Shown here: positions 1-64,000 of the stretch, piece by piece
Layout: every line of letters begins with the position of its first letter
Position numbering within the stretch: position 1 is the stretch's first letter
NCBI GenBank assembly: GCA_937873695.1
Contig: CALMYL010000007.1
Span: 1-64,000 of the forward strand
Origin: an uncultured Ignavibacteria bacterium
Lineage (GTDB): Bacteria > Bacteroidota > Ignavibacteria > Tepidaquicellales > OLB5
Length of the DNA stretch: 64,000 nucleotides
Direction: 5' to 3'
Notes under the pieces: model-generated
Seen by the model: the letters and a program-made list of their open reading frames with translations, nothing else
Databases searched by the model: none
Told to the model about the DNA's origin: nothing
Made by a program: the position numbers and the translations under genes

Positions 1-363
1 TATTCCTTACTGCTGCCTCCCGTAGGAGTCTGGACCGTGTCTCAGTTCCAGTGTGACTGATCATCCTCTCAGACCAGTTACTGATCGTAGCCTTGGTGGG
101 CTGTTACTCCGCCAACTAGCTAATCAGACGCAGGCTCATCTTCAGGCGCCGAAGCTTTAACAACTGTCTTGATGTCAAGCCGCTGCATCATCTGCTATTA
201 GCTCCGGTTTCCCGGAGTTATGTCAGACCTGAAGGCAGATTACCTACGTGTTACTCACCCGTGCGCCACCTCCACAAGATATTGCTACCTTGCTTCAGTT
301 GACTTGCATGTATTAGGCACGCCGCCAACGTTCGTCCTGAGCCAGGATCAAACTCTCCGTAGT
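1..363 (-). rRNA. rrs: 16S ribosomal RNA, 5' part (cut by window edge)
   Basis: The reverse complement contains the universal 16S start region: the 27F-type AGAGTTTGATCCTGGCTC at 341-356 is followed by GACGAACG, GGCGGCGTGCC and TACATGCAAG. The left edge holds the CTGCTGCCTCCCGTAGGAG segment, the 338-region conserved site. The gene is transcribed leftward, so only about its first 360 nt are present. The mature 5' end is placed approximately, a few bases before AGAGTTTG. Nothing else of the rRNA operon is in the window. Confidence 0.97.
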
Positions 364-553
364 AAATTTTTTTAATACTTTGGAGTTTGATTTTTTTATA
401 ACCGACACAATAAGCGAACTTATTGTTGGTTGTTGATGAAACTCAAGAAGAAATTACGCACACAAACTTATTATGTTTGCGTGTTAAAATTGTTGAAAGA
501 ACGTAATTATACTAGTGTGATTGTTTTGAATCAGGTATAATTAATCAGGGTTA

Positions 554-584
554 CAAAATTACCTGTATTTCTTCTAAATGTCAA
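554..584 (-). promoter_or_regulatory. Likely rRNA operon promoter
   Basis: On the minus strand there is a TTGACA box (579-584) and, after a 17 bp spacer, TAATTTTG (554-561). The second box fits both a sigma-70 -10 element and the Bacteroidota TAnnTTTG element. It lies about 190 bp upstream of the 16S start, leaving an AT-rich leader. The boxes are seen directly; their use as a promoter is inferred from position. Confidence 0.6.
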
Positions 585-599
585 GGAACAAAACAGGTG

Positions 600-1809
600 A
601 AGGGGGGTAAATATTTTAATGGTATTACACTTAGGTTAGCTATCTGTTAAGCAAATAATGCAGATAGCATTCCACTTTTTTTTGAAAAAAAGTTTAATTT
701 TTTTTATTTTTTTAGGTTTTTTAATTATTGGAAATTGAAAAATGGTTCCACCGACCTCCAAATATTCTTGTATATAATTTAAATACAAGGGTTTATATCC
801 CGCCAAGGCGGGACTGCGAAAATGTCTAAAGACATTTTCTTGAATGCGGTTTAAGTCTCAAAAATGCGGTTCCCGCGCTAAAATCGCTAATTATGTTATG
901 GATATAGCGCTTAGCTGGAGGGTTTGAGATTTAGTTGATAATTGATAGTTGACAATGGATAGTGGATAGGTGGATTGAAGGAGGGGGCTTTACAGCGGAG
1001 CCTCAGATTTAATCATCTCCCCCTGCAAGGCCGAAGGACTGGCGAAGACACGTGGGAGATAAAGAGGGGGGATTGGGGACGATTGCTGCGGCATCATGAA
1101 AAATGAGGATTGCTGATCTCCGATGGGGGTATGGGGTTGTCAATGCTTCTCAATCGGCCTATGAAAAACAGCGTTTAAAAACTTGAGAACGCATAATATA
1201 ACAGCAAAAAACTGTTTGACCCGCCTTAGGCGGGGAGTTTTTTTTGCGGCAAATGCGTTCGAAAAGTTTTAGCTGTTTTTCATCAGCCTTGATTTTTTTG
1301 GTACTTTTTGTATCAAGACAAAAAGTACATAAGCACATTTCACCCCTACGGGGCTCTGTCTATAAACGGATTTCAAACTCTACAAACATTTCACTCCTAC
1401 GGAGTTAAAAGCTCAAAACAGAAGTGTATTATTCCGATTTTCTTTACAGGAGAATTGCTGGTTTGCAAGTCAACTCAAAAAAATATCATCACATGATACA
1501 CATATATGCATTAGGCATAGGTATATTTACAGCAAGTGACAAATACCATCCCGCTAAGCAGAAGCGCGGGACCAGCAAAAAACGCTGGAACGTGAAATGC
1601 GAAACGAAAGACAAGTATCAACTTACATACTTTTATAAATATTAATTAATAAATTGGTGCTGCGAATGAGATCCTTCCTTCCTCCCTCTACGAGGTTTTA
1701 AGGCAGGCGTCGCTATAGTTCCACATGATAAAAAAAATTATAACATAAACGAAAAATGGGGTTAATCGAATGAGATCCTTCGTCGCTTCGCTTCAGAGGA
1801 TGAACTTTT
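600..1809. other. Gene-free, repeat-rich intergenic region
   Basis: I see no convincing gene in about 1.2 kb. The region holds AT-rich leader sequence; a solo GATAATTGATAG-type repeat (933-970); a long imperfect palindrome (1159-1286); paired cccctacgggg and ctcctacggag motifs (about 1340-1405); a CCCGC...GCGGG palindrome (about 1549-1572); and two copies of a GAATGAGATCCTTC motif (near 1664 and 1769), the second running up to the next gene. Short open frames at 1308-1645 overlap these repeats and look non-coding. Confidence 0.6.
1159..1286. repeat. Long imperfect palindrome with nested stems
   Basis: The outer arms pair TGAAAAACAGC with GCTGTTTTTCA, followed by AAAACTT and AACGCAT pairings. 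An inner stem pairs GCAAAAAACT with AGTTTTTTTTGC. The tip is CCCGCC-TTA-GGCGGG (1220-1236) followed by a T-run. The whole unit could fold as one hairpin of about 128 nt. It resembles a non-autonomous palindromic element or a transcribed hairpin; the tip alone would also act as a terminator. No gene is attached to it. Confidence 0.6.
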
Positions 1810-2955
1810 ATGAAACAATTTAACCAACAGCTTCACGACGATATCGCTTTGCTGAGAACACTGCATGCAAAGAAAGATAAACACGGATTCAATGTGATGA
1901 AAGCGGAAATTATGAAGAAACATAATATCAGCAAAGCCACGGTTTACCGTGAGATGAAAAAAGACACTCCGGGTGAGTATAAGATACCGAACTACAATCC
2001 GCCTAAGATGGATATAAGGATGCCGGAAATTTTAATGGTACGCGAGCTCCTTTTAAGCGGCAGGCAGGCAACTGAGATCATTAAAATAATGAGCAAGGAG
2101 CTTGATATAAAATATCACTGGGATAGATTTGACGCCGTAAGAAAACTCGCTGAGGAACTGCCCGAAGATGAATACGACCCGAAGCAAACCGCATTCGCAA
2201 GCGGCGGAAGGAAATTTTTTACTGAGCTGTTTAACCTGGAATACATGGCGCCGGGTAATTACGATATATTTCCGGTAAACGGTGAAATGATAAAAGTATC
2301 CCGCGAAAATTATGATCTTATCGTACTCATTGTAATGGATGATAACCCGCCCGATGGGGAGGATATAACAATGAAAAAATTGAGGGAAGAAGTGCTGGCG
2401 CATGAACTGCAGAAAAAGAACACCATGCGTGCAATAAAAGCACTTACAAACAGCGGTGAGCCCGGCAGCGCGTACGCGCTTAAGAGTCTGAACGAAACAT
2501 ATGAGAAACTGCTGGCTAAGGATAAACGCATTGAAGAAAAGAAAAAATACCTGCTGCATCACGCCAAAACCTGCATGGTTGATAGGTTCTACGCCACTGA
2601 GAACCTTAACGATCCCACTGATTATGAGCCCGATGAAGCGCTTGAGGCATTAAAAAAGGATCCGCAGGATTTGGAAAATGCAAACGCAAAATCAAAGAAT
2701 GATAAACCGCCTACACTCAGGACAATTAAAAACATCATGCTTAGAGATGTATATGAAAACTATGTAAACAGGCAAAACGGGATAAAAAGCACTGACGGCT
2801 TTGAGCCTGACGAAGAATATCTTATGGCTGAGCGCGCACTGCTTGAAAGTACGGGGTTAATAGAAAAAGAATCTGATAACGAAGTAAGAGCAGAAGATGA
2901 AAAAAAAGCGGGTGAAGAAGAAAAAAGAAATGACGAAGAAAATATAACAAAATAA
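1810..2955 (+). CDS. Uncharacterised protein with N-terminal helix-turn-helix
   Basis: This 381-residue protein is not recognised. Residues about 28-52 look like a helix-turn-helix (HNISKATVYREMKK), similar in style to recombinase and IS630-type DNA-binding helices. A second possible one follows (LLLSGRQATEIIKIMSKEL). The rest is soluble, charged and mostly helical, ending in a very acidic/basic tail rich in Glu and Lys. There is no signal peptide or membrane segment. Two more unrecognised small genes follow on the same strand (2997 and 3537), so the three may form a module. A DNA-binding role is inferred only from the helix-turn-helix. Confidence 0.75.
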   Translation: MKQFNQQLHDDIALLRTLHAKKDKHGFNVMKAEIMKKHNISKATVYREMKKDTPGEYKIPNYNPPKMDIRMPEILMVRELLLSGRQATEIIKIMSKELDIKYHWDRFDAVRKLAEELPEDEYDPKQTAFASGGRKFFTELFNLEYMAPGNYDIFPVNGEMIKVSRENYDLIVLIVMDDNPPDGEDITMKKLREEVLAHELQKKNTMRAIKALTNSGEPGSAYALKSLNETYEKLLAKDKRIEEKKKYLLHHAKTCMVDRFYATENLNDPTDYEPDEALEALKKDPQDLENANAKSKNDKPPTLRTIKNIMLRDVYENYVNRQNGIKSTDGFEPDEEYLMAERALLESTGLIEKESDNEVRAEDEKKAGEEEKRNDEENITK

Positions 2956-2996
2956 ACTTAACTAACACTTATTTATAAACAAAAACAAAAAACAAA

Positions 2997-3419
2997 ATGA
3001 AAAAACAAGTTAAGGCAGTAAAGGAAGTAAAGACATCAAAAGAATTAAACAAATTGTATGAAGAAATAATGAAGCCTGCAACTGCGAGGGAGGGCAGAGG
3101 ATTCAAATTGCCGGTTGGTAAAGAATTTATTCTTGTAGGCGGCGATGCTATAAAAATGGTACACGAAATAGTGATGGGGTACGCGTTAATACCGGGTGAG
3201 CTGCCGGAGGATAAGATAGCCAGAAAATACAAGGCACAAAAAGCAGTGCTTAGATGCCGGGTACGTGAACATTTAAATAACATGAAATTCTGTGTACCGG
3301 CTGAAGAGCTGTTTGATATGTATACTATTGTTACAGCGATCAAAAGGAATAAAGTAAACGAAGATATTTTTAAACTGGCAAGGAAATATTTTGAAGTGCC
3401 AACTATAGCAGAAATTTAA
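2997..3419 (+). CDS. Uncharacterised 140-residue protein
   Basis: No family is recognised. The protein is basic at its N terminus, soluble and largely helical in appearance, with motifs such as GRGFKLPVGKEF and ELPEDKIARKYKAQKAVLRCRV. It starts 41 bases after the end of the helix-turn-helix gene at 1810 and is probably cotranscribed with it. Good codon structure and the absence of internal repeats argue that it is real. No function can be assigned. Confidence 0.65.
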   Translation: MKKQVKAVKEVKTSKELNKLYEEIMKPATAREGRGFKLPVGKEFILVGGDAIKMVHEIVMGYALIPGELPEDKIARKYKAQKAVLRCRVREHLNNMKFCVPAEELFDMYTIVTAIKRNKVNEDIFKLARKYFEVPTIAEI

Positions 3420-3536
3420 CTAAACTTTCTACTTTGCGTCAGGTCGTAAGACCTGACGCCACAGGGGTCCGTGGTATAGGGACTTTCCTCCCGGCACTCA
3501 GATTATTTTTTTATAAACCAATAAACAATAACTTTT

Positions 3537-3722
3537 ATGATAAAGAAAAAACTCACGGTAAACAGGGCAGTAAAGGCAAAAAAGCGAATTAAGGATCATG
3601 CAGAAAATGATTTTAAGGATTGCGATAAGCTGATAGCGAACATTGGCGGCAGGAAAATCGAGCTGAATAAGCAGCAGCAAAAGGAGGTATTGGAGTTTAT
3701 ATATGCCATTGGCAGTCGTTAA
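3537..3722 (+). CDS. Small basic uncharacterised protein
   Basis: This is a 61-residue, lysine-rich protein with a plausible amphipathic C-terminal helix (ELNKQQQKEVLEFIYAIG). It follows the 140-residue gene after a spacer that carries a palindromic CAGGTCGTAAGACCTG repeat. It could be the third member of the 1810-3722 module, but its small size leaves some chance that it is spurious. Confidence 0.45.
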   Translation: MIKKKLTVNRAVKAKKRIKDHAENDFKDCDKLIANIGGRKIELNKQQQKEVLEFIYAIGSR

Positions 3723-4129
3723 CTAAAAAGCAAAACCAAAAGACTGCCACAAAGACTCAAAGACTCAAAGAAAAGCAAAAAAAAGGGCTTTTGCAAGGAC
3801 GACCCGACACCCTGTAGAAAGATAAGCAGGGCAGACCTTAATAGCCGGGCCGCCACGCCTTACTGAACGCAGTTAAGGAAGGTCTCACCCTTACGTTACT
3901 TTGACTTTCAGGAATTCACGGGGTGATTTCGCAGTCCCTGTTTACCCCCTTGGGGCTGAAAGCGGGAAAATAACAAAACCAAAACCGTTATATTTGCATT
4001 ATGGCAGATGTGCAAGCTTGTTTTAAGAAAATATTAAATATATATTTATATTATATCTTTAGGGAAAGATGATAAATTTAACAATTATTGAAGTTTAATA
4101 ATTCATTAACGCAACAAGCTTAAAAAACA
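3723..4129. other. Intergenic region with dispersed repeats
   Basis: No gene is seen. The region contains a CACAAAGACTCAAAGACTCAAAG motif of the type seen near 8655 and 17218, and a TCCCTGTTTACCCCCTTGGGG...GAAAGCGGGA segment (about 3937-3968). The latter recurs in reverse orientation at about 17369-17403. The last 150 bases are AT-rich and should hold the promoter of the restriction genes, but no clear boxes are assigned. Confidence 0.5.
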
Positions 4130-6043
4130 ATGATATTACCAACAAATATTACAAAAGATCACTTACTAAGGGCTATTGAAAAAATTGATGCAGAAGGCAT
4201 TCCACCAGATGGACAATCAAGATATTATGATGTTATCTTTATGGGAAAGCGATATCCCCCAAAACTAATAATTTCTTATTCAAATTTTTTTGCAAATGGA
4301 ACAATATTGGAGAGAAATAGTTTTCATGGTGGTATTGGTTCCCAAGGTTTTAAATTGTTAGAAATGAACGGTTTTGTGATACAAGAAAAAGAAAAAAAGA
4401 AAACTCATTGTTGGATTGAAAAAACCCTTGTAGTTGGAAGGAGTGATAGAAAAGAAGGACCTCGAGCTTTAGGTAAAGTACTATGGTCACCAGAAAAGTC
4501 AAAAGATGGAAAAGATATATATTGTAATATGCGCTTTGTAGAAAATGGAGATATTATTCTACATCTCATAGACAATAAGGAGTTTATCGGAGTATCAATA
4601 GCAAAAGAAACCTATGTTCAAACTACTGGCTTAGAAGGAACAAATTGGGAAGGCCCATCATATTTAATAGAGCTAGAAAATTATGCAGAACTAGAACCTC
4701 CAATCCAAAGAGAGGATATTTTTAACGAAAGAAATAATAATGAATTAAAAAAAATCATGGGGAACTCAGAAGTCTTCTATACTAGTGATTTTAATTTACG
4801 ACAAGGAGCGTATCTGACTCCATGCCCTGATGATCTATTGTTTATTTTGAATCAGATATATAAATCTAAATCTCAAAAAAATATTCCTTACATAAATTTA
4901 AACGGTTACTCAATAATTATGGAATCATTCAACTATAAGAAAATCTATTCTGATTTTATAGAAAATGGATTATATTTTTCGGACAGATTAATCTTACGAT
5001 TTGTAGCTTCTTTGATTACGAAACCTTTTGTAATTTTAACTGGTCTCTCAGGTTCGGGAAAAACAAAACTTGCACATGCATTTGCTCATTGGATTTCGGA
5101 AACTGAAGGACAGTATTGCATTGTACCGGTAGGTGCAGACTGGACAAACAGAGAACCTTTGTTGGGATTTCCCAATGCATTAAACAATAATGAATATATT
5201 AAACCGGATAATCAAGCACTGGAATTGATTCTTGCAGCAAATGATGATCCAAATAGACCCTATTTTTTAATTCTTGATGAAATGAATCTTAGCCATGTAG
5301 AGAGGTATTTTGCTGATTTTTTAAGTGTTATGGAGACAAACAATAAGATTTCATTGCATTCATTAGACAAAGATAAAGTAAAAATACCTAATGAGTTAAA
5401 CATGCCAAAAAATCTTTTCATTATTGGTACTGTCAACATAGATGAGACCACATATATGTTTAGCCCCAAAGTACTGGACAGGGCAAATGTTATCGAATTC
5501 AGAATTGAAAAAGATGAAATGGAGAAATATCTTGAGGGTTTTATTAATATGGATTTTAAATCGCTTCAATTTGCTGGTGCATCAATGTCGGGTAATTTTT
5601 TAAAAATAGCATACGATAACAACATCAAAGTTAATAATCCAAATGAAATAGTTTCAGCTTTATTGGAATTTTTTGATAGACTTAAGGAAATCGGTGCCGA
5701 ATTTGGTTACAGAAGTGCAAATGAAATATTCAGATTCACGGGGGTAATAAACGCAATTGAAAAGGATTGGCATGAAAACGATATCATTGATGCAGCTATA
5801 ATGCAAAAACTGTTGCCAAAGGTACACGGTTCAAGGCGCAGGTTAGCACCTGTTCTGGAGACACTTGGGATTCTTTGTTTTAGGAACGAGATAGATGAAA
5901 AGGAAAAGATCAAAGAATATCTTAATCCTGTCAATGAAACAATAACAATTCCTGCGCTTAAATATCCATTATCATTTGATAAAATTTCGAGGATGTACAG
6001 AAACCTGATCAATAATGGTTTTACCAGTTATGCGGAAGCTTAA
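4130..6043 (+). CDS. mcrB: McrB-like AAA+ subunit with EVE-like reader domain (type IV restriction)
   Basis: This is the motor and recognition subunit of a modification-dependent restriction system. Residues about 1-85 resemble the N-terminal head of ScoMcrA-type enzymes (YDVIFMGKRYPPKLIIS). Residues about 115-200 look like an EVE/PUA-type modified-base reader (NGDIILHLIDNKEFIGVS). The C-terminal half is an McrB-type AAA+ module: Walker A GLSGSGKTK near residue 305, Walker B LILDEMN near 380, and the McrB signature IGTVNIDETTYMFSPKVLDRA near 432. The nuclease partner starts two bases after its stop. The genes are AT-richer than their neighbours, which suits horizontal transfer. The AAA+ call is strong; the EVE call is by eye. 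Confidence 0.88.
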   Translation: MILPTNITKDHLLRAIEKIDAEGIPPDGQSRYYDVIFMGKRYPPKLIISYSNFFANGTILERNSFHGGIGSQGFKLLEMNGFVIQEKEKKKTHCWIEKTLVVGRSDRKEGPRALGKVLWSPEKSKDGKDIYCNMRFVENGDIILHLIDNKEFIGVSIAKETYVQTTGLEGTNWEGPSYLIELENYAELEPPIQREDIFNERNNNELKKIMGNSEVFYTSDFNLRQGAYLTPCPDDLLFILNQIYKSKSQKNIPYINLNGYSIIMESFNYKKIYSDFIENGLYFSDRLILRFVASLITKPFVILTGLSGSGKTKLAHAFAHWISETEGQYCIVPVGADWTNREPLLGFPNALNNNEYIKPDNQALELILAANDDPNRPYFLILDEMNLSHVERYFADFLSVMETNNKISLHSLDKDKVKIPNELNMPKNLFIIGTVNIDETTYMFSPKVLDRANVIEFRIEKDEMEKYLEGFINMDFKSLQFAGASMSGNFLKIAYDNNIKVNNPNEIVSALLEFFDRLKEIGAEFGYRSANEIFRFTGVINAIEKDWHENDIIDAAIMQKLLPKVHGSRRRLAPVLETLGILCFRNEIDEKEKIKEYLNPVNETITIPALKYPLSFDKISRMYRNLINNGFTSYAEA

Positions 6044-6045
6044 TA

Positions 6046-8322
6046 ATGATTAAAGATTGTTTAAAGATTCCGGTCAATCTGGATAACGGCAACTCAATAG
6101 AACTTAAAATCGAAAGTACCTCAAAGGCTTCGCTTTTTTTAATGACCGGCAATGAGATTATTGATGGGGAGTCTCCTTTTCAGATTATTGAAGGTAACTG
6201 TTACGACTACGAAATCCCTTCTGAATATACTTTAAGAGACACTCATGGCATAGTAATATCGAATAAAATTAATAATTCGTATGGCACTATTGCCCCGAAT
6301 ATTTATGTCGGGACATTGTCCTTGGATATCTACCGCAAAGCAGAAAAGTTCGGTGAAATAAAGCTCGAAGTTAGATCTGTTAAAACTGATTACAGAACTG
6401 ACTATAGAAAAATGCTTTCGAATATTACTGAACAATGCCTGGATTTAATTTTTCTTCACAGCTCGCCTGTAACGCAAACAGCAGAAACGGATTACGATAA
6501 AGATTTCAAAACATGGCATCAACGGTTCGCTTTCGTCAAATCAATTATTGATACAGATGAATTCAGCGAATCAGTTAACAAGATAATATCATCACCTTCA
6601 ACAAAATGGAAGGAAAATGAAATTGAAAAAGATATAAGAAGTATTGGAAGATTAAGAAATAAAGAAATAAGACAAATTGCTGGAGCAAGAAACAGAATAA
6701 ACTTACCTGATAACCACCCTTTAAAATCAAATCATTTACAGTCGGTTCCTTCAAAAATAATAATTTCAGGCAAAATAGAAACAGTTGATACAACCGAGAA
6801 TCAATTTGTTAAATATGCTCTTCAGTCTTTTTTAGTTTTTGTTACAGATTTTTTAACTAGGTTAAGAAGCGAAAGTAAAACAAAGCTCGAAGCAGAAAAA
6901 GTAGAATCTCAGTTAGAACAAATACTCGGTCATTCTGTTTTTAAAGAAATTTCAAATCCATCAACAATTCTTCTAAACAGCCCTATTCTGCAGCGCAAAG
7001 AAGGTTATCGTGAGATATTAAAGATCTGGTTAATGTTCGGTCTTGCTGCAAAGCTAACGTGGAAGGGCGGAGAAGATGTTTATGACATAGAAAAAAGGAA
7101 TATTGCAGTATTGTATGAATACTGGCTATTCTTTGAACTGTTAAAAATTGTTGATGAAGTATTTGGGTTAAAGCCTGATAAAAGTCTGATTGTAGATACA
7201 AATGATAATCTGAATTTACAGTTAAAGCAGGGTGAACATTTTGCAGTCAGGGGAAAATGTGATAAATACTCCAGGAAACTTAATGTTTGTTTCAGCTATA
7301 ACCGGACATTTTCAGGCAGTGCAACTGATGGAAATTATCCGGCTGGAGGAAGCTGGACAAAAAGTATGAAACCTGATTACACTCTTTCAATCTGGCCACA
7401 AAATATTACGGAAAATGAAGCGGAAGAACAGGAATTAATTGTTCACATACATTTTGATGCCAAGTATAAAATTGAAGAAATACTTCAATACCTCGGTGAA
7501 GTTACAGATTTGGTTGAGGAAAAGATTGAACAAAGCAAAGGTACATATAAAAGAGCTGACCTTCTGAAAATGCATGCATATAAAGATGCAATTCGCCGAA
7601 CAGGTGGAGCTTATATATTATATCCCGGAAAAGAAAAGAACACATACAAGAGAAGAGGTTTCAGAGAGTTAATTCCGGGACTTGGTGCTTTTCAAGTACG
7701 GCCTTCTGAAAATAATGATACAGGTTCAGAAGAACTGGTAAGATTTTTTCATGAGGTTGTAGAACACTTTATTGACAGAGTTTCACAAAGAGAAAAAGCA
7801 GCATACAGGATTTTTGAAATTCATAAAGATGAACCAATGAAAGATAGTCAATTAAAAGAAACATTTGCAGAAGCCTCGGGATCAAACAGAGGGTTTCTTC
7901 CTGATGAAACTTTTGTGTTAGTTGGCTTTTGTAAAAGTGATGAACATTTTAAATGGATTGAGGATACTGGTTTATATAATTTAAGACCCGGACCTGAAAA
8001 AGATCCTATTTTTTTAAATTCAGAAATAACCGGGGCTAAATATCTGTTGTTACATTCTGAAAAGGAAGCTGTAACTGATATGTTATATAAAATTAAAGAT
8101 AAAGGTCCAAGAATATATTCTAAGAAAGATTTGATTAATTTATTGTATCCGAACCCCGGTCACGAATATTATTTAGTTTATGAATTGGATAATGAAGCAA
8201 TACCGGAATTTAAGAATAAAGAATGGGATATAAGAAAATTCAAAAATTATAAATCAGGCCGTCAATCAGCGCAACCATTCACAGCAACTTATTCAGAACT
8301 TTTCAGAACCTTTAAAAAATAA
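6046..8322 (+). CDS. DUF2357 / PD-(D/E)XK nuclease, McrC-like partner
   Basis: This 758-residue protein is the likely effector nuclease of the McrB-like gene just upstream (two-base gap, so translationally linked). The middle part carries the DUF2357 type of fold, with a YEYWLFFEL segment, followed by a PD-(D/E)XK_7 (formerly DUF524) core whose HFDAKYK motif lies near residue 469. The C-terminal 130 residues (from FVLVGFCKSDEHFKWI, with a YLLLHS segment) form a separate conserved-looking module. It could help sense the substrate, but I cannot name it. By family knowledge, such pairs cut modified or otherwise foreign DNA. The nuclease call is firm; the target is unknown. Confidence 0.85.
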   Translation: MIKDCLKIPVNLDNGNSIELKIESTSKASLFLMTGNEIIDGESPFQIIEGNCYDYEIPSEYTLRDTHGIVISNKINNSYGTIAPNIYVGTLSLDIYRKAEKFGEIKLEVRSVKTDYRTDYRKMLSNITEQCLDLIFLHSSPVTQTAETDYDKDFKTWHQRFAFVKSIIDTDEFSESVNKIISSPSTKWKENEIEKDIRSIGRLRNKEIRQIAGARNRINLPDNHPLKSNHLQSVPSKIIISGKIETVDTTENQFVKYALQSFLVFVTDFLTRLRSESKTKLEAEKVESQLEQILGHSVFKEISNPSTILLNSPILQRKEGYREILKIWLMFGLAAKLTWKGGEDVYDIEKRNIAVLYEYWLFFELLKIVDEVFGLKPDKSLIVDTNDNLNLQLKQGEHFAVRGKCDKYSRKLNVCFSYNRTFSGSATDGNYPAGGSWTKSMKPDYTLSIWPQNITENEAEEQELIVHIHFDAKYKIEEILQYLGEVTDLVEEKIEQSKGTYKRADLLKMHAYKDAIRRTGGAYILYPGKEKNTYKRRGFRELIPGLGAFQVRPSENNDTGSEELVRFFHEVVEHFIDRVSQREKAAYRIFEIHKDEPMKDSQLKETFAEASGSNRGFLPDETFVLVGFCKSDEHFKWIEDTGLYNLRPGPEKDPIFLNSEITGAKYLLLHSEKEAVTDMLYKIKDKGPRIYSKKDLINLLYPNPGHEYYLVYELDNEAIPEFKNKEWDIRKFKNYKSGRQSAQPFTATYSELFRTFKK

Positions 8323-8921
8323 TACATTAACTTTTTTTTCTTCTCCGTGCCCTCAGTGCCTCCGTGTTGAAAAGCTTATGATATCAATTTTTATAAGCGG
8401 TAGTCGTTAAATGAGGAAAAGCGAATGCGGGCGCGGGTTTGCGGGCGTGGGTCTTAAGACCTCCATCTGTCAGAGCCAGATCTACGACATGCAGAGCCAT
8501 CTGCCGGAGCAGACATAATCTTTGTTTGTTTTTAGAGATTCCTTGACTAATACTATTTTCAATTCAGGGCTAAAGCCCATTCTTTTTTTTACTTAAATCC
8601 ACGCCCTAAAGGGCGTGGCTACACAAATGCGCTGTAAGGTGGAATTATTATTCTTTGAGTTCCCTTGAGGCTTTGTGCCTTAGTGGCTCGCTTTGGGTTT
8701 TGATTTTTAAAGATTCCTGCTTTCTGAGGAATGACAAGCAAAAGCGCTTTGCGACCCCTCGTTCGGCTAACGCCGAACTCTGCCCCTCCTTAAAAATGGA
8801 GGGGAGCTGAAGAGCAGTAACTTATTATTTATTTGATATTTAGGCTTTGGGATTTGGTATTGGGTTATACTAAACCTTTTCATTTCAATCTGCATCATAT
8901 TATTGTAATTTAGGAGAAAAT
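8323..8921. other. Intergenic region with several dispersed repeats
   Basis: No gene is seen in about 600 bases. The region contains gtgccctcagtgcctccgtg and gaggctttgtgccttagtgg motifs, a CACGCCCTAAAGGGCGTG palindrome near 8602, and a two-hairpin element at 8762-8813. The last 30 bases before the sigma factor gene include its ribosome-binding site, TTTAGGAG. Confidence 0.55.
8762..8813 (-). repeat. Dispersed two-hairpin GC-rich element
   Basis: Read on the minus strand: stem CCCCTCC/GGAGGGG, then stem TTCGGC/GCCGAA, then a GAGGGG tail. The same architecture recurs at 13049-13104, 15725-15784 and 34581-34626. Shorter one-hairpin forms lie at 26003, 27339, 61362 and 61701. Confidence 0.6.
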
Positions 8922-9521
8922 ATGCGGTCTAATTTAGCCGAGGCAGGAAATACTGCCGAGGGGGGAGCACTGGAGCTGGTATCTACAAGTCCGGATAGAG
9001 AGTTTGAACTGATTCGCCAGGCGGCGGCAGGGAACTCTCACGCATTCAGGGAGCTGTATAACAACAATGTAAAACGTGTTTATGCAGTGTGCCTGCGCGC
9101 ATGCCAGGATAGAGATACAGCCGATGAGCTTACCCAGGAAGTATTTGTTAAAGCGTGGGAAAAACTTTCATCGTTCCATTTTGAAAGTAAGTTCTCCTCA
9201 TGGCTGCACTCAATAGCTGTGAACCAGTTTTTGATGATGAAGCGCTCAGAGAAAAGATTCACAGAGCGCGTTGGAGAGCTTACAGAGATTTTAACGCGCG
9301 AAAATCCGCAGGCTAAAGTTAAGCAGGGGTATGATTCCAGAATTGATATCGAAGGAGCCCTCGAAAAATTACCGCAGCAGGCAAGAATGGCATTTGTACT
9401 TCACGATATTGAAGGATACAAGCATCACGAAATATCAAAACTGATGAATATAGAAGTTGGAACTTCAAAAGCCCATTTACACCGGGCAAGAAGAATGCTG
9501 AGGGAGGAGTTAACGAAATGA
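8922..9521 (+). CDS. ECF RNA polymerase sigma factor (SigE/RpoE-like)
   Basis: This 199-residue sigma-70 family factor has only regions 2 and 4. Region 2 is AFRELYNNNVKRVYAVCLRACQDRDTADELTQEVFVKAW near residues 45-85. Region 4 is LPQQARMAFVLHDIEGYKHHEISKLMNIEVGTSKAHLHRARRMLREEL at the C terminus. A good ribosome-binding site (AGGAG, 6 bases before ATG) supports the start. Its TGA overlaps the ATG of the anti-sigma gene by four bases (ATGA), the usual arrangement for a sigma/anti-sigma pair. It probably directs an envelope-stress or secretion regulon; the signal is unknown. Confidence 0.95.
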   Translation: MRSNLAEAGNTAEGGALELVSTSPDREFELIRQAAAGNSHAFRELYNNNVKRVYAVCLRACQDRDTADELTQEVFVKAWEKLSSFHFESKFSSWLHSIAVNQFLMMKRSEKRFTERVGELTEILTRENPQAKVKQGYDSRIDIEGALEKLPQQARMAFVLHDIEGYKHHEISKLMNIEVGTSKAHLHRARRMLREELTK

Positions 9522-11251
9522 AAAATGAAACAACTATGAAATATATTACCTGTGAAGAGACAGAACTCCTGGTAGATGATTACCTGGAAGGAATGATCTC
9601 GAACGAAAACAGGCAGCTTATGGAAGCGCATCTTAAAGGATGCACAAGCTGCAAAAAATACCTGGAAGAAACAGTTATCCTTATAGAAAAAACAAGCCTC
9701 ATAGCCGCCGAAGATGAAAAAGGCGAAAAGCTGCTTACCAAAGATAAACAGCAGGCAATGTGGAATTCCATTGAGGCTAAGATAAACGCCAAATTACCCG
9801 AGCATGACGATACACATATCTATAACATGAACGGGTTTGAGGATGAATACATTCCTGTAATAAACAACAGCGGCACAAAAGATATTAAATCAGGCAATGA
9901 TGCAATGCGCCGCTCAGCGTGGGGCAGTATGCGTTATTACTTCAGCGGCATAGCCGCGGTGCTTATCCTTGCGTTTGTTATTTACGGTGTTAACCGCTAC
10001 ATGAAAACCCGCGATAACGGAATTGAGCTTAACACCAATATAGTTGAAGTATCAGGCGGACCCAAATGGATGGTAACATCACTAAAGGGCAGTCCGATGA
10101 TTAACAACCTTGTGATGAAGGCAATTGATTCACTGGGCGTTGGCGGATTTATCACCACCGATGATTCATCAAAGGCTGAGCTTTACGTAGCAGGTTTGGG
10201 CAGCGTTATAATTGAGCCTAACAGCAGGGTTAAGCTAACAAAAAGCAGCAATGAAGAGCACCGCATACAGCTTGATTACGGCGCAATTGATGCAAGCATA
10301 AACGCGAAGCCGCGTACATTCTTTGTGGATGCGGGCACGGTTACAGCGGTTGATATGGGCTGCTCGTATAAATTTTCCGTCGATAAAGCAGGCGATGGCC
10401 TGCTGTATGTAAGGCAGGGCAAGGTTTCACTGGAATCCGCCGGCAGGGAATCACTGGTACCCGAAGGTAAGTTCTGCGTGACCAAACAGGATATAGGTCC
10501 GGGCACACCGTTCAGGGAAGACTCCTCACCTCAGCTTAAAAAAGCGCTGATGGAATTTGATTTCGGCAACTGCGGCGGTCAGTGCATAAAAACTATTCTG
10601 AATAATTCCAAAAAGACCGATGCCGTTACACTTGTGAACATGATGCCAAGGGTTGAAGAGCAGTACAGGTATGAAGTTTATAACAAGGTGGCAAATTACG
10701 TAGCTCCGCCAAGAGTTATACCGAGGGACAGTATTTCCAAGTTCAGCCGCGTTGAAGATATTGATGAGTGGGTAGATAAAATTATGGAAGAAGTGAATAT
10801 ACAGATAAAAGAAAATATGGCAAGGGTAGAAGAAAATATGAAGCAGTTCGATAACGAAAAGTGGCAGAAGGACTGGGAAAAGAACTGGAAGGATCACTCA
10901 AAGAAGAACTGGAATTTCAATTATGTGATACCTCCCGGCAACGATACAATGGAGTTCCTGTATAAGACAGGCGTTGAAGTATGGACACCCGAAGAGCAGC
11001 AGGAGCTTGAAGAGGATATGAAGGAAATGCAGGAAGAGCTTAAGATAGATAACGAAGAGTTCAAGAAAGAAATGGAAAAGGTTAAAGAAGAACTGAAGCG
11101 CGTTAACGAAAAGATAAAGATAGATATGGAAGAAGTGAAGAAGGAAGTTGAGCGCGAAAAAGAGCTGCACAAAAAGGAAATGGAAAAAGAGCGCAAGGAA
11201 TCTGAGAAGAACAGGAAACCCGAAGATACGGGTGATGATGATGATAATTAA
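9518..11251 (+). CDS. Anti-sigma factor: zinc finger, TM helix, FecR-like domain and coiled coil
   Basis: This 577-residue membrane protein is expected to hold the upstream sigma factor inactive. The N terminus has the zf-HC2 anti-sigma zinc finger: C12, then H38-x3-C42-x2-C45. One membrane helix lies near residues 143-163. A FecR-like periplasmic domain follows (about 195-320, including FVDAGTVTAVDMGCSYKF and LLYVRQGKVSLES). The last 170 residues are a long, highly charged coiled coil ending in a DDDD-rich tail. This makes it far longer than a usual zf-HC2 anti-sigma factor. The extra periplasmic part suggests a direct sensing role, which is an inference. Confidence 0.85.
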   Translation: MKNETTMKYITCEETELLVDDYLEGMISNENRQLMEAHLKGCTSCKKYLEETVILIEKTSLIAAEDEKGEKLLTKDKQQAMWNSIEAKINAKLPEHDDTHIYNMNGFEDEYIPVINNSGTKDIKSGNDAMRRSAWGSMRYYFSGIAAVLILAFVIYGVNRYMKTRDNGIELNTNIVEVSGGPKWMVTSLKGSPMINNLVMKAIDSLGVGGFITTDDSSKAELYVAGLGSVIIEPNSRVKLTKSSNEEHRIQLDYGAIDASINAKPRTFFVDAGTVTAVDMGCSYKFSVDKAGDGLLYVRQGKVSLESAGRESLVPEGKFCVTKQDIGPGTPFREDSSPQLKKALMEFDFGNCGGQCIKTILNNSKKTDAVTLVNMMPRVEEQYRYEVYNKVANYVAPPRVIPRDSISKFSRVEDIDEWVDKIMEEVNIQIKENMARVEENMKQFDNEKWQKDWEKNWKDHSKKNWNFNYVIPPGNDTMEFLYKTGVEVWTPEEQQELEEDMKEMQEELKIDNEEFKKEMEKVKEELKRVNEKIKIDMEEVKKEVEREKELHKKEMEKERKESEKNRKPEDTGDDDDN

Positions 11252-11332
11252 GGCAGAAGTAAAAAGGCAGAAGGCAAAAAAGGTGATTAGAAACTTCAAG
11301 AAAAAAATGGCAAATGTAATCCCGCCGGCGAA

Positions 11333-11387
11333 TCACCAAAGGTGATTCTTGCGGGACTTCGCCCCCAAGGGGCTTGAACGCAAAAAA
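11333..11387. repeat. Dispersed CCCGC...GGGGCTTGAACGC repeat
   Basis: A gcgggacttcgcccccaagg stretch followed by GGCTTGAACGCAAAA. A close copy lies at 34523-34578 after the DtxR-type gene. It follows a stop codon in both places. Confidence 0.5.
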
Positions 11388-11405
11388 TTATTAATTGAAA
11401 AATAT

Positions 11406-11435
11406 AACCCGCCTCGAAACGGCGGGTTTTTTATA
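11406..11435 (+). terminator. Intrinsic terminator after the anti-sigma gene
   Basis: The stem ACCCGCC/GGCGGGT with a short loop is followed by a T-run, about 160 bases after the stop of the sigma/anti-sigma operon. Confidence 0.6.
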
Positions 11436-11468
11436 ACCGGCTGAAACTGATATTGAAGCGCTCTGAAC

Positions 11469-11503
11469 AAAAAAAAGGACACCCGTGTAAGTGAGTCCTT
11501 TTA
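11469..11503 (-). terminator. Terminator-like hairpin for the leftward DUF2892 gene
   Basis: On the minus strand, AAAAGGAC pairs with GTCCTTTT around a 14-base loop and leads into Ts. It sits 25-55 bases past the stop of the gene that ends at 11526. Confidence 0.5.
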
Positions 11504-11525
11504 AATAAATCTGAATTTTGATTTG

Positions 11526-11723
11526 TTACTTATGTGACTGTTTTACGCTGCATGTGTTAGCCCCTATAATGGAATACAGCGGGCAGAAATTCATGAACGC
11601 TGTTAACAGCGGAACAATACCTATCAAACCGAACCATGATTTAAAATAAAATCCCGCGCCAATTATCAGTACTCCGAGTACTATCCTTATGACTTTATCT
11701 GCGCTTCCTACATTTGCTTTCAT
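11526..11723 (-). CDS. DUF2892 (YgaP-type) small membrane protein
   Basis: A 65-residue protein with two membrane segments (IRIVLGVLIIGAGFYF and FGLIGIVPLLTAFMNF) and the family's CPLYSIIGANTC ending, which matches the DUF2892 membrane module of YgaP. In YgaP the module is fused to a rhodanese domain; here it stands alone. It lies just downstream of a Crp/Fnr-type regulator on the same strand. A matching palindromic operator in the gap suggests direct control. Family membership is clear; the biochemical role (sulfur or redox related) is only suggested by relatives. Confidence 0.88.
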   Translation of the reverse strand: MKANVGSADKVIRIVLGVLIIGAGFYFKSWFGLIGIVPLLTAFMNFCPLYSIIGANTCSVKQSHK

Positions 11724-11799
11724 TTTACGACCCTCCCGGATGTTTAATTAGTGATATATTCTATTGATACAAAGATATACCATGCAGGCAGGATTATTG

Positions 11800-11814
11800 T
11801 GTGACATTATCACA
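11800..11814. promoter_or_regulatory. Crp/Fnr-type operator palindrome
   Basis: TGTGA-N5-TCACA is a symmetric 15 bp site in the 98 bp gap between the Crp/Fnr regulator gene and the DUF2892 gene, about 77-91 bases before the DUF2892 start. The half-sites match the Crp-family consensus. The spacer is one base shorter than the E. coli Crp site. Confidence 0.5.
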
Positions 11815-11821
11815 AAAGCAA

Positions 11822-12490
11822 TTAAGACCGCTTAGAATTGAGCTGTAAGTGATTGTTTATGATTATTTTGCCTCTGTCAAGGATAATCAGTTTTTCTTTT
11901 TCAAGATCCTTTAAGATACGGCTGACAACTTCTCTTGAGGTGCCAAGTTCAGAAGCAATTTCAAGGTGAGTGGCATTTAAAACGCCTCCGTTTGAATTGC
12001 TGATTATGTAATCAGCAATTCTTGTATCCATTTTGCGAAACGCAACTTCTTCAACAATTTCCATTACGTCAGAAAGTCTGGATGAGAGCAGGTCAAAGAA
12101 ATATTTTCTCCACGGGTCATATTGTTTAACAAACTCGCGAAGCAGTTCATTTGGAATGAGTATAGTTTCAATTTCTTCTTCAACTTCAGCTTCGGCGGGG
12201 AAAGTATTTTTGCTCATAATGCATGACGCTGTAAGAATACAGCTCTCGCCCTTTTCAAAGCGGTAGAGCGTTATCTCTCTTCCGGTTTCACCGGTTTTAA
12301 AAACACGAACTCTTCCTGAAAGAATAAATGCAAAGAAAGAACACGTATCACCCTTCAGGAAAATTGTTTCACCGGCTGGCAGTGTTTTTAAAATTGAATA
12401 CTGCCTGATGTTTTCGGTTTCGATATCCGATAGCGCACCTAAAAAAGGATAGGCGGACCTAAGCTTTTCGAGTATTTCGGGGGTTATCAT
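11822..12490 (-). CDS. Crp/Fnr family transcriptional regulator
   Basis: This 222-residue regulator has an N-terminal cyclic-nucleotide-binding fold (about 20-130; PAGETIFLKGDTCSFFAFILSGRVRVFK). A C-terminal winged helix-turn-helix follows (about 150-210; HLEIASELGTSREVVSRILKDLEKEKLI). The GESCILTASC segment places two cysteines in the sensor domain, as in a redox- or sulfide-linked subgroup of the family; this is inferred from resemblance. Its ATG overlaps the last base of the CHAD gene fragment upstream. A TGTGA-N5-TCACA site downstream suggests that it controls the DUF2892 gene. Confidence 0.92.
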   Translation of the reverse strand: MITPEILEKLRSAYPFLGALSDIETENIRQYSILKTLPAGETIFLKGDTCSFFAFILSGRVRVFKTGETGREITLYRFEKGESCILTASCIMSKNTFPAEAEVEEEIETILIPNELLREFVKQYDPWRKYFFDLLSSRLSDVMEIVEEVAFRKMDTRIADYIISNSNGGVLNATHLEIASELGTSREVVSRILKDLEKEKLIILDRGKIIINNHLQLNSKRS

Positions 12491-12996
12491 TATGCCTCAC
12501 CCGTGTTTTCGCTCATAGCGGCAATTATGCGGGCGCGGAAATTATTTTCGCTCCAAAGCTTCAGTTTGGCGCATAGCCCGGCATACAGTTCGCGCCTTTG
12601 TTTACGCAAATGCGCCACGCTGCTCCGCAGCTGCTTTGTGGATAGACGCTGATCGCCATCCTTTATGGTTTGATTAAACAGCCGCACTTCCTTCATATGC
12701 AGTGATATATCGGGGATCATTACATCAGCGTCGTGGACTTCGCCCATGAGGTCGAGGGAAAGTTTTACTTCATCCAGGCATAATTTAAAATCGGGGGCGA
12801 AACAGTATTCGCCAAGCTCCATAGCGTAACGCAGCGGCTTGCCCGCTTTGCGCATTTCATGCAATTGATTTTTCCGCAAAGGAAAATTTATCACCACCGG
12901 CGCAAATGATATAAAATCATCGAACATTTCGGGTATTACCTTCGCGAGATTTTCCTTTAATGATGATTTTTTCTTTATGGAGTATGTTTTTTTCAA
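12490..12996 (-). CDS. CHAD domain, C-terminal half (probable gene fragment)
   Basis: This 168-residue protein matches the second pseudo-repeat of a CHAD domain (LHEMRKAGKPLRYAMELGEYC, then GEVHDADVMIPD). CHAD proteins are helical and bind polyphosphate. The first half is encoded by the gene at 13113-13589, just upstream on the same strand. Together they make about one complete CHAD domain. The apparent start is a TTG with no ribosome-binding site, shortly after an in-frame TAG at 13027-13029. This fits a 3' fragment left after an insertion, although expression as a split protein is possible. Confidence 0.7.
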   Translation of the reverse strand: MKKTYSIKKKSSLKENLAKVIPEMFDDFISFAPVVINFPLRKNQLHEMRKAGKPLRYAMELGEYCFAPDFKLCLDEVKLSLDLMGEVHDADVMIPDISLHMKEVRLFNQTIKDGDQRLSTKQLRSSVAHLRKQRRELYAGLCAKLKLWSENNFRARIIAAMSENTGEA

Positions 12997-13048
12997 ATGA
13001 AAATTAACAACAATTTTTATAAATATCTAAATTTCGTTCAATCACTTT

Positions 13049-13104
13049 CACCACCCCGTCACGCCTGCGGCGTGCCTTCCCCTCCTTACAAAAGGAGGGG
13101 AGCT
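13049..13104 (-). repeat. Two-hairpin GC-rich element between the CHAD halves
   Basis: Minus-strand order: CCCCTCC/GGAGGGG hairpin, then a CACGCC/GGCGTG hairpin, then a GGGGTGG tail. It is the same element type as at 8762 and 34581. It fills much of the gap between the two CHAD open frames. Confidence 0.65.
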
Positions 13105-13112
13105 ATATGTAT

Positions 13113-13589
13113 TTACGAAAGATTTTCGGTAATAAAATTATTAAAATGCTCTTTGTATCCTGCTTTGTTCAGTGTGTTAATATGCTGAATAAGTAATTTT
13201 CGTTTCTGCTCGCGCTCAGCTTTTTTGCGGATAATGAGCAGATCAATTGCGCGCGTATCCTTATCACGTAATTCATTTTTCAGCTTTTCAGTTTTATCAA
13301 TGAATACATCATAATCCCTTACCTCACCAAGCGAGCGGATAAGCAGGCGCAGCTCATTGTATTCAGTTTTGAATTTTTTCTTCGGGAATATTCCGCGGAA
13401 CATTTTAAACACAGCCTGCACACGCCGCGAAGCGACGCGCATATCATGCAATGCCTCGATATCGCTGCCGTCAATTGTGCCCTGCTCATGCGCGGTCATT
13501 TCATCAAACCTTGTGCGCAGAATTTTGAGCAGGCTTACATCTAATGGGTGATTGGGATCAAGCCCCGGAATTTTTTTAGCTTTAGCCAT
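13113..13589 (-). CDS. CHAD domain, N-terminal half (probable gene fragment)
   Basis: This 158-residue protein carries the first CHAD half, with the signature HDMRVASRRVQAVFKMFRGIFP near residues 47-68 and LGEVRDYDVFIDKTEKL near 90-107. A full CHAD domain has two such halves in one chain; here the second lies in a separate frame at 12490-12996. The stop codon falls about ten bases before a dispersed repeat element. CHAD proteins bind inorganic polyphosphate and often localise to polyphosphate granules. Whether this half folds alone is unknown. Confidence 0.75.
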   Translation of the reverse strand: MAKAKKIPGLDPNHPLDVSLLKILRTRFDEMTAHEQGTIDGSDIEALHDMRVASRRVQAVFKMFRGIFPKKKFKTEYNELRLLIRSLGEVRDYDVFIDKTEKLKNELRDKDTRAIDLLIIRKKAEREQKRKLLIQHINTLNKAGYKEHFNNFITENLS

Positions 13590-13692
13590 TATTATGCAAA
13601 ATTAGTTATTTAACGCCTATTGTTTAAGGAATTAATTTGCCCTTTTAGAAATTGATAAAATTGATTAGTATTTTAAAATAAGGAGCTAAAAA

Positions 13693-13890
13693 ATGAACGA
13701 AAAAGTAAACGAATTGACGGTTGATGAGTTAAGGAACCTTATTTCAAACGTAGTGCAGGAAAAACTGGATGATATGCTTGAAGATGTGAAATTAATGCTT
13801 GATAGTGAATATGTAAATTCAATTAAAGAAGCCCGCGAAGAATACAAACAGGGTAAAGTAACAAGTATTGATGATATCCTAAGCACATAA
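13693..13890 (+). CDS. RelB-like antitoxin
   Basis: A 65-residue protein of the type found before RelE toxins: an N-terminal LTVDELRNLI helix and a C-terminal SIKEAREEYKQGKVTSIDDIL toxin-wrapping segment. A strong AAGGAG ribosome-binding site lies 7 bases before ATG. The toxin frame begins seven bases after its stop but is broken, so this may be an orphan antitoxin. The call rests on the motif plus the neighbouring RelE remains. Confidence 0.7.
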   Translation: MNEKVNELTVDELRNLISNVVQEKLDDMLEDVKLMLDSEYVNSIKEAREEYKQGKVTSIDDILST

Positions 13891-13896
13891 TGCGTA

Positions 13897-14144
13897 ATGT
13901 ATAAAGTATTATTCACAGATAAAGCAAAAAGAGATCTTAAGAAGTAAAATCCTGCATTACAGAAAGGATTATTGAGAAATTAAAAGAGTATTCAGAAAAT
14001 CCCTACGAGTATTCCCGCAAATTGAAGGATTCATCTATTGGTCAATACCGGTTCCGCATTGGAGATTACCGTGCTGCGTTTGATATTGATGGTGATAATA
14101 TTGTGATCTTAAGAATAAGAGACAGGAAAGAAATTTACAGGTAG
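13897..14144 (+). pseudogene. Broken RelE/ParE-family toxin gene
   Basis: From ATG at 13897 the frame reads MYKVLFTDKAKRDLKK and then meets TAA at 13945-13947. Downstream, after a one-base frame change in an A-run near 13963, it continues as RIIEKLKEYSENPYEYSRKL, QYRFRIGDYRAAFDI and IVILRIRDRKEIYR, ending at TAG 14142-14144. The joined product would be a typical RelE toxin of about 82 residues. There are thus two lesions, one nonsense and one frameshift. A sequencing or assembly error in the A-run could explain the frameshift but not easily the stop. Confidence 0.75.
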
Positions 14145-14170
14145 TACTCTATTGATAGATTAACTTTGTC

Positions 14171-14410
14171 CTAAATTCTCTTCATGTATGCTTTTTTTAA
14201 CATTCTGAATGCCAGTATCAATTCATCAATTTGTGCTAAACTGAAAATCGGTATCATGGCTACATCCATATCTTTGCTGTTTTCGCCTTCGGTAACCCAA
14301 ATAGTAGGTACAACTTCATCATTCCCAAAATCAATCACTATTTCATCTTTATCTCCATTTTTAATCTTTATCCACTCGTTTTTTCTTGAAGTTTCTTTGT
14401 GGTGTATCAT
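14171..14410 (-). CDS. Uncharacterised small protein
   Basis: A 79-residue acidic protein with no recognised family. It begins MIHHKETSRKNEWIKI, contains DEIVIDFGNDEVVPTIWV and ends in a helix (LAQIDELILAFRMLKKAYMKRI). It lies between the broken RelBE locus and the HigBA pair, about 50 bases downstream of HigA on the same strand, so it may be cotranscribed with it. No function is offered. Confidence 0.5.
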   Translation of the reverse strand: MIHHKETSRKNEWIKIKNGDKDEIVIDFGNDEVVPTIWVTEGENSKDMDVAMIPIFSLAQIDELILAFRMLKKAYMKRI

Positions 14411-14463
14411 ATTTTTCCCCTTTGTTACCTGGTTCCAATCTTTTATTTTTTATCACTTGAGTC

Positions 14464-14820
14464 TTAATACTCACGAATAAGTGTTTCAGCGGGTATATTA
14501 AGCTCTTTGTTCAATCTGCGAATCATAGGCAGACTTAACTTACGTTTGCCAGAGAGCACTTCTGATACACGGCTTTTATAACCAACGATCTTAGCCAGTT
14601 CTTTCCGGCTCAGGTTCATATGTTCCATACGGAATTTGATCGCTTCGATAGGATCAGGTGGTGGAATAGGGTAATGTTCATCTTCGTATTTTTCAACAAG
14701 AGTAACAAGTACCTCAAATTCATCACCCTGTGGTGTATTTTTTTTACAGCCCCAAAGCTGCTGTATTCGTTCTAAGGCATTTTCGTGATCCCTTTTGGTC
14801 TTAATCGGTTTTATTTTCAT
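14464..14820 (-). CDS. higA: HigA-type antitoxin with XRE helix-turn-helix
   Basis: The antitoxin and autorepressor of the HigBA pair. The C-terminal half is an XRE-type helix-turn-helix (MNLSRKELAKIVGYKSRVSEVLSGKRKLSLPMIRRLNKEL). The N-terminal part (MKIKPIKTKRDHENALERIQQLW) is the usual HigA opening. I chose the internal ATG at 14820 over an upstream one at 14847, because AAAGG sits just before it and family members start MKIKPI. This also places the start 10 bases after the toxin stop instead of overlapping it. Confidence 0.88.
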   Translation of the reverse strand: MKIKPIKTKRDHENALERIQQLWGCKKNTPQGDEFEVLVTLVEKYEDEHYPIPPPDPIEAIKFRMEHMNLSRKELAKIVGYKSRVSEVLSGKRKLSLPMIRRLNKELNIPAETLIREY

Positions 14821-14830
14821 TGTTCTGCCT

Positions 14831-15124
14831 TTATATGTTTTTGACATCTATTTTATCATATTCTTTATGAGTGCCTACAAACTTTATGTAAATAACCTGC
14901 CATTCAAAATCAATTTTAACTACAAGCCGGTAATTATTTCCTTTGATATTGAAAACAACCCTGTCATTTCCAACAATACTTGCACTTTTAGAAAAATATT
15001 TTACATCATTGAAGTTTTTCCAGTTCTCTTTTTTTGCTTCCGTATACCATGCAACAAGAGGCTGTTTGGCATCTTTATTTTTTGCCCAGAAATCTCTTAG
15101 TGTCTTCTTTGCTATTATCCTCAT
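14831..15124 (-). CDS. higB: HigB-type mRNA interferase toxin
   Basis: A 97-residue protein with the HigB (PF09907-type) pattern: MRIIAKKTLRDFWAK, the central DVKYFSKSASIVGNDRVVFNIKGNNYRLVVKIDF, and C-terminal IYIKFVGTHKEYDKID. HigB toxins cleave mRNA on the ribosome. The toxin gene comes first and the antitoxin second, as usual for hig loci. The reading frame is intact, in contrast to the RelE-like neighbour about 700 bases away. Confidence 0.9.
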   Translation of the reverse strand: MRIIAKKTLRDFWAKNKDAKQPLVAWYTEAKKENWKNFNDVKYFSKSASIVGNDRVVFNIKGNNYRLVVKIDFEWQVIYIKFVGTHKEYDKIDVKNI

Positions 15125-15209
15125 AATTATAACATCTAAATATAATTAAAAAGTTACCAATATGGTAACTAAAAATTTATATATAGTTGATTTTTTCCAC
15201 GTTAAAGAA

Positions 15210-15632
15210 CTATACTTTCTTCAATGCAATTTTTGCAAGGGGAGTAAGCTTTAATTTTTTTAATTCCTTTTCGGTGAAAATTTCTGCACCAAATGAATCA
15301 TTGCCGTCAGGCTCGCGTTTTAATTTATCGATATCTTTTGCCTCAGCTTTAAATATCACGCCCGTGTGGTGGAACTCCTCTTTTTTTGATTCATGCGTAT
15401 ATGCCTCAACGGTTATAAGCTTGTATGATTTAAGCTTAAGCCCGGTTTCTTCGGTAATTTCGCGCTTCAGGGTTTGCTCGGGTGTCTCGCCGAAATCGGT
15501 TTTCCCCCCGGGCAGGTCCCACCTGCCCTTAAACGGACCCTTACCTTTTTGAATAAGTATATATTTACCCTTATAAGTTAATACAGCGTAAACCCCGAAC
15601 CTCGTAGATTGTATTTGTTTTTTCTTTGTCAT
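15210..15632 (-). CDS. Nudix hydrolase
   Basis: A 140-residue Nudix enzyme with a complete Nudix box at residues 43-65 (G43, E49, R57-E58, E61-E62, G64). It hydrolyses a nucleoside diphosphate linked to another group; the substrate cannot be told from the sequence. The WDLPGG lead-in and small size resemble MutT/ADP-ribose-type housekeeping members. It stands alone, with dispersed repeats on its upstream side (15640-15790). Confidence 0.9.
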   Translation of the reverse strand: MTKKKQIQSTRFGVYAVLTYKGKYILIQKGKGPFKGRWDLPGGKTDFGETPEQTLKREITEETGLKLKSYKLITVEAYTHESKKEEFHHTGVIFKAEAKDIDKLKREPDGNDSFGAEIFTEKELKKLKLTPLAKIALKKV

Positions 15633-15939
15633 TTTTCCATCCTGAACACACTGCCGAAGGCAGTTGTGAAGGATCTCATCATTTTATTTTACTTTAAAAA
15701 AATAACGTGATATTAATTTGTATCAGCTCCCCTCCTTTCTTAAGGAGGGGAAAGAGGCGGACTGAAAGTCCGGCTCAGGGGTGGTATCATATTATCATAT
15801 TTATTTCGCTAGCCCACGACTTTCCTGTCTGTTTTTTCAGGAGTCGCGGGAAAATGGATTCAATTTCTTCAATAACTGTTTTGATGGTTTTAAATTCCGG
15901 CTTACCTGATGAGATACTTCACATCTGCTTTGCAGATGT
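15633..15939. other. Intergenic region with dispersed elements
   Basis: No gene is seen. The region holds a TGCCGAAGGCAGTTGTGAAGG...ATCTCATC repeat (about 15650-15680, reverse-related to the GAATGAGATCCTTC motifs near 1664 and 1769) and a two-hairpin element at 15725-15784 (stems CCTCC/GGAGG and GGACT/AGTCC, then a GGGGTGG tail). A further gcccacgactttcctg...caggagtcgcggg segment follows before the histone-deacetylase-fold gene. Confidence 0.5.
15725..15784 (+). repeat. Two-hairpin GC-rich element
   Basis: Plus-strand order: CTCCCCTCC/GGAGGGGA hairpin, GCGGACT/AGTCCGGC hairpin, CAGGGGTGG tail. Same architecture as at 8762, 13049 and 34581. Confidence 0.6.
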
Positions 15940-16833
15940 TCAGTATAATCTCTTCACCACCCTATACGTCCCCGCATATGCATCTACTGTATGCGAAATT
16001 GGATTTGAGTAACCGCCGCCTAAGCCGAGTGATACAGGTACACCGCGCGATTTGCACTCACCCAGCACAAGCCTGTCACGCTCCATTAATCCGGCGGGCG
16101 TTAGCGAGAGCCTGCCGAGCGAATCTGAGGAAAGAGGGTCAACCCCCGCCTGGTACAATATTATATCAGGCTTCCACTCAAAAATAGCAGGTAAATTTTT
16201 CTTAAGTAAGGATAAATATTCTTCATCACCCGTGCCATCGGCAAGCTCAACATCTATTGTAGAGGGAACCTTGGCAAAGGGGTAATTCTTCGCGCCGTGC
16301 ATACTGAAAATAAAAACATCGGGGTTACTACCAAGGATCCCTGAGTTACCGTTACCCTGATGCACATCCAGATCAATTATGGCGGCGCGGTGTATCATTC
16401 CGCATTTTATTAGGTGCAGTATCACAACGGCAAAATCATTGAATACGCAGAACCCTTCGCCGTAATCGCGGAAGGCGTGGTGAGTGCCCCCGGCAAGGTT
16501 ACCGCCTATGCCGCACTCAATGGCGCTCTGCGCCGAGCCGATGGCTCCGCCCACCGAAGCCAGTGAGCGGTAAAACAATTCTTTGCTCCATGGCAGACCG
16601 ATGCGGCGGATAATTTTAGGGTCAATGGTACCATTTGCAAATGAGTCGTAATATTCCCCTGAATGCGCAAGGGTTATTACATCACGCGGGGGAAGCTCGG
16701 GTTCATACAGTTCACCCGGCTTAAGGATGCCATCAGCCAGCAGTTTTTCCCGCAGCAAACGGTATTTTTCCATGGGGAACTTATGCCCTTCGGGCAGCGG
16801 AACAGTGTAATGATCTGAGTAGTATACTTTCAT
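15940..16833 (-). CDS. Histone deacetylase / acetoin-utilisation family amidohydrolase
   Basis: A 297-residue enzyme with the zinc-dependent deacetylase fold: GGTHHAF (tandem His) near residues 131-137, IDLDVHQGNG (zinc Asp and His) near 175, and YQAGVDPL (third zinc ligand) near 246. The GGGY loop also fits. In bacteria, relatives remove acetyl groups from small molecules or lysines; the substrate is unknown here. All catalytic motifs are intact. It is a single gene, followed and preceded by repeat-rich gaps. Confidence 0.92.
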   Translation of the reverse strand: MKVYYSDHYTVPLPEGHKFPMEKYRLLREKLLADGILKPGELYEPELPPRDVITLAHSGEYYDSFANGTIDPKIIRRIGLPWSKELFYRSLASVGGAIGSAQSAIECGIGGNLAGGTHHAFRDYGEGFCVFNDFAVVILHLIKCGMIHRAAIIDLDVHQGNGNSGILGSNPDVFIFSMHGAKNYPFAKVPSTIDVELADGTGDEEYLSLLKKNLPAIFEWKPDIILYQAGVDPLSSDSLGRLSLTPAGLMERDRLVLGECKSRGVPVSLGLGGGYSNPISHTVDAYAGTYRVVKRLY

Positions 16834-17666
16834 TAGTAAGGTGTAAAGTTATTGGATAATGATTGCAATTTAAAGGGGAATTGAAGAAGAAACTTATTAC
16901 CGCTGACCTTTCTCTCCTGCGGATAGCAAGGCATGGGCGCGCAGAGATGCAAAGATAAAACGGTTGTATCTGGTAGATAAAACAAATCCCTGTAGAGACG
17001 ACCCGCTGGGTCGTCTCATATTTTTCATACAAGTGGTATTAAAAGTGTAAGAATCAGAAAACCTCCGTGCACTTTGTGCCCTCCGCCTGACTTTCCTTCC
17101 TCCCGCTACGCGGTTTTGAGGCGTGGCGTTTTTTGAAAGTTGTTGAAAAGCTTTTATTATTTCATATAGGCGGCAGGCTCCAAAGGAGTAAACAAAACCA
17201 TGCCGCCTACGGGGGTTATGCCCCTTTGTGTTCCTTTGAGCCTTAGAGACGGCGCTGTCCCGCACTTGATGCGGGATGGCGGGCTTTGGGCCTGCCTTGC
17301 TACATGTAGTGGAGAAAGGTTTTGATTTTGAAACCACCTTCCCGTGTCAAAGTCAGGTCTACGACTTGATCCCGCTTTCAGCCCCTAAGGGGTAAACAGG
17401 GACTTCGATAACACTTCCTTCCTCCGCCAAGGCGGATTAAGGCGAGGCGTGTTATCTTGAAAGGAGGGGAGCTTTATATGGGCAAAACAATACCGTAAAT
17501 TTTTCCCGGGGTAAGAAGGTTTTTTACTTTGAATAAGAAATTGATTAAAAGTATTTTGCAGGATACTTTAAAAGCAAAATCATCCTGCTATACAAGATCA
17601 TCTGATTTTGAAACACAGGGGTTTTAAAAACATTGAGATTCCCGCCTTCGCGGGAATGGAAACAGT
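16834..17666. other. Large repeat-filled intergenic region
   Basis: No credible gene is seen in about 830 bases. It contains GTAGAGACGACCCGCTGGGTCGTCTC (near 16991), tccgtgcactttgtgccctcc, ccctttgtgttcctttgagcc, a TCCCGCACTTGATGCGGGA palindrome near 17256, a copy of the TCCCGCTTTCAGCCCCTAAG segment (near 17369) and a GGAGGGGAGC remnant near 17463. Open frames across it (16897-17337) are repeat translations. The density of different repeat families is the highest in the window. Confidence 0.55.
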
Positions 17667-18929
17667 ATGATAACATTCGGAAGATTTTCGGACAGCTTTA
17701 AACCAAAAGCTAAAATAGATGACTGGAACACCTCGGAGAGGCTTTTCCTTGAGAAGAATTACATGGCAAGCTACGAGGCGTTCTTTAAATATCTAAGTGA
17801 TGATGAAGTTAAAAACGTTACCTGGAAGCGCGAGGGTGATAGAATTGATTTCCAATTGCTGCAGGGCTCTAAAATTGTGCATGGCACGATTGCCAATGGC
17901 GAGGTGATCTGCGAAGCGGATGTTGCGGTGTACGATAAACTTTCCGTGGCGTTCATGCGCAGGCTAATGGAGATGAATTACTCTATGTACTACAGCCGTT
18001 ATGCCATGAAGGATAACAGAATATGCATTAAGTTCGATAGCAAAATACCGGCGGCTCCGCCTCGCAAGCTGTACTACGGCTGGAAGGAGCTTGCAACCCG
18101 CGCCGATAAACAGGATGACCTGCTGGTGGATGATTTCGTTATGCTGAGATCAACCGGCAACACTCACGCCGAACAATTGCCCGATACCGAAAAAGAGATC
18201 AAATACAATTTCTACAAAAGCTGGCTTGATAAAACCATATCGCGCATTAATGAGCTTAACGAAGACGCGTTCTCAGGCGGGATATCATACCTGCTGTTGA
18301 ACACAGCCTACAAGCTTGACTACCTTATTGCCCCCGAGGGCACTTTGATGAACGAGCTTGAAAAAATGAGCTGGGATTACTTCGCGAAGGATAACAAACC
18401 ATACGTTGAAAAGAACCGCAGAATGAAGGAGGCGCTTCAGAAACTTGCCGATAAGCCAAAGCCCGATGTACTGGAGGATCTTTACAGGGTGAAATCAACT
18501 TTCGGTATTGCGAACCCCGCGCCGCACCAGGCGGTGGTTGACCTGTTTGCCAATAACCTGCAGAATGTAAAATGGTATATAGATAATAATTATCCTGATA
18601 TAGCAATTGTGCTGTATGAGTATCTTGCTACATACTGCCTTTTCAGTTACGGGCTGCCAAAACCGGATGCGAAGCTTTTCCATCTGATGCTGAATGTTAC
18701 CAACCAGGATTACTTTACCGCGCTTGGCGTGGGTGAGCAGTTATATGATGCCGCAGGCGGGAAGTTCAGTGAGCAGGTTATAATTGATAAAGTAAACGAG
18801 ATCATCAGAGAGGGTATTGATCTTTATCCGGAGCTGAAGTTCAATACGGCGAATTTGAAGTTTGATTCACTGGTAAGTTTTTTGAGGACGTATGTTGCTG
18901 AGATCCAGCAGTTGAATTATAATCAGTAG
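17667..18929 (+). CDS. Uncharacterised 420-residue protein with YbjN-like N-terminal region
   Basis: A cytosolic-looking protein without signal peptide or membrane helix. The N-terminal third (FSDSFKPKAKIDDW..., AVYDKLSVAFMRRLMEMNYSMYYSRYAMKDNRICIKFD) resembles the YbjN/type III secretion chaperone-like fold, which also seems present at the C terminus of the trypsin-like protease encoded at 19256. The rest is helical with no recognised domain. Its last 39 coding bases are duplicated downstream (19021-19059). No enzymatic motif is visible; a chaperone or adaptor role is a guess. Confidence 0.7.
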   Translation: MITFGRFSDSFKPKAKIDDWNTSERLFLEKNYMASYEAFFKYLSDDEVKNVTWKREGDRIDFQLLQGSKIVHGTIANGEVICEADVAVYDKLSVAFMRRLMEMNYSMYYSRYAMKDNRICIKFDSKIPAAPPRKLYYGWKELATRADKQDDLLVDDFVMLRSTGNTHAEQLPDTEKEIKYNFYKSWLDKTISRINELNEDAFSGGISYLLLNTAYKLDYLIAPEGTLMNELEKMSWDYFAKDNKPYVEKNRRMKEALQKLADKPKPDVLEDLYRVKSTFGIANPAPHQAVVDLFANNLQNVKWYIDNNYPDIAIVLYEYLATYCLFSYGLPKPDAKLFHLMLNVTNQDYFTALGVGEQLYDAAGGKFSEQVIIDKVNEIIREGIDLYPELKFNTANLKFDSLVSFLRTYVAEIQQLNYNQ

Positions 18930-19142
18930 GTTCAATTAACAATTAACAATTATCAATGAGCAATGAGCAATTGGCCTTCCTCCTTCGGAGTAAGGTTTCG
19001 TCCGGCACTGCCGGACTCAATATGTTGCTGAGATCCAGCAGTTGAATTATAATCAGTAGGTTCAGTTAACAATTATCAATGAGCAATGAGCAATTGGCCT
19101 TCCTCCTTCGGAGTAAGGTTTCGCCCGGCTTCGCCGGGCTCA
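18891..19142. repeat. Tandem duplication of a gene end plus repeats
   Basis: Unit 1 (18891-19020) starts inside the last codons of the gene ending at 18929 and continues through AATTAACAATTATCAATGAG repeats and a CTCCTTCGGAGTAAGG segment. Unit 2 (19021-19142) repeats it with a small deletion and a few changes. The second copy carries a non-functional duplicate of the gene's C-terminal codons and stop. The CTTCGGAGTAAGG...CCGGGCTCAA segment recurs at about 21653-21697. Confidence 0.8.
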
Positions 19143-19255
19143 ACAATGAGCTTACTTTCATGGGTAAGAGTTTCGTTTTGGGTGAGCCGGACACAAAATT
19201 TAAAACGCATTGACGCAGTCAATGCACTCCAAAAAAACAAAGATAAAAATTATAA

Positions 19256-20353
19256 ATGGATACACAGCATATAATAGACCGGTTTCAGCATGTGATAATT
19301 CAGATAGCCACGCCGCAGGGCACGGGCACGGGATTTTATGTAAAGAAGGAAAACCTGATAATCACCAATGACCATGTAGTTAAAGGCAATTCAGAAGCGG
19401 TGATAAGCGGAAGATCGATACCGAAGCAGATCTCACCCGTGTTTTTTAATGACGCGAAGTATGACCTGGCATTTATAAAGGTACCCGATGGTATTGAACT
19501 GCCTGATATTGATCTAGCCCCCGGGCTTGATGTGAAGGAAGGCGACCAGGTTATAGCGATAGGTCACCCCTACGGCTTAAACTACACAGCCACAGAAGGC
19601 ATTGTATCAAAATCAAAACGGCTGCAGCGCGGAATAAATTATATTCAGATAGATGCGGCAATAAATCCGGGCAATTCAGGGGGACCCCTTGTGAATTCAA
19701 ACGGTGATGTTGTGGGTGTTAATACATTTATAATTGCCGGCGGCGATAACTTAGGCTTTGCGCTTCCGGTAGAGTACCTGCAGGAAGACCTTGCCGCATA
19801 CAAAGAATTTTTTGGCAGGTACACGCAAAAATGTCCGAGCTGCGGTTTTTATGTAACGGAAGAAAATCTCGATGGTGAGTACTGTCCAAACTGCGGCACC
19901 AAGCTGGAGTTCCCGGCATTAAAAAAAGACGGCGAGTATAAACCAACGGGCGCAGCAGCAACAATTGAAACAATCCTGGAGCAGCTTGGTAAAGATGTTA
20001 AGCTTGCCAGGAAGGGTCCGTATAGCTGGGAAGTTGAAGAAGGCACAGCGAAAATTTTCATCAACTATAACCAGGATGGATTTATAGTATGCGATAGTTT
20101 ACTTTGCATGCTTCCCAAAACAAACATTGGCGCGATGTATGAATTTTTATTGAGGGAAAATTACAATCTTGAAGGCATGATGTTCAGCGTTAATAACCAG
20201 GATGTGATACTTTCAACATTTATATTTGACCAGTACTTAACCTATGAAACAGGACTTGAAACCATGAAGACGCTGTTTGCAAATGCTGATAAGTATGATA
20301 ACATTCTGCTGGATCAGTACGGCGCGCAGGCAAGAGTGACGGATGAATCATGA
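19256..20353 (+). CDS. Cytosolic trypsin-like (S1C/HtrA-type) protease with zinc ribbon and YbjN-like domain
   Basis: A 365-residue protein. Residues about 10-180 are a trypsin-like protease with intact triad motifs: TNDHVVKG (His), DLAFIKV (Asp) and NPGNSGGPLV (Ser). A zinc ribbon follows, CPSCGFY...CPNCGTKL, near residues 193-222. The last 130 residues look YbjN-like. There is no signal peptide and no PDZ domain, unlike periplasmic DegP/DegS. An intracellular regulatory protease is therefore inferred. The upstream 420-residue gene may share the YbjN-like fold. Confidence 0.85.
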   Translation: MDTQHIIDRFQHVIIQIATPQGTGTGFYVKKENLIITNDHVVKGNSEAVISGRSIPKQISPVFFNDAKYDLAFIKVPDGIELPDIDLAPGLDVKEGDQVIAIGHPYGLNYTATEGIVSKSKRLQRGINYIQIDAAINPGNSGGPLVNSNGDVVGVNTFIIAGGDNLGFALPVEYLQEDLAAYKEFFGRYTQKCPSCGFYVTEENLDGEYCPNCGTKLEFPALKKDGEYKPTGAAATIETILEQLGKDVKLARKGPYSWEVEEGTAKIFINYNQDGFIVCDSLLCMLPKTNIGAMYEFLLRENYNLEGMMFSVNNQDVILSTFIFDQYLTYETGLETMKTLFANADKYDNILLDQYGAQARVTDES

Positions 20354-20426
20354 GGCTGCTTTTGTAGGCGTCATGGCTTAGTTTACTCCTTTGGAGCCTG
20401 ACGCAAAAGAATTGTAATTTGTAAGG

Positions 20427-20453
20427 ACCCGGCTGAAGATGCCGGGTTTTTTT
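20427..20453 (+). terminator. Intrinsic terminator after the trypsin-like gene
   Basis: The stem ACCCGGC/GCCGGGT with loop TGAAGAT runs into seven Ts, about 75 bases past the stop at 20353. Confidence 0.75.
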
Positions 20454-20584
20454 AAGAAACTTTTCATCACCAGCTCACAAAAAAAAGCTGAAAGAGAAAA
20501 TAGCCGCAGCATATAGCATAAGCATTTTAATACATAAATCCTTATTTTTGGTAAATTAACAGATCAATTTTCGTTAAATAGAAT

Positions 20585-21619
20585 ATGAAAAAATATATAT
20601 CATATTTACTATGTTTATTTATGCTTACGGGGTCAGCAGTTTCATGCACAAAGAAAAATGATGATACCGGCAAGAATGATAAAACACAACAGACAGGTGA
20701 AGTATCACAGAATAAATCAGCCGGAAGGCAGGTAAGCGATACGGTTTTTTTCGGGAGGTGGGATGGCAAACGTGTTATTGTGGATGATTATTATAAATAC
20801 AATTCCAATGAATCACTGCGGGATTCAACCGGTGAAGGATACGATAAATACGGCAGCAGACTAAAAGATATTATCGGTAAGTATCAAAAGTATGATGAAA
20901 AACAGGTTGAATACTTTTTTGATGATTTTAAGCCTGAGTTTGCAGATTACACAAGCTTTAAAAAAAGCGATAAAGTATATATTTCGGCATCATCAGGGGT
21001 ATATACTGCGGAAGTTACGGGATACTATATTAACATGGATGATATGATAGGAGCGGGTACAATATTTTACGCGATGGTCACTCCAACTGCCGGCGCAAAG
21101 TTTGATGAAAATGAAATTGTTGTGTGTTCTTTTAACAACAATATGAGCGCGGTAAACCGAAAAGGGGTTACAAACCAAACTGTAATAGATGATTTCAAAA
21201 AACTCGTAATGCCAAAGCTAAAGGGTGTAACGGTATCTGAATACAACGACAAGGGCGAACAAAAAACCGTGCCGCTTACAAAAATTCAGAATGAAGATAT
21301 AAAAATATTTGAAGGAAGCTTTACCGCCAAAGGCAAAAATGAATTTTTGGTAAGTGTAAGGCTTTATAATGATTTCACGAGTTTTACATCGTTCATATAC
21401 GTAATGGATACTGAGGGCAAAGTGATCTCGGAGTTTATTTCATTGGCTGTGAACAATTTCACTTTCAGCATGGCCGAAGGCGTAATTGATATGAATGGTG
21501 ACGGTTTGCTTGATGTTATAACATACGATGGTTATTATGAAGGCGGAGCATATAACCTGAATAAATATAATGGCGGCTTATGGAAAACGCTGACGACAGG
21601 GTTTGTGTTTGGAGTCTGA
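20585..21619 (+). CDS. Uncharacterised lipoprotein
   Basis: A 344-residue protein with a lipoprotein signal (hydrophobic stretch, then GSAVSC with the lipidated Cys near residue 21) and a charged linker (KKNDDTGKNDK). Near the C terminus, DMNGDGLLDVITYDG resembles a calcium-binding DxNxDG loop of the FG-GAP/VCBS type. It is expected to be membrane-anchored and outside the cytoplasm. No enzyme family is recognised. It ends immediately before an AACAATTAACAATTAACATT repeat. Confidence 0.75.
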   Translation: MKKYISYLLCLFMLTGSAVSCTKKNDDTGKNDKTQQTGEVSQNKSAGRQVSDTVFFGRWDGKRVIVDDYYKYNSNESLRDSTGEGYDKYGSRLKDIIGKYQKYDEKQVEYFFDDFKPEFADYTSFKKSDKVYISASSGVYTAEVTGYYINMDDMIGAGTIFYAMVTPTAGAKFDENEIVVCSFNNNMSAVNRKGVTNQTVIDDFKKLVMPKLKGVTVSEYNDKGEQKTVPLTKIQNEDIKIFEGSFTAKGKNEFLVSVRLYNDFTSFTSFIYVMDTEGKVISEFISLAVNNFTFSMAEGVIDMNGDGLLDVITYDGYYEGGAYNLNKYNGGLWKTLTTGFVFGV

Positions 21620-21697
21620 CAACAATTAACAATTAACATTGAACAATGAACCTTCCTCCTTCGGAGTAAGGTTTCGCCCGGTTAAACCGGGCTCAAC
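21618..21697. repeat. Solo AATTAACAATTAAC repeat plus CTTCGGAG element after a stop codon
   Basis: Directly after the TGA of the lipoprotein gene lies ACAACAATTAACAATTAAC..., followed by CCTCCTTCGGAGTAAGG and CCCGGTTAAACCGGGCTCAA. It matches the arrangement at 18930-19020, including position next to a stop codon. Confidence 0.65.
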
Positions 21698-21761
21698 GGA
21701 TTAAATCATATTATATCAAATTCGATTTTTACTATAATTATAAAACACAGTAATCTTTTTA

Positions 21762-23405
21762 ATGGGAAAAATTAACAGAAGGCAGTTTATGAAGCTTGCG
21801 GGTTCATCGCTGGCAATAGGGGCGATGGGATCGGCGTTCCCTTCACTTTACAGGTTCAAAGAAATTGCGGGAGGACTTAACAAGTTCGATCATGTAGTTG
21901 TGCTTATGATGGAAAACAGGTCGTTTGATAACCTGCTTGGTTATCTCTACACGCCGCAGGATCCGCCGCCGAACAACCAAACATTTGAAGGCGTTGCGTA
22001 CCACAACCTTTCCAATCCTATACCACCGTACGCTGATTCATCATTTATGGGAAGCGTGCCGGTATATAAAGATTCCATAATGAATAATCCCAACCCTGAC
22101 CCGGGTGAAGAGTACCCGCATATGAACACATCACTGTTTGGTACGGTATTGCCTGATACGAACCGTTTTGTTGACGCATGCGATATGGTGAGTCCGTGGA
22201 ACCTGCCGGAAACACTGCCGCAAACTTACCCTATGAACGGATTTTTGACAGACTATATAAATAACTTCAAGGCAACACAGGGCAGAATGCCGACCTACAG
22301 TGAGTATAAAATTATCATGAGCTGCTTTCCCCCTGAAGTTGTGCCTGTAATAAGTACACTGGCAAGAGGATTTGCGGTCGCTGATCACTGGCACTGCGCA
22401 GTGCCGTCGCAGACTTTCTGCAACCGATCATTTTTAAACAGCGCGCAATCAAACGGGTTTGTTACAAATTCCTGCCCTGATGGATATACCAAGTGGCAGA
22501 ACAATACATCTGAAACGATATTTGAGCGCCTGCAAAACCGAGGAAAGAACTGGAAGCTGTATTTTGATCACCTTGATGTTTTCCCGATGAGCATGCTTAT
22601 TCATTTTAACGCCCTAAGGCAGTACGCGCCAACACATATCTGCGGCATGGATTCATTTTTTGATGACTGCGCTTCCGGCAGACTGCCTGAATATACATTT
22701 ATAGAACCAAGGATGATGTTCTTCCATAACGATGAGCATCCGCCCGCTCCGCTTATCGGGAATGAAGCAATCACAATTTTCCCGTCGTCGGTCACCCCGG
22801 GCGAAAAGCTGATACACAAAGTATATAACGCCATTAAGAATTCACACAGCTCAGTTGGCAACAACTGGCAGAATACACTGTTTATAATCACGTTTGATGA
22901 AGCGGGCGGAACTTATGACCATGTGCAGCCTCCGGCTGCTGTGCCGCCAGGCAATACATCGGTCAATGAAATGGATTTTCAGTTCAACCGCCTTGGTATC
23001 AGGGTTCCGGCAATACTTGTATCGGCTTACATCAACAGCGGGACAGTTATCAGCGACCAGCTCACGCATACATCCGTTATAAAAACATTATCGAACAAGT
23101 GGAACCTGGGGAACCTGACACAGCGCGATCTTAATTCACCATCGCTTGAAGGTTACTTAACCCGCTCGGAGCCCCGCAATCCAACTGACTGGCCAACCAC
23201 AAATCCCAGGCAGGAAAAAATTCTGGGCGATAAGGATTTCTTCCTGGATAAACCGCTTACCGGCTTCCAGAAAGATTTTGTTGGGCTTGCAAACTCACTT
23301 GCCAACGGCTCCAACATGGTTCCTAAAGGAATAAACACAATTGGTGAGAGCCTTTCATTCTTAAAAGAGATAATTAAAATTCTAAAGGTATCATACTCAT
23401 GTTAA
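21762..23405 (+). CDS. TAT-exported phosphoesterase (phospholipase C / acid phosphatase family)
   Basis: This 547-residue protein belongs to the PF04185 phosphoesterase family, which hydrolyses phospholipids or phosphomonoesters outside the cytoplasm. The N terminus has a twin-arginine signal (INRRQFMKLAGSSLAIG). The family signature MMENRSFDNLLGY lies near residues 49-61, and the distal motif FDEAGGTYDHVQPP near 383-396. The length is normal for the family. The next gene, for a T9SS cargo protein, overlaps its end by seven bases, so the two are probably cotranscribed. The substrate is not determined. Confidence 0.92.
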   Translation: MGKINRRQFMKLAGSSLAIGAMGSAFPSLYRFKEIAGGLNKFDHVVVLMMENRSFDNLLGYLYTPQDPPPNNQTFEGVAYHNLSNPIPPYADSSFMGSVPVYKDSIMNNPNPDPGEEYPHMNTSLFGTVLPDTNRFVDACDMVSPWNLPETLPQTYPMNGFLTDYINNFKATQGRMPTYSEYKIIMSCFPPEVVPVISTLARGFAVADHWHCAVPSQTFCNRSFLNSAQSNGFVTNSCPDGYTKWQNNTSETIFERLQNRGKNWKLYFDHLDVFPMSMLIHFNALRQYAPTHICGMDSFFDDCASGRLPEYTFIEPRMMFFHNDEHPPAPLIGNEAITIFPSSVTPGEKLIHKVYNAIKNSHSSVGNNWQNTLFIITFDEAGGTYDHVQPPAAVPPGNTSVNEMDFQFNRLGIRVPAILVSAYINSGTVISDQLTHTSVIKTLSNKWNLGNLTQRDLNSPSLEGYLTRSEPRNPTDWPTTNPRQEKILGDKDFFLDKPLTGFQKDFVGLANSLANGSNMVPKGINTIGESLSFLKEIIKILKVSYSC

Positions 23406-24268
23406 AATACAGATTATTGTTTTTACTTCTGATATTATTCTCCACAGCTATCTATTCGCAAAGGATAAAGTGGGAAGAAACATTTATTGATAAGGATATA
23501 TCGGGCCGCGGGTGGAAACTTGTGAACAACGATAACGGCGCTGCCGATATTGAGCTGTATTCCGCCTTCGAGCTTTTTGGGCTGGGAAACCAGGCTGCGC
23601 ATGCGGGTAATTATTTTTTTAAGCTTGGATTTGAGAACCTGAACCGGTTTAATATGATAGATGACTGGATAATAACCCCTAAACTTTTTGATATTCACGA
23701 GGGTGATTCAATTTCTTTCTGGTGCGGCGCGGTTGACAGGCAGTTTAAGGATTCACTTAAAGTATGGATCTCAACCACAGATGACAGCGTGCCGAGCTTT
23801 ACTATGATAGATTATTTTAAAGTTCCGGGTCCCGTGGGCAGCTGGCATAAAAAGTCATATGACCTATCTCAATATGCAGGCAAAAGTATTTATTTTGGGG
23901 TTAACTATTATATTAAGGATGCTGGCGCATTCGGGCAATCATCTGATGTTGTATGGATAGATCATTTTGCATTAACGGGCAAAGGTTTCGGCAGTGTTGA
24001 GCCTGCTGAATACAGACTGTATCAGAATTTTCCTAATCCGTTCAATCCAACAACGGGCATCAGTTTCAGCATTGCAGCGGATTCACGGGTAACAATAAAT
24101 ATATACAACACGGTGGGTCAGCTGGTACGGCAGCTTGTTAATGCTGATTACAAAAAGGGCACCTACACAATTAATCTGGATGGCTCAGATCTTGCAAGCG
24201 GAGTATATTTTTACAGGATTACAGCGGGTGATTTCAGTGATGAGAAGAAGATGGTGCTGGTGAAGTAG
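23399..24268 (+). CDS. Secreted T9SS cargo protein with choice-of-anchor J-type domain
   Basis: A 289-residue protein. A signal peptide (residues 1-20) is followed by a beta-sandwich resembling the choice-of-anchor J domain (EETFIDKDISGRGWKLVNND..., DDWIITPKLFDIHEGDSISFW, VWIDHFALTG). A T9SS type A sorting domain follows from about residue 205 (YQNFPNPFNPTTGISFSI to MVLVK). The mature protein should be exported through T9SS and attached at or released from the surface. It overlaps the phosphoesterase gene by seven bases; a joint extracellular role is possible. Confidence 0.85.
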   Translation: MLKYRLLFLLLILFSTAIYSQRIKWEETFIDKDISGRGWKLVNNDNGAADIELYSAFELFGLGNQAAHAGNYFFKLGFENLNRFNMIDDWIITPKLFDIHEGDSISFWCGAVDRQFKDSLKVWISTTDDSVPSFTMIDYFKVPGPVGSWHKKSYDLSQYAGKSIYFGVNYYIKDAGAFGQSSDVVWIDHFALTGKGFGSVEPAEYRLYQNFPNPFNPTTGISFSIAADSRVTINIYNTVGQLVRQLVNADYKKGTYTINLDGSDLASGVYFYRITAGDFSDEKKMVLVK

Positions 24269-24306
24269 TGTGAAACGTGAGACGTGAAACGTGAGACGTG
24301 AGACGT
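24269..24306. repeat. Solo GTGAAACGTGAGAC repeat next to a stop codon
   Basis: TGAAACGTGAGACGTGAAAC and a further GTGAGACGT copy start right after the TAG of the T9SS cargo gene. Short-period AT/GC-mixed repeats of this style occupy the same position, at a stop codon, elsewhere in the window. Confidence 0.6.
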
Positions 24307-24411
24307 AACCCCGCTTAAGCATAAGCACGGGAGCGAGTGCAAAGACTCGAAGAGTTGGTTAAGTCGAGAGAAAAAAAGAACACAAAAAATTATCAACTTA
24401 AAATTAGCAAT

Positions 24412-24948
24412 ATGAAAACTACCTTCAGAATTTTAACAGCGCTATTTATACTTACGGTTGTTTTACAGAATTCATATTCACAAAAAATTGACGGATGGTT
24501 TAAAGCAGGCAGTAAACCGGAATCCTATGAATGGGGAAAGGCTGATGAAAAATACAATGACGGCGCGGTTTATTTTCTTAAATCAAAAGAGACGGCAATA
24601 GATGGTTTCGGGACAATTATGACCTACATAATGCCGGAAAAATATTCCGGCAAACGCATAAGGCTCACAGGCTATGTGAAAAACGAAAGCATTACAGGCT
24701 GGGCGGGAATGTGGATGAGAGTTGACGGCACAGATAAGAACAAATCACTGGGGTTTGATAACATGAGTAACCGCGCGATTGCGGGAACCAATGACTGGAC
24801 CAAATATGAAATAGTTTTGGATGTCGCACCTGAAGCAATAGGTATTGCTTACGGCTTTTTGGTTAGCGGAACGGGCAATGCGTGGTTTTCGGGATTCACA
24901 CTGGAAACAGTTGGCAATGATGTACCTACAACCGATATGGATAAATAA
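24412..24948 (+). CDS. Secreted protein with carbohydrate-binding-like beta-sandwich
   Basis: I chose the ATG at 24412 because it starts a clean signal peptide (MKTTFRILTALFILTVVLQNS). An upstream in-frame ATG at 24337 lies inside repeat-derived sequence. The mature part of about 155 residues (WFKAGSKPESYEWG, KRIRLTGYVKNESITGWAGMWMRV, WTKYEIVLDVAPEAIGIAYGF, WFSGFTLETV) looks like a galactose-binding or CBM-type jelly roll. It has no sorting domain. A ligand cannot be named. Confidence 0.75.
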   Translation: MKTTFRILTALFILTVVLQNSYSQKIDGWFKAGSKPESYEWGKADEKYNDGAVYFLKSKETAIDGFGTIMTYIMPEKYSGKRIRLTGYVKNESITGWAGMWMRVDGTDKNKSLGFDNMSNRAIAGTNDWTKYEIVLDVAPEAIGIAYGFLVSGTGNAWFSGFTLETVGNDVPTTDMDK

Positions 24949-24957
24949 TTGCTTTTT

Positions 24958-24991
24958 GAACAAGGGGCTGCAGCCCCTTGTTCTTTTTTTT
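24958..24991 (+). terminator. Intrinsic terminator (palindromic)
   Basis: The perfect stem GAACAAGGGGCTG/CAGCCCCTTGTTC is followed by eight Ts, ten bases after a stop. Related palindromes lie at 25884-25913 and 29158-29188, so it also belongs to a dispersed AACAAGGGG repeat family. Confidence 0.75.
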
Positions 24992-25151
24992 GAGATAGAA
25001 AATCTCTAAGTTACTGTTTTTGGAATCACAATAAATTACCGAAAATTAGTTCCTTACAAAAAAAATTATATAAACTGCTGTTTTTGAGACCGTGAAAAGA
25101 GAACTATCTTTTCGTTAAAACTATTTTTATTAATGAAAGGAGACGTTAGTT

Positions 25152-25775
25152 ATGTTAAACAAACTCATTTCATCATTAATGTTCGTTTTATTTATTTCGG
25201 CTGCTAACGCACAAAGTACTGAAGATGCTGCATCTTTGAACAGAGGTATCAATGAAAATTATGCACAATCCACAGCGGTGATCGGGTATCCCCCGTACAG
25301 TGATGTGTGGATAATGCACAGTTCCGCAAATACCGGAACCAACGCCGTTACTCAGAAATATATATATAACGGTCCGTATTATTACGCGGTACTGCCGGGT
25401 GAATCATACGACCCGTACGCAAAATATATAAATGTTTACGATAGGTGGTACGACGCTACAGCAGATGCTGCGGTAGCGGAGGTTCCCGCTAAGCCTGATT
25501 TTGTGGTATATAAAAATTACGTAAGACCCTCTGACAAGGAAGATTATGTAATTAATTATCTTGAACAGGCACCTGTGGTTACAACAACAACCAACACGAT
25601 AGTACCACCGCATGGCGTAAATTATTACCAGCCGGTAGTTGGTAATGATAATGTGCCTATTCGTGACTTCAGGACTGATATATGGCAGTATAAGGATTAT
25701 ACTGAAAAAAATACTGCAGCAGGATATGAAGTCTATAGTATGAGCACATTATTCACCGAAAAAGAAAGTGACTAA
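25152..25775 (+). CDS. Secreted protein of unknown function
   Basis: A 207-residue protein with a signal peptide (MLNKLISSLMFVLFISAANAQ) and a good ribosome-binding site (AAAGGAGA, 10 bases before ATG). The mature chain is rich in Tyr and Pro (YPPYSDVWIM, YNGPYYYAVLPGESYDPYAKY). No sorting domain or known family is seen. Confidence 0.7.
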   Translation: MLNKLISSLMFVLFISAANAQSTEDAASLNRGINENYAQSTAVIGYPPYSDVWIMHSSANTGTNAVTQKYIYNGPYYYAVLPGESYDPYAKYINVYDRWYDATADAAVAEVPAKPDFVVYKNYVRPSDKEDYVINYLEQAPVVTTTTNTIVPPHGVNYYQPVVGNDNVPIRDFRTDIWQYKDYTEKNTAAGYEVYSMSTLFTEKESD

Positions 25776-25832
25776 GCAATATTTAGCAGCATAAGAATAA
25801 GAACAGCATAGCAGCAAACCGAAATAAAACCA

Positions 25833-25869
25833 AAACCCCGGAGCTTGATGAGAGCTTCGGGGTTTTTTA
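25833..25869 (+). terminator. Intrinsic terminator
   Basis: The stem AACCCCGGAGCTT/GAGCTTCGGGGTT, with a small loop, is followed by six Ts, about 60 bases past the stop at 25775. Confidence 0.7.
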
Positions 25870-25916
25870 ATGCTATTAGTTAAGAACAAGGGGTTGCAAC
25901 CCCTTGTTCGTGGTTT

Positions 25917-27320
25917 TCACTGTACTTCGCCTTCAAGGTCATATTCTTTTGCTTTGGTGATTTTTACAGTGGCGAAATCGCCGGTGCGGAGGTAAAGGTT
26001 TGACCTCACCCCCCTGCCCCTCTCCTTAAAGGAGAGGGGAGCAATGTGGGAAAGATTATCTTTTTGTGATTGCTCAGTCCTGCTTAAACTGCTCCCGCAA
26101 TTAATATAAACTTCGTTATCGACTTCGGGGCTGTCGTACTCAGTGCGGCCGATGAAGTAATCGCCTTCCTTGCGGTCTATAAGTACCTTTAATGTTTTGC
26201 CAATTAACGATCTATTATGCGCAAGCGATATTTTCTTCTGTGCTTTCATTATTTCATTGGCGCGGCGCTGTTTTTCCTTTTGGGGAATGTTATCTGTAAG
26301 TTTATATGCGTGCGTGTTCTCTTCATGTGAATAAGTGAAAATACCAAGCCGTTCAAACTTTGTATCTATGACCCACTTTTTCATTTCTTCAAAATCTTCC
26401 AGAGTTTCACCGGGGTAACCTGCAATCAAAGTTGTGCGGATTGCGATGCCTGGAATTTTTTCGCGGATAGCATTAACAAGATCAATTGTGCGCTGTTTGG
26501 TTGTGCCGCGCCGCATGCTTTTAAGCATGTTATCGGTAATGTGCTGTAGCGGCATATCAAGATACTTGCATATTTTCGGCTCGCGCGCTATTACATCTAT
26601 GGCATCCATGGGGAAACCCTGCGGGAATGCGTAATGCAGCCGGATCCATTCAATACCTTCAACCCCGCAGAGCTTCTCAAGCAGTTTCGCAAGGTTACGT
26701 TTTTTGTACAGATCGAGTCCGTAGTAAGTTAAGTCCTGTGCAATTAAAATTAATTCCTTCACTCCCTGTCTGGCAAGATCTTTAGCCTGCTGCACAAGCC
26801 GCTCCATCGGAATAGATACATGCTTACCGCGCATTAAGGGAATTGCGCAGAATGAACAGGGTCGGTCACAGCCTTCTGATACTTTAAAATACGCATAGTG
26901 CAATGGAGTTGTAAGCAGGCGTTCGCCGATGAGCTCCTGTTTATAGTCGGCGTTCAGTGTTTTCAGCAATCTTGGCAGGTCGCGGGTACCGAAGTATTCA
27001 TCAATGTTCGGAATCTCCTTTACGAGATCGGGTTTGTAACGCTCCGAGAGACACCCCGTAACATAAACTTTTTCGACCAGTCCTTTTTCTTTCGCATCTG
27101 CCCATTCAATAATAGTATTAATTGATTCCTGCTTGGCGTTATCTATGAATCCGCATGTATTAATAATTACAATTGGCGCATCGGAGTTATCGTCTTCGTG
27201 TGAGACGGTAAAATCGTTGGCTCGCAGCTGACCCATAAGCACTTCGGAATCGTAAATGTTCTTCGAACATCCGAGTGTGATGACGTTTACTTTATTTTTT
27301 CGGGTGGTTTTAGTTCTCAA
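25917..27320 (-). CDS. rimO: Ribosomal protein S12 methylthiotransferase RimO with in-frame repeat insertion
   Basis: RimO, a radical-SAM enzyme with two iron-sulfur clusters, methylthiolates an aspartate of ribosomal protein S12. The N-terminal cluster cysteines are C18, C56 and C90; the radical-SAM motif is C151-x3-C155-x2-C158. The C-terminal TRAM domain ends in GDFATVKITKAKEYDLEGE. Between EVYIN and this end there are about 31 extra residues (410-440, including IAPLSFKERGRGVRS). They are encoded by a dispersed hairpin element at 26003-26045 plus flanking bases. The frame stays open, so the protein is probably made with the extra loop. Confidence 0.93.
   Translation of the reverse strand: MRTKTTRKNKVNVITLGCSKNIYDSEVLMGQLRANDFTVSHEDDNSDAPIVIINTCGFIDNAKQESINTIIEWADAKEKGLVEKVYVTGCLSERYKPDLVKEIPNIDEYFGTRDLPRLLKTLNADYKQELIGERLLTTPLHYAYFKVSEGCDRPCSFCAIPLMRGKHVSIPMERLVQQAKDLARQGVKELILIAQDLTYYGLDLYKKRNLAKLLEKLCGVEGIEWIRLHYAFPQGFPMDAIDVIAREPKICKYLDMPLQHITDNMLKSMRRGTTKQRTIDLVNAIREKIPGIAIRTTLIAGYPGETLEDFEEMKKWVIDTKFERLGIFTYSHEENTHAYKLTDNIPQKEKQRRANEIMKAQKKISLAHNRSLIGKTLKVLIDRKEGDYFIGRTEYDSPEVDNEVYINCGSSLSRTEQSQKDNLSHIAPLSFKERGRGVRSNLYLRTGDFATVKITKAKEYDLEGEVQ
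26001..26093 (-). repeat. Dispersed hairpin element translated inside rimO
   Basis: On the minus strand, CCCCTCTCC pairs with GGAGAGGGG and is followed by a GGGGGGTGAGGTC tail. This is the same hairpin-plus-tail architecture as the intergenic elements at 27339 and 61701. The segment is a multiple of three in effect, since rimO continues in frame. Confidence 0.7.
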
Positions 27321-27689
27321 GTCGTTGGTTTATGATTCAGACCTCCCCTAAATCCCCTCCTTGGAAAGGAGGGGACTTTGTGAAGAAGGAAAGCAAAAAT
27401 AGTTATATATATAGAGTGATTCGAGGAATTAAATTATACTGAATTGCGTTAATTACAGTAACACCGCACTTTAGAAAAGTGAATCAATTTTATGCAATAT
27501 TTATTACGCCCCTACAGGGCTGATGTTTGTTCAAATTTTATGATGGGCTGCGCCCATCGCTGTTATATACCGCCCTTTCAGGGCTGTTTTTGGCTTGGTA
27601 ATTTTTTCAGATGATCAATAATATTTACCAATATTATAAATTACCTATTAATTTTTATAAACAACACATAATTTTAGAAAAAACAATTT
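27321..27689. other. Intergenic region between divergent rimO and pirin genes
   Basis: The region holds a hairpin element at 27339-27379 (acctcccctaaatcccctcc, then TTGGAAAGGAGGGG). It also has paired palindromes: CCCCTACAGGGCTG near 27509, ATGGGCTGCGCCCAT near 27542 and CCGCCCTTTCAGGGC near 27572. AT-rich sequence follows, which must include the pirin promoter. No gene is seen. Confidence 0.5.
27339..27379 (-). repeat. Dispersed one-hairpin element upstream of rimO
   Basis: On the minus strand: CCCCTCC/GGAGGGG hairpin, then ATTTAGGGGAGGTCT. It is near-identical to the copy at 61701-61741. Confidence 0.7.
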
Positions 27690-28436
27690 ATGTCAATAAC
27701 TATTTACCCGTTTGAGAAGCAGGCTCCCGGGGGATTCAACGACGGCGAAATACTGGAGAACCGCCCTGTGGTTATGACGCATAACCCCGCATACCTGCTG
27801 CCGTACTCCAATTTATTCTACTGGGCGCATGCTTGGAGCGATAAAGGCTCAACTATAGGCGAGCATCCCCATAAAGGATTTGAGATTATCACCTTTATAC
27901 TGAAAGGTACCATTGAGCATTATGACTCACACAACATGAAATGGATTCCCATCGGCACCGGCGGTGCGCAGATAATCCGCGCAGGCAGTGGTATAAGCCA
28001 CGCGGAAAAACTTAATGCGGGCTCGCATGTGTTCCAGGTATGGTTCGATCCAAACATACGCCGATCAATGCAGGCACCAGCAACTTATAATGACTACGAG
28101 CAGAAAGATTTTCCGGTAACCGCAAACAACGGATTTGAAATAAGGCAGTATATCGGGGAAGGCTCACCTTTAAAAATGGAATCACCCGGCGTAACAGCGG
28201 TTGAAATAAATTTTAAAGACGGCAGTCATAAGCTGGGACTGAATCCCGATAAGATAAGCTCACTTTACCTGATCGACGGCGATATATCAACCACGGCGGG
28301 AAAAATGAAAGCGAATGATTTTGCAGTCATTAAAGGTGAGAAGGAATTCACATTTGAAACTGCGGCGGCCGGCAGATTGTTTGTTATAGAGAATCCCGTA
28401 ACAGTAGATTACCAAACTTACGCGGAAATGAGTTAA
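27690..28436 (+). CDS. Pirin family protein
   Basis: A 248-residue bicupin. Metal ligands of the N-terminal cupin are visible: H59 and H61 (GEHPHKGFE), then the ISHAEK His/Glu pair near residues 105-107. The segment HPHKGFEIITFILKGTIEHYDS is the pirin signature. Some bacterial pirins have quercetinase activity and others act as redox or regulatory partners; the role here is open. A glutathione peroxidase gene starts 11 bases after its stop, which suggests a joint oxidative-stress operon. Confidence 0.92.
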   Translation: MSITIYPFEKQAPGGFNDGEILENRPVVMTHNPAYLLPYSNLFYWAHAWSDKGSTIGEHPHKGFEIITFILKGTIEHYDSHNMKWIPIGTGGAQIIRAGSGISHAEKLNAGSHVFQVWFDPNIRRSMQAPATYNDYEQKDFPVTANNGFEIRQYIGEGSPLKMESPGVTAVEINFKDGSHKLGLNPDKISSLYLIDGDISTTAGKMKANDFAVIKGEKEFTFETAAAGRLFVIENPVTVDYQTYAEMS

Positions 28437-28447
28437 TTAAAACTAAC

Positions 28448-29047
28448 ATGAAATCTAAAGCAATACTAACAATGTCTATCCTGTATGCTGTACTCAGCTT
28501 TTTCGGATGCAAGCAGGTAAGATCAAAACCTGAAAATATTAATATGTCAGATAAGTCCACGTTTTACCAGTTTTTGGAAGCTAACCCGAATGCGAAAGTT
28601 AGAACAATTGACGGCACAGAATTTGATTACGCCGGACTTAAAGGCAAAAAAGTACTCATTGTGAATACTGCGTCGGAATGCGGATACACTCCCCAGTACG
28701 AAGACCTGGAAAAGCTTTACCAGGCATATAAAGATAAACTTGTGGTACTTGGTTTCCCTGCGAATAACTTCGGGGGACAGGAGCCCGGCACAAACGAAGA
28801 AATCAAAGAGTTCTGCAAGTCGAAGTACAGCGTAACCTTTCCTATGTTTGAAAAAATCTCAGTGCTGGGTGATGATATGGCTCCCTTATACAAATGGCTC
28901 ACAAGCAAGGATCTGAACGGGTGGAATGACCAGCAGCCTAAATGGAACTTTAACAAATACCTGCTTGATGAAGAAGGAAATCTTGTGAAGTATTACTCCA
29001 GCGCCGTTAAGCCTATGAGTGATGAGATAGTATCACAGTTGAAGTAG
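28448..29047 (+). CDS. Glutathione peroxidase-like peroxidase (Cys type), lipoprotein
   Basis: A 199-residue thiol peroxidase of the GPx family. The catalytic Cys is C78 in NTASECGYTPQY, Gln is Q111 in FGGQEPGTNEE, and Trp/Asn lie in KWNFNKYL. It reduces hydroperoxides; Cys-type members usually use thioredoxin rather than glutathione (family knowledge). The N terminus looks like a lipoprotein signal (LSFFGC, C21), placing it at the membrane outside the cytoplasm. It follows the pirin gene closely. Confidence 0.93.
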   Translation: MKSKAILTMSILYAVLSFFGCKQVRSKPENINMSDKSTFYQFLEANPNAKVRTIDGTEFDYAGLKGKKVLIVNTASECGYTPQYEDLEKLYQAYKDKLVVLGFPANNFGGQEPGTNEEIKEFCKSKYSVTFPMFEKISVLGDDMAPLYKWLTSKDLNGWNDQQPKWNFNKYLLDEEGNLVKYYSSAVKPMSDEIVSQLK

Positions 29048-29521
29048 ATCTCATACTTCAGGCTACAAACAAAAAAATTTGTTATGAACAAAGGGTTCAA
29101 ACCATACATCTCCTTCCCAAACTCCAGTTTGGGAAGGAAGATTATGAAATATTTATGAACAAGGGGCTGTGAGCCCCTTGTTTTTTGTACGATGTACCCA
29201 CATTCAGAGACGGCTTTTGCCCCCCTCTTCTTCATTCCCGAAGGAGTACTATTGCAGACCACAGTTTGAAATTCTTTCAGCAAATCCAATTGCGGCTTGC
29301 CAAAGGCACTCCTTCGGAGAAAGCCGTTAACAACTTTCACTTTAATCCACGACCTGAAGGTCGTGGCAACGCATGAGTATCATAGTGTTTTTTGCCTCCC
29401 ATTCCCAAACCGGTCCGCCATGGCGGATTATGAATGAGGGTAGAACTCAGGATTGATGCACGATATTTAATCAAAAACTAAAAACCGCTATATTGCCCTT
29501 TCTGAAAATCATTTAAATCCA
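29048..29521. other. Intergenic region with palindromic repeats
   Basis: No gene is seen. The region holds CTTCCCAAACTCCAGTTTGGGAAG (about 29113-29136), AACAAGGGGCTGTGAGCCCCTTGTT (about 29158-29183) and CACGACCTGAAGGTCGTG (near 29347). It also contains a CATTCCCAAACCGG...GAATGAGGG segment (about 29399-29440), whose close relative lies near 57901. Confidence 0.5.
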
Positions 29522-30769
29522 ATGACATCTGATACAAAGAAAAATATTATAAAATATTTTCTAACTGATATAAACGTATTTATCAGCGTTTACCTTTCAT
29601 TCTTTTCGCTTTCATGGATAACATTTAAGCTCACCGGCTCACCTGCCGCGCTGGGAACAATCGGCTTCGCGCAGAACCTGCCGTTTCTGCTTTTCAGCAT
29701 ATACGGCGGCGTGCTGGCTGATAGGTATGACAGAAAGAGTAACGTTATAAAATGCAATATTGGCTTAACCCTTGTAACAATTGTATCAATAATACTTGTG
29801 GTCACTGACCTGCTTTCTTTTCCTTTAATACTGCTGATGGGGTTTTCATTAGGCAGTGTGTTCGCGCTCAACTATCCAAGTATGATAGGATTGGTTAAAG
29901 ATATCGTTACCGATAAGCAGGAATTCCCGAGAGTTATGGGGGCTGCGGCATCAAATGCTAAAATTGGGCAGGTTGCGGCTTCATCCACATTCAGTGTGCT
30001 TTTTGCGGCGTTCGGCGCGGTTGGGACATTTGCCACAGCGCTATTGGCTAACCTCATTGCGCTCGTTTCAATTATACTTCTCAAAAAACCCAAACAGCTT
30101 CCTAATCCCGAAAGTGATTCAGTAAAAGTTCAGTTCGTTACGGGAATTAAATATGTGTTCCATTACCGTCCATTGCTGGCGGTGGTGCTGATATCAACAA
30201 TGATAAGTATAGTGTTCGGTTTTGTTACATTCCAGCTTCCCATTATTGACGCGGATTTCCTTAAGGGCGGCTCGAAGGCGCTTGGTATATTGTATTTGGC
30301 GGGCGCTGTTGGGGGACTCGCCTCGGGAATTTACATGAGCAGAAGGAAATCGACTAAAAATATTTTACGCTTCCTCATTATCTGCGCGTTTATATCGGGT
30401 ATCAGTATTACGGGAATTGCCCTTTCACGAAACATTGTAACAACATTCATTTTCACAATGGGTGTTGATTTTGCATTCATAGCCGCAATGGGTATTAATA
30501 ACACGGTGCTGCAAATGCTGACCGAAGAGCCAAAGCGAGGCAGAGTGCTGGGCGTGAATACTTCATTCAACTGGGGGGTAATGGCGCTTGTAATTATGGC
30601 TTTGGGTTACCTTGCAAAGTATCTTGGAATGGAAATTACTATAATTATTGTGGGAGCTCTGACTATAGCCAGCGGGTTTGTGTTTGCTTTTGTGATGAAG
30701 AAACAAATGCCGGTGCTTAAACAGATGTATATAGACCGCGGCGTTGAAGCGGGACATGAGCCGTTTTGA
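29522..30769 (+). CDS. MFS transporter (EntS-like exporter type)
   Basis: A 415-residue integral membrane protein with about twelve hydrophobic segments. The major-facilitator loop motif is GGVLADRYDRKSNV near residues 60-74. The N-terminal layout (SLSWITFKLTGSPAALGTIGFAQNLPFLLFS) resembles MFS_3 exporters such as EntS. The substrate is unknown. It has no partner genes nearby and a repeat-filled upstream gap. Confidence 0.87.
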   Translation: MTSDTKKNIIKYFLTDINVFISVYLSFFSLSWITFKLTGSPAALGTIGFAQNLPFLLFSIYGGVLADRYDRKSNVIKCNIGLTLVTIVSIILVVTDLLSFPLILLMGFSLGSVFALNYPSMIGLVKDIVTDKQEFPRVMGAAASNAKIGQVAASSTFSVLFAAFGAVGTFATALLANLIALVSIILLKKPKQLPNPESDSVKVQFVTGIKYVFHYRPLLAVVLISTMISIVFGFVTFQLPIIDADFLKGGSKALGILYLAGAVGGLASGIYMSRRKSTKNILRFLIICAFISGISITGIALSRNIVTTFIFTMGVDFAFIAAMGINNTVLQMLTEEPKRGRVLGVNTSFNWGVMALVIMALGYLAKYLGMEITIIIVGALTIASGFVFAFVMKKQMPVLKQMYIDRGVEAGHEPF

Positions 30770-30893
30770 GGTGCTAAAAAAAGCCCTCTGGGAATAATCT
30801 ATAATATTATATCAAAATGTATTATTTTTAAATAACATTATTTCAACGTGCTTTTTGAAAATATTTGACCGCACAAATTAAAAAGTAAACAGG

Positions 30894-32957
30894 ATGAAAA
30901 CTTTACTTTCTTTTACATTATCAGTTATTTTTTCAATTTATATTTTCGCAAATCCTCTGTTTCAATACCAGTCATCAGGTGTACTGCATACCGGGATATA
31001 TTTTACAGATAACAGCACCGGATACATTACCGGAGCCAATGGAAGTATAATAAAGACTACCGACGGTGGTATAACGTGGGAGTACCAGGGAAACTATTCT
31101 TCCCATCATTTATTCAATGTTCAGTTCATAAATGCCGCAACAGGTTTTTCAGTTTCACCGGGAGGGTTTTTCTGGAAAACAACCAACAGCGGCGGCAGGT
31201 GGAGCGCGGTAAATATTTCTTCAAGTGCGCTATTTGACCTTTACTTTCCGAACTCTCTGACCGGTTGGGTTACGGGAATGGACGGCATTATCAGAAAAAC
31301 AACAAATGCCGGGACCAGTTGGTTCACCCAAACTTCCGGCACCACTAACACAATTTCAAGCGTTTATTTTACAGACGTGAACACGGGCTGGGCATGTACT
31401 TATGATGATAATTCTTCGTGGCCATCCACAATACTATACACATCCAATTCCGGGAATGCGTGGCAAACTCAGTTGAATGCCGGTACGCTTGATCTTAAGG
31501 TACTTACTTTTTCAAGCAGCATTAACGGATGGTGCGGGGGAGCACAGGGCAGATTGTACAAAACAACAGATGGTACTTCGTGGCAATTAACCGGTTCAGG
31601 TGTGACCGGTACGATTAACGGAATACATTTTATCAATGATTTTACAGGTTTTTTTACAGCCGGTACGGGGGTTTTTAAGACCACGAACGCAGGAACCAAC
31701 TGGAACCAGACCCTCAATGATATCAACATACTTCATGGTATATGGTTTACAGATCCAAATACAGGGTATGTTTCAGGTTACAGCGGATCAATTTATAAAA
31801 CTATCAATGCCGGCAACAACTGGAATTTACTAAGCCGCGGAACAGACAGGCTGCTGAATTCTGTATACTTTACTTCTGCTTCAACCGGTTACGCAGCGGG
31901 AATTAACAACATGTATAAGACCACTAACGCAGGAGCAGTTTGGGAACAGCTTCCGGACGGATCAAATTACAAAATAAACGACATCTTTTTTATAAATGAA
32001 ACAACCGGGTGGGGAGTTGGTTTAAATGGTACTTCAGTGTACACCACAAATGCGGGGAGCAACTGGAATATAAGAAGCTTTGGAAGCTATGATTTTTATA
32101 CAGTATATTTCCAGAATGAAAATACAGGATGGGCGGGCGGTGAGTACACCTATAGAACAACGAACGGCGGACTGAACTGGACCATACAGCCCCTGGAGCT
32201 TTGTCATTCGGTTTATTTTGTTAATTCATCGACCGGGTGGGCCGGTTCCTGGAACGGAATAGGAAAAACAACCAATGGCGGCCTTAACTGGACTAATTAT
32301 TCATTGGGTGTATGGCCTGTTGGCATTGATTTTTTTGATATAAATACCGGTATTTGCAGCGTTGCGCTTGAAGGCTCAATACATTTTACGAGTAATTCAG
32401 GAGCAAACTGGATCAACAGAACACCTGTTGTATATGACGAGTATCATTATACCAGAATGTTCACAGGCAGTAATGCCCTTACAGTGGGTACACATTACAT
32501 GGCGTATACAAACAATTCGGGCGCAAGCTGGAGAATAGATACAATACCTGGTTTTCCTTCAATACTGGGAGCGCACTTTATTAACGCAAACACCGGCTGG
32601 CTGGTTGGAGAGAGCGGCATAATATTAAAGACAACTGATGCCGGAAATTTTACATTCTTGAACGAACAAGGCCAGCAGTTACCTTCAGCCCATAATTTTA
32701 CATCCAATTATCCTAATCCTTTTAACCCTGTAACTACAATTACATTTGATATCAGCTCAACCGCAAAAAACGTATCAATAGATATTTACGATCTTAGCGG
32801 CAGATTTGTTACAAATATTTTTGATAAGCAAAACCTGCCGGCGGGGAGATATGAAACTGTGTGGAACGGATCAAACTTTGCAAGCGGAGTGTATTTATAC
32901 ACCGTTAAAGTTGATAATGAAATTGCAAATTACAGAAAAATGATACTTGTTAAATAG
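30894..32957 (+). CDS. Large secreted T9SS protein with Ycf48-like beta-propeller repeats
   Basis: A 687-residue protein with a signal peptide (1-20) and about a dozen repeats of the Ycf48/BNR type, for example TGWVTGMDGIIRKTTNAGTSW and TGYVSGYSGSIYKTINAGNNW. A T9SS type A sorting domain closes the protein (NYPNPFNPVTTITFDI to KMILVK, from about residue 600). The repeats should form beta-propellers. Such proteins in this group are exported; their ligand is generally unknown. Confidence 0.85.
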   Translation: MKTLLSFTLSVIFSIYIFANPLFQYQSSGVLHTGIYFTDNSTGYITGANGSIIKTTDGGITWEYQGNYSSHHLFNVQFINAATGFSVSPGGFFWKTTNSGGRWSAVNISSSALFDLYFPNSLTGWVTGMDGIIRKTTNAGTSWFTQTSGTTNTISSVYFTDVNTGWACTYDDNSSWPSTILYTSNSGNAWQTQLNAGTLDLKVLTFSSSINGWCGGAQGRLYKTTDGTSWQLTGSGVTGTINGIHFINDFTGFFTAGTGVFKTTNAGTNWNQTLNDINILHGIWFTDPNTGYVSGYSGSIYKTINAGNNWNLLSRGTDRLLNSVYFTSASTGYAAGINNMYKTTNAGAVWEQLPDGSNYKINDIFFINETTGWGVGLNGTSVYTTNAGSNWNIRSFGSYDFYTVYFQNENTGWAGGEYTYRTTNGGLNWTIQPLELCHSVYFVNSSTGWAGSWNGIGKTTNGGLNWTNYSLGVWPVGIDFFDINTGICSVALEGSIHFTSNSGANWINRTPVVYDEYHYTRMFTGSNALTVGTHYMAYTNNSGASWRIDTIPGFPSILGAHFINANTGWLVGESGIILKTTDAGNFTFLNEQGQQLPSAHNFTSNYPNPFNPVTTITFDISSTAKNVSIDIYDLSGRFVTNIFDKQNLPAGRYETVWNGSNFASGVYLYTVKVDNEIANYRKMILVK

Positions 32958-32960
32958 CTT

Positions 32961-33710
32961 TTACTTCACCATAAAACCTACAGGTCCTGTAGGGTCAAGC
33001 ATTTTGATGAGGCCTTTCCATGGAATGCTGACATTCTGGAATCCCCACACATAGGGTCCGACCCTGTAAAGATTAAACACTATATCAAGCGAGTGTTCAT
33101 TAACTGTGAATGTATAAAAATTATCTTCTTTGGGTCCCGCACCTTCAAGAATATTTGCTTCGTTATTTTCCAGTCCGTCTTTCTTTGCTTTATCGTTCAG
33201 TTCTTTAATGCAGTAATCAGAAATATACTCAAGCCAGCCGCTTCCAAGTGTGAATAGATCGCTGATCGACAGCAGACCCTTGCCTGTATAGCTGTAATTA
33301 AATGATGTCCTGAAAGTCATAGGATGCGCGGCGCAGCGGGGATCAGAAAATGTTTCGAACATAAAGCAAAGGTAGCCGTTATCCTTATATATAGTAGAAT
33401 AATTTATTTCCAAAGTACTTTCACGCCCTGAGCAGGTCATAGTATCTTCAAGTGCCTGCTGTTTGAACGGCGTGAATTGTCCCATTATTAATTTCATTAT
33501 AGTGCCGTTGATATCTTCGGCGATCCCCCTAACTCCCATAAGCGCATCGGGACCGAAATCAATTAACGGGTAATTTGCCGAAAGGCTGTATTTATGATTT
33601 GTATCGGCTTCGCCCATTGAGTATGGCTTTATGTTAAGCGTCTGCGAAGCGGAAGAGAAAATGATAATACATAGAAATAAAGCTGCTGTAATTGTTTTCA
33701 TGTTCAACAT
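32961..33710 (-). CDS. Exported DUF3298-type protein
   Basis: A 249-residue protein with an N-terminal signal peptide; an internal ATG at 33701 gives the cleaner start MKTITAALFLC. The C-terminal 80 residues (FYTFTVNEHSLDIVFNLYRVGPYVWGFQNVSIPWKGL) resemble DUF3298, the domain that follows the anti-sigma part in RsiV-like proteins and binds lysozyme there. Here no sigma factor is adjacent. It converges with the T9SS propeller gene, the two stops being 3 bases apart. Confidence 0.75.
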   Translation of the reverse strand: MLNMKTITAALFLCIIIFSSASQTLNIKPYSMGEADTNHKYSLSANYPLIDFGPDALMGVRGIAEDINGTIMKLIMGQFTPFKQQALEDTMTCSGRESTLEINYSTIYKDNGYLCFMFETFSDPRCAAHPMTFRTSFNYSYTGKGLLSISDLFTLGSGWLEYISDYCIKELNDKAKKDGLENNEANILEGAGPKEDNFYTFTVNEHSLDIVFNLYRVGPYVWGFQNVSIPWKGLIKMLDPTGPVGFMVK

Positions 33711-33802
33711 TTGATTTGTAATTATGGCAATTTAATTCATAATGTTGTTGGTCACAAGACCACGGGCGGGGAGGAAATTTGCCGCTCTAAGCGAAAAAGG
33801 GC

Positions 33803-33850
33803 TTGACTTTAATTTTAGGTTTACCTAAATTTGTAATAAAGTTTACCTAA
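33803..33850 (+). promoter_or_regulatory. Promoter with DtxR/MntR-type operator
   Basis: TTG (33803-33805) and TAAATTTG (33826-33833) are 20 bases apart, fitting the Bacteroidota -33/-7 promoter pattern. The perfect 16 bp palindrome TTTAGGTTTACCTAAA (33814-33829) lies across it and resembles MntR/DtxR-family operators. A further half-site TTTACCTAA follows at 33842-33850. The site is 15-50 bases before the DtxR-type gene, so autoregulation is inferred. Confidence 0.7.
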
Positions 33851-33864
33851 TTATTTAATTACGC

Positions 33865-34515
33865 ATGACTACACGCTCAAAAGAGGATTATTTAAAGAAT
33901 ATTTACCACATTTCTGAAGAAGGCGGCAAGGTTAACACGGGCAATCTTGCAACGGCGCTCTCGATCTCGCCGGCATCTGTCAGTGAAATGGTTAACAAGC
34001 TTTCCAAAGAAGGCCTGATAGATAACAAGCCGTATCACGGCTTTGAGCTTACCGGCAATGGAAGAAAAATTTCGCTCAATCTCATACGCAAACACCGTTT
34101 GCTTGAAGTTTTTCTGCATGAGCATCTGCAGTATGAGTGGGACGAAGTTCACGAAGAAGCCGAAGTGCTTGAGCACGTGTGCAGCGATATGTTCATAAAT
34201 AAACTTGAAGAGTACCTGGGGTATCCTAAGTTCGATCCGCACGGCGACCCGATACCGGATAAAGAGCTTAACCTGGCGCCAACTCATTTTAAGCTGCTGC
34301 TGAATACCGAGCCCGGCAGAGAGTATACAATAGCAAAGGTTAAGGATTCCTCAATTGAAATTCTGCAGTACTTAACAAAGATCGGTATTAAGCTTAATTC
34401 AAAAATTACCTTAAGCGAAAAAATTGAGTTTGACGGGTCAGTGGTAATTATTGCAGAAGGTAAAAAAAATCTGTTAAGCAAAGTTATGGCTGAACAGATA
34501 TTTGTGGCGGGATGA
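33865..34515 (+). CDS. DtxR/MntR family metal-dependent repressor
   Basis: A 216-residue regulator. It has an N-terminal winged helix-turn-helix (ATALSISPASVSEMVNKLSKEGLI, about residues 28-55). A metal-dependent dimerisation domain follows (HRLLEVFLHEHLQYEWDEVHEEAEVLEH, then LGYPKFDPHGDPIP). A C-terminal FeoA/SH3-like domain runs from about residue 145 (TEPGREYTIAKVKDSS). It senses Mn2+ or Fe2+ and represses metal uptake. It heads a cluster of ABC and Nramp metal transporters, and its own promoter carries a matching palindrome. Which metal it senses is not readable by eye. Confidence 0.93.
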   Translation: MTTRSKEDYLKNIYHISEEGGKVNTGNLATALSISPASVSEMVNKLSKEGLIDNKPYHGFELTGNGRKISLNLIRKHRLLEVFLHEHLQYEWDEVHEEAEVLEHVCSDMFINKLEEYLGYPKFDPHGDPIPDKELNLAPTHFKLLLNTEPGREYTIAKVKDSSIEILQYLTKIGIKLNSKITLSEKIEFDGSVVIIAEGKKNLLSKVMAEQIFVAG

Positions 34516-34522
34516 GAATGTG

Positions 34523-34626
34523 ATCCCGCTTGAGCAGAAGCGCGGGACTGCGCCCCCACGGGGCTTGAACGCAAAAGTTAATTCCCCTCTTGAGAGGGGT
34601 GGACGCCGAAGGCGGACGGGGTGTGT
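34523..34626. repeat. Two dispersed elements in tandem
   Basis: First, ATCCCGCTTGAGCAGAAGCG followed by CGGGACTGCGCCCCCACGGG and CTTGAACGC (34523-34578), a copy of the repeat at 11333. Then a two-hairpin element (34581-34626): CCCCTC/GAGGGG stem, CGCCGAAGGCG stem, ACGGGGTG tail. They fill the gap between the repressor gene and the transporter operon. Confidence 0.6.
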
Positions 34627-34677
34627 CAACTGCCCATAATTCTAAAATGTCATAAAAGGTAACAGATATATAAAATT

Positions 34678-35577
34678 ATGAAAAGAATATTAAACTTATT
34701 TACAATAATAGCAGCAACACTTATTTTATTTGGATGCGGAAAGAGTGATAACAATTCATCAGACGGAAAAATAAAAGCGGTATCATCCATTACGATCATA
34801 AACGATATTGTTAAGAATATCGGCGGTGATAAAGTTGACGCAACAAGTATTTGCGGGGTTGGGCTGGATCCCCACACATATAAACCCAAGCCCAATGATC
34901 CAAGGCTGGTTTCACAAAGTGACCTTGTGTTCATAAACGGATTCGCGCTTGAGCACTGGATTGAAGAGATGGTACATAACGCAGGCGGCAATAAAACTGT
35001 CGTAGCGGTAACAAACGGTTTAACACCTATGACCGATGAAAAGGGATTTGGTGACCCTGACCCGCATGCATGGTTCAACGTGCAATACGTAAAAACATAC
35101 GCATCAAACATAGCAAAGGCTTTCATAGAAAAAGATAAAGCTAACGAAGAGTATTATAAAAAGAATCTTGAGAGCTACACAAAAAAACTTGATTCGCTAG
35201 ATAGCTGGATAAAGACCGAGATACAGAAAATACCGCAGGAAAAACGCGTGCTTATAACTTCACATGATGCGTTCAGGTATTTCGGGAAAGCATACGGACT
35301 CGAAGTGCGGGGCCTGCAGGGAATATCAACCGAAGCAAAGGCGCAGACAGAAGATGTAAAAAAACTTATTGATCTTATTAAGGAAAGAAAACTTAATTCA
35401 GTTTTTATAGAAACAAGCGTTAATCCAAAATTGCTTGAAGAAATTTCAAGTGAAACGGGGGCGACAGTCGGCGGTACGCTTTATTCTGATTCCGTTGGCG
35501 ATGAAGGTACATTTGAGGGAACATACATAGGCGCGGTAACGCATAACGTAAACACAATTGTAAAGGCTTTGAAGTAA
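34678..35577 (+). CDS. Metal ABC transporter substrate-binding lipoprotein (ZnuA/TroA type)
   Basis: A 299-residue cluster A-I binding protein. The lipobox is LILFGC (C20). The metal ligands fit TroA/ZnuA: H66 (DPHTYKPKPND), H130 (DPDPHAWFN), H196 (TSHDAFRYFG) and an Asp near residue 279 (YSDSVG). It captures Zn2+ or Mn2+ outside the inner membrane and hands it to the permease. It starts the ABC operon whose ATPase begins 29 bases downstream. A His rather than Glu as third ligand leaves Zn and Mn both possible. Confidence 0.93.
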   Translation: MKRILNLFTIIAATLILFGCGKSDNNSSDGKIKAVSSITIINDIVKNIGGDKVDATSICGVGLDPHTYKPKPNDPRLVSQSDLVFINGFALEHWIEEMVHNAGGNKTVVAVTNGLTPMTDEKGFGDPDPHAWFNVQYVKTYASNIAKAFIEKDKANEEYYKKNLESYTKKLDSLDSWIKTEIQKIPQEKRVLITSHDAFRYFGKAYGLEVRGLQGISTEAKAQTEDVKKLIDLIKERKLNSVFIETSVNPKLLEEISSETGATVGGTLYSDSVGDEGTFEGTYIGAVTHNVNTIVKALK

Positions 35578-35606
35578 CGCATAAGCTATATAGGTAACAC
35601 TCAATT

Positions 35607-36350
35607 ATGAATGTAATTACAGTCAAAAATTTAACGATATCATATCACAAGAAGCCGGCAATTAAGGGTGTAAACCTGAATATTGAACCGGGGAGTGTGA
35701 TAGGAATAATCGGTCCCAACGGCGCGGGTAAATCGACCCTGCTGAAAGGTATGCTGGGTCTGCTGCCCTTTGATACAGGCGAGATAAAAATATTTGGTGA
35801 GGATATTGATAAATCCCGCAAGCGTATCTCATACATTCCCCAGCGCGAGCAGTTTGACTGGGACTTCCCCATCAACGTTGAAGATGTTGTAATGATGGGT
35901 CGCTACGCGCACCTGCCGGTAGTTGGTTTTCCGAAAGCAGGTGATAAGGCAATTGTTGGGCAGGTATTAACAAAAGTTGAAATGGATAAATACGCGAAGC
36001 GGCAGATAAGGCAGCTCTCAGGCGGGCAGCAGCAGCGTGTATTTTTAGCGCGCGCGCTAGCGCAGGAAAGCGATGTCTACTTCCTTGATGAGCCGTTCGT
36101 TGGCGTTGACGCAAAAACAGAGCGTGCGATATTTAAGCTGATGAAAGAACTTAAATATATGGGTAAAACCCTGCTTGTTGTACATCATGACCTAAGTATG
36201 GTAAAAGATTACTTTGATAAATTAATATTAATAAACCAGACTTTAATAGCGTACGGTGATTCAGAAAAGGTTTTCACTCCCGAGCTTATCAACAAAACAT
36301 ACGGCGGAAGACTGACAATGCTGCAAAAAACAGAGGAGTTAGTTAATTGA
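35607..36350 (+). CDS. Metal ABC transporter ATP-binding protein
   Basis: A 247-residue ATPase with Walker A GPNGAGKST, Q-loop PQREQFDW, signature LSGGQQQR, Walker B DVYFLDEP and the switch His in VVHHDLS. The YIPQREQFDWDFPINVEDVVMMGRY segment is typical of Zn/Mn/Fe importer ATPases. Its TGA (36348-36350) lies within a TTAATTGATAG sequence that belongs to the following repeat-bounded insertion. That insertion separates it from its permease at 36889. Confidence 0.95.
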   Translation: MNVITVKNLTISYHKKPAIKGVNLNIEPGSVIGIIGPNGAGKSTLLKGMLGLLPFDTGEIKIFGEDIDKSRKRISYIPQREQFDWDFPINVEDVVMMGRYAHLPVVGFPKAGDKAIVGQVLTKVEMDKYAKRQIRQLSGGQQQRVFLARALAQESDVYFLDEPFVGVDAKTERAIFKLMKELKYMGKTLLVVHHDLSMVKDYFDKLILINQTLIAYGDSEKVFTPELINKTYGGRLTMLQKTEELVN

Positions 36351-36890
36351 TAGTTTACAGTTGATAGTTGATAGTGAACAGGTGATAGCTGATAAGTGAA
36401 AATTGATAATTTAAATCTAATTCTTAACTAAATATAAATTAAAAGGAGATTAAAATGAAAACCAGAAGTATTGTTGAAGAAAAATCTTACGCATTTGCTT
36501 TACGGATAATCAAATTGTACAGACATTTAGCGGAAGAGAAAAAAGAGTATGTGCTAAGCAAACAAATATTACGATGCGGTACATCAATTGGAGCAAACGT
36601 CAAAGAAGCGCTGCAGGGTGAATCAAAAAATGATTTTATTCATAAATTAAGCATCTCGTTAAAAGAAGCATCAGAAACTGAATATTGGCTGAATCTATTG
36701 CATGATTCACATTATATAACTACAAAATCATTTGAATCAATTACCAATGAGTGCGTTGAACTCATAAAATTAACAACAGCAATAATTAAAACGAGCAGAA
36801 AAAACATCAGGAAAAAATAACTGTAAACTGTAATCTATCAATTGTAATCTATCAACTGTAAACTTTCAATTGTGAACTATAAACTATATT
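36345..36890. mobile_element. IVS-like insertion: four-helix-bundle gene between inverted repeats
   Basis: Left arm 36345-36409 and right arm 36821-36890 are imperfect inverted repeats. Read in the same sense they share a TTGATAGTTTACAGTTGATAG-like core, with one mismatch near its start, and further GATAG units. Between them lies the S23-type gene 36455-36820. The unit splits a metal ABC operon between ATPase and permease. Its left edge includes the ATPase stop codon and its right edge touches the permease TTG start. The same plan recurs at 47752-48200. Calling it mobile is an inference. Confidence 0.6.
36455..36820 (+). CDS. Four-helix-bundle protein (S23 / 23S rRNA intervening-sequence family)
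   Basis: A 121-residue member of the TIGR02436/PF05635 family. The hallmark is ILRCGTSIGANVKEALQGESKNDFIHKLSISLKEASETEYWLNLL at residues about 43-88. The family was first found encoded in hairpin intervening sequences of 23S rRNA, and it includes Avd of diversity-generating retroelements; its members bind nucleic acid as pentamers (family knowledge). A strong AAAGGAG ribosome-binding site precedes ATG. It sits between inverted repeats inside a transporter operon. There is no reverse transcriptase nearby. Confidence 0.93.
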   Translation: MKTRSIVEEKSYAFALRIIKLYRHLAEEKKEYVLSKQILRCGTSIGANVKEALQGESKNDFIHKLSISLKEASETEYWLNLLHDSHYITTKSFESITNECVELIKLTTAIIKTSRKNIRKK

Positions 36891-38157
36891 GGATATATTA
36901 TCTAAATATTTACTCGAGCCGGTTCAGTATGAATTCATCCAGCGGGCACTCATCGCATCGGTGACCATTGGTATCAGCTGCGGGCTGATTGGCACATACA
37001 TTATGCTGCGCAGAATGTCGCTCATAGGCGATGCGCTTGCGCATGCCGTTTTGCCGGGCGTTGTGGTAAGCTTTATGGTAGCCGGTAAAAGTGAAGTAGC
37101 CCTCTTTATCGGCGCGGTTGTATCGGGTATACTGACTGTATTGCTCATTGGTTTCGTTAACAGGAATTCGAAGATCAAGGAAGATACATCGATCGGAATA
37201 ATTTTTACCGGCGCGTTCGCGCTGGGTATTCTGCTGGTCTCCCAGCTTAAGCAGGTGCATATCGATCTTTCTTCATACCTCTTTGGTGATGTACTTGGCG
37301 TATCAACCGGTGATATTACGCTTTCAATGATAATTATGGTTGTAATAATATTTTGCATAGTACTCTTCTACAAACAGCTTCTGCTTACGTCGTTTGATCC
37401 GACAATGGCAATGACGATAGGAATTTCAACAACGCTTGTGCATTACATGTTAATGACACTGCTATCAATGTCAATTGTTGCGGGACTGCAGTCAGTAGGT
37501 GTAATATTAATTATTGCCATGTTAATAACTCCACCCGCCACAGCTTACCTGCTATCAAACAACCTGAAAAAAATATTACTGCTCTCGGCGATGTTCGGTA
37601 CAATATCTGCAATCACGGGACTATATCTTTCATACCACTTTAATTTTGCATCGGGAGCTTCTATTGTGCTTGTTGCCGTTGCATTGTTTATGCTGGCATT
37701 TTTATTTTCGCCAAAAGAAGGCGTTGTCACAAAATTTATCCGCAGAAGGTCAGCATCAAAAATGGTGCTGATAGAGGATGTTATAAAGCTTTCATACCGG
37801 TTCAAAGATGAACAGGGCAAAACCGAGCTTGTTGATAAGATCGCAAATGAGTTAGGAATTTCAAACGGCAGGGTTGAAGCCGCTATCAAAACGCTGATAG
37901 GTAAAGACCTGATGAGCAGAACTAACGGCAGTTACGCTCTGACTGATGACGGTGTAAAATACGCTTTGCGGCTAGTGCGTACTCACAGGTTGTGGGAAAC
38001 ATATGTTACCCGCGAAAATGTGGTTGATATTGAACACATTCACCCCGAAGCAGAAAAAGTGGAGCATGTGCTGACAGAAGATATGGTTGATGAGCTTGAT
38101 GAAGAACTTGGGTTCCCTGAAAAGGACCCGCATGGGTCAGAGATTCCCAGGAAATAA
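36889..38157 (+). CDS. Metal ABC transporter permease fused to a DtxR-like domain
   Basis: A 422-residue protein. Residues about 1-280 are an ABC-3 family permease (ZnuB/MntB type) with about eight membrane helices, including TYIMLRRMSLIGDALAHAVLPG near 37-58. Residues about 300-422 form a cytoplasmic DtxR-like module: a winged helix (IANELGISNGRVEAAIKTLIGKDLM), a metal-dimerisation segment (HRLWETYVTRENVVDIEHIHPEAEKVEH) and EEL-GFPEKDPHGSEIP. It could sense metal and gate transport, or bind DNA; both are inferences. The start is TTG at 36889, right at the edge of the inserted element, with no ribosome-binding site. Confidence 0.9.
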   Translation: MDILSKYLLEPVQYEFIQRALIASVTIGISCGLIGTYIMLRRMSLIGDALAHAVLPGVVVSFMVAGKSEVALFIGAVVSGILTVLLIGFVNRNSKIKEDTSIGIIFTGAFALGILLVSQLKQVHIDLSSYLFGDVLGVSTGDITLSMIIMVVIIFCIVLFYKQLLLTSFDPTMAMTIGISTTLVHYMLMTLLSMSIVAGLQSVGVILIIAMLITPPATAYLLSNNLKKILLLSAMFGTISAITGLYLSYHFNFASGASIVLVAVALFMLAFLFSPKEGVVTKFIRRRSASKMVLIEDVIKLSYRFKDEQGKTELVDKIANELGISNGRVEAAIKTLIGKDLMSRTNGSYALTDDGVKYALRLVRTHRLWETYVTRENVVDIEHIHPEAEKVEHVLTEDMVDELDEELGFPEKDPHGSEIPRK

Positions 38158-38209
38158 TTACATCTGCTATGCTGCTCTAAACAAAGCATAGCGGGTTACC
38201 AAAACACAA

Positions 38210-39583
38210 TTGAAAAAGATATTTCACAAAGCAGCAATTTATGATCACGGGCAAAACCTGACCGGCTGGAAAAAAGCCGTAACGGTCCCTTCGCTTCCCG
38301 AAGTTTTTTCAACAATACGTGTGCCGGGCAACGGGAGTGTTTGGCGTAAAATGCTGGCATTCGCGGGACCGGGTTTGATGGTATCGGTAGGCTATATGGA
38401 TCCCGGAAACTGGGCAACAGATATTGCCGGCGGCGCGAAATTCGGCTACACACTGCTTGCGGTAATATTCATTTCAAATATTTTCGCCATGGTGCTGCAG
38501 CATTTATCACTCAAGCTTGGCATTGCCGCCGAAAGGGATCTTGCGCAGGCATGCAGGGATAATTATTCAAAACCCGTATCAATTGCGTTATGGGTTCTGT
38601 GTGAAATTGCTATAGCAGCCTGCGATCTTGCCGAGGTGATAGGTTCTGCCATAGCGCTGAACCTGCTGTTCGGAATTCCCCTTGCTGTCGGCGTTGTAAT
38701 AACCGTACTTGATGTACTTGTGATTCTGTTTTTTCAGTATAAGGGATTCAGGTATATAGAAAGTATTGTTGCGGGACTTATTACCATAATATTCGCATGT
38801 TTCGCGTATGAAATAATCGTTTCCCGTCCGGAGGTATCATCAATGCTCGCAGGTTTGATTCCCTCCCCGCAAATTGTTACAGATCCAACAATGTTATACA
38901 TTGCTATAGGAATACTTGGCGCAACTGTAATGCCGCATAATCTTTACCTGCACTCAAGCATAGTACAGACGCGCGCGTATAAGCGCACCGAAGAAGGGAA
39001 GAAGACCGCGATCAGGTATGCAACTTTTGATTCCACCGCAGCTTTGCTGCTTGCGTTCTTTATTAATGCGGCAATTTTAATTGTAGCCGCAGCAGCGTTC
39101 TATAATACCGCCTATTCAGATGTAGCGGATATTACCGATGCATATAAACTGCTTGATCCCGTGCTTGGCGTAGGTGCTGCCGGATTTTTATTCGCAATTG
39201 CGCTGCTGGCATCGGGGCAGAATTCAACAATTACGGGAACACTTTCTGGTCAGATAGTAATGGAGGGCTTTTTGAACATCCGCTTAAAACCCTGGCTCAG
39301 AAGACTCATAACAAGACTCATAGCTGTAATTCCCGCGCTGATAGTTACAATTTTGTACGGCGAAAAAGGAACAACAAACCTTTTAATACTGAGCCAGGTA
39401 ATACTTTCTGTTCAGCTTAGCTTCGCGGTTGTACCGCTTGTAATTTTCACAAGTGATAAAAAGAAAATGGGAGAGTTCGCCAACAAGCCTTTATTGAAGT
39501 ACTCTGCATGGATGATCAGCGCTTTGATAATAGCCTTTAATCTTTTTCTTCTTTACCAGACATTTGGAGAATGGTTATTCTGA
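38210..39583 (+). CDS. mntH: Nramp family divalent metal ion transporter (MntH-like)
   Basis: A 457-residue transporter with about eleven membrane helices. The Nramp metal-binding motif [11 protein letters not shown] (DPGN) is near residues 63-73, and the second motif [13 protein letters not shown] (MPH) near 244-256. It imports Mn2+ or Fe2+ with protons. The start appears to be TTG at 38210, 52 bases after the ABC permease. It ends the metal-homeostasis cluster that begins with the DtxR-type repressor. Confidence 0.93.
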
Positions 39584-39701
39584 TGAAATCCGCATGTAAT
39601 AACAGAAGACCTGCATGGAAAAATTATTTTCAAATACATAAAAATCAGAAAAATAGTATTATATTTGCTGATTAGATATTAAAATACAGGAGAGAACTAC
39701 C

Positions 39702-40373
39702 ATGGCAGAAGGTACTACAGATCAATCAGCGGATATACCGGAGCACGAAAAAGCGACAAAGCTTGAAGTGATAATAACGGTATTGCTGGGACTGACAACA
39801 ATTCTCGGCGCGTTTGCGGCATACTGCTCCGCGTTATGGGGCGGAGAAATGCAATCAAGCTACACTCAATCAGTCACAATTACCAATCACGGCAACACAA
39901 TTTACCTTGAAGCGCTGAGCGACCTGAATTCATTTGAAGTGAACGATATGAAAGATGATATCATTTATTCTGAATGGAAAGATAACACAGAAAAAGGCGA
40001 CGTTGAAGACGCCGCTTACTTTTTTACCAAGCTTAGCCCTGGGCTGCAGAAGGATCTTGCCGAAGACCCGAAGGATGTAAGCGAGTACGACAAAGAACAG
40101 GCCGCCGCGCTTGACAGCATTATGGCAAGGCTGCATGAAGCTGATGACCACAATGATTCAGCGAAAGTACTGCTTACCAAGGGAAATTCCGCCAACAAAT
40201 ACGGAGATGATTTTACGTTATGCACGGTGTTGTTTACGGTTGTATTGTTCTTTCTGGGTTTAGCTTCGCTGAAGACGCGTTCAGCAATGCAGAAAACGTA
40301 TGTTACGCTTGGTGTGGTAATATTATTGCTTTCGCTTATCAGGATGGTAACTATTCCTTTCCCGTTCTTTTAG
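39702..40373 (+). CDS. DUF4337-type membrane protein
   Basis: A 223-residue protein with an N-terminal membrane helix (VIITVLLGLTTILGAFAAYCSALW), a central charged helical region and two C-terminal helices (TLCTVLFTVVLFFLGLASL and VTLGVVILLLSLIRMVTI). The layout and the SALWGGEMQSSYT segment fit DUF4337 proteins, whose function is unknown. The start has an AGGAGAG site 10 bases upstream. It stands alone after mntH. Confidence 0.75.
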   Translation: MAEGTTDQSADIPEHEKATKLEVIITVLLGLTTILGAFAAYCSALWGGEMQSSYTQSVTITNHGNTIYLEALSDLNSFEVNDMKDDIIYSEWKDNTEKGDVEDAAYFFTKLSPGLQKDLAEDPKDVSEYDKEQAAALDSIMARLHEADDHNDSAKVLLTKGNSANKYGDDFTLCTVLFTVVLFFLGLASLKTRSAMQKTYVTLGVVILLLSLIRMVTIPFPFF

Positions 40374-40378
40374 TAATT

Positions 40379-40450
40379 CAAAACCGTTAAAACGGTTTTG
40401 AAGCATGTATTTAATCTTTCCCTGCGGATAAATCCGAGGGCTATAATATT
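40379..40450. repeat. Dispersed AAACCGTTAAAACGGTTTT / CGGATAAATCCG repeat
   Basis: AAACCGTTAAAACGGTTTT is followed by GCGGATAAATCCGAGGGCTA. The same two palindromes, better preserved, lie downstream of both T9SS genes at 53976-54042 and 55455-55521. Confidence 0.6.
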
Positions 40451-40475
40451 ATCTCAATTAATTTAGCTTATTAAA

Positions 40476-41255
40476 ATGAAGAATCTAATTGCAATATTAC
40501 TTTTCTGCGCAATTTTTATTTCACAAAATTTATTTTCACAGGTTGAAGATATTTCAACCGATAGACCTGACCAGAGTGAATCGCCCTACCTTATGGATAA
40601 GGGTTACTTCCAGATTGAGGCAGGCGTCACCTCGGAAAATGACGAGCCTGTTAAAGATTTTAAAACAAATACACTTTCGGCTCCGTCTATTTTGCTCAGA
40701 TACGGCATTGCGAAAAATGTTGAGCTGCGCGGCGGTATCGAGATCATAAATAGCAAAACCACCGTTAGCGGCACATCAACAAGTGAAAATGGTATGGGTC
40801 CGATCATGGCCGGAACAAAAATTAAACTTTTCAGCGAAAAGGGTTCAATGCCTGAAACGGCGCTGCTGCTTAGCATTACTATTCCGTTTAAGGATAACAG
40901 TGCGTTCCAGTCAGATTACATTGGTACGGAATTCCGTTTCGCTATGACGAACAATCTGACCAAACGATTTTCGCTTTCATATAACATTGGCGGCGAGTTT
41001 GGCGCGGGAGCGCCCGGCGCAACGGGTCTTTATACAATTGCGCTTGGAGCAAGCCTGGTTAACAAGCTATCCGGATTTGTTGAGCTCTACGGCTTCATGC
41101 CGCAGAAAACTTCGCCTGACCACCGTTTTGATGCGGGGTTAACATATCTTATATTAAAGAATGTACAGATAGATGCCGCATTTGGATTTGGGATATCTGA
41201 AAAATCACCCGATTTTTTTGTTGGCGGGGGAGTATCAGTGAGGCTGCCTAAGTAA
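40476..41255 (+). CDS. Outer-membrane transporter-like protein (Phenol_MetA_deg type)
   Basis: A 259-residue protein with a signal peptide (MKNLIAILLFCAIFISQNLFSQ). The family's opening motif ISTDRPDQSESPYLMDKGYFQIEAG is near residues 25-49. The rest is alternating amphipathic beta strands, as in a small outer-membrane barrel annotated as a transporter in the MetA-pathway family. The specific solute is unknown. A related gene follows at 41586, sharing the pattern KKLGAFAE/TPDHRLGAGLSY versus NKLSGFVE/SPDHRFDAGLTY. Confidence 0.82.
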   Translation: MKNLIAILLFCAIFISQNLFSQVEDISTDRPDQSESPYLMDKGYFQIEAGVTSENDEPVKDFKTNTLSAPSILLRYGIAKNVELRGGIEIINSKTTVSGTSTSENGMGPIMAGTKIKLFSEKGSMPETALLLSITIPFKDNSAFQSDYIGTEFRFAMTNNLTKRFSLSYNIGGEFGAGAPGATGLYTIALGASLVNKLSGFVELYGFMPQKTSPDHRFDAGLTYLILKNVQIDAAFGFGISEKSPDFFVGGGVSVRLPK

Positions 41256-41585
41256 AATCTTTGAACCATGATTTACCTGATTACGGGATTGCCATGATTT
41301 GCAGTGCAGCAACTTCAGGTAATTCTAAAAGATCCATTTAATCATGGTTTGGTTTTTCTATAACACAGTATTGACTCCGTAGGAGTCAAATGTTTATAGA
41401 ATTTGCGTTGTGTGTTAATAACGGCTCCGTAGGAGTCGAAGGTTGGTTTTTTCTCTCCTTTCTAAATAATTTTTCACTCTAAACGGGGTTTTCTGATTTT
41501 TTCTCATACAATCTAATGATTAACATCATTTTATGATTCCACAAATTTCCTCATTTTTGTGATATCACTTAAATAAAATCTTATC
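41256..41585. other. Intergenic region with CTCCGTAGGAG repeats
   Basis: No gene is seen. There are two ACTCCGTAGGAGTC-type palindromes, near 41372 and 41431, separated by AAATGTTTATAGAATTTGCG. Similar motifs occur near 1340-1405. Degenerate ATCATGG/CCATGAT repeats lie at 41268-41347. Confidence 0.5.
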
Positions 41586-42419
41586 ATGAAAACAAAGATC
41601 CTTTTTCTTTTCCTGTTCACTCTGATATCTAATATATATTCCCAAAATGATTCCGTGGCTTCAGTTGATCACTCAAAGGTAACCTTATCAACTGATATTA
41701 TACCGCAATGGAAAGTACAGATGGAAGTCGGCGGTACAAGCTGGTACTCGGAAGATACAAAAAACTATGACGAGGGGACACCCTGGGAGTACTTTTTTAC
41801 CAGGTATGATCTAAGTATGGATCTGCCTTCGCTTACTTTCAGAATAGGAATATTTAAGAACATAGAGGCCAGAGTAGCCGGAGTATTTAAACAGGAGTTT
41901 CATATAACGGAATCAAACAGTTTATTAATTTGGGACCAGAGAACCGGTTATTATTCCGGTGGACCGATAGAAGCCGGAGTAAAAATTAAACTTTTTGAAG
42001 AAAGCAGTTTAGTACCATCAACCGCAATAAAAGCAGATTTGTTTATACCCGCAGGTGATTATTATTTTCACATGGATTATGTTTCGCCTGTTTTCAGGCT
42101 GATGCTGCAGAAGCATGTTTCGAAAAATTTCAGCGTTGGCGCAAATGCCGGCTACGGGTGGAATGTATATGATTACTTCACCGATAAATACGGCAATTAT
42201 TCAGTATCGCTTAATGTAAATGTAAGCAAGAAGCTTGGTGCATTCGCGGAAGCATTCAGTTACTTCCAGCACCGGCGTACGCCTGATCACAGGCTGGGCG
42301 CGGGCTTAAGTTACAGTTTCGCAAAAAATGTTATGGCTGTTGTTCAGGGCGGCTTCGGAATATCAGAGCGCGCGCCTGATATTTTCGGCAGCGGTGGAAT
42401 TGGTTTTATGTTTCCGTAG
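41586..42419 (+). CDS. Outer-membrane transporter-like protein, paralogue of the 40476 gene
   Basis: A 277-residue protein with a signal peptide ending near SNIYSQ (residue 20). Predicted beta-barrel strands follow, ending in an aromatic-proline C terminus (GGIGFMFP). The segments PIEAGVKIKLFEESSLVPSTAI and TPDHRLGAGLSYSFAKNVMAVVQGGFGISERAPD parallel the gene at 40476, so they are diverged duplicates. It lacks the TDRPDQ opening motif of its paralogue. Role and solute are unknown. Confidence 0.75.
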   Translation: MKTKILFLFLFTLISNIYSQNDSVASVDHSKVTLSTDIIPQWKVQMEVGGTSWYSEDTKNYDEGTPWEYFFTRYDLSMDLPSLTFRIGIFKNIEARVAGVFKQEFHITESNSLLIWDQRTGYYSGGPIEAGVKIKLFEESSLVPSTAIKADLFIPAGDYYFHMDYVSPVFRLMLQKHVSKNFSVGANAGYGWNVYDYFTDKYGNYSVSLNVNVSKKLGAFAEAFSYFQHRRTPDHRLGAGLSYSFAKNVMAVVQGGFGISERAPDIFGSGGIGFMFP

Positions 42420-42487
42420 GAAAGTCTGTAGAAAAAATAGCACAGACAGGAATGTCTGTGCTACTATACAAATAAACGCAAATTTTC

Positions 42488-43549
42488 CTAATACACCCTG
42501 AAGCTGTTCACGATATTTATGTTGGTATTATAGGCTGTTATCATGTAGTTGTAATTATTAACAACGTCATCGTATGAGCGGTTGAAGTCGTTGATATCCT
42601 TTGCTGATGGCGCGTGATCAAAGAACTTTGTGCCTGCATCAAGGAACATGTTGGTCATCTTTACGAAATAATCCTCATAGCTGTATTTCATGTACTTTGT
42701 CTTCTCGGAAAATTCAGCATTAAGAACCGAACTTTTATCTTCTTTAAATGAAGTTTCAAATTCCCTGAATTTATCTTTTGCTTTTGAGTAATCGCCCTTG
42801 TACTCAAGTCCGTTGAACGCATCGTAGAATTCCTCGGCTTTATCAAGCGTGTTCTCGTACGAGTTCATAAGTATCGCTACAGCTTTTTCATCGGGATTCT
42901 TAATTGATTCAATATCCCTTACTTTCCGCTGTGGTTTATACTTCTTAACTGAATTTGAGAACTTATCAAAAGATGATTTATATTTCTCGTAAGCGGCTTT
43001 CATTTCACCGTCAAAAGATTCAGCCATGGAAAGATCTTCTTTATATTTGCTTTTGGTGTAATACTCCGCCACTTTTATTGAGGTATTGTAGAACTCATCC
43101 ATGCTCTTTAGCACATCCTTAAAATTACCTTCAATTTCTGATTTCATTTCAGATGATGCGTTAAGCTTTGAAAGCTCACCGCCATCAAACAGCGAGCGGT
43201 TGTATTCTTTGTAAACACGCTCCAGATTATCAGCTGACAGCTTGAAAGAAATTGCCATAATAAAAGAGCTTTTGGTTATTGATTTTGGCGCGGGAACGTC
43301 GCTGATATAATCCTTGTATACCTTTTCGCCCGCTTCCTGAACTTTGTTTGATACTACTATATACTTGTTGTAGAATTCAAGGTCAGCCGTGGAAGTAACT
43401 TCTTTGGTCTCTTCTTTTGTTGTTTCCTCTTTAGTATCGCTGTCTTTATCTTTTGAGCCGAGTTTTTCTTTGAGTTTATCAACCATAGAGCAGCTTGTGA
43501 TGATGAAAAACAACACAACCAGCGCTGAAATGAACCTGAACTTTTGCAT
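42488..43549 (-). CDS. DUF3829-type lipoprotein
   Basis: I chose the ATG at 43549 because AGGAGG lies 7 bases before it; an upstream in-frame ATG at 43588 has no such site. The 353-residue product has a lipoprotein signal (ALVVLFFIITSC), a charged linker (KLKEKLGSKDKDSDTKEE) and a helical domain (YNKYIVVSNKVQEAGEKVYKDYISDVP to NDFNRSYDDVVNNYN). The domain fits DUF3829, which has no known function. Cell-envelope location is inferred from the lipobox. Confidence 0.78.
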   Translation of the reverse strand: MQKFRFISALVVLFFIITSCSMVDKLKEKLGSKDKDSDTKEETTKEETKEVTSTADLEFYNKYIVVSNKVQEAGEKVYKDYISDVPAPKSITKSSFIMAISFKLSADNLERVYKEYNRSLFDGGELSKLNASSEMKSEIEGNFKDVLKSMDEFYNTSIKVAEYYTKSKYKEDLSMAESFDGEMKAAYEKYKSSFDKFSNSVKKYKPQRKVRDIESIKNPDEKAVAILMNSYENTLDKAEEFYDAFNGLEYKGDYSKAKDKFREFETSFKEDKSSVLNAEFSEKTKYMKYSYEDYFVKMTNMFLDAGTKFFDHAPSAKDINDFNRSYDDVVNNYNYMITAYNTNINIVNSFRVY

Positions 43550-43784
43550 TATGCCTCCTGTTAGTTTGATCTGTTTTACATTATACAAAAATAACCCTTA
43601 AGCCGTTAAATACAAAAGAAACAATTCTGAAGATGTTTTAAATAATAAATCTCACATTATATACCTTCTATCTGCATTAGTTTTGCACAACTACCTGTAA
43701 TTTCTGTTACCTTGTTTAACGCGTGATAATTAAGTAATTTAGCGAAATGTTTTATACAAATTAACGCACAATTTAAGCAGCTAA

Positions 43785-44999
43785 ATGCATAAAAAAGAAG
43801 TATTTATAGTAGATGCAGCAAGAACCCCGATAGGTAAATACGGCGGCGCATTAAAGGATGTAAGGCCTGATGACATGGCAGCGGGAGTGATAAAAGAAGT
43901 AGTTAAGCGCAACCTAGACGATAAGGGAATTTCAAAGGAACTGATCGAAGATGTGATATTGGGCTGTGCAAATCAGGCAGGCGAAGATAACCGTAATGTT
44001 GCAAGAATGAGCGTTCTGCTTGCGGGATTGCCCATCACCGTTGGCGGCGTAACGGTAAACAGGTTATGCGGCTCGGGGATGCAGGCAGTTATAGACGCCT
44101 GGCGCGCAATCATGGCAGGCGAAGGCGATGTAATGATAGCGGGCGGAACGGAGTCGATGACTCGCGCGCCATTTGTTATGCCTAAAGCAACGGAAGCATT
44201 CACCCGGACCAACGCAGTTTATGATACAACAATAGGATGGCGTTTTACAAATCCAAAACTTGCGAAGATGTATTACCCTTATTCAATGGGTGAAACAGCT
44301 GAGAATGTGGCAAAACGTTACAGCTTATCGCGTGAACGTCAGGATGAATTCGCAATGCACTCCCAGCAGAAAGCCAAGGAAGCTATCCTTGGCGGTAAGT
44401 TCAGAAATGAAATTACGCCGGTTGAAATAATAAGTAAAAAGGAAACTATAGTTTTTGATGTTGATGAATTCCCAAGGCTAGATACAACTATGGATAAACT
44501 TGCGAAGCTGAAGCCTGCATTCGCAAAAGAAGGCGGCACGGTCACAGCGGGAAACTCCAGCGGTGTGAATGACGGCGCATGCGCGATACTTCTTGCCTCG
44601 GCAGAAAAGGCTGACGAGCTTGGCTTAACCAAACGCGCGAGGATAGTATCAAGCGCAGTTGCCGGGGTTGAACCGGATTGCATGGGTTTGGGTCCCATAC
44701 CCGCAGCGCGCAAAGCGCTTGAGCGGGCCGGATTGAAGCTTGAACAGATAGATCTCATTGAGCTTAACGAAGCATTTGCGGCTCAGTCACTGGCCTGTAT
44801 AGATGAACTTGGGCTGGATATGAACAAGGTGAATGTTAACGGCGGGGCAATTGCATTGGGTCACCCCCTTGGAATGAGCGGCGCAAGGATACTTACTACG
44901 CTTCTGTATGAAATGGAGAAAAGGAATTTAAGATATGGATTGGCAACAATGTGCATTGGGGTCGGGCAGGGAATTGCCACGGTCATTAAGCGGGTATAA
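43785..44999 (+). CDS. Acetyl-CoA acyltransferase (thiolase)
   Basis: A 404-residue thiolase with all active-site motifs: [10 protein letters not shown] (nucleophilic Cys near residue 91), [12 protein letters not shown] (His near 358) and MCIGVGQG (second Cys near 390). The [11 protein letters not shown] and [12 protein letters not shown] segments resemble the 3-oxoadipyl-CoA thiolase (PcaF/PaaJ) branch, but beta-ketoadipate partners are absent. Acetoacetyl-CoA or fatty-acid degradation is equally possible. It stands alone. Confidence 0.93.
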
Positions 45000-45110
45000 A
45001 AATTTCAGATCCAGGATTGATGATTTGCGGATCTATTCATCACTTCTGAGATCGTAATATAACACAAGAATATTTAGAGAATCAGAAACCATAAATCCGC
45101 AATCATACAG

Positions 45111-45734
45111 ATGAATTTTCCGAACACATTAAGCCTGATAAGAATTTTGCTTGCACCGGTATTTTTATACCTGTTCTTATCCGGCGAAACGGGACTTGTA
45201 GCGGCATCGTTTTTTGTATATACAATAGCCGCGCTGACGGATTGGTATGACGGATGGTATGCAAGGCGTTACGGATTTAAAACAAGGTGGGGTCAGTTTA
45301 TTGACCCGCTTGCCGATAAGATACTTACTTCAGCGGCATTCACAGGATTTTACCTGATGAATCAGCACGATCCGGGTTTTTTCGGTTCATCTGAACCGGT
45401 ACCTTTTGCGGTACTTATTGCTGTAATAATTTTAAGGGATATTTTGTTAACAATAGTGCGAAGCGTACAGGAGCTAAGAGGCAGGGATTTCAGGACCTCG
45501 ATGATATCAAAAACAAAGACATTTATACAGATGACATTTATATTTGTTATCCTGGGGCTTATTTCAATATCGGCAATTGCCGCAGGAAGCGAAATAAGTG
45601 TAAGTATAAATAGTTATTTGCATTCACAGATTAATTATTATATATTGCTTTTGATAACAGCGCTTACTGCGGCAAGCGGAGCTGCTTATTTCTTTGAATC
45701 AGGCGGCAATATTGAAAAGCAGACTTATAATTAA
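45111..45734 (+). CDS. pgsA: CDP-diacylglycerol--glycerol-3-phosphate 3-phosphatidyltransferase
   Basis: A 207-residue membrane enzyme making phosphatidylglycerol-phosphate from CDP-diacylglycerol. The CDP-alcohol phosphotransferase motif is complete: D-G-x2-A-R-x8-G-x3-D-x3-D within DWYDGWYARR through GQFIDPLADK (about residues 42-67). Four or more membrane helices follow. The next gene, 26 bases on, encodes the phosphatase for the following step, so the pair forms a phosphatidylglycerol operon. Confidence 0.95.
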   Translation: MNFPNTLSLIRILLAPVFLYLFLSGETGLVAASFFVYTIAALTDWYDGWYARRYGFKTRWGQFIDPLADKILTSAAFTGFYLMNQHDPGFFGSSEPVPFAVLIAVIILRDILLTIVRSVQELRGRDFRTSMISKTKTFIQMTFIFVILGLISISAIAAGSEISVSINSYLHSQINYYILLLITALTAASGAAYFFESGGNIEKQTYN

Positions 45735-45760
45735 AAGAAGGCAAAACACAAGAGATCAAA

Positions 45761-46342
45761 ATGGCATTCAGATTAATAAAAGAGAAGAACCCAATAAATG
45801 ATGAGGTAAAAGTACCTCTTGTTATCACGCTGCTTGGCAGCGGGTTTTTTGTCGGGTTTATCCCGGTCGCTTCGGGTACATTTGGCTCGCTAATCGGCCT
45901 GGGGCTTTACCTTGCGCCCAAGATGTCTGAGTTCTATTATTTATCACTGCTGCTGTTACTTGTGTTCATAATAGGGATCTTTTGCGCCGAAAAAATGAAG
46001 GGGCGTTACGGCGAAGACCCCCCTCAGGTAATTATTGATGAGATCGCCGGTCAGCTTTTTACTTACCTGGTTGGTTCTATTGTATTCGAAATATTCTTCC
46101 CGTTCAAATCATTTGATCCCGCAACGGCATTTGATACAAAACTTGTGTTCGGCATAATTGGTTTCTTTTCATTCCGGTTCTTTGATATCATTAAACTTGA
46201 ACCCGCAAAATATTTTGATAATAAAGATTCAGGTTTTGGCATAATGATGGATGATATAGCCGCAGGGCTTTACGCAGGTATACTTTCAGCTGTGCTTACG
46301 CACCTTGCCTGGTACCAGTTCTTGAGAGTATATCTTGGTTAG
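45761..46342 (+). CDS. pgpA: Phosphatidylglycerophosphatase A
   Basis: A 193-residue membrane protein. The PgpA motifs are GFIPVASGTFGSLIGLGLY near residues 33-51 and PPQVIIDEIAGQLFTYL near 86-102. It dephosphorylates phosphatidylglycerol-phosphate, the product of the gene just upstream. Membrane helices and length match the family. cinA follows after a 164-base gap. Confidence 0.95.
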   Translation: MAFRLIKEKNPINDEVKVPLVITLLGSGFFVGFIPVASGTFGSLIGLGLYLAPKMSEFYYLSLLLLLVFIIGIFCAEKMKGRYGEDPPQVIIDEIAGQLFTYLVGSIVFEIFFPFKSFDPATAFDTKLVFGIIGFFSFRFFDIIKLEPAKYFDNKDSGFGIMMDDIAAGLYAGILSAVLTHLAWYQFLRVYLG

Positions 46343-46506
46343 CAGCCGTATAGAGTGATTAGCATGAGTGGTGCTGATTGTTTGGTGATTATAGGGTACG
46401 GAAATTTCAATGTTATACGGTTCGCAATGTAATACGGTTCAGAAATTTAACAAGGCATAATAAATCCTTTAATATACCATAATATACGCTTTCCCGAATT
46501 TCTTTC

Positions 46507-47772
46507 ATGAGATCAATAATAATATCAATAGGTGATGAGGTGTTAATAGGGCAGGTTGTAAATACCAACGCTGCCTGGCTTGGCAAAGAGCTTCTTGCCA
46601 TTGGTATACCTGCTGCCCGCATGGTTACCGTTCCCGATAGTGAAAAAGAGATCCTTAAGGAATTCAAATCAGCGTTCAGGGATTACGATGTAATTGCTGT
46701 TACCGGCGGGCTGGGTCCTACCCACGATGATATAACGGTAAAGACAGTCGCGAAGTTCTTTAAAAGCAAATATGTGCTTAACGAAAAGGTACTGAAGCAT
46801 GTAAAGAATATATTTGCCCGCAGAAATATTAAAATGCCGGCGGTTAATATAGGGCAGGCACTTGTGCCGGAAATTGCGCAGGTACTTGATAATAAAACCG
46901 GCACTGCACCGGGTTTACTGATAGATAAGGCGGGAAAAGTGTTTTGCGTTATGCCGGGTGTACCGTATGAAATGAAATATATCAGCCAAACGGGGCTGCT
47001 TCCTTATCTTACAAAAAAATACAAAAAGAAAATTAAGAAAGTCATACGGCAGAAAACACTTCATACAATTGGCATTGGTGAATCACTGCTTGCCGAAAAG
47101 ATAGGCGATATAAATAAAATTGTCCGCAAAGGAAAAGATTTTGAAGTGAAGCTCGCTTTTTTGCCATCAAATTACGAAGTCAGGCTGCGCATTACGGCTA
47201 TAGCTGCCAATAGATCACGGGCTGAAAGGCTGATTGGCGATGCCGAAAGAATTATTAAACGCAAAGCAGGTGATTATATTTATTCGTTCAGCGAAGGCTC
47301 AATTGAAAAGACAACAGGCGCGCTGCTGAAGAGGAAAAAGCTTACAATTGCGGCAGCAGAATCATGCACGGGCGGCTTGATAACAAGTAAACTGACGGAT
47401 ATTGCAGGAAGCTCTGATTACGTAATGGATGCGATTGTGGCATATTCCAATGAAGCCAAGCGCAGGCTGCTTGGTGTGAAAGCTGAAACCATAAAGAAAT
47501 ACGGAGCGGTAAGCAGACAAACCGCCATTGAAATGGCGCGCGGAATAAGGAAACGCTCTAAAACAGATATTGGTATATCTGTTACGGGTATAGCGGGTCC
47601 CGGCGGTGCAAGGCCCGGCAAGCCAGTTGGACTGGTATGGATAGGGTACTCGGATAAGAAAACAACTTTTGCAAAGGATTTTATTTTTACAAAGGACCGT
47701 TTAAGGAATAAAGATATAATGGCAAAGATGGCGCTTGAAATTGTGAGGAGACAATTAACAATTATCAATTAA
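46507..47772 (+). CDS. cinA: CinA family nicotinamide-nucleotide amidohydrolase
   Basis: A 421-residue protein. The N-terminal molybdopterin-binding-like domain has VTGGLGPTHDD near residues 65-75, and the C-terminal PncC-type amidohydrolase has AAAESCTGGLITSKLTD near 285-301. It recycles NMN formed by NAD-dependent ligase. Its last six codons and stop (QLTIIN, then TAA) are encoded by the CAATTAACAATTATCAATTA repeat that opens the inserted element at 47752. The native C terminus has therefore been rewritten. Confidence 0.95.
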   Translation: MRSIIISIGDEVLIGQVVNTNAAWLGKELLAIGIPAARMVTVPDSEKEILKEFKSAFRDYDVIAVTGGLGPTHDDITVKTVAKFFKSKYVLNEKVLKHVKNIFARRNIKMPAVNIGQALVPEIAQVLDNKTGTAPGLLIDKAGKVFCVMPGVPYEMKYISQTGLLPYLTKKYKKKIKKVIRQKTLHTIGIGESLLAEKIGDINKIVRKGKDFEVKLAFLPSNYEVRLRITAIAANRSRAERLIGDAERIIKRKAGDYIYSFSEGSIEKTTGALLKRKKLTIAAAESCTGGLITSKLTDIAGSSDYVMDAIVAYSNEAKRRLLGVKAETIKKYGAVSRQTAIEMARGIRKRSKTDIGISVTGIAGPGGARPGKPVGLVWIGYSDKKTTFAKDFIFTKDRLRNKDIMAKMALEIVRRQLTIIN

Positions 47773-48200
47773 CAATTATCAATGATCAATAATTTTCTAT
47801 ATATATAATAATGAAAGAAAATGTTGTTTTAGAAAAAAGTTATAGTTTTGCGGTAAACACAATAATTGCAGTACGTAGCTTAAATAAAACAATTGATACC
47901 TATGTTCTGGTTAAGCAGCTTTTAAGAGCGGGTACATCTGTTGGCGCTAATATTGAAGAGTCTCAGGGAGGATATTCAAAGAAAGATTTTAAGCACAAAT
48001 TAAACGTAGCATATAAAGAAGCCAGGGAATGCAAGTATTGGATACGTCTAATAATAGATACTCAAATAAGTACTAAGCAGCAGATTGTCGCATTTCAGAA
48101 ATTATTAAACGATGCTGATGAGCTCTGTAAAATTATTTATTCAATTGTAAATTCGACAAAATAATTTTATTGTTCATTGATAATTGATAATTGTTAATTG
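47752..48200. mobile_element. IVS-like insertion: second four-helix-bundle gene between inverted repeats
   Basis: Left arm 47752-47793 and right arm 48170-48200 are inverted repeats. In the same sense both start CAATTAACAATTATCAATTA; the left has one extra 7-base unit, and then both continue TCAATG...CAATAA. The gene 47811-48164 lies between them. The left arm overlaps the end of cinA, and the right arm ends 7 bases before the MlaF-like start. The layout matches the unit at 36345-36890, although the repeat sequences differ. Confidence 0.65.
47811..48164 (+). CDS. Four-helix-bundle protein (S23 / intervening-sequence family)
   Basis: A 117-residue protein of the same family as the 36455 gene (LLRAGTSVGANIEESQGGYSKKDFKHKLNVAYKEARECKYWIRLI at residues about 40-84). 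The two are only moderately similar, so they are not recent copies. It is the only gene inside the repeat-bounded unit 47752-48200, lying between cinA and an ABC ATPase gene. No ribosome-binding site is visible before ATG. Its role in the unit (binding the hairpin RNA or DNA) is an inference. Confidence 0.92.
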   Translation: MKENVVLEKSYSFAVNTIIAVRSLNKTIDTYVLVKQLLRAGTSVGANIEESQGGYSKKDFKHKLNVAYKEARECKYWIRLIIDTQISTKQQIVAFQKLLNDADELCKIIYSIVNSTK

Positions 48201-48207
48201 AAAAGAA

Positions 48208-48957
48208 ATGATAGAAATTAAAAATCTTGTAAAGAGTTTTGGCGATAAACCCGTACTCAGGGGTGTTGACCTTAATATTGAAGAGGGCAAAACAAATGTA
48301 ATTATCGGCGCCAGCGGATGCGGCAAATCTGTGCTGCTTAAGCACATTGTTGGATTACTGAAGCCGGATGCGGGCCAGATACTTATTGACGGTGAAGATA
48401 TTACCGCAATGAACGAAAAGCAGATATACGCTATCAGGAAGAGGTTCGGCTTTCTGTTCCAGAGCGCGGCGCTGTTTGATTCAATGTCAGTTGGTGATAA
48501 TGTTGGCATAGCCTTAAGGGAAAACACACTTATGCTGAAGGCGGAAATAGATAAAGTAGTCACAGAAAAACTTGGACTTGTAAACCTGCCCGGCACAGAA
48601 AAACTTATGCCATCGGAGCTTTCCGGCGGTATGAAAAAGCGCGTGGGATTGGCAAGAGCGCTGGCAACAAATCCCCAGTACATTTTGTATGATGAACCCA
48701 CAACTGGACTTGACCCCATTACCAGTGAAACTATTGATGAGCTGATGGATTCCGTTGCAACCAGGAAAGGACTGGGAGTAACTTCTATTATAGTAACACA
48801 TGATATTTTTACGGTTTATGAAATAGGCGACCGGGTCGCAATGATGTATGAAGGCAAGGTACACTTCAACGGCACTCCTGAAGAGCTCAGGGCAACAAGT
48901 GATCCTATAGTGCGGCAGTTCCTGGAGCGGACTGATGAGAAGAAGGCGAAGCATTGA
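48208..48957 (+). CDS. MlaF-like ABC transporter ATP-binding protein
   Basis: A 249-residue ATPase with Walker A GASGCGKS, the FLFQSAALFDSMSVGDNVG segment typical of MlaF/Mkl ATPases, signature LSGGMKKR and Walker B YILYDEP. It would power phospholipid transport between the membranes together with MlaE and MlaD, but neither gene is in the neighbourhood. The start lies just after the right arm of the inserted element, so its original promoter or operon link may have been altered. Confidence 0.9.
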   Translation: MIEIKNLVKSFGDKPVLRGVDLNIEEGKTNVIIGASGCGKSVLLKHIVGLLKPDAGQILIDGEDITAMNEKQIYAIRKRFGFLFQSAALFDSMSVGDNVGIALRENTLMLKAEIDKVVTEKLGLVNLPGTEKLMPSELSGGMKKRVGLARALATNPQYILYDEPTTGLDPITSETIDELMDSVATRKGLGVTSIIVTHDIFTVYEIGDRVAMMYEGKVHFNGTPEELRATSDPIVRQFLERTDEKKAKH

Positions 48958-49035
48958 GTTATATGGCTTTCTGCCTTTAGAAGAAGGTTTCACAGCTTCA
49001 AGGGTTTCAAAATTAATTGTTTCTTGTTTAAAATG

Positions 49036-49062
49036 CCCATGAAAATATTCATGGGTTTTTTG
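49036..49062 (+). terminator. Intrinsic terminator
   Basis: The stem CCCATGAA/TTCATGGG is followed by six Ts, about 80 bases after the ATPase stop. Confidence 0.65.
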
Positions 49063-49140
49063 TTTCAAAGAGTGGTTTGCTAAAAATGGAGGTGTAATTT
49101 CAATTATTGATTATGTGTATAAAACTGAGTATTTTTGTGT

Positions 49141-49335
49141 ATGAGAACAAACATTGAAATAAACAACAAGCTGATGGGCAAAGCCAAAAGGCTTAGCCGT
49201 TTAAAAACCAAAAAAGAAATTGTTAATACGGCTCTGGAAATGTATGTGCGAAACCTGGACAAAAGATCGATCAAAGAGTTAAAGGGAAAGATAAAATGGA
49301 TCGGCAGCCTGGATAAAATGAGGCAAACAGGTTGA
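49141..49335 (+). CDS. vapB: VapB-type antitoxin
   Basis: A 64-residue protein of the short VapB (DUF2191-type) family: MRTNIEINNKLMGKAKRLSRLKTKKEIVNTALEMYV. It forms a ribbon-helix-helix that binds its own promoter and neutralises VapC. An in-frame ATG two codons earlier (49135) is possible, but family members start MRTNIEI. Its TGA overlaps the TTG start of the toxin gene (TTGA). Confidence 0.88.
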   Translation: MRTNIEINNKLMGKAKRLSRLKTKKEIVNTALEMYVRNLDKRSIKELKGKIKWIGSLDKMRQTG

Positions 49336-49733
49336 AAGAAGTTGTGATCGATACATCTGTGTGGATCGATTTTTTGAACGGAGCTGAAAACAGGCACACT
49401 GCAGCAATGACAAAGATCCTTGACGGCGATACTGAAGTTTTTATCACACCGCAGATAATTCAGGAAATACTACAGGGCATAAATAGTGATAGCGAACATG
49501 ACCTACTGAAGGAAAAGCTTCTCTCGCTAAACGTATTGAGCATAGATCCAATTGAATCTGCAATAGGGGCAAGTTCACTCTACAGATCACTCAGAAAAAA
49601 AGGTTCAACTATCCGAAAGACAAACTATGTTCTGATAGCTTATTATTGTTTGTACTTCAACATTCCCATACTTCATAAAGACCGGGATTTTGAGAAAATT
49701 GCAAATCATTTCAAGTTAAAAATTTACAAATAA
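49332..49733 (+). CDS. vapC: VapC-type PIN-domain toxin, one acidic residue replaced
   Basis: A 133-residue PIN-domain ribonuclease. D7 (VIDTSVWIDF), E45 (QEIL) and D117 (HKDRDF) of the metal site are present. The third acidic position, usually Asp in an N-D-x-L-I-A motif, is Tyr here (Y99, KTNYVLIAYYC). This may weaken or abolish cleavage of its RNA target. The start is TTG, overlapping the antitoxin stop by three bases. Family membership is clear; activity is doubtful. Confidence 0.88.
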   Translation: MKEVVIDTSVWIDFLNGAENRHTAAMTKILDGDTEVFITPQIIQEILQGINSDSEHDLLKEKLLSLNVLSIDPIESAIGASSLYRSLRKKGSTIRKTNYVLIAYYCLYFNIPILHKDRDFEKIANHFKLKIYK

Positions 49734-49896
49734 TCATCTCTGAAACGGGATTGTCATTTGTTATGTTAAGATAAAACAACAAGTTAAACTAAGGGTTAAC
49801 TTTTCAATTTAACCTTAAGAAAAATATCATTATTTTTGATGATAATTGTATCTGAATAATTTCATTCTATAATATAGAAAGGATCCACCACAAAGT

Positions 49897-50859
49897 ATGT
49901 CAGAGGCTCAGAATGCTTCAAATAATCCATCCAAAAACGAACAGCCGGCAAAACCGGTTTCAAAAGGGGCGATATATTTCCAGGCGGTAAGGGCTTTTTC
50001 ATTCCCGGCGTCGCTTATTCCCTGTCTGCTTGGCGCAATGCTTGCATTGCTTCAGGGCGGCAGCGCATCATGGTACTTAATGCCATTCATTGCCATTTCA
50101 TTACTGTTTTTACACGCAGGCTCAAATGTTATAAGTGATGTTGACGACTACAAACACGGTGTTGACGCAAAGGATACACTGGGGGGCTCAAGGGTTCTGC
50201 CTGAGGGTTTGTTAAGCCCGAAAGAAATGTTCCGTTTCGGGATGATACTCTTCGCTCTTGCAGTATTGTTTGGTTTACCCATTATAATTGACCGCGGCAT
50301 GATGGTTCTTTGGCTTGGAATACTTGGTATTGTCGGCGGTTTCTTTTATACCGGCAGACCTATCGGTTATAAATATGTGGCACTTGGTGATATATTCATT
50401 TTCCTGCTCTACGGTCCCGCAATTGTTACCGGTACGCTTTACGCATTAACCGGTGTGTTCTCGTTTTCGGCTGCATTGATCTCCATACCGCTGGGACTGC
50501 TTGTAACGGGCATTCTTCACGCAAACAACCTGCGTGATATAATAAATGACCGCAGGGCTAACATTAAAACACTGGCCAATGTATTTGGCGAGGGTTTTGC
50601 CAAAGGCGAATACATTTTCCTGATAGTGGGCGCGTATATTACCGTAGTATTGCTTGTTGTTTTCAATGTGCTTTCAATCTGGTCACTGCTTGTGTTCTTA
50701 TCGCTTCCAATAGCGTTAAAGAACATGAACATGATAAAGGGTGTTAAGATAGAAGATACCGGCAAGATCGCAATGCTTGACGCAATGACAGCACAGCTTA
50801 CTTTAATGTTCGGCGTGCTGCTTTCAATTAGCATAATTATAACAAAGTTCGCGGGGTAA
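49897..50859 (+). CDS. menA: UbiA prenyltransferase, MenA-like (1,4-dihydroxy-2-naphthoate prenyltransferase)
   Basis: A 320-residue integral membrane enzyme with eight to nine helices. The two Asp-rich motifs are NVISDVDDYKHGVDAKDT near residues 75-92 and NNLRDIINDRRANIKTLAN near 210-228. The second closely follows the MenA pattern NLRD-x4-D-x5-TLA. It transfers a polyprenyl chain to make menaquinone. The first motif has DVDD where many MenA have NDYxD, so a related UbiA substrate cannot be excluded. It is transcribed alone. Confidence 0.85.
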   Translation: MSEAQNASNNPSKNEQPAKPVSKGAIYFQAVRAFSFPASLIPCLLGAMLALLQGGSASWYLMPFIAISLLFLHAGSNVISDVDDYKHGVDAKDTLGGSRVLPEGLLSPKEMFRFGMILFALAVLFGLPIIIDRGMMVLWLGILGIVGGFFYTGRPIGYKYVALGDIFIFLLYGPAIVTGTLYALTGVFSFSAALISIPLGLLVTGILHANNLRDIINDRRANIKTLANVFGEGFAKGEYIFLIVGAYITVVLLVVFNVLSIWSLLVFLSLPIALKNMNMIKGVKIEDTGKIAMLDAMTAQLTLMFGVLLSISIIITKFAG

Positions 50860-50904
50860 AGTATTTCATACAAGGCCGCAAAAGGATTTAAGATAATAAT
50901 ATTG

Positions 50905-50935
50905 GAGACAGCTTAAGACTGTCTCTTTTTTTAAA
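50905..50935 (+). terminator. Intrinsic terminator after menA
   Basis: The stem GAGACAGCTT/AAGACTGTCTC is followed by seven Ts, about 45 bases past the stop. Confidence 0.75.
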
Positions 50936-50954
50936 AACCATAAAACTTCATCCA

Positions 50955-51344
50955 ATGAAAAAACCAAATGTTTTACTTGTTCTGCTTATGATCTTTGCTG
51001 CGGCAGGAGTTTATTCTCAGGTCAGCAATAATGATAAGCACATCAAGTTCAAAAAGGGCGAAAGCTCAGCTACGGTAGCAGGTTCAGTGGTAAGGGGCGA
51101 GGAGAAAACTTATGTTCTTGAAGCTAACAAGAACCAGAAGATGACTGTCACCCTGTTTTCAACTGAAGACAACGCGGTATTCCGAATTAAAGACAGAAGT
51201 TCGCGTTACTATCTTGATGGTGCAGGAGAGATAGATGACGCAAGGAAATGGGAAGGAACCCTTCCTTCTGACGGCGAATACAAAATAATAATAGGCGGGA
51301 CACGTGGAAATACCGAATATACACTGCAGGTATTTATTGAATAA
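50955..51344 (+). CDS. Small secreted beta-sandwich protein
   Basis: A 129-residue protein with a signal peptide (1-22, ending VYSQ). The mature domain (FKKGESSATVAGSVVRGEEKTYVLEANKNQKMTVTLFS, then WEGTLPSDGEYKIIIGGTRGNTEYTLQVFI) resembles pre-peptidase C-terminal-type and g-type-lysozyme-inhibitor-like sandwiches. No catalytic residues are evident. A binding or inhibitory role is only suggested by fold resemblance. Confidence 0.75.
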   Translation: MKKPNVLLVLLMIFAAAGVYSQVSNNDKHIKFKKGESSATVAGSVVRGEEKTYVLEANKNQKMTVTLFSTEDNAVFRIKDRSSRYYLDGAGEIDDARKWEGTLPSDGEYKIIIGGTRGNTEYTLQVFIE

Positions 51345-51631
51345 GTCTTTTTCATGCAGATGAAAGAAATGAAAACGCAGGAGATCAGGGAGTATAGTTT
51401 TTAAAATTTCCGGATTTGATGCTTTTGAGAAGTTTGATTTGTAAATGTAAATTCCGAAAATACAATAGATTGCTTACTCTTTGATCGCTTGCGTTTCCCT
51501 TAATTTGCATTATAATGCGGCTTGGCCCGCATTTTTGTTTATAATCTGTTTACGGTATTTGATATGTAGCGCAGATTTGATTAATTTGTAAAATAAGCGT
51601 GTGTTGTTTTACAAAAAACTAATTCACGGAG
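51345..51631. other. Intergenic region, promoter of the histidine kinase gene
   Basis: No gene is seen. The sequence is AT-rich with a GCGGCTTGGCCCGCATTTTT motif near 51517. A GGAG ribosome-binding site (51627-51630) lies just before the kinase start. Confidence 0.45.
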
Positions 51632-51640
51632 TTGGCTTGC

Positions 51641-53731
51641 TTGGAAAATCAAATTTCAAGTCTCGAAGCAAAGATCAATTGTTCATCCTCCCCAATTGAG
51701 AAGATCCATTTAAAAATCCTCCTTGCAGGTGAAATACGCGCAATAAATATCGCACAATCACTGGAAATATGCAAAGAAGTTATTTCTCTTTGCAATGAAT
51801 TTTCATACCCGGAAGGCGCCGCTTTGGGATACAGGAATGCCGGTGTTAGCTGCCGGCTGCTTTCAAGATATGATGAAGCATTTGAATATTTTGGCAAAGC
51901 GCTTGATATATATAATGAATTGAATGACGAGTCAGGTAAAGCTAAGGTATACAATTCTATAGGGAATATATATTTGAATCTCAGTGATTATAAATACTCA
52001 CTGGAGTATCTTCACAAGTGCCTTTCAATAGCAGAACGCTCAGATGACAGACAGTTTGAAGCAAATGTTCTTATAAATATCGGGTTGGCATACCAGGAAT
52101 TGGGTGATTACACTTCTTCGCTGGAATATAACCTTAAGAGTATGCAGATTTGCGCAAATAACGAGCTCCCCGTTCCCGAAAGTCTGATGAATAATATCGG
52201 GATTGTGTATCAAAATCTGGGGGAATATAGTACCTCGCTGGAATATTTCAACGCAAGCCTTAAGCTTGCAGGCGAAAAGGACAACCAACTTGATACGGGC
52301 TACTCGTTCGGAAATATTTCAATTGTACATTCGCAAATGGGGCATTACACAGAAGCCCTTGAATATCTTAACAAAAGTCTGGAGATATTCAAAAATTTGG
52401 GAAACCGCCAGGCCGAAGCCAATGCATACCTGAATATAGGCAAAGAATACAGAGAGCTGAACGATTTTGAAAAAGCAATTGAGTACGAACTTAAAGCACT
52501 ATCGCTTCATGAAGAAATTTCTGACCTGAGCGGAAAAGCTTCGACCCTTATCCTGATAGGCAACATATATTTTTCGATGGAAGACCTCCAAAAAGCCCGG
52601 GACTATTATGTCAAAGGGCTTCGTGTTGCCCAGGATATAGGCGATACCATCAATGAAACCGAAGCCTACCTTCAGCTTGGCATATTATTCACAAAAACAG
52701 GAAACAAAGGCGTTGCGCTTGATAACCTGTTCATGGCCTTAGGGCTAGCAGAAAGCAGGGGAGCAAAAAAAGAACTGAGCAGGGTTCATTTAGCGCTTTA
52801 CGAAATTTACAAATCAGGCAAAGAGTATGATACTGCATTCGGGCATTTTGAAGATCATTTCATCCTGGAAAAAGAGATCCATAATATTGAGTCTGACAGG
52901 AAACTAAAAAGCCTTTCGATACATCACCAGTATCAAAACTCTGAAAAGGAGCGTAAAATTGCGCTTCAGGAAAAGGAAATTTACAGATTAAAGAATGTTG
53001 AGCTGGCAGAAGCCAACAGCAGACTGATAAAGCTAAACGAGGAAAAAAATGAATTCATAGGAATTGCCGCTCATGATCTCAAAAATCCGCTTTCCGGTAT
53101 ATTGATCTATTCCAAAAAACTGCATAAGCAGACAGATAAGTATACAAAAGAGCAGATATCCCAAATGGCAGCAGAGATGGAATTTGCATCCGAAAAGATG
53201 TTTAAATTAATAGCTAAATATCTGGATATTAACCTGATTGAATCCGGCAGAAAGAATTTCAAACCCTCTGTTTTTGATGCGGCAGCTAAAATGAAAAATA
53301 TCCTTAAAGAACACAAGCATCATGCTGATTCGAAGAACATAACATTAGAGCTTCAATGCAATGAACCTCTGGAATTATGTTCAGACGCTGATTCAGCAGG
53401 GCAGATACTTGAGAATTTGGTTTCAAATGCCGTGAAGTTTACGTTTCCGGGCAAAAAGGTAATTGTTTCAGCCTATAGGACACGAAACAAACTGCGGGTT
53501 GAGGTTAAAGATGAGGGTCCGGGACTTACAAACGCCGACAAAGAAAAATTGTTCGTGAGATTTGCCCGCTTGAGCGCCAAGCCTACAGGAAATGAGATTT
53601 CAACCGGACTTGGGCTTTCGATAGCCCATAAACTTACTTTAATGCTGGGTGGTAATATATGGTGCGAAAGTGAAACGGGAAATGGCGCCTCATTTATTGT
53701 GGAAATTCCGGATATAAAGAAGCCAATTTAG
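51641..53731 (+). CDS. Cytosolic TPR-domain sensor histidine kinase
   Basis: The N-terminal 400 residues hold about eight tetratricopeptide repeats (pattern ALDIYNELNDESGKAKVYNSIGNIYL). A coiled coil follows (about 420-470), then HisKA with AAHDLKNPLSG (phospho-His near residue 478) and HATPase_c with N box QILENLVSNAVKF, G1 DEGPGL and G2 STGLGLSIAHKL. No membrane segment is present, so the signal is cytosolic or comes from a partner. No response regulator is adjacent. I place the start at TTG 51641, ten bases after GGAG; another TTG lies at 51632. Confidence 0.9.
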   Translation: MENQISSLEAKINCSSSPIEKIHLKILLAGEIRAINIAQSLEICKEVISLCNEFSYPEGAALGYRNAGVSCRLLSRYDEAFEYFGKALDIYNELNDESGKAKVYNSIGNIYLNLSDYKYSLEYLHKCLSIAERSDDRQFEANVLINIGLAYQELGDYTSSLEYNLKSMQICANNELPVPESLMNNIGIVYQNLGEYSTSLEYFNASLKLAGEKDNQLDTGYSFGNISIVHSQMGHYTEALEYLNKSLEIFKNLGNRQAEANAYLNIGKEYRELNDFEKAIEYELKALSLHEEISDLSGKASTLILIGNIYFSMEDLQKARDYYVKGLRVAQDIGDTINETEAYLQLGILFTKTGNKGVALDNLFMALGLAESRGAKKELSRVHLALYEIYKSGKEYDTAFGHFEDHFILEKEIHNIESDRKLKSLSIHHQYQNSEKERKIALQEKEIYRLKNVELAEANSRLIKLNEEKNEFIGIAAHDLKNPLSGILIYSKKLHKQTDKYTKEQISQMAAEMEFASEKMFKLIAKYLDINLIESGRKNFKPSVFDAAAKMKNILKEHKHHADSKNITLELQCNEPLELCSDADSAGQILENLVSNAVKFTFPGKKVIVSAYRTRNKLRVEVKDEGPGLTNADKEKLFVRFARLSAKPTGNEISTGLGLSIAHKLTLMLGGNIWCESETGNGASFIVEIPDIKKPI

Positions 53732-54071
53732 AAGTTCTCTGTTACCCGGTGCCGGGATATGGATCCCGTAAGGCAAGCATCGCTGCAAAAAAAAGGAGCC
53801 CATGCGGCTCCTTTTTGATTTAGAAAATTTCCCTGTTGCTGGTGTTTTCACCATCAACTTTTAAAAGCTTTGATGGTTCAAATTATGTTATTGGCCAACT
53901 TCTTCTGCTAAAGCAGATTAAGTCTAACAAGACCAAAAACGGTGAATGACTTTTTGAAATCCACATCCTGTATAGAAACCGTTAAAACGGTTTTGTAATC
54001 TACAGGCAAAACAAAACCCACGGATAAATCCGTGGGCTAAATACTACATTCATTTAACGGGTAACTCTGCG
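53732..54071. other. Intergenic region between converging genes
   Basis: It contains a terminator hairpin (53792-53817: AAAAGGAGCC/GGCTCCTTTT) after the kinase gene. It also holds the AACCGTTAAAACGGTT and ACGGATAAATCCGT palindromes that start the 235 bp duplicated block at 53974. Confidence 0.6.
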
Positions 54072-54208
54072 TTATTTAATCAGCACCATCTTCTTAGTCT
54101 GGCTGAAATCGTTTGCCTCGAGTTTATAGAAATATATTCCGCTTGCAAGTTGCGATGCGTCGAAATCATAATTATACGTTCCGGCTGAAAGTTCTCCGTT
54201 AAACAGCA
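53974..54208. repeat. 235 bp perfect duplicate, copy 1 (T9SS gene end)
   Basis: By eye it is identical to 55453-55687 at every base. It covers the two downstream palindromes, the intergenic stretch and the last 45 or so codons of the T9SS sorting domain. Confidence 0.9.
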
Positions 54209-55247
54209 TTGCTGCTTCTCTGCCTGCCGCATCAAATACCGTAAGTTTAACCAAGCCTGTTTTTGGAATGCTGAAATTAATGTTTGTAACGGGGTTGAAC
54301 GGGTTGGGATAGTTTTGCTGTAATGTGTATGATTCAGGAATTTTAGATGATAAATTGTTTATTTTAAGTATTTCTGATAGACTGCGTTTGAATAAACCAT
54401 GGTCATAAGTCCCCGCAAAAATATAATTTCCGTTAATAAGCAAAGATTCTACATCAAGGCCCGTCAAACCTTCATTTATCTGGACCCAGCTTAGACCTGA
54501 ATTACCCGAGTAATAAATTCCATCATCAATTGTACCCGCAAATACATTATTTCCGCTAACAGCAAGAGAGATCACTTCTGCTGAATTGAGCGAAGATTGC
54601 ACCCACGTAAGTCCATTATCGCTTGAAATATGAACGCCTTCATTATTAAAGCCGGCATACACCATGTTATTATTAATTGCAATTGCGTAAACGAGATTTG
54701 CCCTCGTTAATGTTTGCTGCCAGTTTATACCAAAATTCGTTGAGCGGTAAATTCCGTATGAGCCCGCATAGACCGTGCTGCCAATCGAAGCTAAGGCCGG
54801 AAAACTACCCTGGAAGCCGGGAACAAACATCCAGTTCTCCCCGGCATTTTCTGATTTCATCATTCCGTAATTCTGCTGACCGGCGAATACAAAATTTCCC
54901 GTAGATGTAACTGACCTGACGCCGTCGGCTCCCATATTATACTGAACCCAGTTCACTCCAAGATTACTTGACCTGTAGAGACCTGCGTTTTGGGTTGCGG
55001 CAAAAATTAACTGCCCTTCAATATAAATATCCTGTATAGTTGAACTCAACCCGGCGGGAAACCATGATATGCCGCCATCGGTTGACCTGTACAATGTACT
55101 TCTGGCGGCGAAAATATTTTCCTCATCACCTGCCAGGGCACGGATACTCCCTGAATTTAATGCGGTTTGCTGCCATTGCGAATAAACTGATATTGTCGTC
55201 AGAAGAAAAAGGAATATGACAAATGAACCTTTTGATAAATTTTTCAT
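54072..55247 (-). CDS. Secreted T9SS protein with BNR/sortilin-type propeller
   Basis: A 391-residue protein with a signal peptide (1-23, ending VYSQW). About eight short beta-propeller repeats follow (for example LYRSTDGGISWFPAG and VYAGSYGIYRSTNFGINW). A T9SS type A sorting domain starts at about residue 312 (QQNYPNPFNPVTNINFSI to KKMVLIK). The last part of the sorting domain is identical in DNA to that of the neighbouring protease gene. The protein should be surface-exposed or released; its ligand is unknown. Confidence 0.87.
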   Translation of the reverse strand: MKNLSKGSFVIFLFLLTTISVYSQWQQTALNSGSIRALAGDEENIFAARSTLYRSTDGGISWFPAGLSSTIQDIYIEGQLIFAATQNAGLYRSSNLGVNWVQYNMGADGVRSVTSTGNFVFAGQQNYGMMKSENAGENWMFVPGFQGSFPALASIGSTVYAGSYGIYRSTNFGINWQQTLTRANLVYAIAINNNMVYAGFNNEGVHISSDNGLTWVQSSLNSAEVISLAVSGNNVFAGTIDDGIYYSGNSGLSWVQINEGLTGLDVESLLINGNYIFAGTYDHGLFKRSLSEILKINNLSSKIPESYTLQQNYPNPFNPVTNINFSIPKTGLVKLTVFDAAGREAAMLFNGELSAGTYNYDFDASQLASGIYFYKLEANDFSQTKKMVLIK

Positions 55248-55452
55248 TTGTTTTTGTTTTCAATTGTTATGAAGTACTTATAACTTATCAATTGTATCTG
55301 TTATTTGCAACACGAAAAAGAATTCTTTTTCGACTTGGAAAGTTTGAGATATTATTAATGATCAAAATTTAATAAAAATGCAGGGTTTCAGTTAAAGAAA
55401 ACCTGCAGCTTTAGATATTGATATGCCATATTGAGATCTGCATTTTTTGCAC

Positions 55453-55687
55453 AGAAACCGTTAAAACGGTTTTGTAATCTACAGGCAAAACAAAACCCAC
55501 GGATAAATCCGTGGGCTAAATACTACATTCATTTAACGGGTAACTCTGCGTTATTTAATCAGCACCATCTTCTTAGTCTGGCTGAAATCGTTTGCCTCGA
55601 GTTTATAGAAATATATTCCGCTTGCAAGTTGCGATGCGTCGAAATCATAATTATACGTTCCGGCTGAAAGTTCTCCGTTAAACAGCA
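55453..55687. repeat. 235 bp perfect duplicate, copy 2 (T9SS gene end)
   Basis: The partner of 53974-54208, offset by 1479 bases. Identity stops within the sorting-domain codons. Beyond that point the two genes remain similar but diverged. Confidence 0.9.
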
Positions 55688-57269
55688 CGGCGGCTTCTCT
55701 TCCAGCTGCATCGTAAACTGTAAGCTTAACTAATCCTGTTTTTGGTACGCTGAATTTTATGTTTGTAACGGGGTTGAACGGGTTTGGATAATTTTGCTGT
55801 AATGTATAATCAACCGGAATTTCTGTGCTGATAGGATTAATGCCTATGGTTAAGCAGCCTGCTCTTCTTATATTTGCCCTTACAGTATCACCCGGGAAGT
55901 GGCCAAATCCCAAAGATAGATTCACAGATGAATTTAAATGGCAATAGCTCATTACTGTTCCAACTCTTGGAATTAACGGTCCGGAGTAACATCCGCCTTC
56001 AACGGCGAAACAGGAATCAATGGGTCCGCCCGGCCACGAGCAGTTGTGAGTATGGTTAGAGCCTAAGTTATGCCCCATTTCATGAACAACTACATTAACG
56101 GTCCATGAATAAGTAGGGAAAGGATCAAATGTATTTTCAATTACGCTTACGCCATAAGGACCTGATGAATCAGGTGCGTTAAATGGTGTACAAAGTACGC
56201 CAACCCAGGCTATCCCTCCGGAAATATCCGTTCTTGTTGAAACATAATGGGCAAGATCTCCGTTAACTGAATTTTGAAGCCTGCCGCCAAGCATTTTTAA
56301 TATTATTTCGTTATCTGTTGTAGCGGTATATGGATCGTTCGACGTCCAGACAAAGATCTGCTGAATTGAAGTGTTAACGCTATCCTGCGCATACATTGCG
56401 GCGCAGGAATTAAAGAATGCCGTTACATAATTATTAACATTAGTAACATTACTTCCAAAATCCTGGTACATTTTAAAATCACATTCAAAGTATTTCCTCA
56501 CAAGCTGCGGCGGGTTGTTATCACCCTGGTTATTGTTCGCGTTATTATGAGACCAGCCATAGCTGCGTTTATCAAATATCGGCGACTCATCATTTACACC
56601 GCAGTTAAAATCTTTTTTATTTATTAGAGATCTATCATTATAGAACACATAATTTTCTGAATACATGGAGTTTTCACTTTTCACAGATGAAAGGTTCCAG
56701 TTGCCGCTTCCGTTTGAAATTACGGCCATCACAAAATTATCGAATATGCTGAGTGATGCGAATGAGCTGTTATCTCCCTTAACAATACCGCGGTAATGAA
56801 GTCCCGGGACATAACTAACATAGTTTACCGTTCCCTGCCCGCTGAGTGTGCCTGCTTTAAAATCATCAGTGGTCACTTCTGCGCGGAAAAGCTCAAGCGT
56901 CATAACGCTTCCCGTGCCTGTTGGAATATCGAATGAGATATTTTCATCTCTGCTGTTTAAAAGCCTATTGCGCATAGCAGCATCAAGCTTAAGCGAAGTA
57001 AAGCTGTTAAGATACCGGCCAAGCACGGTGTTTACCTGCGCAGAGCTGTTGAGTGAAAAAAGCTCTTTTGCGGCAAATACTTTGCCAGAATTTTTTAACT
57101 GCTGGATCTTTGCGGCAAGGGGTTTTATTTGCGAAGCGGTACTAACGGGGGAAGTAATATCTTTGTGAGCTTCGGGTGAATTATTGAATCCGTACAAAAA
57201 TAGAACCAAACAAACAGCCGCCGCAAAAAGCGGAAGCTTCAGGAATAAACCGAAGTTTTTGTTTTTCAT
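55551..57269 (-). CDS. Secreted reprolysin-like zinc metalloprotease with T9SS sorting domain
   Basis: A 572-residue protein. A signal peptide is followed by a propeptide-like region with an FDIPTGTGSVMTLELFRAEV segment. The metzincin-type catalytic motif HEMGHNLGSNH lies near residues 395-405, and a VGTVMSYCH Met-turn near 437-445 completes the metalloprotease signature (M12B/reprolysin-like). The T9SS type A sorting domain runs from about residue 493. It should be a secreted protease. It lies on the same strand as the propeller gene at 54072. Confidence 0.9.
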   Translation of the reverse strand: MKNKNFGLFLKLPLFAAAVCLVLFLYGFNNSPEAHKDITSPVSTASQIKPLAAKIQQLKNSGKVFAAKELFSLNSSAQVNTVLGRYLNSFTSLKLDAAMRNRLLNSRDENISFDIPTGTGSVMTLELFRAEVTTDDFKAGTLSGQGTVNYVSYVPGLHYRGIVKGDNSSFASLSIFDNFVMAVISNGSGNWNLSSVKSENSMYSENYVFYNDRSLINKKDFNCGVNDESPIFDKRSYGWSHNNANNNQGDNNPPQLVRKYFECDFKMYQDFGSNVTNVNNYVTAFFNSCAAMYAQDSVNTSIQQIFVWTSNDPYTATTDNEIILKMLGGRLQNSVNGDLAHYVSTRTDISGGIAWVGVLCTPFNAPDSSGPYGVSVIENTFDPFPTYSWTVNVVVHEMGHNLGSNHTHNCSWPGGPIDSCFAVEGGCYSGPLIPRVGTVMSYCHLNSSVNLSLGFGHFPGDTVRANIRRAGCLTIGINPISTEIPVDYTLQQNYPNPFNPVTNIKFSVPKTGLVKLTVYDAAGREAAVLFNGELSAGTYNYDFDASQLASGIYFYKLEANDFSQTKKMVLIK

Positions 57270-57373
57270 TGCTGCTCCGTAATTATTGATAGTTTATGGA
57301 ATATAAGGGGCAAGTTAACGAAAAGTGTTTAAAAAACAAAGCGTTAAAAGAAAATTCATGGTTAACTCTTACG

Positions 57374-57877
57374 CTATTCTATTTTACCCTGCTTGCGCAA
57401 AATAAGATCTATCATTTCCCTTACGCAGCCTCTGCCTGCGGAGACCTTTGTTATATAATGCACTTCATTACGGACTTCTTCTACAGCTTCCGGCGGGCAT
57501 GCGGAGAATCCTGCCTGATTTAACAGCGGGATATCGAACACATCATCGCCCATGAAGCAAAGGTTTTCATCTGCCAGATTATATTTTTGTTTTATCTCGT
57601 TTGCAGCTTCGCATTTATCGCTGCAGTTCTGGTAAAGCTCTTCTATATTAAGGCGCTTTGCGCGCATTTCGTTTGCCACGGCTGTCATACCGGAGATTAT
57701 CGCGAATTTGAGTCCGTGCAGCCTGCCGCGGTTTATGCCAAATCCATCGTGCGCATTGAATGCCTTGAGCATTTCTCCGCTTGATGAGTATATTATAGAG
57801 CCATCGGTCAGTACGCCGTCAAGATCCATAAGTATGAACTGAATTTTCGAGAAATCTACTTTGATGATTTCTTTCAT
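57374..57877 (-). CDS. kdsC: 3-deoxy-manno-octulosonate-8-phosphate phosphatase (KdsC type)
   Basis: A 167-residue HAD phosphatase without a cap domain. Motif I is ILMDLDGVLTDG (D18 and D20), motif II AIISGM, motif III Lys within CSDKCEAANEIKQKY, and motif IV FMGDDVFDIPLL. The AHDGFGI loop is typical of KdsC, which makes KDO for lipopolysaccharide. An intact KdsC suggests an LPS-bearing outer membrane. KdsA or KdsB is not in the window. Confidence 0.92.
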   Translation of the reverse strand: MKEIIKVDFSKIQFILMDLDGVLTDGSIIYSSSGEMLKAFNAHDGFGINRGRLHGLKFAIISGMTAVANEMRAKRLNIEELYQNCSDKCEAANEIKQKYNLADENLCFMGDDVFDIPLLNQAGFSACPPEAVEEVRNEVHYITKVSAGRGCVREMIDLILRKQGKIE

Positions 57878-57900
57878 AGTCTTTAATAACGGGGTTTATA

Positions 57901-57935
57901 CATTCCCAAACCGGAGTTTGGGAATGAGGGTTAAA
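57901..57935. repeat. CATTCCCAAACCGG palindromic repeat
   Basis: CATTCCCAAACCGGAGTTTG continues into GGAATGAGGG, a near-perfect inverted repeat. Relatives lie near 29113 and 29399. Confidence 0.6.
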
Positions 57936-57982
57936 TATATTATTATTATTATGTAAATTGCGGATAAATATTGATTATAGAA

Positions 57983-58714
57983 ATGAATAATGAAGTCAAC
58001 ATAACAGGTTGGGATTTTTCGAAACTGACGGATTCAGGAAGGATGAAGGAGACTCCCTTGCCGTGGGATTACCATGCTATTGTAAAACAATATATCCCCG
58101 GCGCCGGGCGAATGCTTGATATGGGCACGGGCGGAGGCGAGTTCTTAAGAACACTCGCACCGTTACCGCCGGAAACTTATGCAACCGAAGGTTACGAGCC
58201 AAATGTAAAAATCGCGGAAGAGAATCTTAAACAATACGGTGTAAAAGTGATAAGCGATTATAAGGATAGCAAGCTTCCGTTTGAAAACGATTTTTTTGAT
58301 CTTGTGATAAACCGGCATGAGTATTATGAGCCCGCCGAAGTTCACAGGATATTAAAACCGGGGGGAGCTTTTATAACACAGCAGGTTAAAGGCAATTGTG
58401 ATAACACTATAATAGAGCTGTTTAACCCGGGAGCAGAAATTGAATTTAAAGACTGGTCGCTTGCCAAAGCCCTAAAAGATTTGAATCAGTTTCAGTTCAC
58501 AATTTTCCGCAAAGAAGAAGCTGCGGGATATACTGAATTCAAAGATATTGAGGCGCTAATCTCTTACATTAAGGTCATAAGCTGGCTGGTGCAGGATTTT
58601 ACCCGTGAGAAATACCGGGCTGAATTAGCAAAAGCCGCCAGAATTATTGATGATACCGGTAGTTTTAAAAGCACTTTTGACAGGTTTATATTGATTTGCA
58701 GGAAGTCTGAGTAA
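57983..58714 (+). CDS. SAM-dependent methyltransferase
   Basis: A class I methyltransferase of about 243 residues. The SAM-binding motif is MLDMGTGGGEFL near residues 46-57. The YATEGYEPN acidic loop and the post-motif ILKPGGAFITQQV are intact. It resembles RlmA/UbiE-type small-substrate or rRNA enzymes, but the substrate cannot be told. The ATG at 57983 is preferred over a TTG at 57971. Confidence 0.85.
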   Translation: MNNEVNITGWDFSKLTDSGRMKETPLPWDYHAIVKQYIPGAGRMLDMGTGGGEFLRTLAPLPPETYATEGYEPNVKIAEENLKQYGVKVISDYKDSKLPFENDFFDLVINRHEYYEPAEVHRILKPGGAFITQQVKGNCDNTIIELFNPGAEIEFKDWSLAKALKDLNQFQFTIFRKEEAAGYTEFKDIEALISYIKVISWLVQDFTREKYRAELAKAARIIDDTGSFKSTFDRFILICRKSE

Positions 58715-58846
58715 AGAATTATTAATTTTAGTAAAGCCCCGAAATATCACGAAATCCGTTACTTAAATGCTTTATATTTTATACTATCTTTGATTTAATT
58801 ATTAGATGGTATCAAATACCGGAAGTAAACATTTCAGGGGGCTCGA

Positions 58847-59527
58847 ATGAACATTTCAATCAAACAAAGCACATTTTCAGAAGATCATCATCAGGTTAAC
58901 AGTAATGCCAAAAAAATACTTGCGTACATAATTTTCACGGCGGCGCTTTTAATATTAAGCGTGCTGGTTCAAAATGATCTGAGCGCAAATGATAATTCAC
59001 AGCACAAAGTTTACGTTACGCAGAATACTTTGCAGAAGATAGTTTGGCGTGAAGATATTTACGATCCTAATTTGAAGGGCACCGTAAATGTTATCAAGCT
59101 TGATGATAATTATTTCGCGAACATTTCAGGACCCGAAAAAGCGGTGCTGGGATACCTTGCTTCAACTATAGGCAATGAGTGTTACGCTGATGGCAGCAAA
59201 CAGAACGTGAAGTGCAAAATTCTTTCAGCTCTTAACATGGGCTACCAGTGCAGTGAAGAAAGCAAAACATTTCTGAAGAACTGGTTCCGTGATGACGCCG
59301 TTATTGTAAGCCAGGTTGAAAAATGTAAACCGACACTTCCCACAACAATTGAAAAAACATTTGATGAGGTTAAGATATCATCTGCAGATAACAAAATAAG
59401 CGTTGAACTTAAGGGTTTGAAACTGAATATAAAAGAAAACAGTGTCAGCCGGTGGAGCGAATCAATGACTTTTAGAGTTGAGGGCGATAAAGTTTCTTTG
59501 ACAGAAAGAACAAAGAAAAGCGACTAG
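58847..59527 (+). CDS. Uncharacterised membrane-anchored protein
   Basis: A 226-residue protein with one N-terminal membrane segment (ILAYIIFTAALLILSVLVQND, about residues 24-44) and a soluble part expected outside the cytoplasm. It contains two Cys pairs (NECYADGSKQNVKC and YQCSEESKTFL...EKCKPT). No family is recognised. A terminator hairpin (59551-59582) follows. Confidence 0.7.
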   Translation: MNISIKQSTFSEDHHQVNSNAKKILAYIIFTAALLILSVLVQNDLSANDNSQHKVYVTQNTLQKIVWREDIYDPNLKGTVNVIKLDDNYFANISGPEKAVLGYLASTIGNECYADGSKQNVKCKILSALNMGYQCSEESKTFLKNWFRDDAVIVSQVEKCKPTLPTTIEKTFDEVKISSADNKISVELKGLKLNIKENSVSRWSESMTFRVEGDKVSLTERTKKSD

Positions 59528-59550
59528 TTTTAAAAAACGGTTAATGGATG

Positions 59551-59582
59551 AAAAAAGGAGCTGAAACATAGCTCCTTTTTTT
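59551..59582 (+). terminator. Intrinsic terminator
   Basis: The stem AAAAAGGAGCT/AGCTCCTTTTT around a short loop ends in a T-run, about 25 bases after the stop at 59527. Confidence 0.75.
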
Positions 59583-59660
59583 ATTTGGAACAACACTCAT
59601 TTAACAATAAAATGTTATTGCTTTATGCTTATATTTGCAGACAAGAAAAAACTCAAATTA

Positions 59661-59918
59661 ATGGAAAAGCACATCAAAAAAATTTTATTCGGATTAATTG
59701 CTGTTGTAACTTTATTGCTTTTTTTGTTCTATTTCGCGGCATGCAATAATGCTATAACATCAAGCTTTGGCACTGTAAAGGCAAAAAGTATTGAGCTTAC
59801 CGATGACGAAGGCGAAACCATCGCTACAGTGAAAGCTGTTAAGGATGCCGCGGGCAAAAGTGTGGTTAACATTATGGATAAAGACGGCAATATTATCGGG
59901 GTATTTGTGGGAAAGTAG
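59661..59918 (+). CDS. Small membrane or lipoprotein-like protein
   Basis: An 85-residue protein; the ATG at 59661 opens a membrane/signal segment (ILFGLIAVVTLLLFLFYFAAC) that ends in a possible lipobox Cys. The short outer part (VKAKSIELTDDEGETIATVKAVKDAAGKSVVNIMDKDGNIIGVFVG) reads as a small beta-repeat domain. An earlier in-frame ATG at 59625 would add a charged stretch before the hydrophobic segment and is less likely. Function unknown. Confidence 0.65.
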   Translation: MEKHIKKILFGLIAVVTLLLFLFYFAACNNAITSSFGTVKAKSIELTDDEGETIATVKAVKDAAGKSVVNIMDKDGNIIGVFVGK

Positions 59919-59971
59919 AAGAGGCAGTTCGACGGAAGGCGAAACTGCCATTTAACTTCAGTTCCGGCGGG

Positions 59972-60895
59972 TTAATCACCAGAATCATCTTCGTCACCCG
60001 GACCGAGAGGCTCTATAGAATACAAAGTTTTGCCAAGAATACATTTGTTTCCTGCCTCCACTTCAAACGGTTTCAAATTTTCGCTTACCTGTTTAGCGTT
60101 GTTGGTATATTCTTCAACCTTTTTCATCATTTCCTCCATTGTTATCTTGCCAGCCTGGAAGTCCTGTGTAAGCTGTTCCATTTCTTTTGCCTTGGCTTCT
60201 TCATCGCTGAAATCTTCCCTGATATGAGAAATTTCTACCGTGCCTTCGTAAACACGGACAATATCCGTTGTATCATCCGCTGTAATTAATACTTCGTGTG
60301 AATATCTTGTTTTTTTGTGCTTCACAGATGATCTTTTACCCTTTGTTCCCAGTTTTACTTTTTCTGTCGGAGGCGAATCCATTGTTACAGTTCCTTTGAT
60401 TATAAGTACTTTGCCCATTTCTTCCATCCTTCTTTCCATTACCAGTTCATCGCACATTGAGCCAAGTGTTGGCACCTTAATGAGTGTAGAAGGCTGGGTT
60501 GTTATGAACATTCTGCCTAAACTGTTTGGATGGGTTTTCAAAAAAGCCGCAATGGCTACCTGTCCATCTTTACCGGTTTCAATTAATGTTCCGTCAGCAA
60601 GGATATCGTCCTCCTTCAGGCTATCCGCTTTAATAATTTCAACTGTATCAGGAACTCCGCAAATTTTGCCGATATCCAGTATGCGTTTCTGTCCGTAAGC
60701 AAAGCCCTTAATTTTTACAACCTTCCAGTAGCATTTGTAACCATCATCAAAAAAAAATCCGGTTGAATTTTCACCGTCAAACAGGAGCGAATCATGGGGT
60801 CCCCCTGTAAGTACGGGTTTACCGCCTGCCAGGGAAAAATTAAAAGATACGGTTAACACTGCGCATACAATCAGGAATAATAAATTTTTCTTCAT
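59972..60895 (-). CDS. Exported FecR-like protein
   Basis: A 307-residue protein with a signal peptide (1-23). A FecR-type segment (ILADGTLIETGKDGQVAIAAFLKTHPNSLGRMFITTQPSTLIKV) is followed by KVLIIKGTV and VRVYEGTVEIS strands. A lysine-rich loop, a helical part and an acidic tail (GDEDDSGD) follow. There is no membrane helix or sigma factor nearby, so it is probably not a classical FecR regulator. It lies 11 bases downstream of a T9SS cargo gene on the same strand. Confidence 0.7.
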   Translation of the reverse strand: MKKNLLFLIVCAVLTVSFNFSLAGGKPVLTGGPHDSLLFDGENSTGFFFDDGYKCYWKVVKIKGFAYGQKRILDIGKICGVPDTVEIIKADSLKEDDILADGTLIETGKDGQVAIAAFLKTHPNSLGRMFITTQPSTLIKVPTLGSMCDELVMERRMEEMGKVLIIKGTVTMDSPPTEKVKLGTKGKRSSVKHKKTRYSHEVLITADDTTDIVRVYEGTVEISHIREDFSDEEAKAKEMEQLTQDFQAGKITMEEMMKKVEEYTNNAKQVSENLKPFEVEAGNKCILGKTLYSIEPLGPGDEDDSGD

Positions 60896-60906
60896 AATAA
60901 TTATTG

Positions 60907-61689
60907 TTATTTAATTAAAATCATTTTCATTGTCTTTGTAAAACTTATACCATCACCCCGGGCATTGATACTGTAAAAATATACACCTGAAGCAATGTTT
61001 GATCCGTCAAACACTACGGTATAATAATCCGCCGCTCGGATCTCATCAAGCAATGTGATAACTTCCCTTCCTGTGATATCGTATACTTTAATTGTAACCC
61101 TGCCGTTTACGGGTATTTGAAAGTTTATTTTGGATCTTGGGTTTGAAGGATTCGGATAATTCTGGCTGATCTCAAAATCCCCCGGCGGGGTAATTGCAAG
61201 CTCTGTACCCAGCGGGAAATATTCATAGTTACCGTTATAATCCAACTGCTTTAGCCTGTATAAATATTTACCGGTTTTCAGTTTTTCATCTTTGAACAGA
61301 TATCCGTTTGATACATTTGAAGTACCGTGACCCGGAATGAATGCTATCTTTTTCCATTCAGAAGTTCCCCCTTCGGGGGGATTTAGGGGGGTCGATCTTT
61401 CAATATCAAAACCGCTGTTATTCATCTCCCACTCGGTTACCCACATCAGGGTCACATCACGCTTGTTCACACTGGAGGTGAATGATGAGAGTCCAACGGG
61501 CAATGCACCTGTACATATTGTGCCGGAGCCTGAGAATGAACCGTTGATGATTATTGCATCCGCGCAAATATCTGCGCCTGAGCCAACATCAATTATCGAA
61601 CCCGGGTTGTACAATATCTCGCTTTGGGCAAAAAGCATATTGCCGGCAAGCAAACTGATGACTGATAGTATAAATAATTTTGTTTTCAT
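60907..61689 (-). CDS. Secreted T9SS protein with in-frame repeat insertion
   Basis: A 260-residue protein. A signal peptide (1-21) is followed by a short glycine-rich region and a fibronectin-like domain (LSSFTSSVNKRDVTLMWVTEWEMNNSGFDIERS...). A T9SS type A sorting domain follows from about residue 172 (SQNYPNPSNPRSKINFQI to MKMILIK). Residues 100-110 (TPLNPPEGGTS) are the translation of a dispersed GC-rich hairpin element lying in frame within the domain. The canonical NPFNP is NPSNP here. Confidence 0.87.
   Translation of the reverse strand: MKTKLFILSVISLLAGNMLFAQSEILYNPGSIIDVGSGADICADAIIINGSFSGSGTICTGALPVGLSSFTSSVNKRDVTLMWVTEWEMNNSGFDIERSTPLNPPEGGTSEWKKIAFIPGHGTSNVSNGYLFKDEKLKTGKYLYRLKQLDYNGNYEYFPLGTELAITPPGDFEISQNYPNPSNPRSKINFQIPVNGRVTIKVYDITGREVITLLDEIRAADYYTVVFDGSNIASGVYFYSINARGDGISFTKTMKMILIK
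61362..61395 (+). repeat. Dispersed hairpin element inside the T9SS gene
   Basis: TCCCCCTTCGGGGGGATTTA followed by GGGGGGTCG. A short CCCCC/GGGGG hairpin is followed by the ATTTAGGGG tail also present at 27339 and 61701. It encodes residues 100-110 of the host protein. Confidence 0.75.
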
Positions 61690-61700
61690 ATAGTTTTATC

Positions 61701-61741
61701 AGACCTCCCCTAAATCCCCTCCTTGTCAAGGAGGGGACTTA
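61701..61741 (-). repeat. Dispersed one-hairpin element, intergenic copy
   Basis: It is nearly identical to 27339-27379: a CCCCTCCTT/AAGGAGGGG hairpin next to ATTTAGGGGAGGTCT. It lies 12 bases upstream of the T9SS gene that carries another copy inside it. Confidence 0.75.
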
Positions 61742-61756
61742 GAAACCAAGACTTGT

Positions 61757-63370
61757 TTATTTTTCGGTCAGTTTAACTTCTTTTATGCTGTAGTTGGTTG
61801 ATTTCATCTTTTCAATTTCACCTGCCAGCACACTTTGCATTTCTTCAAACTTCGCAAGCTTATCTTTCAGCATGTCATTTTCGGATTTTAATTCCTGAAT
61901 TGCTTTAACCATCACCGGAAGTAAATTGCCATAGGTTGCTTCCCATTTATCAGGGTTATCTTTCAGTACAAGGTTAAGCCATTCAGCGCCGGCCGATGTT
62001 TGTGCTGAATCCAGCTCCTGCGCTATGAATCCCGCTGTAGGCTCATCGTTCATTTTGCTGCCATCAGAAAAATTATCATCATACCATTCGCGTTTATCCC
62101 AGTTGAACTGGCGCGGCTGAAGCTTTGTAATGAACTCGAGCCCAAGTGAAAGCTCAGTAATATTTTTTTTATCTCTTGCATCAGAAAGAGAAGTAATGCT
62201 TTGTACATTGCAGCGCAGTGAGCTTACGAATTGGTTACCTAATGTTATCTGGTCATTAGCTGTTGGGCTGGATGGGTTGGCGTCAATACCGATGCATGTT
62301 AAATTGACGCCGGTAGTAATTGTTGAACCTGAATTATGTCCAACGGCGGTATTATAGTTACCTGTATTATTAACCAGTGAATGGTGCCCTACGGCAGTAT
62401 TCTGAAAACCGACGATATTATTATACAAGGCTGAATCACCCACTGCAGTATTATGCCAGCCTGTGGTATTTCTAGCCAAGCATACATTGCCTACTGCTGT
62501 GTTTTCAAACCCTGTAGTATTATTGCTTATTGAAGACAGGCCAATTGCTGTGTTAGAGTAGCCTGTACTGTTGTTCCATAGCGAATTAAAACCTAATGCA
62601 GAGTTATTTGAACCTGTAGTACTATTGTATAAAGATCCATACCCTACTGCTGTGTTATTGCTTCCGGTTGTATTGAATGCCAAAGATGAACCTAATGCTG
62701 TGTTATAAATACCTGTTGAATTAGAGTATAAAGAATAAATCCCAAGGGCTGTGTTATAAGAACCGGTCGTATTAGAGCGTAAAGTATTGGAACCTATAGC
62801 CGTATTATATGAGCCGTTACTGTTGAAGTATAAAGAATGAGACCCAAGGGCTGTGTTATTACTGCCAGCTATATTAAAGTACAGAGAATTAGTACCCAAT
62901 CCAGTGTTATTGCTCCCGGTTGTGTTTTTGTATAAAGAAAAGGTCCCAAGCGCTGTATTATAAGAACCTGTTGTATTCAAGAATAAGGAAAATAACCCTA
63001 ACGCCGTGTTTTGATTGCCGGTTGTATTGAGAGATAAAGTATTTTCTCCCAAAGCTGTGTTTTGAAAGCCAGTCATAGTAAAATTACCGGAATTTACTCC
63101 AATGAAAGTATTCTCTATCCCATAATTGTGTATAAATCTATCAGGTCCCTTAAAAATTACGCCAATTGTGCTGCCGGTTGTGTTTTGCAGATTTAAACTT
63201 GTGTTTAGAGATAAATAACCTGTTGACTGGCTTAGTGTCAGGTAATCCGAGGATTCGCCCTTTATTTTAAAAATGCCGTTTGTGCCAATTGTATTTGTGA
63301 TATTCTGCGAATACAGCAGGTTGAAAAAGAGCAGACTGCCGCACGCAAAAATTATGATTTTAAATTTCAT
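61757..63370 (-). CDS. Surface fibre-like protein: NTALG repeats and S74 chaperone domain
   Basis: A 537-residue protein with a signal peptide (1-22). Sixteen or so repeats of about 23-24 residues follow (consensus NTALGxxSLxxNTTGSx, about 75-370). The C terminus is a Peptidase_S74-type intramolecular chaperone (SLSDARDKKNITELSLGLEFITKLQPRQFNWD, about 395-490) and a coiled coil. By family knowledge, S74 domains help trimeric beta-helical fibres fold and then are cut off. No sorting domain is present. A second, similar gene follows upstream on the same strand. Confidence 0.85.
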   Translation of the reverse strand: MKFKIIIFACGSLLFFNLLYSQNITNTIGTNGIFKIKGESSDYLTLSQSTGYLSLNTSLNLQNTTGSTIGVIFKGPDRFIHNYGIENTFIGVNSGNFTMTGFQNTALGENTLSLNTTGNQNTALGLFSLFLNTTGSYNTALGTFSLYKNTTGSNNTGLGTNSLYFNIAGSNNTALGSHSLYFNSNGSYNTAIGSNTLRSNTTGSYNTALGIYSLYSNSTGIYNTALGSSLAFNTTGSNNTAVGYGSLYNSTTGSNNSALGFNSLWNNSTGYSNTAIGLSSISNNTTGFENTAVGNVCLARNTTGWHNTAVGDSALYNNIVGFQNTAVGHHSLVNNTGNYNTAVGHNSGSTITTGVNLTCIGIDANPSSPTANDQITLGNQFVSSLRCNVQSITSLSDARDKKNITELSLGLEFITKLQPRQFNWDKREWYDDNFSDGSKMNDEPTAGFIAQELDSAQTSAGAEWLNLVLKDNPDKWEATYGNLLPVMVKAIQELKSENDMLKDKLAKFEEMQSVLAGEIEKMKSTNYSIKEVKLTEK

Positions 63371-63380
63371 AAATGTAATA

Positions 63381-64000
63381 TTATTTGTTTTCGGTTAACT
63401 TAACTTCTTTAAGTTTATTCCGCTCTTTCACAGTATTCTCTAACCTGGCCAGGCGTTCTTCTACAGACTTCATGGTTTCAATTTCTGACTTAAGCTTATC
63501 ATTTTCAGCTTTCAGCTCCTGTATAGCTTTTACCATCACCGGAAGTAAATTACCATAAGTTGCTTCCCATTTTTCGGGGTTATCTTTCAGTACAAGGTTA
63601 AGCCACTCTGCGCCGGCGGTACGTTGTGCGGAATCAAGCTCCTGAGCTATGAATCCGGCAGTAGGTTCTTCTTTCATTTTGCTGCCATCTGAAATATTAT
63701 CATCATACCATTCACGTTTATCCCAGTTGAACTGGCGCGGATGAAGCTTTGTAATAAATTCGAGCCCAAGTGAAAGCTCCATGATATTTTTCTTATCCCT
63801 GGCATCTGAAAGCGATGTTATGCTTTGCACATTACAGCGCAATGAACTTACGAATTGGTTACCTAATGTTATCTGGTCATTAGCAGTTGGGCTGGATGGG
63901 TTGGCGTCAATGCCGATAAGTGTGAGGTTAGCCCCCGTTGTAACCGTTGAGCCGGAATTGTAACCGATCGCGGTGTTATAATTGCCCGTATTGTTCTGCA
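63381..64000 (-). CDS. Paralogous S74 fibre-like protein (5' end beyond window)
   Basis: The frame is open to the right edge of the window. The visible 206 residues are NNTGNYNTAIGYNSGSTVTTG, the GIDANPSSPTANDQITLGNQF linker, the S74 chaperone (SLSDARDKKNIMELSLGLEFIT...), a GFIAQELDSAQ motif and a C-terminal coiled coil (ELKAENDKLKSEIETMKS). It is closely similar to the gene at 61757, whose ATG lies 11 bases after this stop. The pair is a tandem duplication. Confidence 0.88.
   Translation of the reverse strand, partial: QNNTGNYNTAIGYNSGSTVTTGANLTLIGIDANPSSPTANDQITLGNQFVSSLRCNVQSITSLSDARDKKNIMELSLGLEFITKLHPRQFNWDKREWYDDNISDGSKMKEEPTAGFIAQELDSAQRTAGAEWLNLVLKDNPEKWEATYGNLLPVMVKAIQELKAENDKLKSEIETMKSVEERLARLENTVKERNKLKEVKLTENK

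Follow-up and report, generated by a model that had tools for sequence, protein, structure and literature searches.

The unit that lies between cinA and an ABC transporter ATPase gene in the window (the whole 64-kb stretch of DNA that was analyzed) is, with a probability that we put at roughly 60%, a single copy of a small mobile cassette, widespread and about 450 bp long, in which an S23 protein goes with its own repeat array. A bounded unit, its presence or absence at given junctions, the re-use of single slots, the linkage of gene and array and a rule of orientation were all observed. The mode of movement is inferred.

The cinA-side unit

The unit and the two host genes beside it are laid out as follows.

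46507 to 47772, + strand: cinA, the co-directional host gene upstream
47752 to 47793, + strand: left arm, six 7-nt units of CAATTAA type, the first 21 nt being the CinA tail QLTIIN and its stop
47811 to 48164, + strand: S23 gene (PF05635, TIGR02436), encoding a four-helix-bundle protein of 117 aa
48166 to 48200, + strand: right arm, five 7-nt units, inverted, with the unit variants in the same order
48208 to 48957, + strand: ABC transporter ATPase (MlaF-like), the host gene downstream

The left arm consists of the units CAATTAA, CAATTAT, CAATTAA, CAATTAT, CAATGAT and CAATAAT, and the reverse complement of the right arm reads CAATTAA, CAATTAT, CAATTAT, CAATGAA and CAATAAA. The unit variants are mirrored, with the same outside-to-inside order in both arms, and the arms therefore look like copies of each other. 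Their best ungapped pairing joins 47759-47792 to 48167-48200 and is 91% complementary over 34 nt. QLTIIN is encoded by 47752-47769, followed by TAA, and the S23 protein scores 85.5 bits against PF05635 (cut-off 33.8) and 97.6 against TIGR02436 (cut-off 24). A first-pass annotation made from the letters alone had placed inverted arms around an S23-family gene between cinA and an MlaF-like gene, with the last six CinA residues and their stop in the left arm; both statements were confirmed. The arm length of 20 nt that it quoted was too short, as the arms are longer and are tandem heptamer arrays. The ATPase is assigned to the MlaF type only by the judgement of that annotation and our own.

S23 is the sole gene inside the unit and no transposase was found there. 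Complementary ends around an S23 ORF, terminal inverted repeats as in an insertion sequence or MITE and tandem 7-nt units as in STRR or heptameric repeats are all present. Just downstream, at 49140-49733, a pair of small ORFs has, by eye only, the look of an antitoxin and a PIN-type toxin.

Other arrays in the window

A first unit of the same plan and several gene-less arrays are found upstream.

18933 to 18971, + strand: gene-less 7-nt array of CAATTAA type, 3 nt past a stop codon, with a second copy at 19063-19094
21621 to 21651, + strand: gene-less 7-nt array, 1-2 nt past a stop codon
24270 to 24306, + strand: gene-less 7-nt array (GTGAAAC/GTGAGAC), 1-2 nt past a stop codon
36345 to 36415, + strand: left arm of the first unit, built of 7-nt units of TTGATAG type and sharing bases with the stop codon of a ZnuC-like gene
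36455 to 36820, + strand: S23 (PF05635) gene of the first unit, 121 aa
36819 to 36885, + strand: right arm of the first unit, made of CTATCAA/CTGTAAA units; its end lies immediately ahead of the TTG start codon of a ZnuB-like gene

Inverted repeats with a score of at least 18 and a spacing of 20-700 nt occur exactly twice in the 64 kb, at the cinA-side and 36345 units, and were absent from ten block-shuffled windows. Hardly any tandem period other than 7 rises above chance in the window. As the first reading had it, the 36345 unit combines the same layout with other arm sequences (TTGATAG-type rather than CAATTAA-type units), and the two S23 proteins are only moderately similar, at 43% identity. 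Three of the four gene-less arrays (18933, 19063, 21621 and 24270) begin 1-4 nt past a stop codon. A second dispersed repeat (CCTTCCTCCTTCGGAGTAAGGTTTCG...CGGGCTCAAC) was noticed at 18972-19143 and 21652-21698, behind three gene-less heptamer arrays, and one array lies within a 123-bp tandem duplication at 18891-19143.

Empty, filled and re-used junctions

Four junctions were compared between genomes. The znuC/znuB-like junction is empty in G003, where stop and start overlap (GTTAGTTGATGG). It holds the S23 gene of the 36345 unit in G000, G001 and G012 and an S23 gene of another clade with 8-nt arms in G005, while scars are left in G002 and G004. The start codon of the ZnuB-like gene (36889 in the window; loci L268-L276) is ATG in the empty G003 and TTG wherever a cassette or scar is present, except in G005. 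At livJ/livH, a 4-nt stop/start overlap is seen in five genomes and a gap of about 2 nt in others; eight genomes carry an S23 gene with 8-nt arms, G028 carries one of another clade, and in G030, G020 and G017 the inverted arrays enclose no gene. The carA/carB junction occurs empty, filled and truncated. The cinA/ABC-ATPase junction is filled in G000, G004, G005, G006 and G011, holds arrays or remnants without an S23 gene in G001, G002 and G008, and lacks the cassette in G003 and G007. As the differing occupants of the znu-like and livJ/livH junctions show, a single junction is usable by different cassettes, of other S23 clades or as gene-less arrays. The first-pass annotation had proposed to define target sites from empty loci. 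Empty znu, liv and car sites could indeed be read, but no clean target-site duplication was readable at them, since the arrays blur the ends.

The CinA tails of array-bearing congeners end in QLTIIN, QLTMSN, QLTMSD or QLTIDNYQ, the array giving the last residues and the stop, and the tails without an S23 gene are KLINV and QLTPKSQQL (G003 and G007). The claim that the element rewrites the end of cinA is thus borne out only in part: the array does supply tail and stop, but the tail is variable anyway and the G007 locus may be a scar. A CinA orthologue with exactly QLTIIN but no element, which would have spoken against the claim, was not seen.

Arrays and matched arms at S23 genes

S23 loci were collected from the genus and order of the source organism and 89 with usable flanks were scored. 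As a large part of them are orthologous, the counts do not represent independent events. Arrays with a score of at least 12 were detected in 68.5% of the 220-bp S23 flanks, compared with 0.6% of shuffled flanks, about 9% of stretches one kb away and 9.6% of the flanks of ParE toxin genes in the same order. The periods are 7 (or 14), 8 or 9 and usually equal on the left and right. Own left arms matched their inverted right arms with a mean score of 20.6 (9.4 for swapped pairs) and exceeded the 95% quantile of swapped arms in 80% of the elements, a level reached by none of 26 ParE control genes. The result that would have refuted the earlier proposal, a lack of enrichment of inverted repeats beside PF05635 genes, was looked for and not found. 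Right arms of more than 150 bp occur in some loci (among L118, L099 and L138), and in L118 the 9-nt array can be read without a stop in frame with the gene that follows (KLYTLYTLY...).

Among named genomes, a scan turned up at least 581 relatives, of which 80 were kept; this set is mostly one S23 class. The kept relatives come from Bacteroidota, Ignavibacteriota, Planctomycetota, Verrucomicrobiota, Gemmatimonadota, Acidobacteriota, Chloroflexota, Cyanobacteriota, Bacillota, CPR groups and others. The majority have 7-nt arrays, often AATTACG-like and inverted between the two sides, and most of about 95 named loci from many phyla bear arrays. Own arms exceeded the 95% swap quantile in 39% of the kept set, in which nearly all units are alike and some arms are poorly matched. 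Units on cyanobacterial plasmids include GGGAGTA, GCAATTC, GTAATTC and AAGTAAA, the Gemmatirosa unit is GC-rich, and a few named records have no clear arms. In the S23 tree, which is poorly resolved, phylum labels are scattered as in shuffles. The earlier inference of a recurrent class of element, drawn from two cases, is upheld by the own-order and named loci, most of which have arrays.

Placement and host genes

The S23 gene follows a co-directional gene in all 84 scorable cases of the own order and in 67 of 71 named loci. The exceptions include antisense cyanobacterial copies at cas2/cas1 and nrdB/nrdA. Gene-less arrays also begin 1-4 nt past stop codons, and in the sampled DNA 15 of 36 arrays have an edge that is no more than 30 nt from a stop (7% for random positions). 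On Nostoc and Anabaena plasmids (L264, L266), cas2 and cas1 are separated by an antisense S23 gene, and these copies look like insertions. On a Nostoc edaphicum plasmid (L344), an S23 gene with GGGAGTA arms lies antisense between two genes for ribonucleotide reductase subunits.

The strict orientation with the upstream gene would also suit a module useful to the host, in which S23 binds array DNA or RNA and regulates its operon, or plays a role in defence, and is retained by selection. Purifying selection on S23 genes at long-held sites in the genus (dN/dS of about 0.02-0.2 in most unsaturated pairs, at sites kept through the genus) agrees with this, and S23 genes have been reported in cas loci and listed as cas-associated (PMC3936711). 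Yet presence is patchy at each junction and decays to scars, the host operons are functionally unrelated and the defence library gave no notable match. A host module is considered unlikely, even though strong purifying selection remains a caveat to the mobile cassette, as it could also mean a host function.

Arms as DNA or RNA

Another reading treats the unit as an RNA cassette: base pairing of the arms in the mRNA would give a stem for RNase III to cut, and the S23 message would thereby be removed or split off. The insertion would then be harmless or regulate the operon, with the pairing under selection. Gene, size and stem plan are those of the intervening sequences (IVS) of rRNA, and the cassettes stand in transcribed orientation. 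Arms held as an RNA stem are expected to show more G-U than A-C mismatches on the sense strand. No such excess was detected in 136 elements (158 G-U v 175 A-C); the counts are equal in effect, which speaks against an RNA-maintained stem. At one slot, own arms were no better matched than arms paired across species, and continuing concerted evolution of the arms was rejected. Gene-less lone arrays without a strong partner also exist, which does not fit selected pairing. The lack of a G-U bias, the lack of continuing concerted evolution and the mirrored unit order together point to arms that were made together at the DNA level and then drifted. This argues against the RNase III scheme of the rRNA intervening sequences without excluding it, and an RNA cassette is considered improbable here.

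Linkage of array and gene

Across different junctions, S23 identity was correlated with array-unit similarity (Mantel r 0.43; null maximum 0.14), and at 50-70% S23 identity the period is common to 99% of element pairs. The correlation between the own order and other taxa was r 0.37 (null maximum 0.25). Class I S23 proteins of the order have period 7 in 30 of 30 cases and some other clades have 8 or 9. Several phyla have AATTACG-like units at junctions that are unrelated to each other, from which it follows that the unit mostly travels with the gene. Copying of the unit from the host target was tried as an explanation and rejected: a likeness between unit and target is seen at znu, cinA and car, not at liv, and the car and cinA "empty" sites used for this comparison are possibly scars. 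Array density rose with the number of S23 genes in 13 sampled genomes (rho 0.65, p 0.016; rho 0.58, p 0.049 with the window left out), as estimated from sampled genome pieces, not whole genomes.

These data bear on the view that slippage comes first, i.e. that DNA polymerase slippage makes heptamer arrays and S23 merely lands in or between them. The bacterial heptamer excess has been ascribed to slippage (PMC4692102, PMC4679880), and arrays without S23 are common. Evidence against it comes from clean empty junctions without an array, from a unit that follows the S23 clade across unrelated junctions and taxa, from the mirrored order of variants between two arms and from the rarity of arrays in sampled genomes with few S23 genes. 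Of the alternatives, we give this one the least credence.

The S23 protein and a possible mechanism

The predicted monomer of the 47811-48164 protein (pLDDT 94.8) resembles the solved S23 structures 2rld (BT_0352; TM 0.87) and 2gsc (TM 0.83). Avd of the Bordetella phage diversity-generating retroelement (DGR; 4dwl, 8ub7) has the same four-helix fold and is more distant (TM about 0.7). The Avd profile did not match the 47811-48164 protein, and the 36345-unit protein reached 16.5 of 80 bits. We know of no catalytic motif in the S23 family. A homopentameric ring is known for the S23 protein Xcc0516 (PMC4990558).

Several sources of an enzyme or origin were searched and rejected. The sole reverse transcriptase gene found in the genome lies at about 145 kb on contig C20 in a separate DGR-like locus (L414), where it adjoins ORFs with a common GSGLSYD...VPARLC segment; with one such gene at a separate locus and no tie to the cassettes, the genome's own DGR was dismissed as the engine. 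A phage-borne origin was not supported, as two phage records matched, one of them without visible arms, and a scan of viral contigs with this protein returned none. A defence system was set aside because PADLOC gave no useful match.

For the mobile cassette, the mechanism that we propose is inferred throughout. An S23 ring of Avd fold would recognize its own array, most likely in the form of DNA (a single strand or a hairpin), and would steer copying of the cassette into stop/start junctions by means of a borrowed enzyme or replication. Expression of the S23 gene would then rest on read-through from the gene before it. Lone arrays and inverted arrays that enclose no gene may be deletion products or non-autonomous copies. 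The cinA cassette would be old and vertically inherited in part of the genus, with its left array supplying the end of CinA and the stop. That S23 binds, that the cassette moves and that an enzyme is borrowed are all inferences; no movement was seen, the unit contains no recombinase, and gene and array may correlate merely by moving together, with no binding involved.

Relation to known systems

S23 genes, rRNA intervening sequences and heptamer repeats are each already known. The heptamer excess, STRRs, GGGAATC and TAACTGA have been published (PMC4692102, PMC4679880, PMC2670836), two of these papers do not mention S23 genes (PMC4692102, PMC4679880), and S23 genes are described in rRNA insertions of CPR bacteria (PMC11270868). 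Apart from the paper on the Coxiella IVS, none was found that connects S23 genes with heptamer arrays; subscription papers and preprints were not covered and prior notice is not excluded. Knowledge of heptameric repeats goes back to 1990 in cyanobacteria, and that of their excess in many bacteria to 2007; apart from polymerase slippage, little has been offered to explain them. The S23 proteins have been without a known function since 1993. Should array and S23 belong to a single element, these two questions would merge and become directly testable. S23 genes inside cas, restriction and nrd loci would then be readable as insertions rather than parts of those systems, and an annotation rule would follow for many small genes and gene-end tails. 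The data suggest a little-noticed mobile element behind an unexplained repeat type. A wider conjecture, which is tentative and in our estimate somewhat more likely to be wrong than right, is that S23 cassettes form a recombinase-less mobile class whose ring has the 7-9 nt array and gene copied into stop/start junctions, and that this one system has produced both the S23-bearing rRNA IVS and the heptameric repeats dispersed in cyanobacteria, Bacteroidota, Xanthomonas and others.

The 23S rRNA IVS with an S23 ORF of Leptospira and Coxiella (PMC4990558) likewise places an S23 gene within complementary ends in about 430 nt, and in Coxiella heptameric repeats (GACAGAT) adjoin the S23 gene, as here, lying upstream of S23p according to the Coxiella paper. 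The cinA-side unit differs by standing between protein genes (cinA and the ABC ATPase) and not in rRNA, by an array unit that varies with the element and by showing no sign of an RNA-pairing constraint. The STRR and heptameric repeats of cyanobacteria, Xanthomonas (GGGAATC, with 70 inverted pairs, after stops and before starts; PMC4692102) and Beggiatoaceae (TAACTGA; PMC4679880) share intergenic 7-nt tandem units, often after stops or before starts, whereas the arrays of S23 cassettes surround members of a single gene family and vary with the clade of that family. Avd, the DGR accessory protein, has the four-helix fold in common with S23 and acts on nucleic acid with a reverse transcriptase; unlike a DGR, the S23 unit lacks reverse transcriptase, template repeat and variable repeat. 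REP/REPIN sequences with RAYT, and MITEs, differ in their ends, which in S23 cassettes are 7-9 nt tandem arrays that vary between elements, and RAYT is an HUH nuclease, which S23 is not. They resemble the cassette in having one gene within inverted short repeats and gene-less copies elsewhere.
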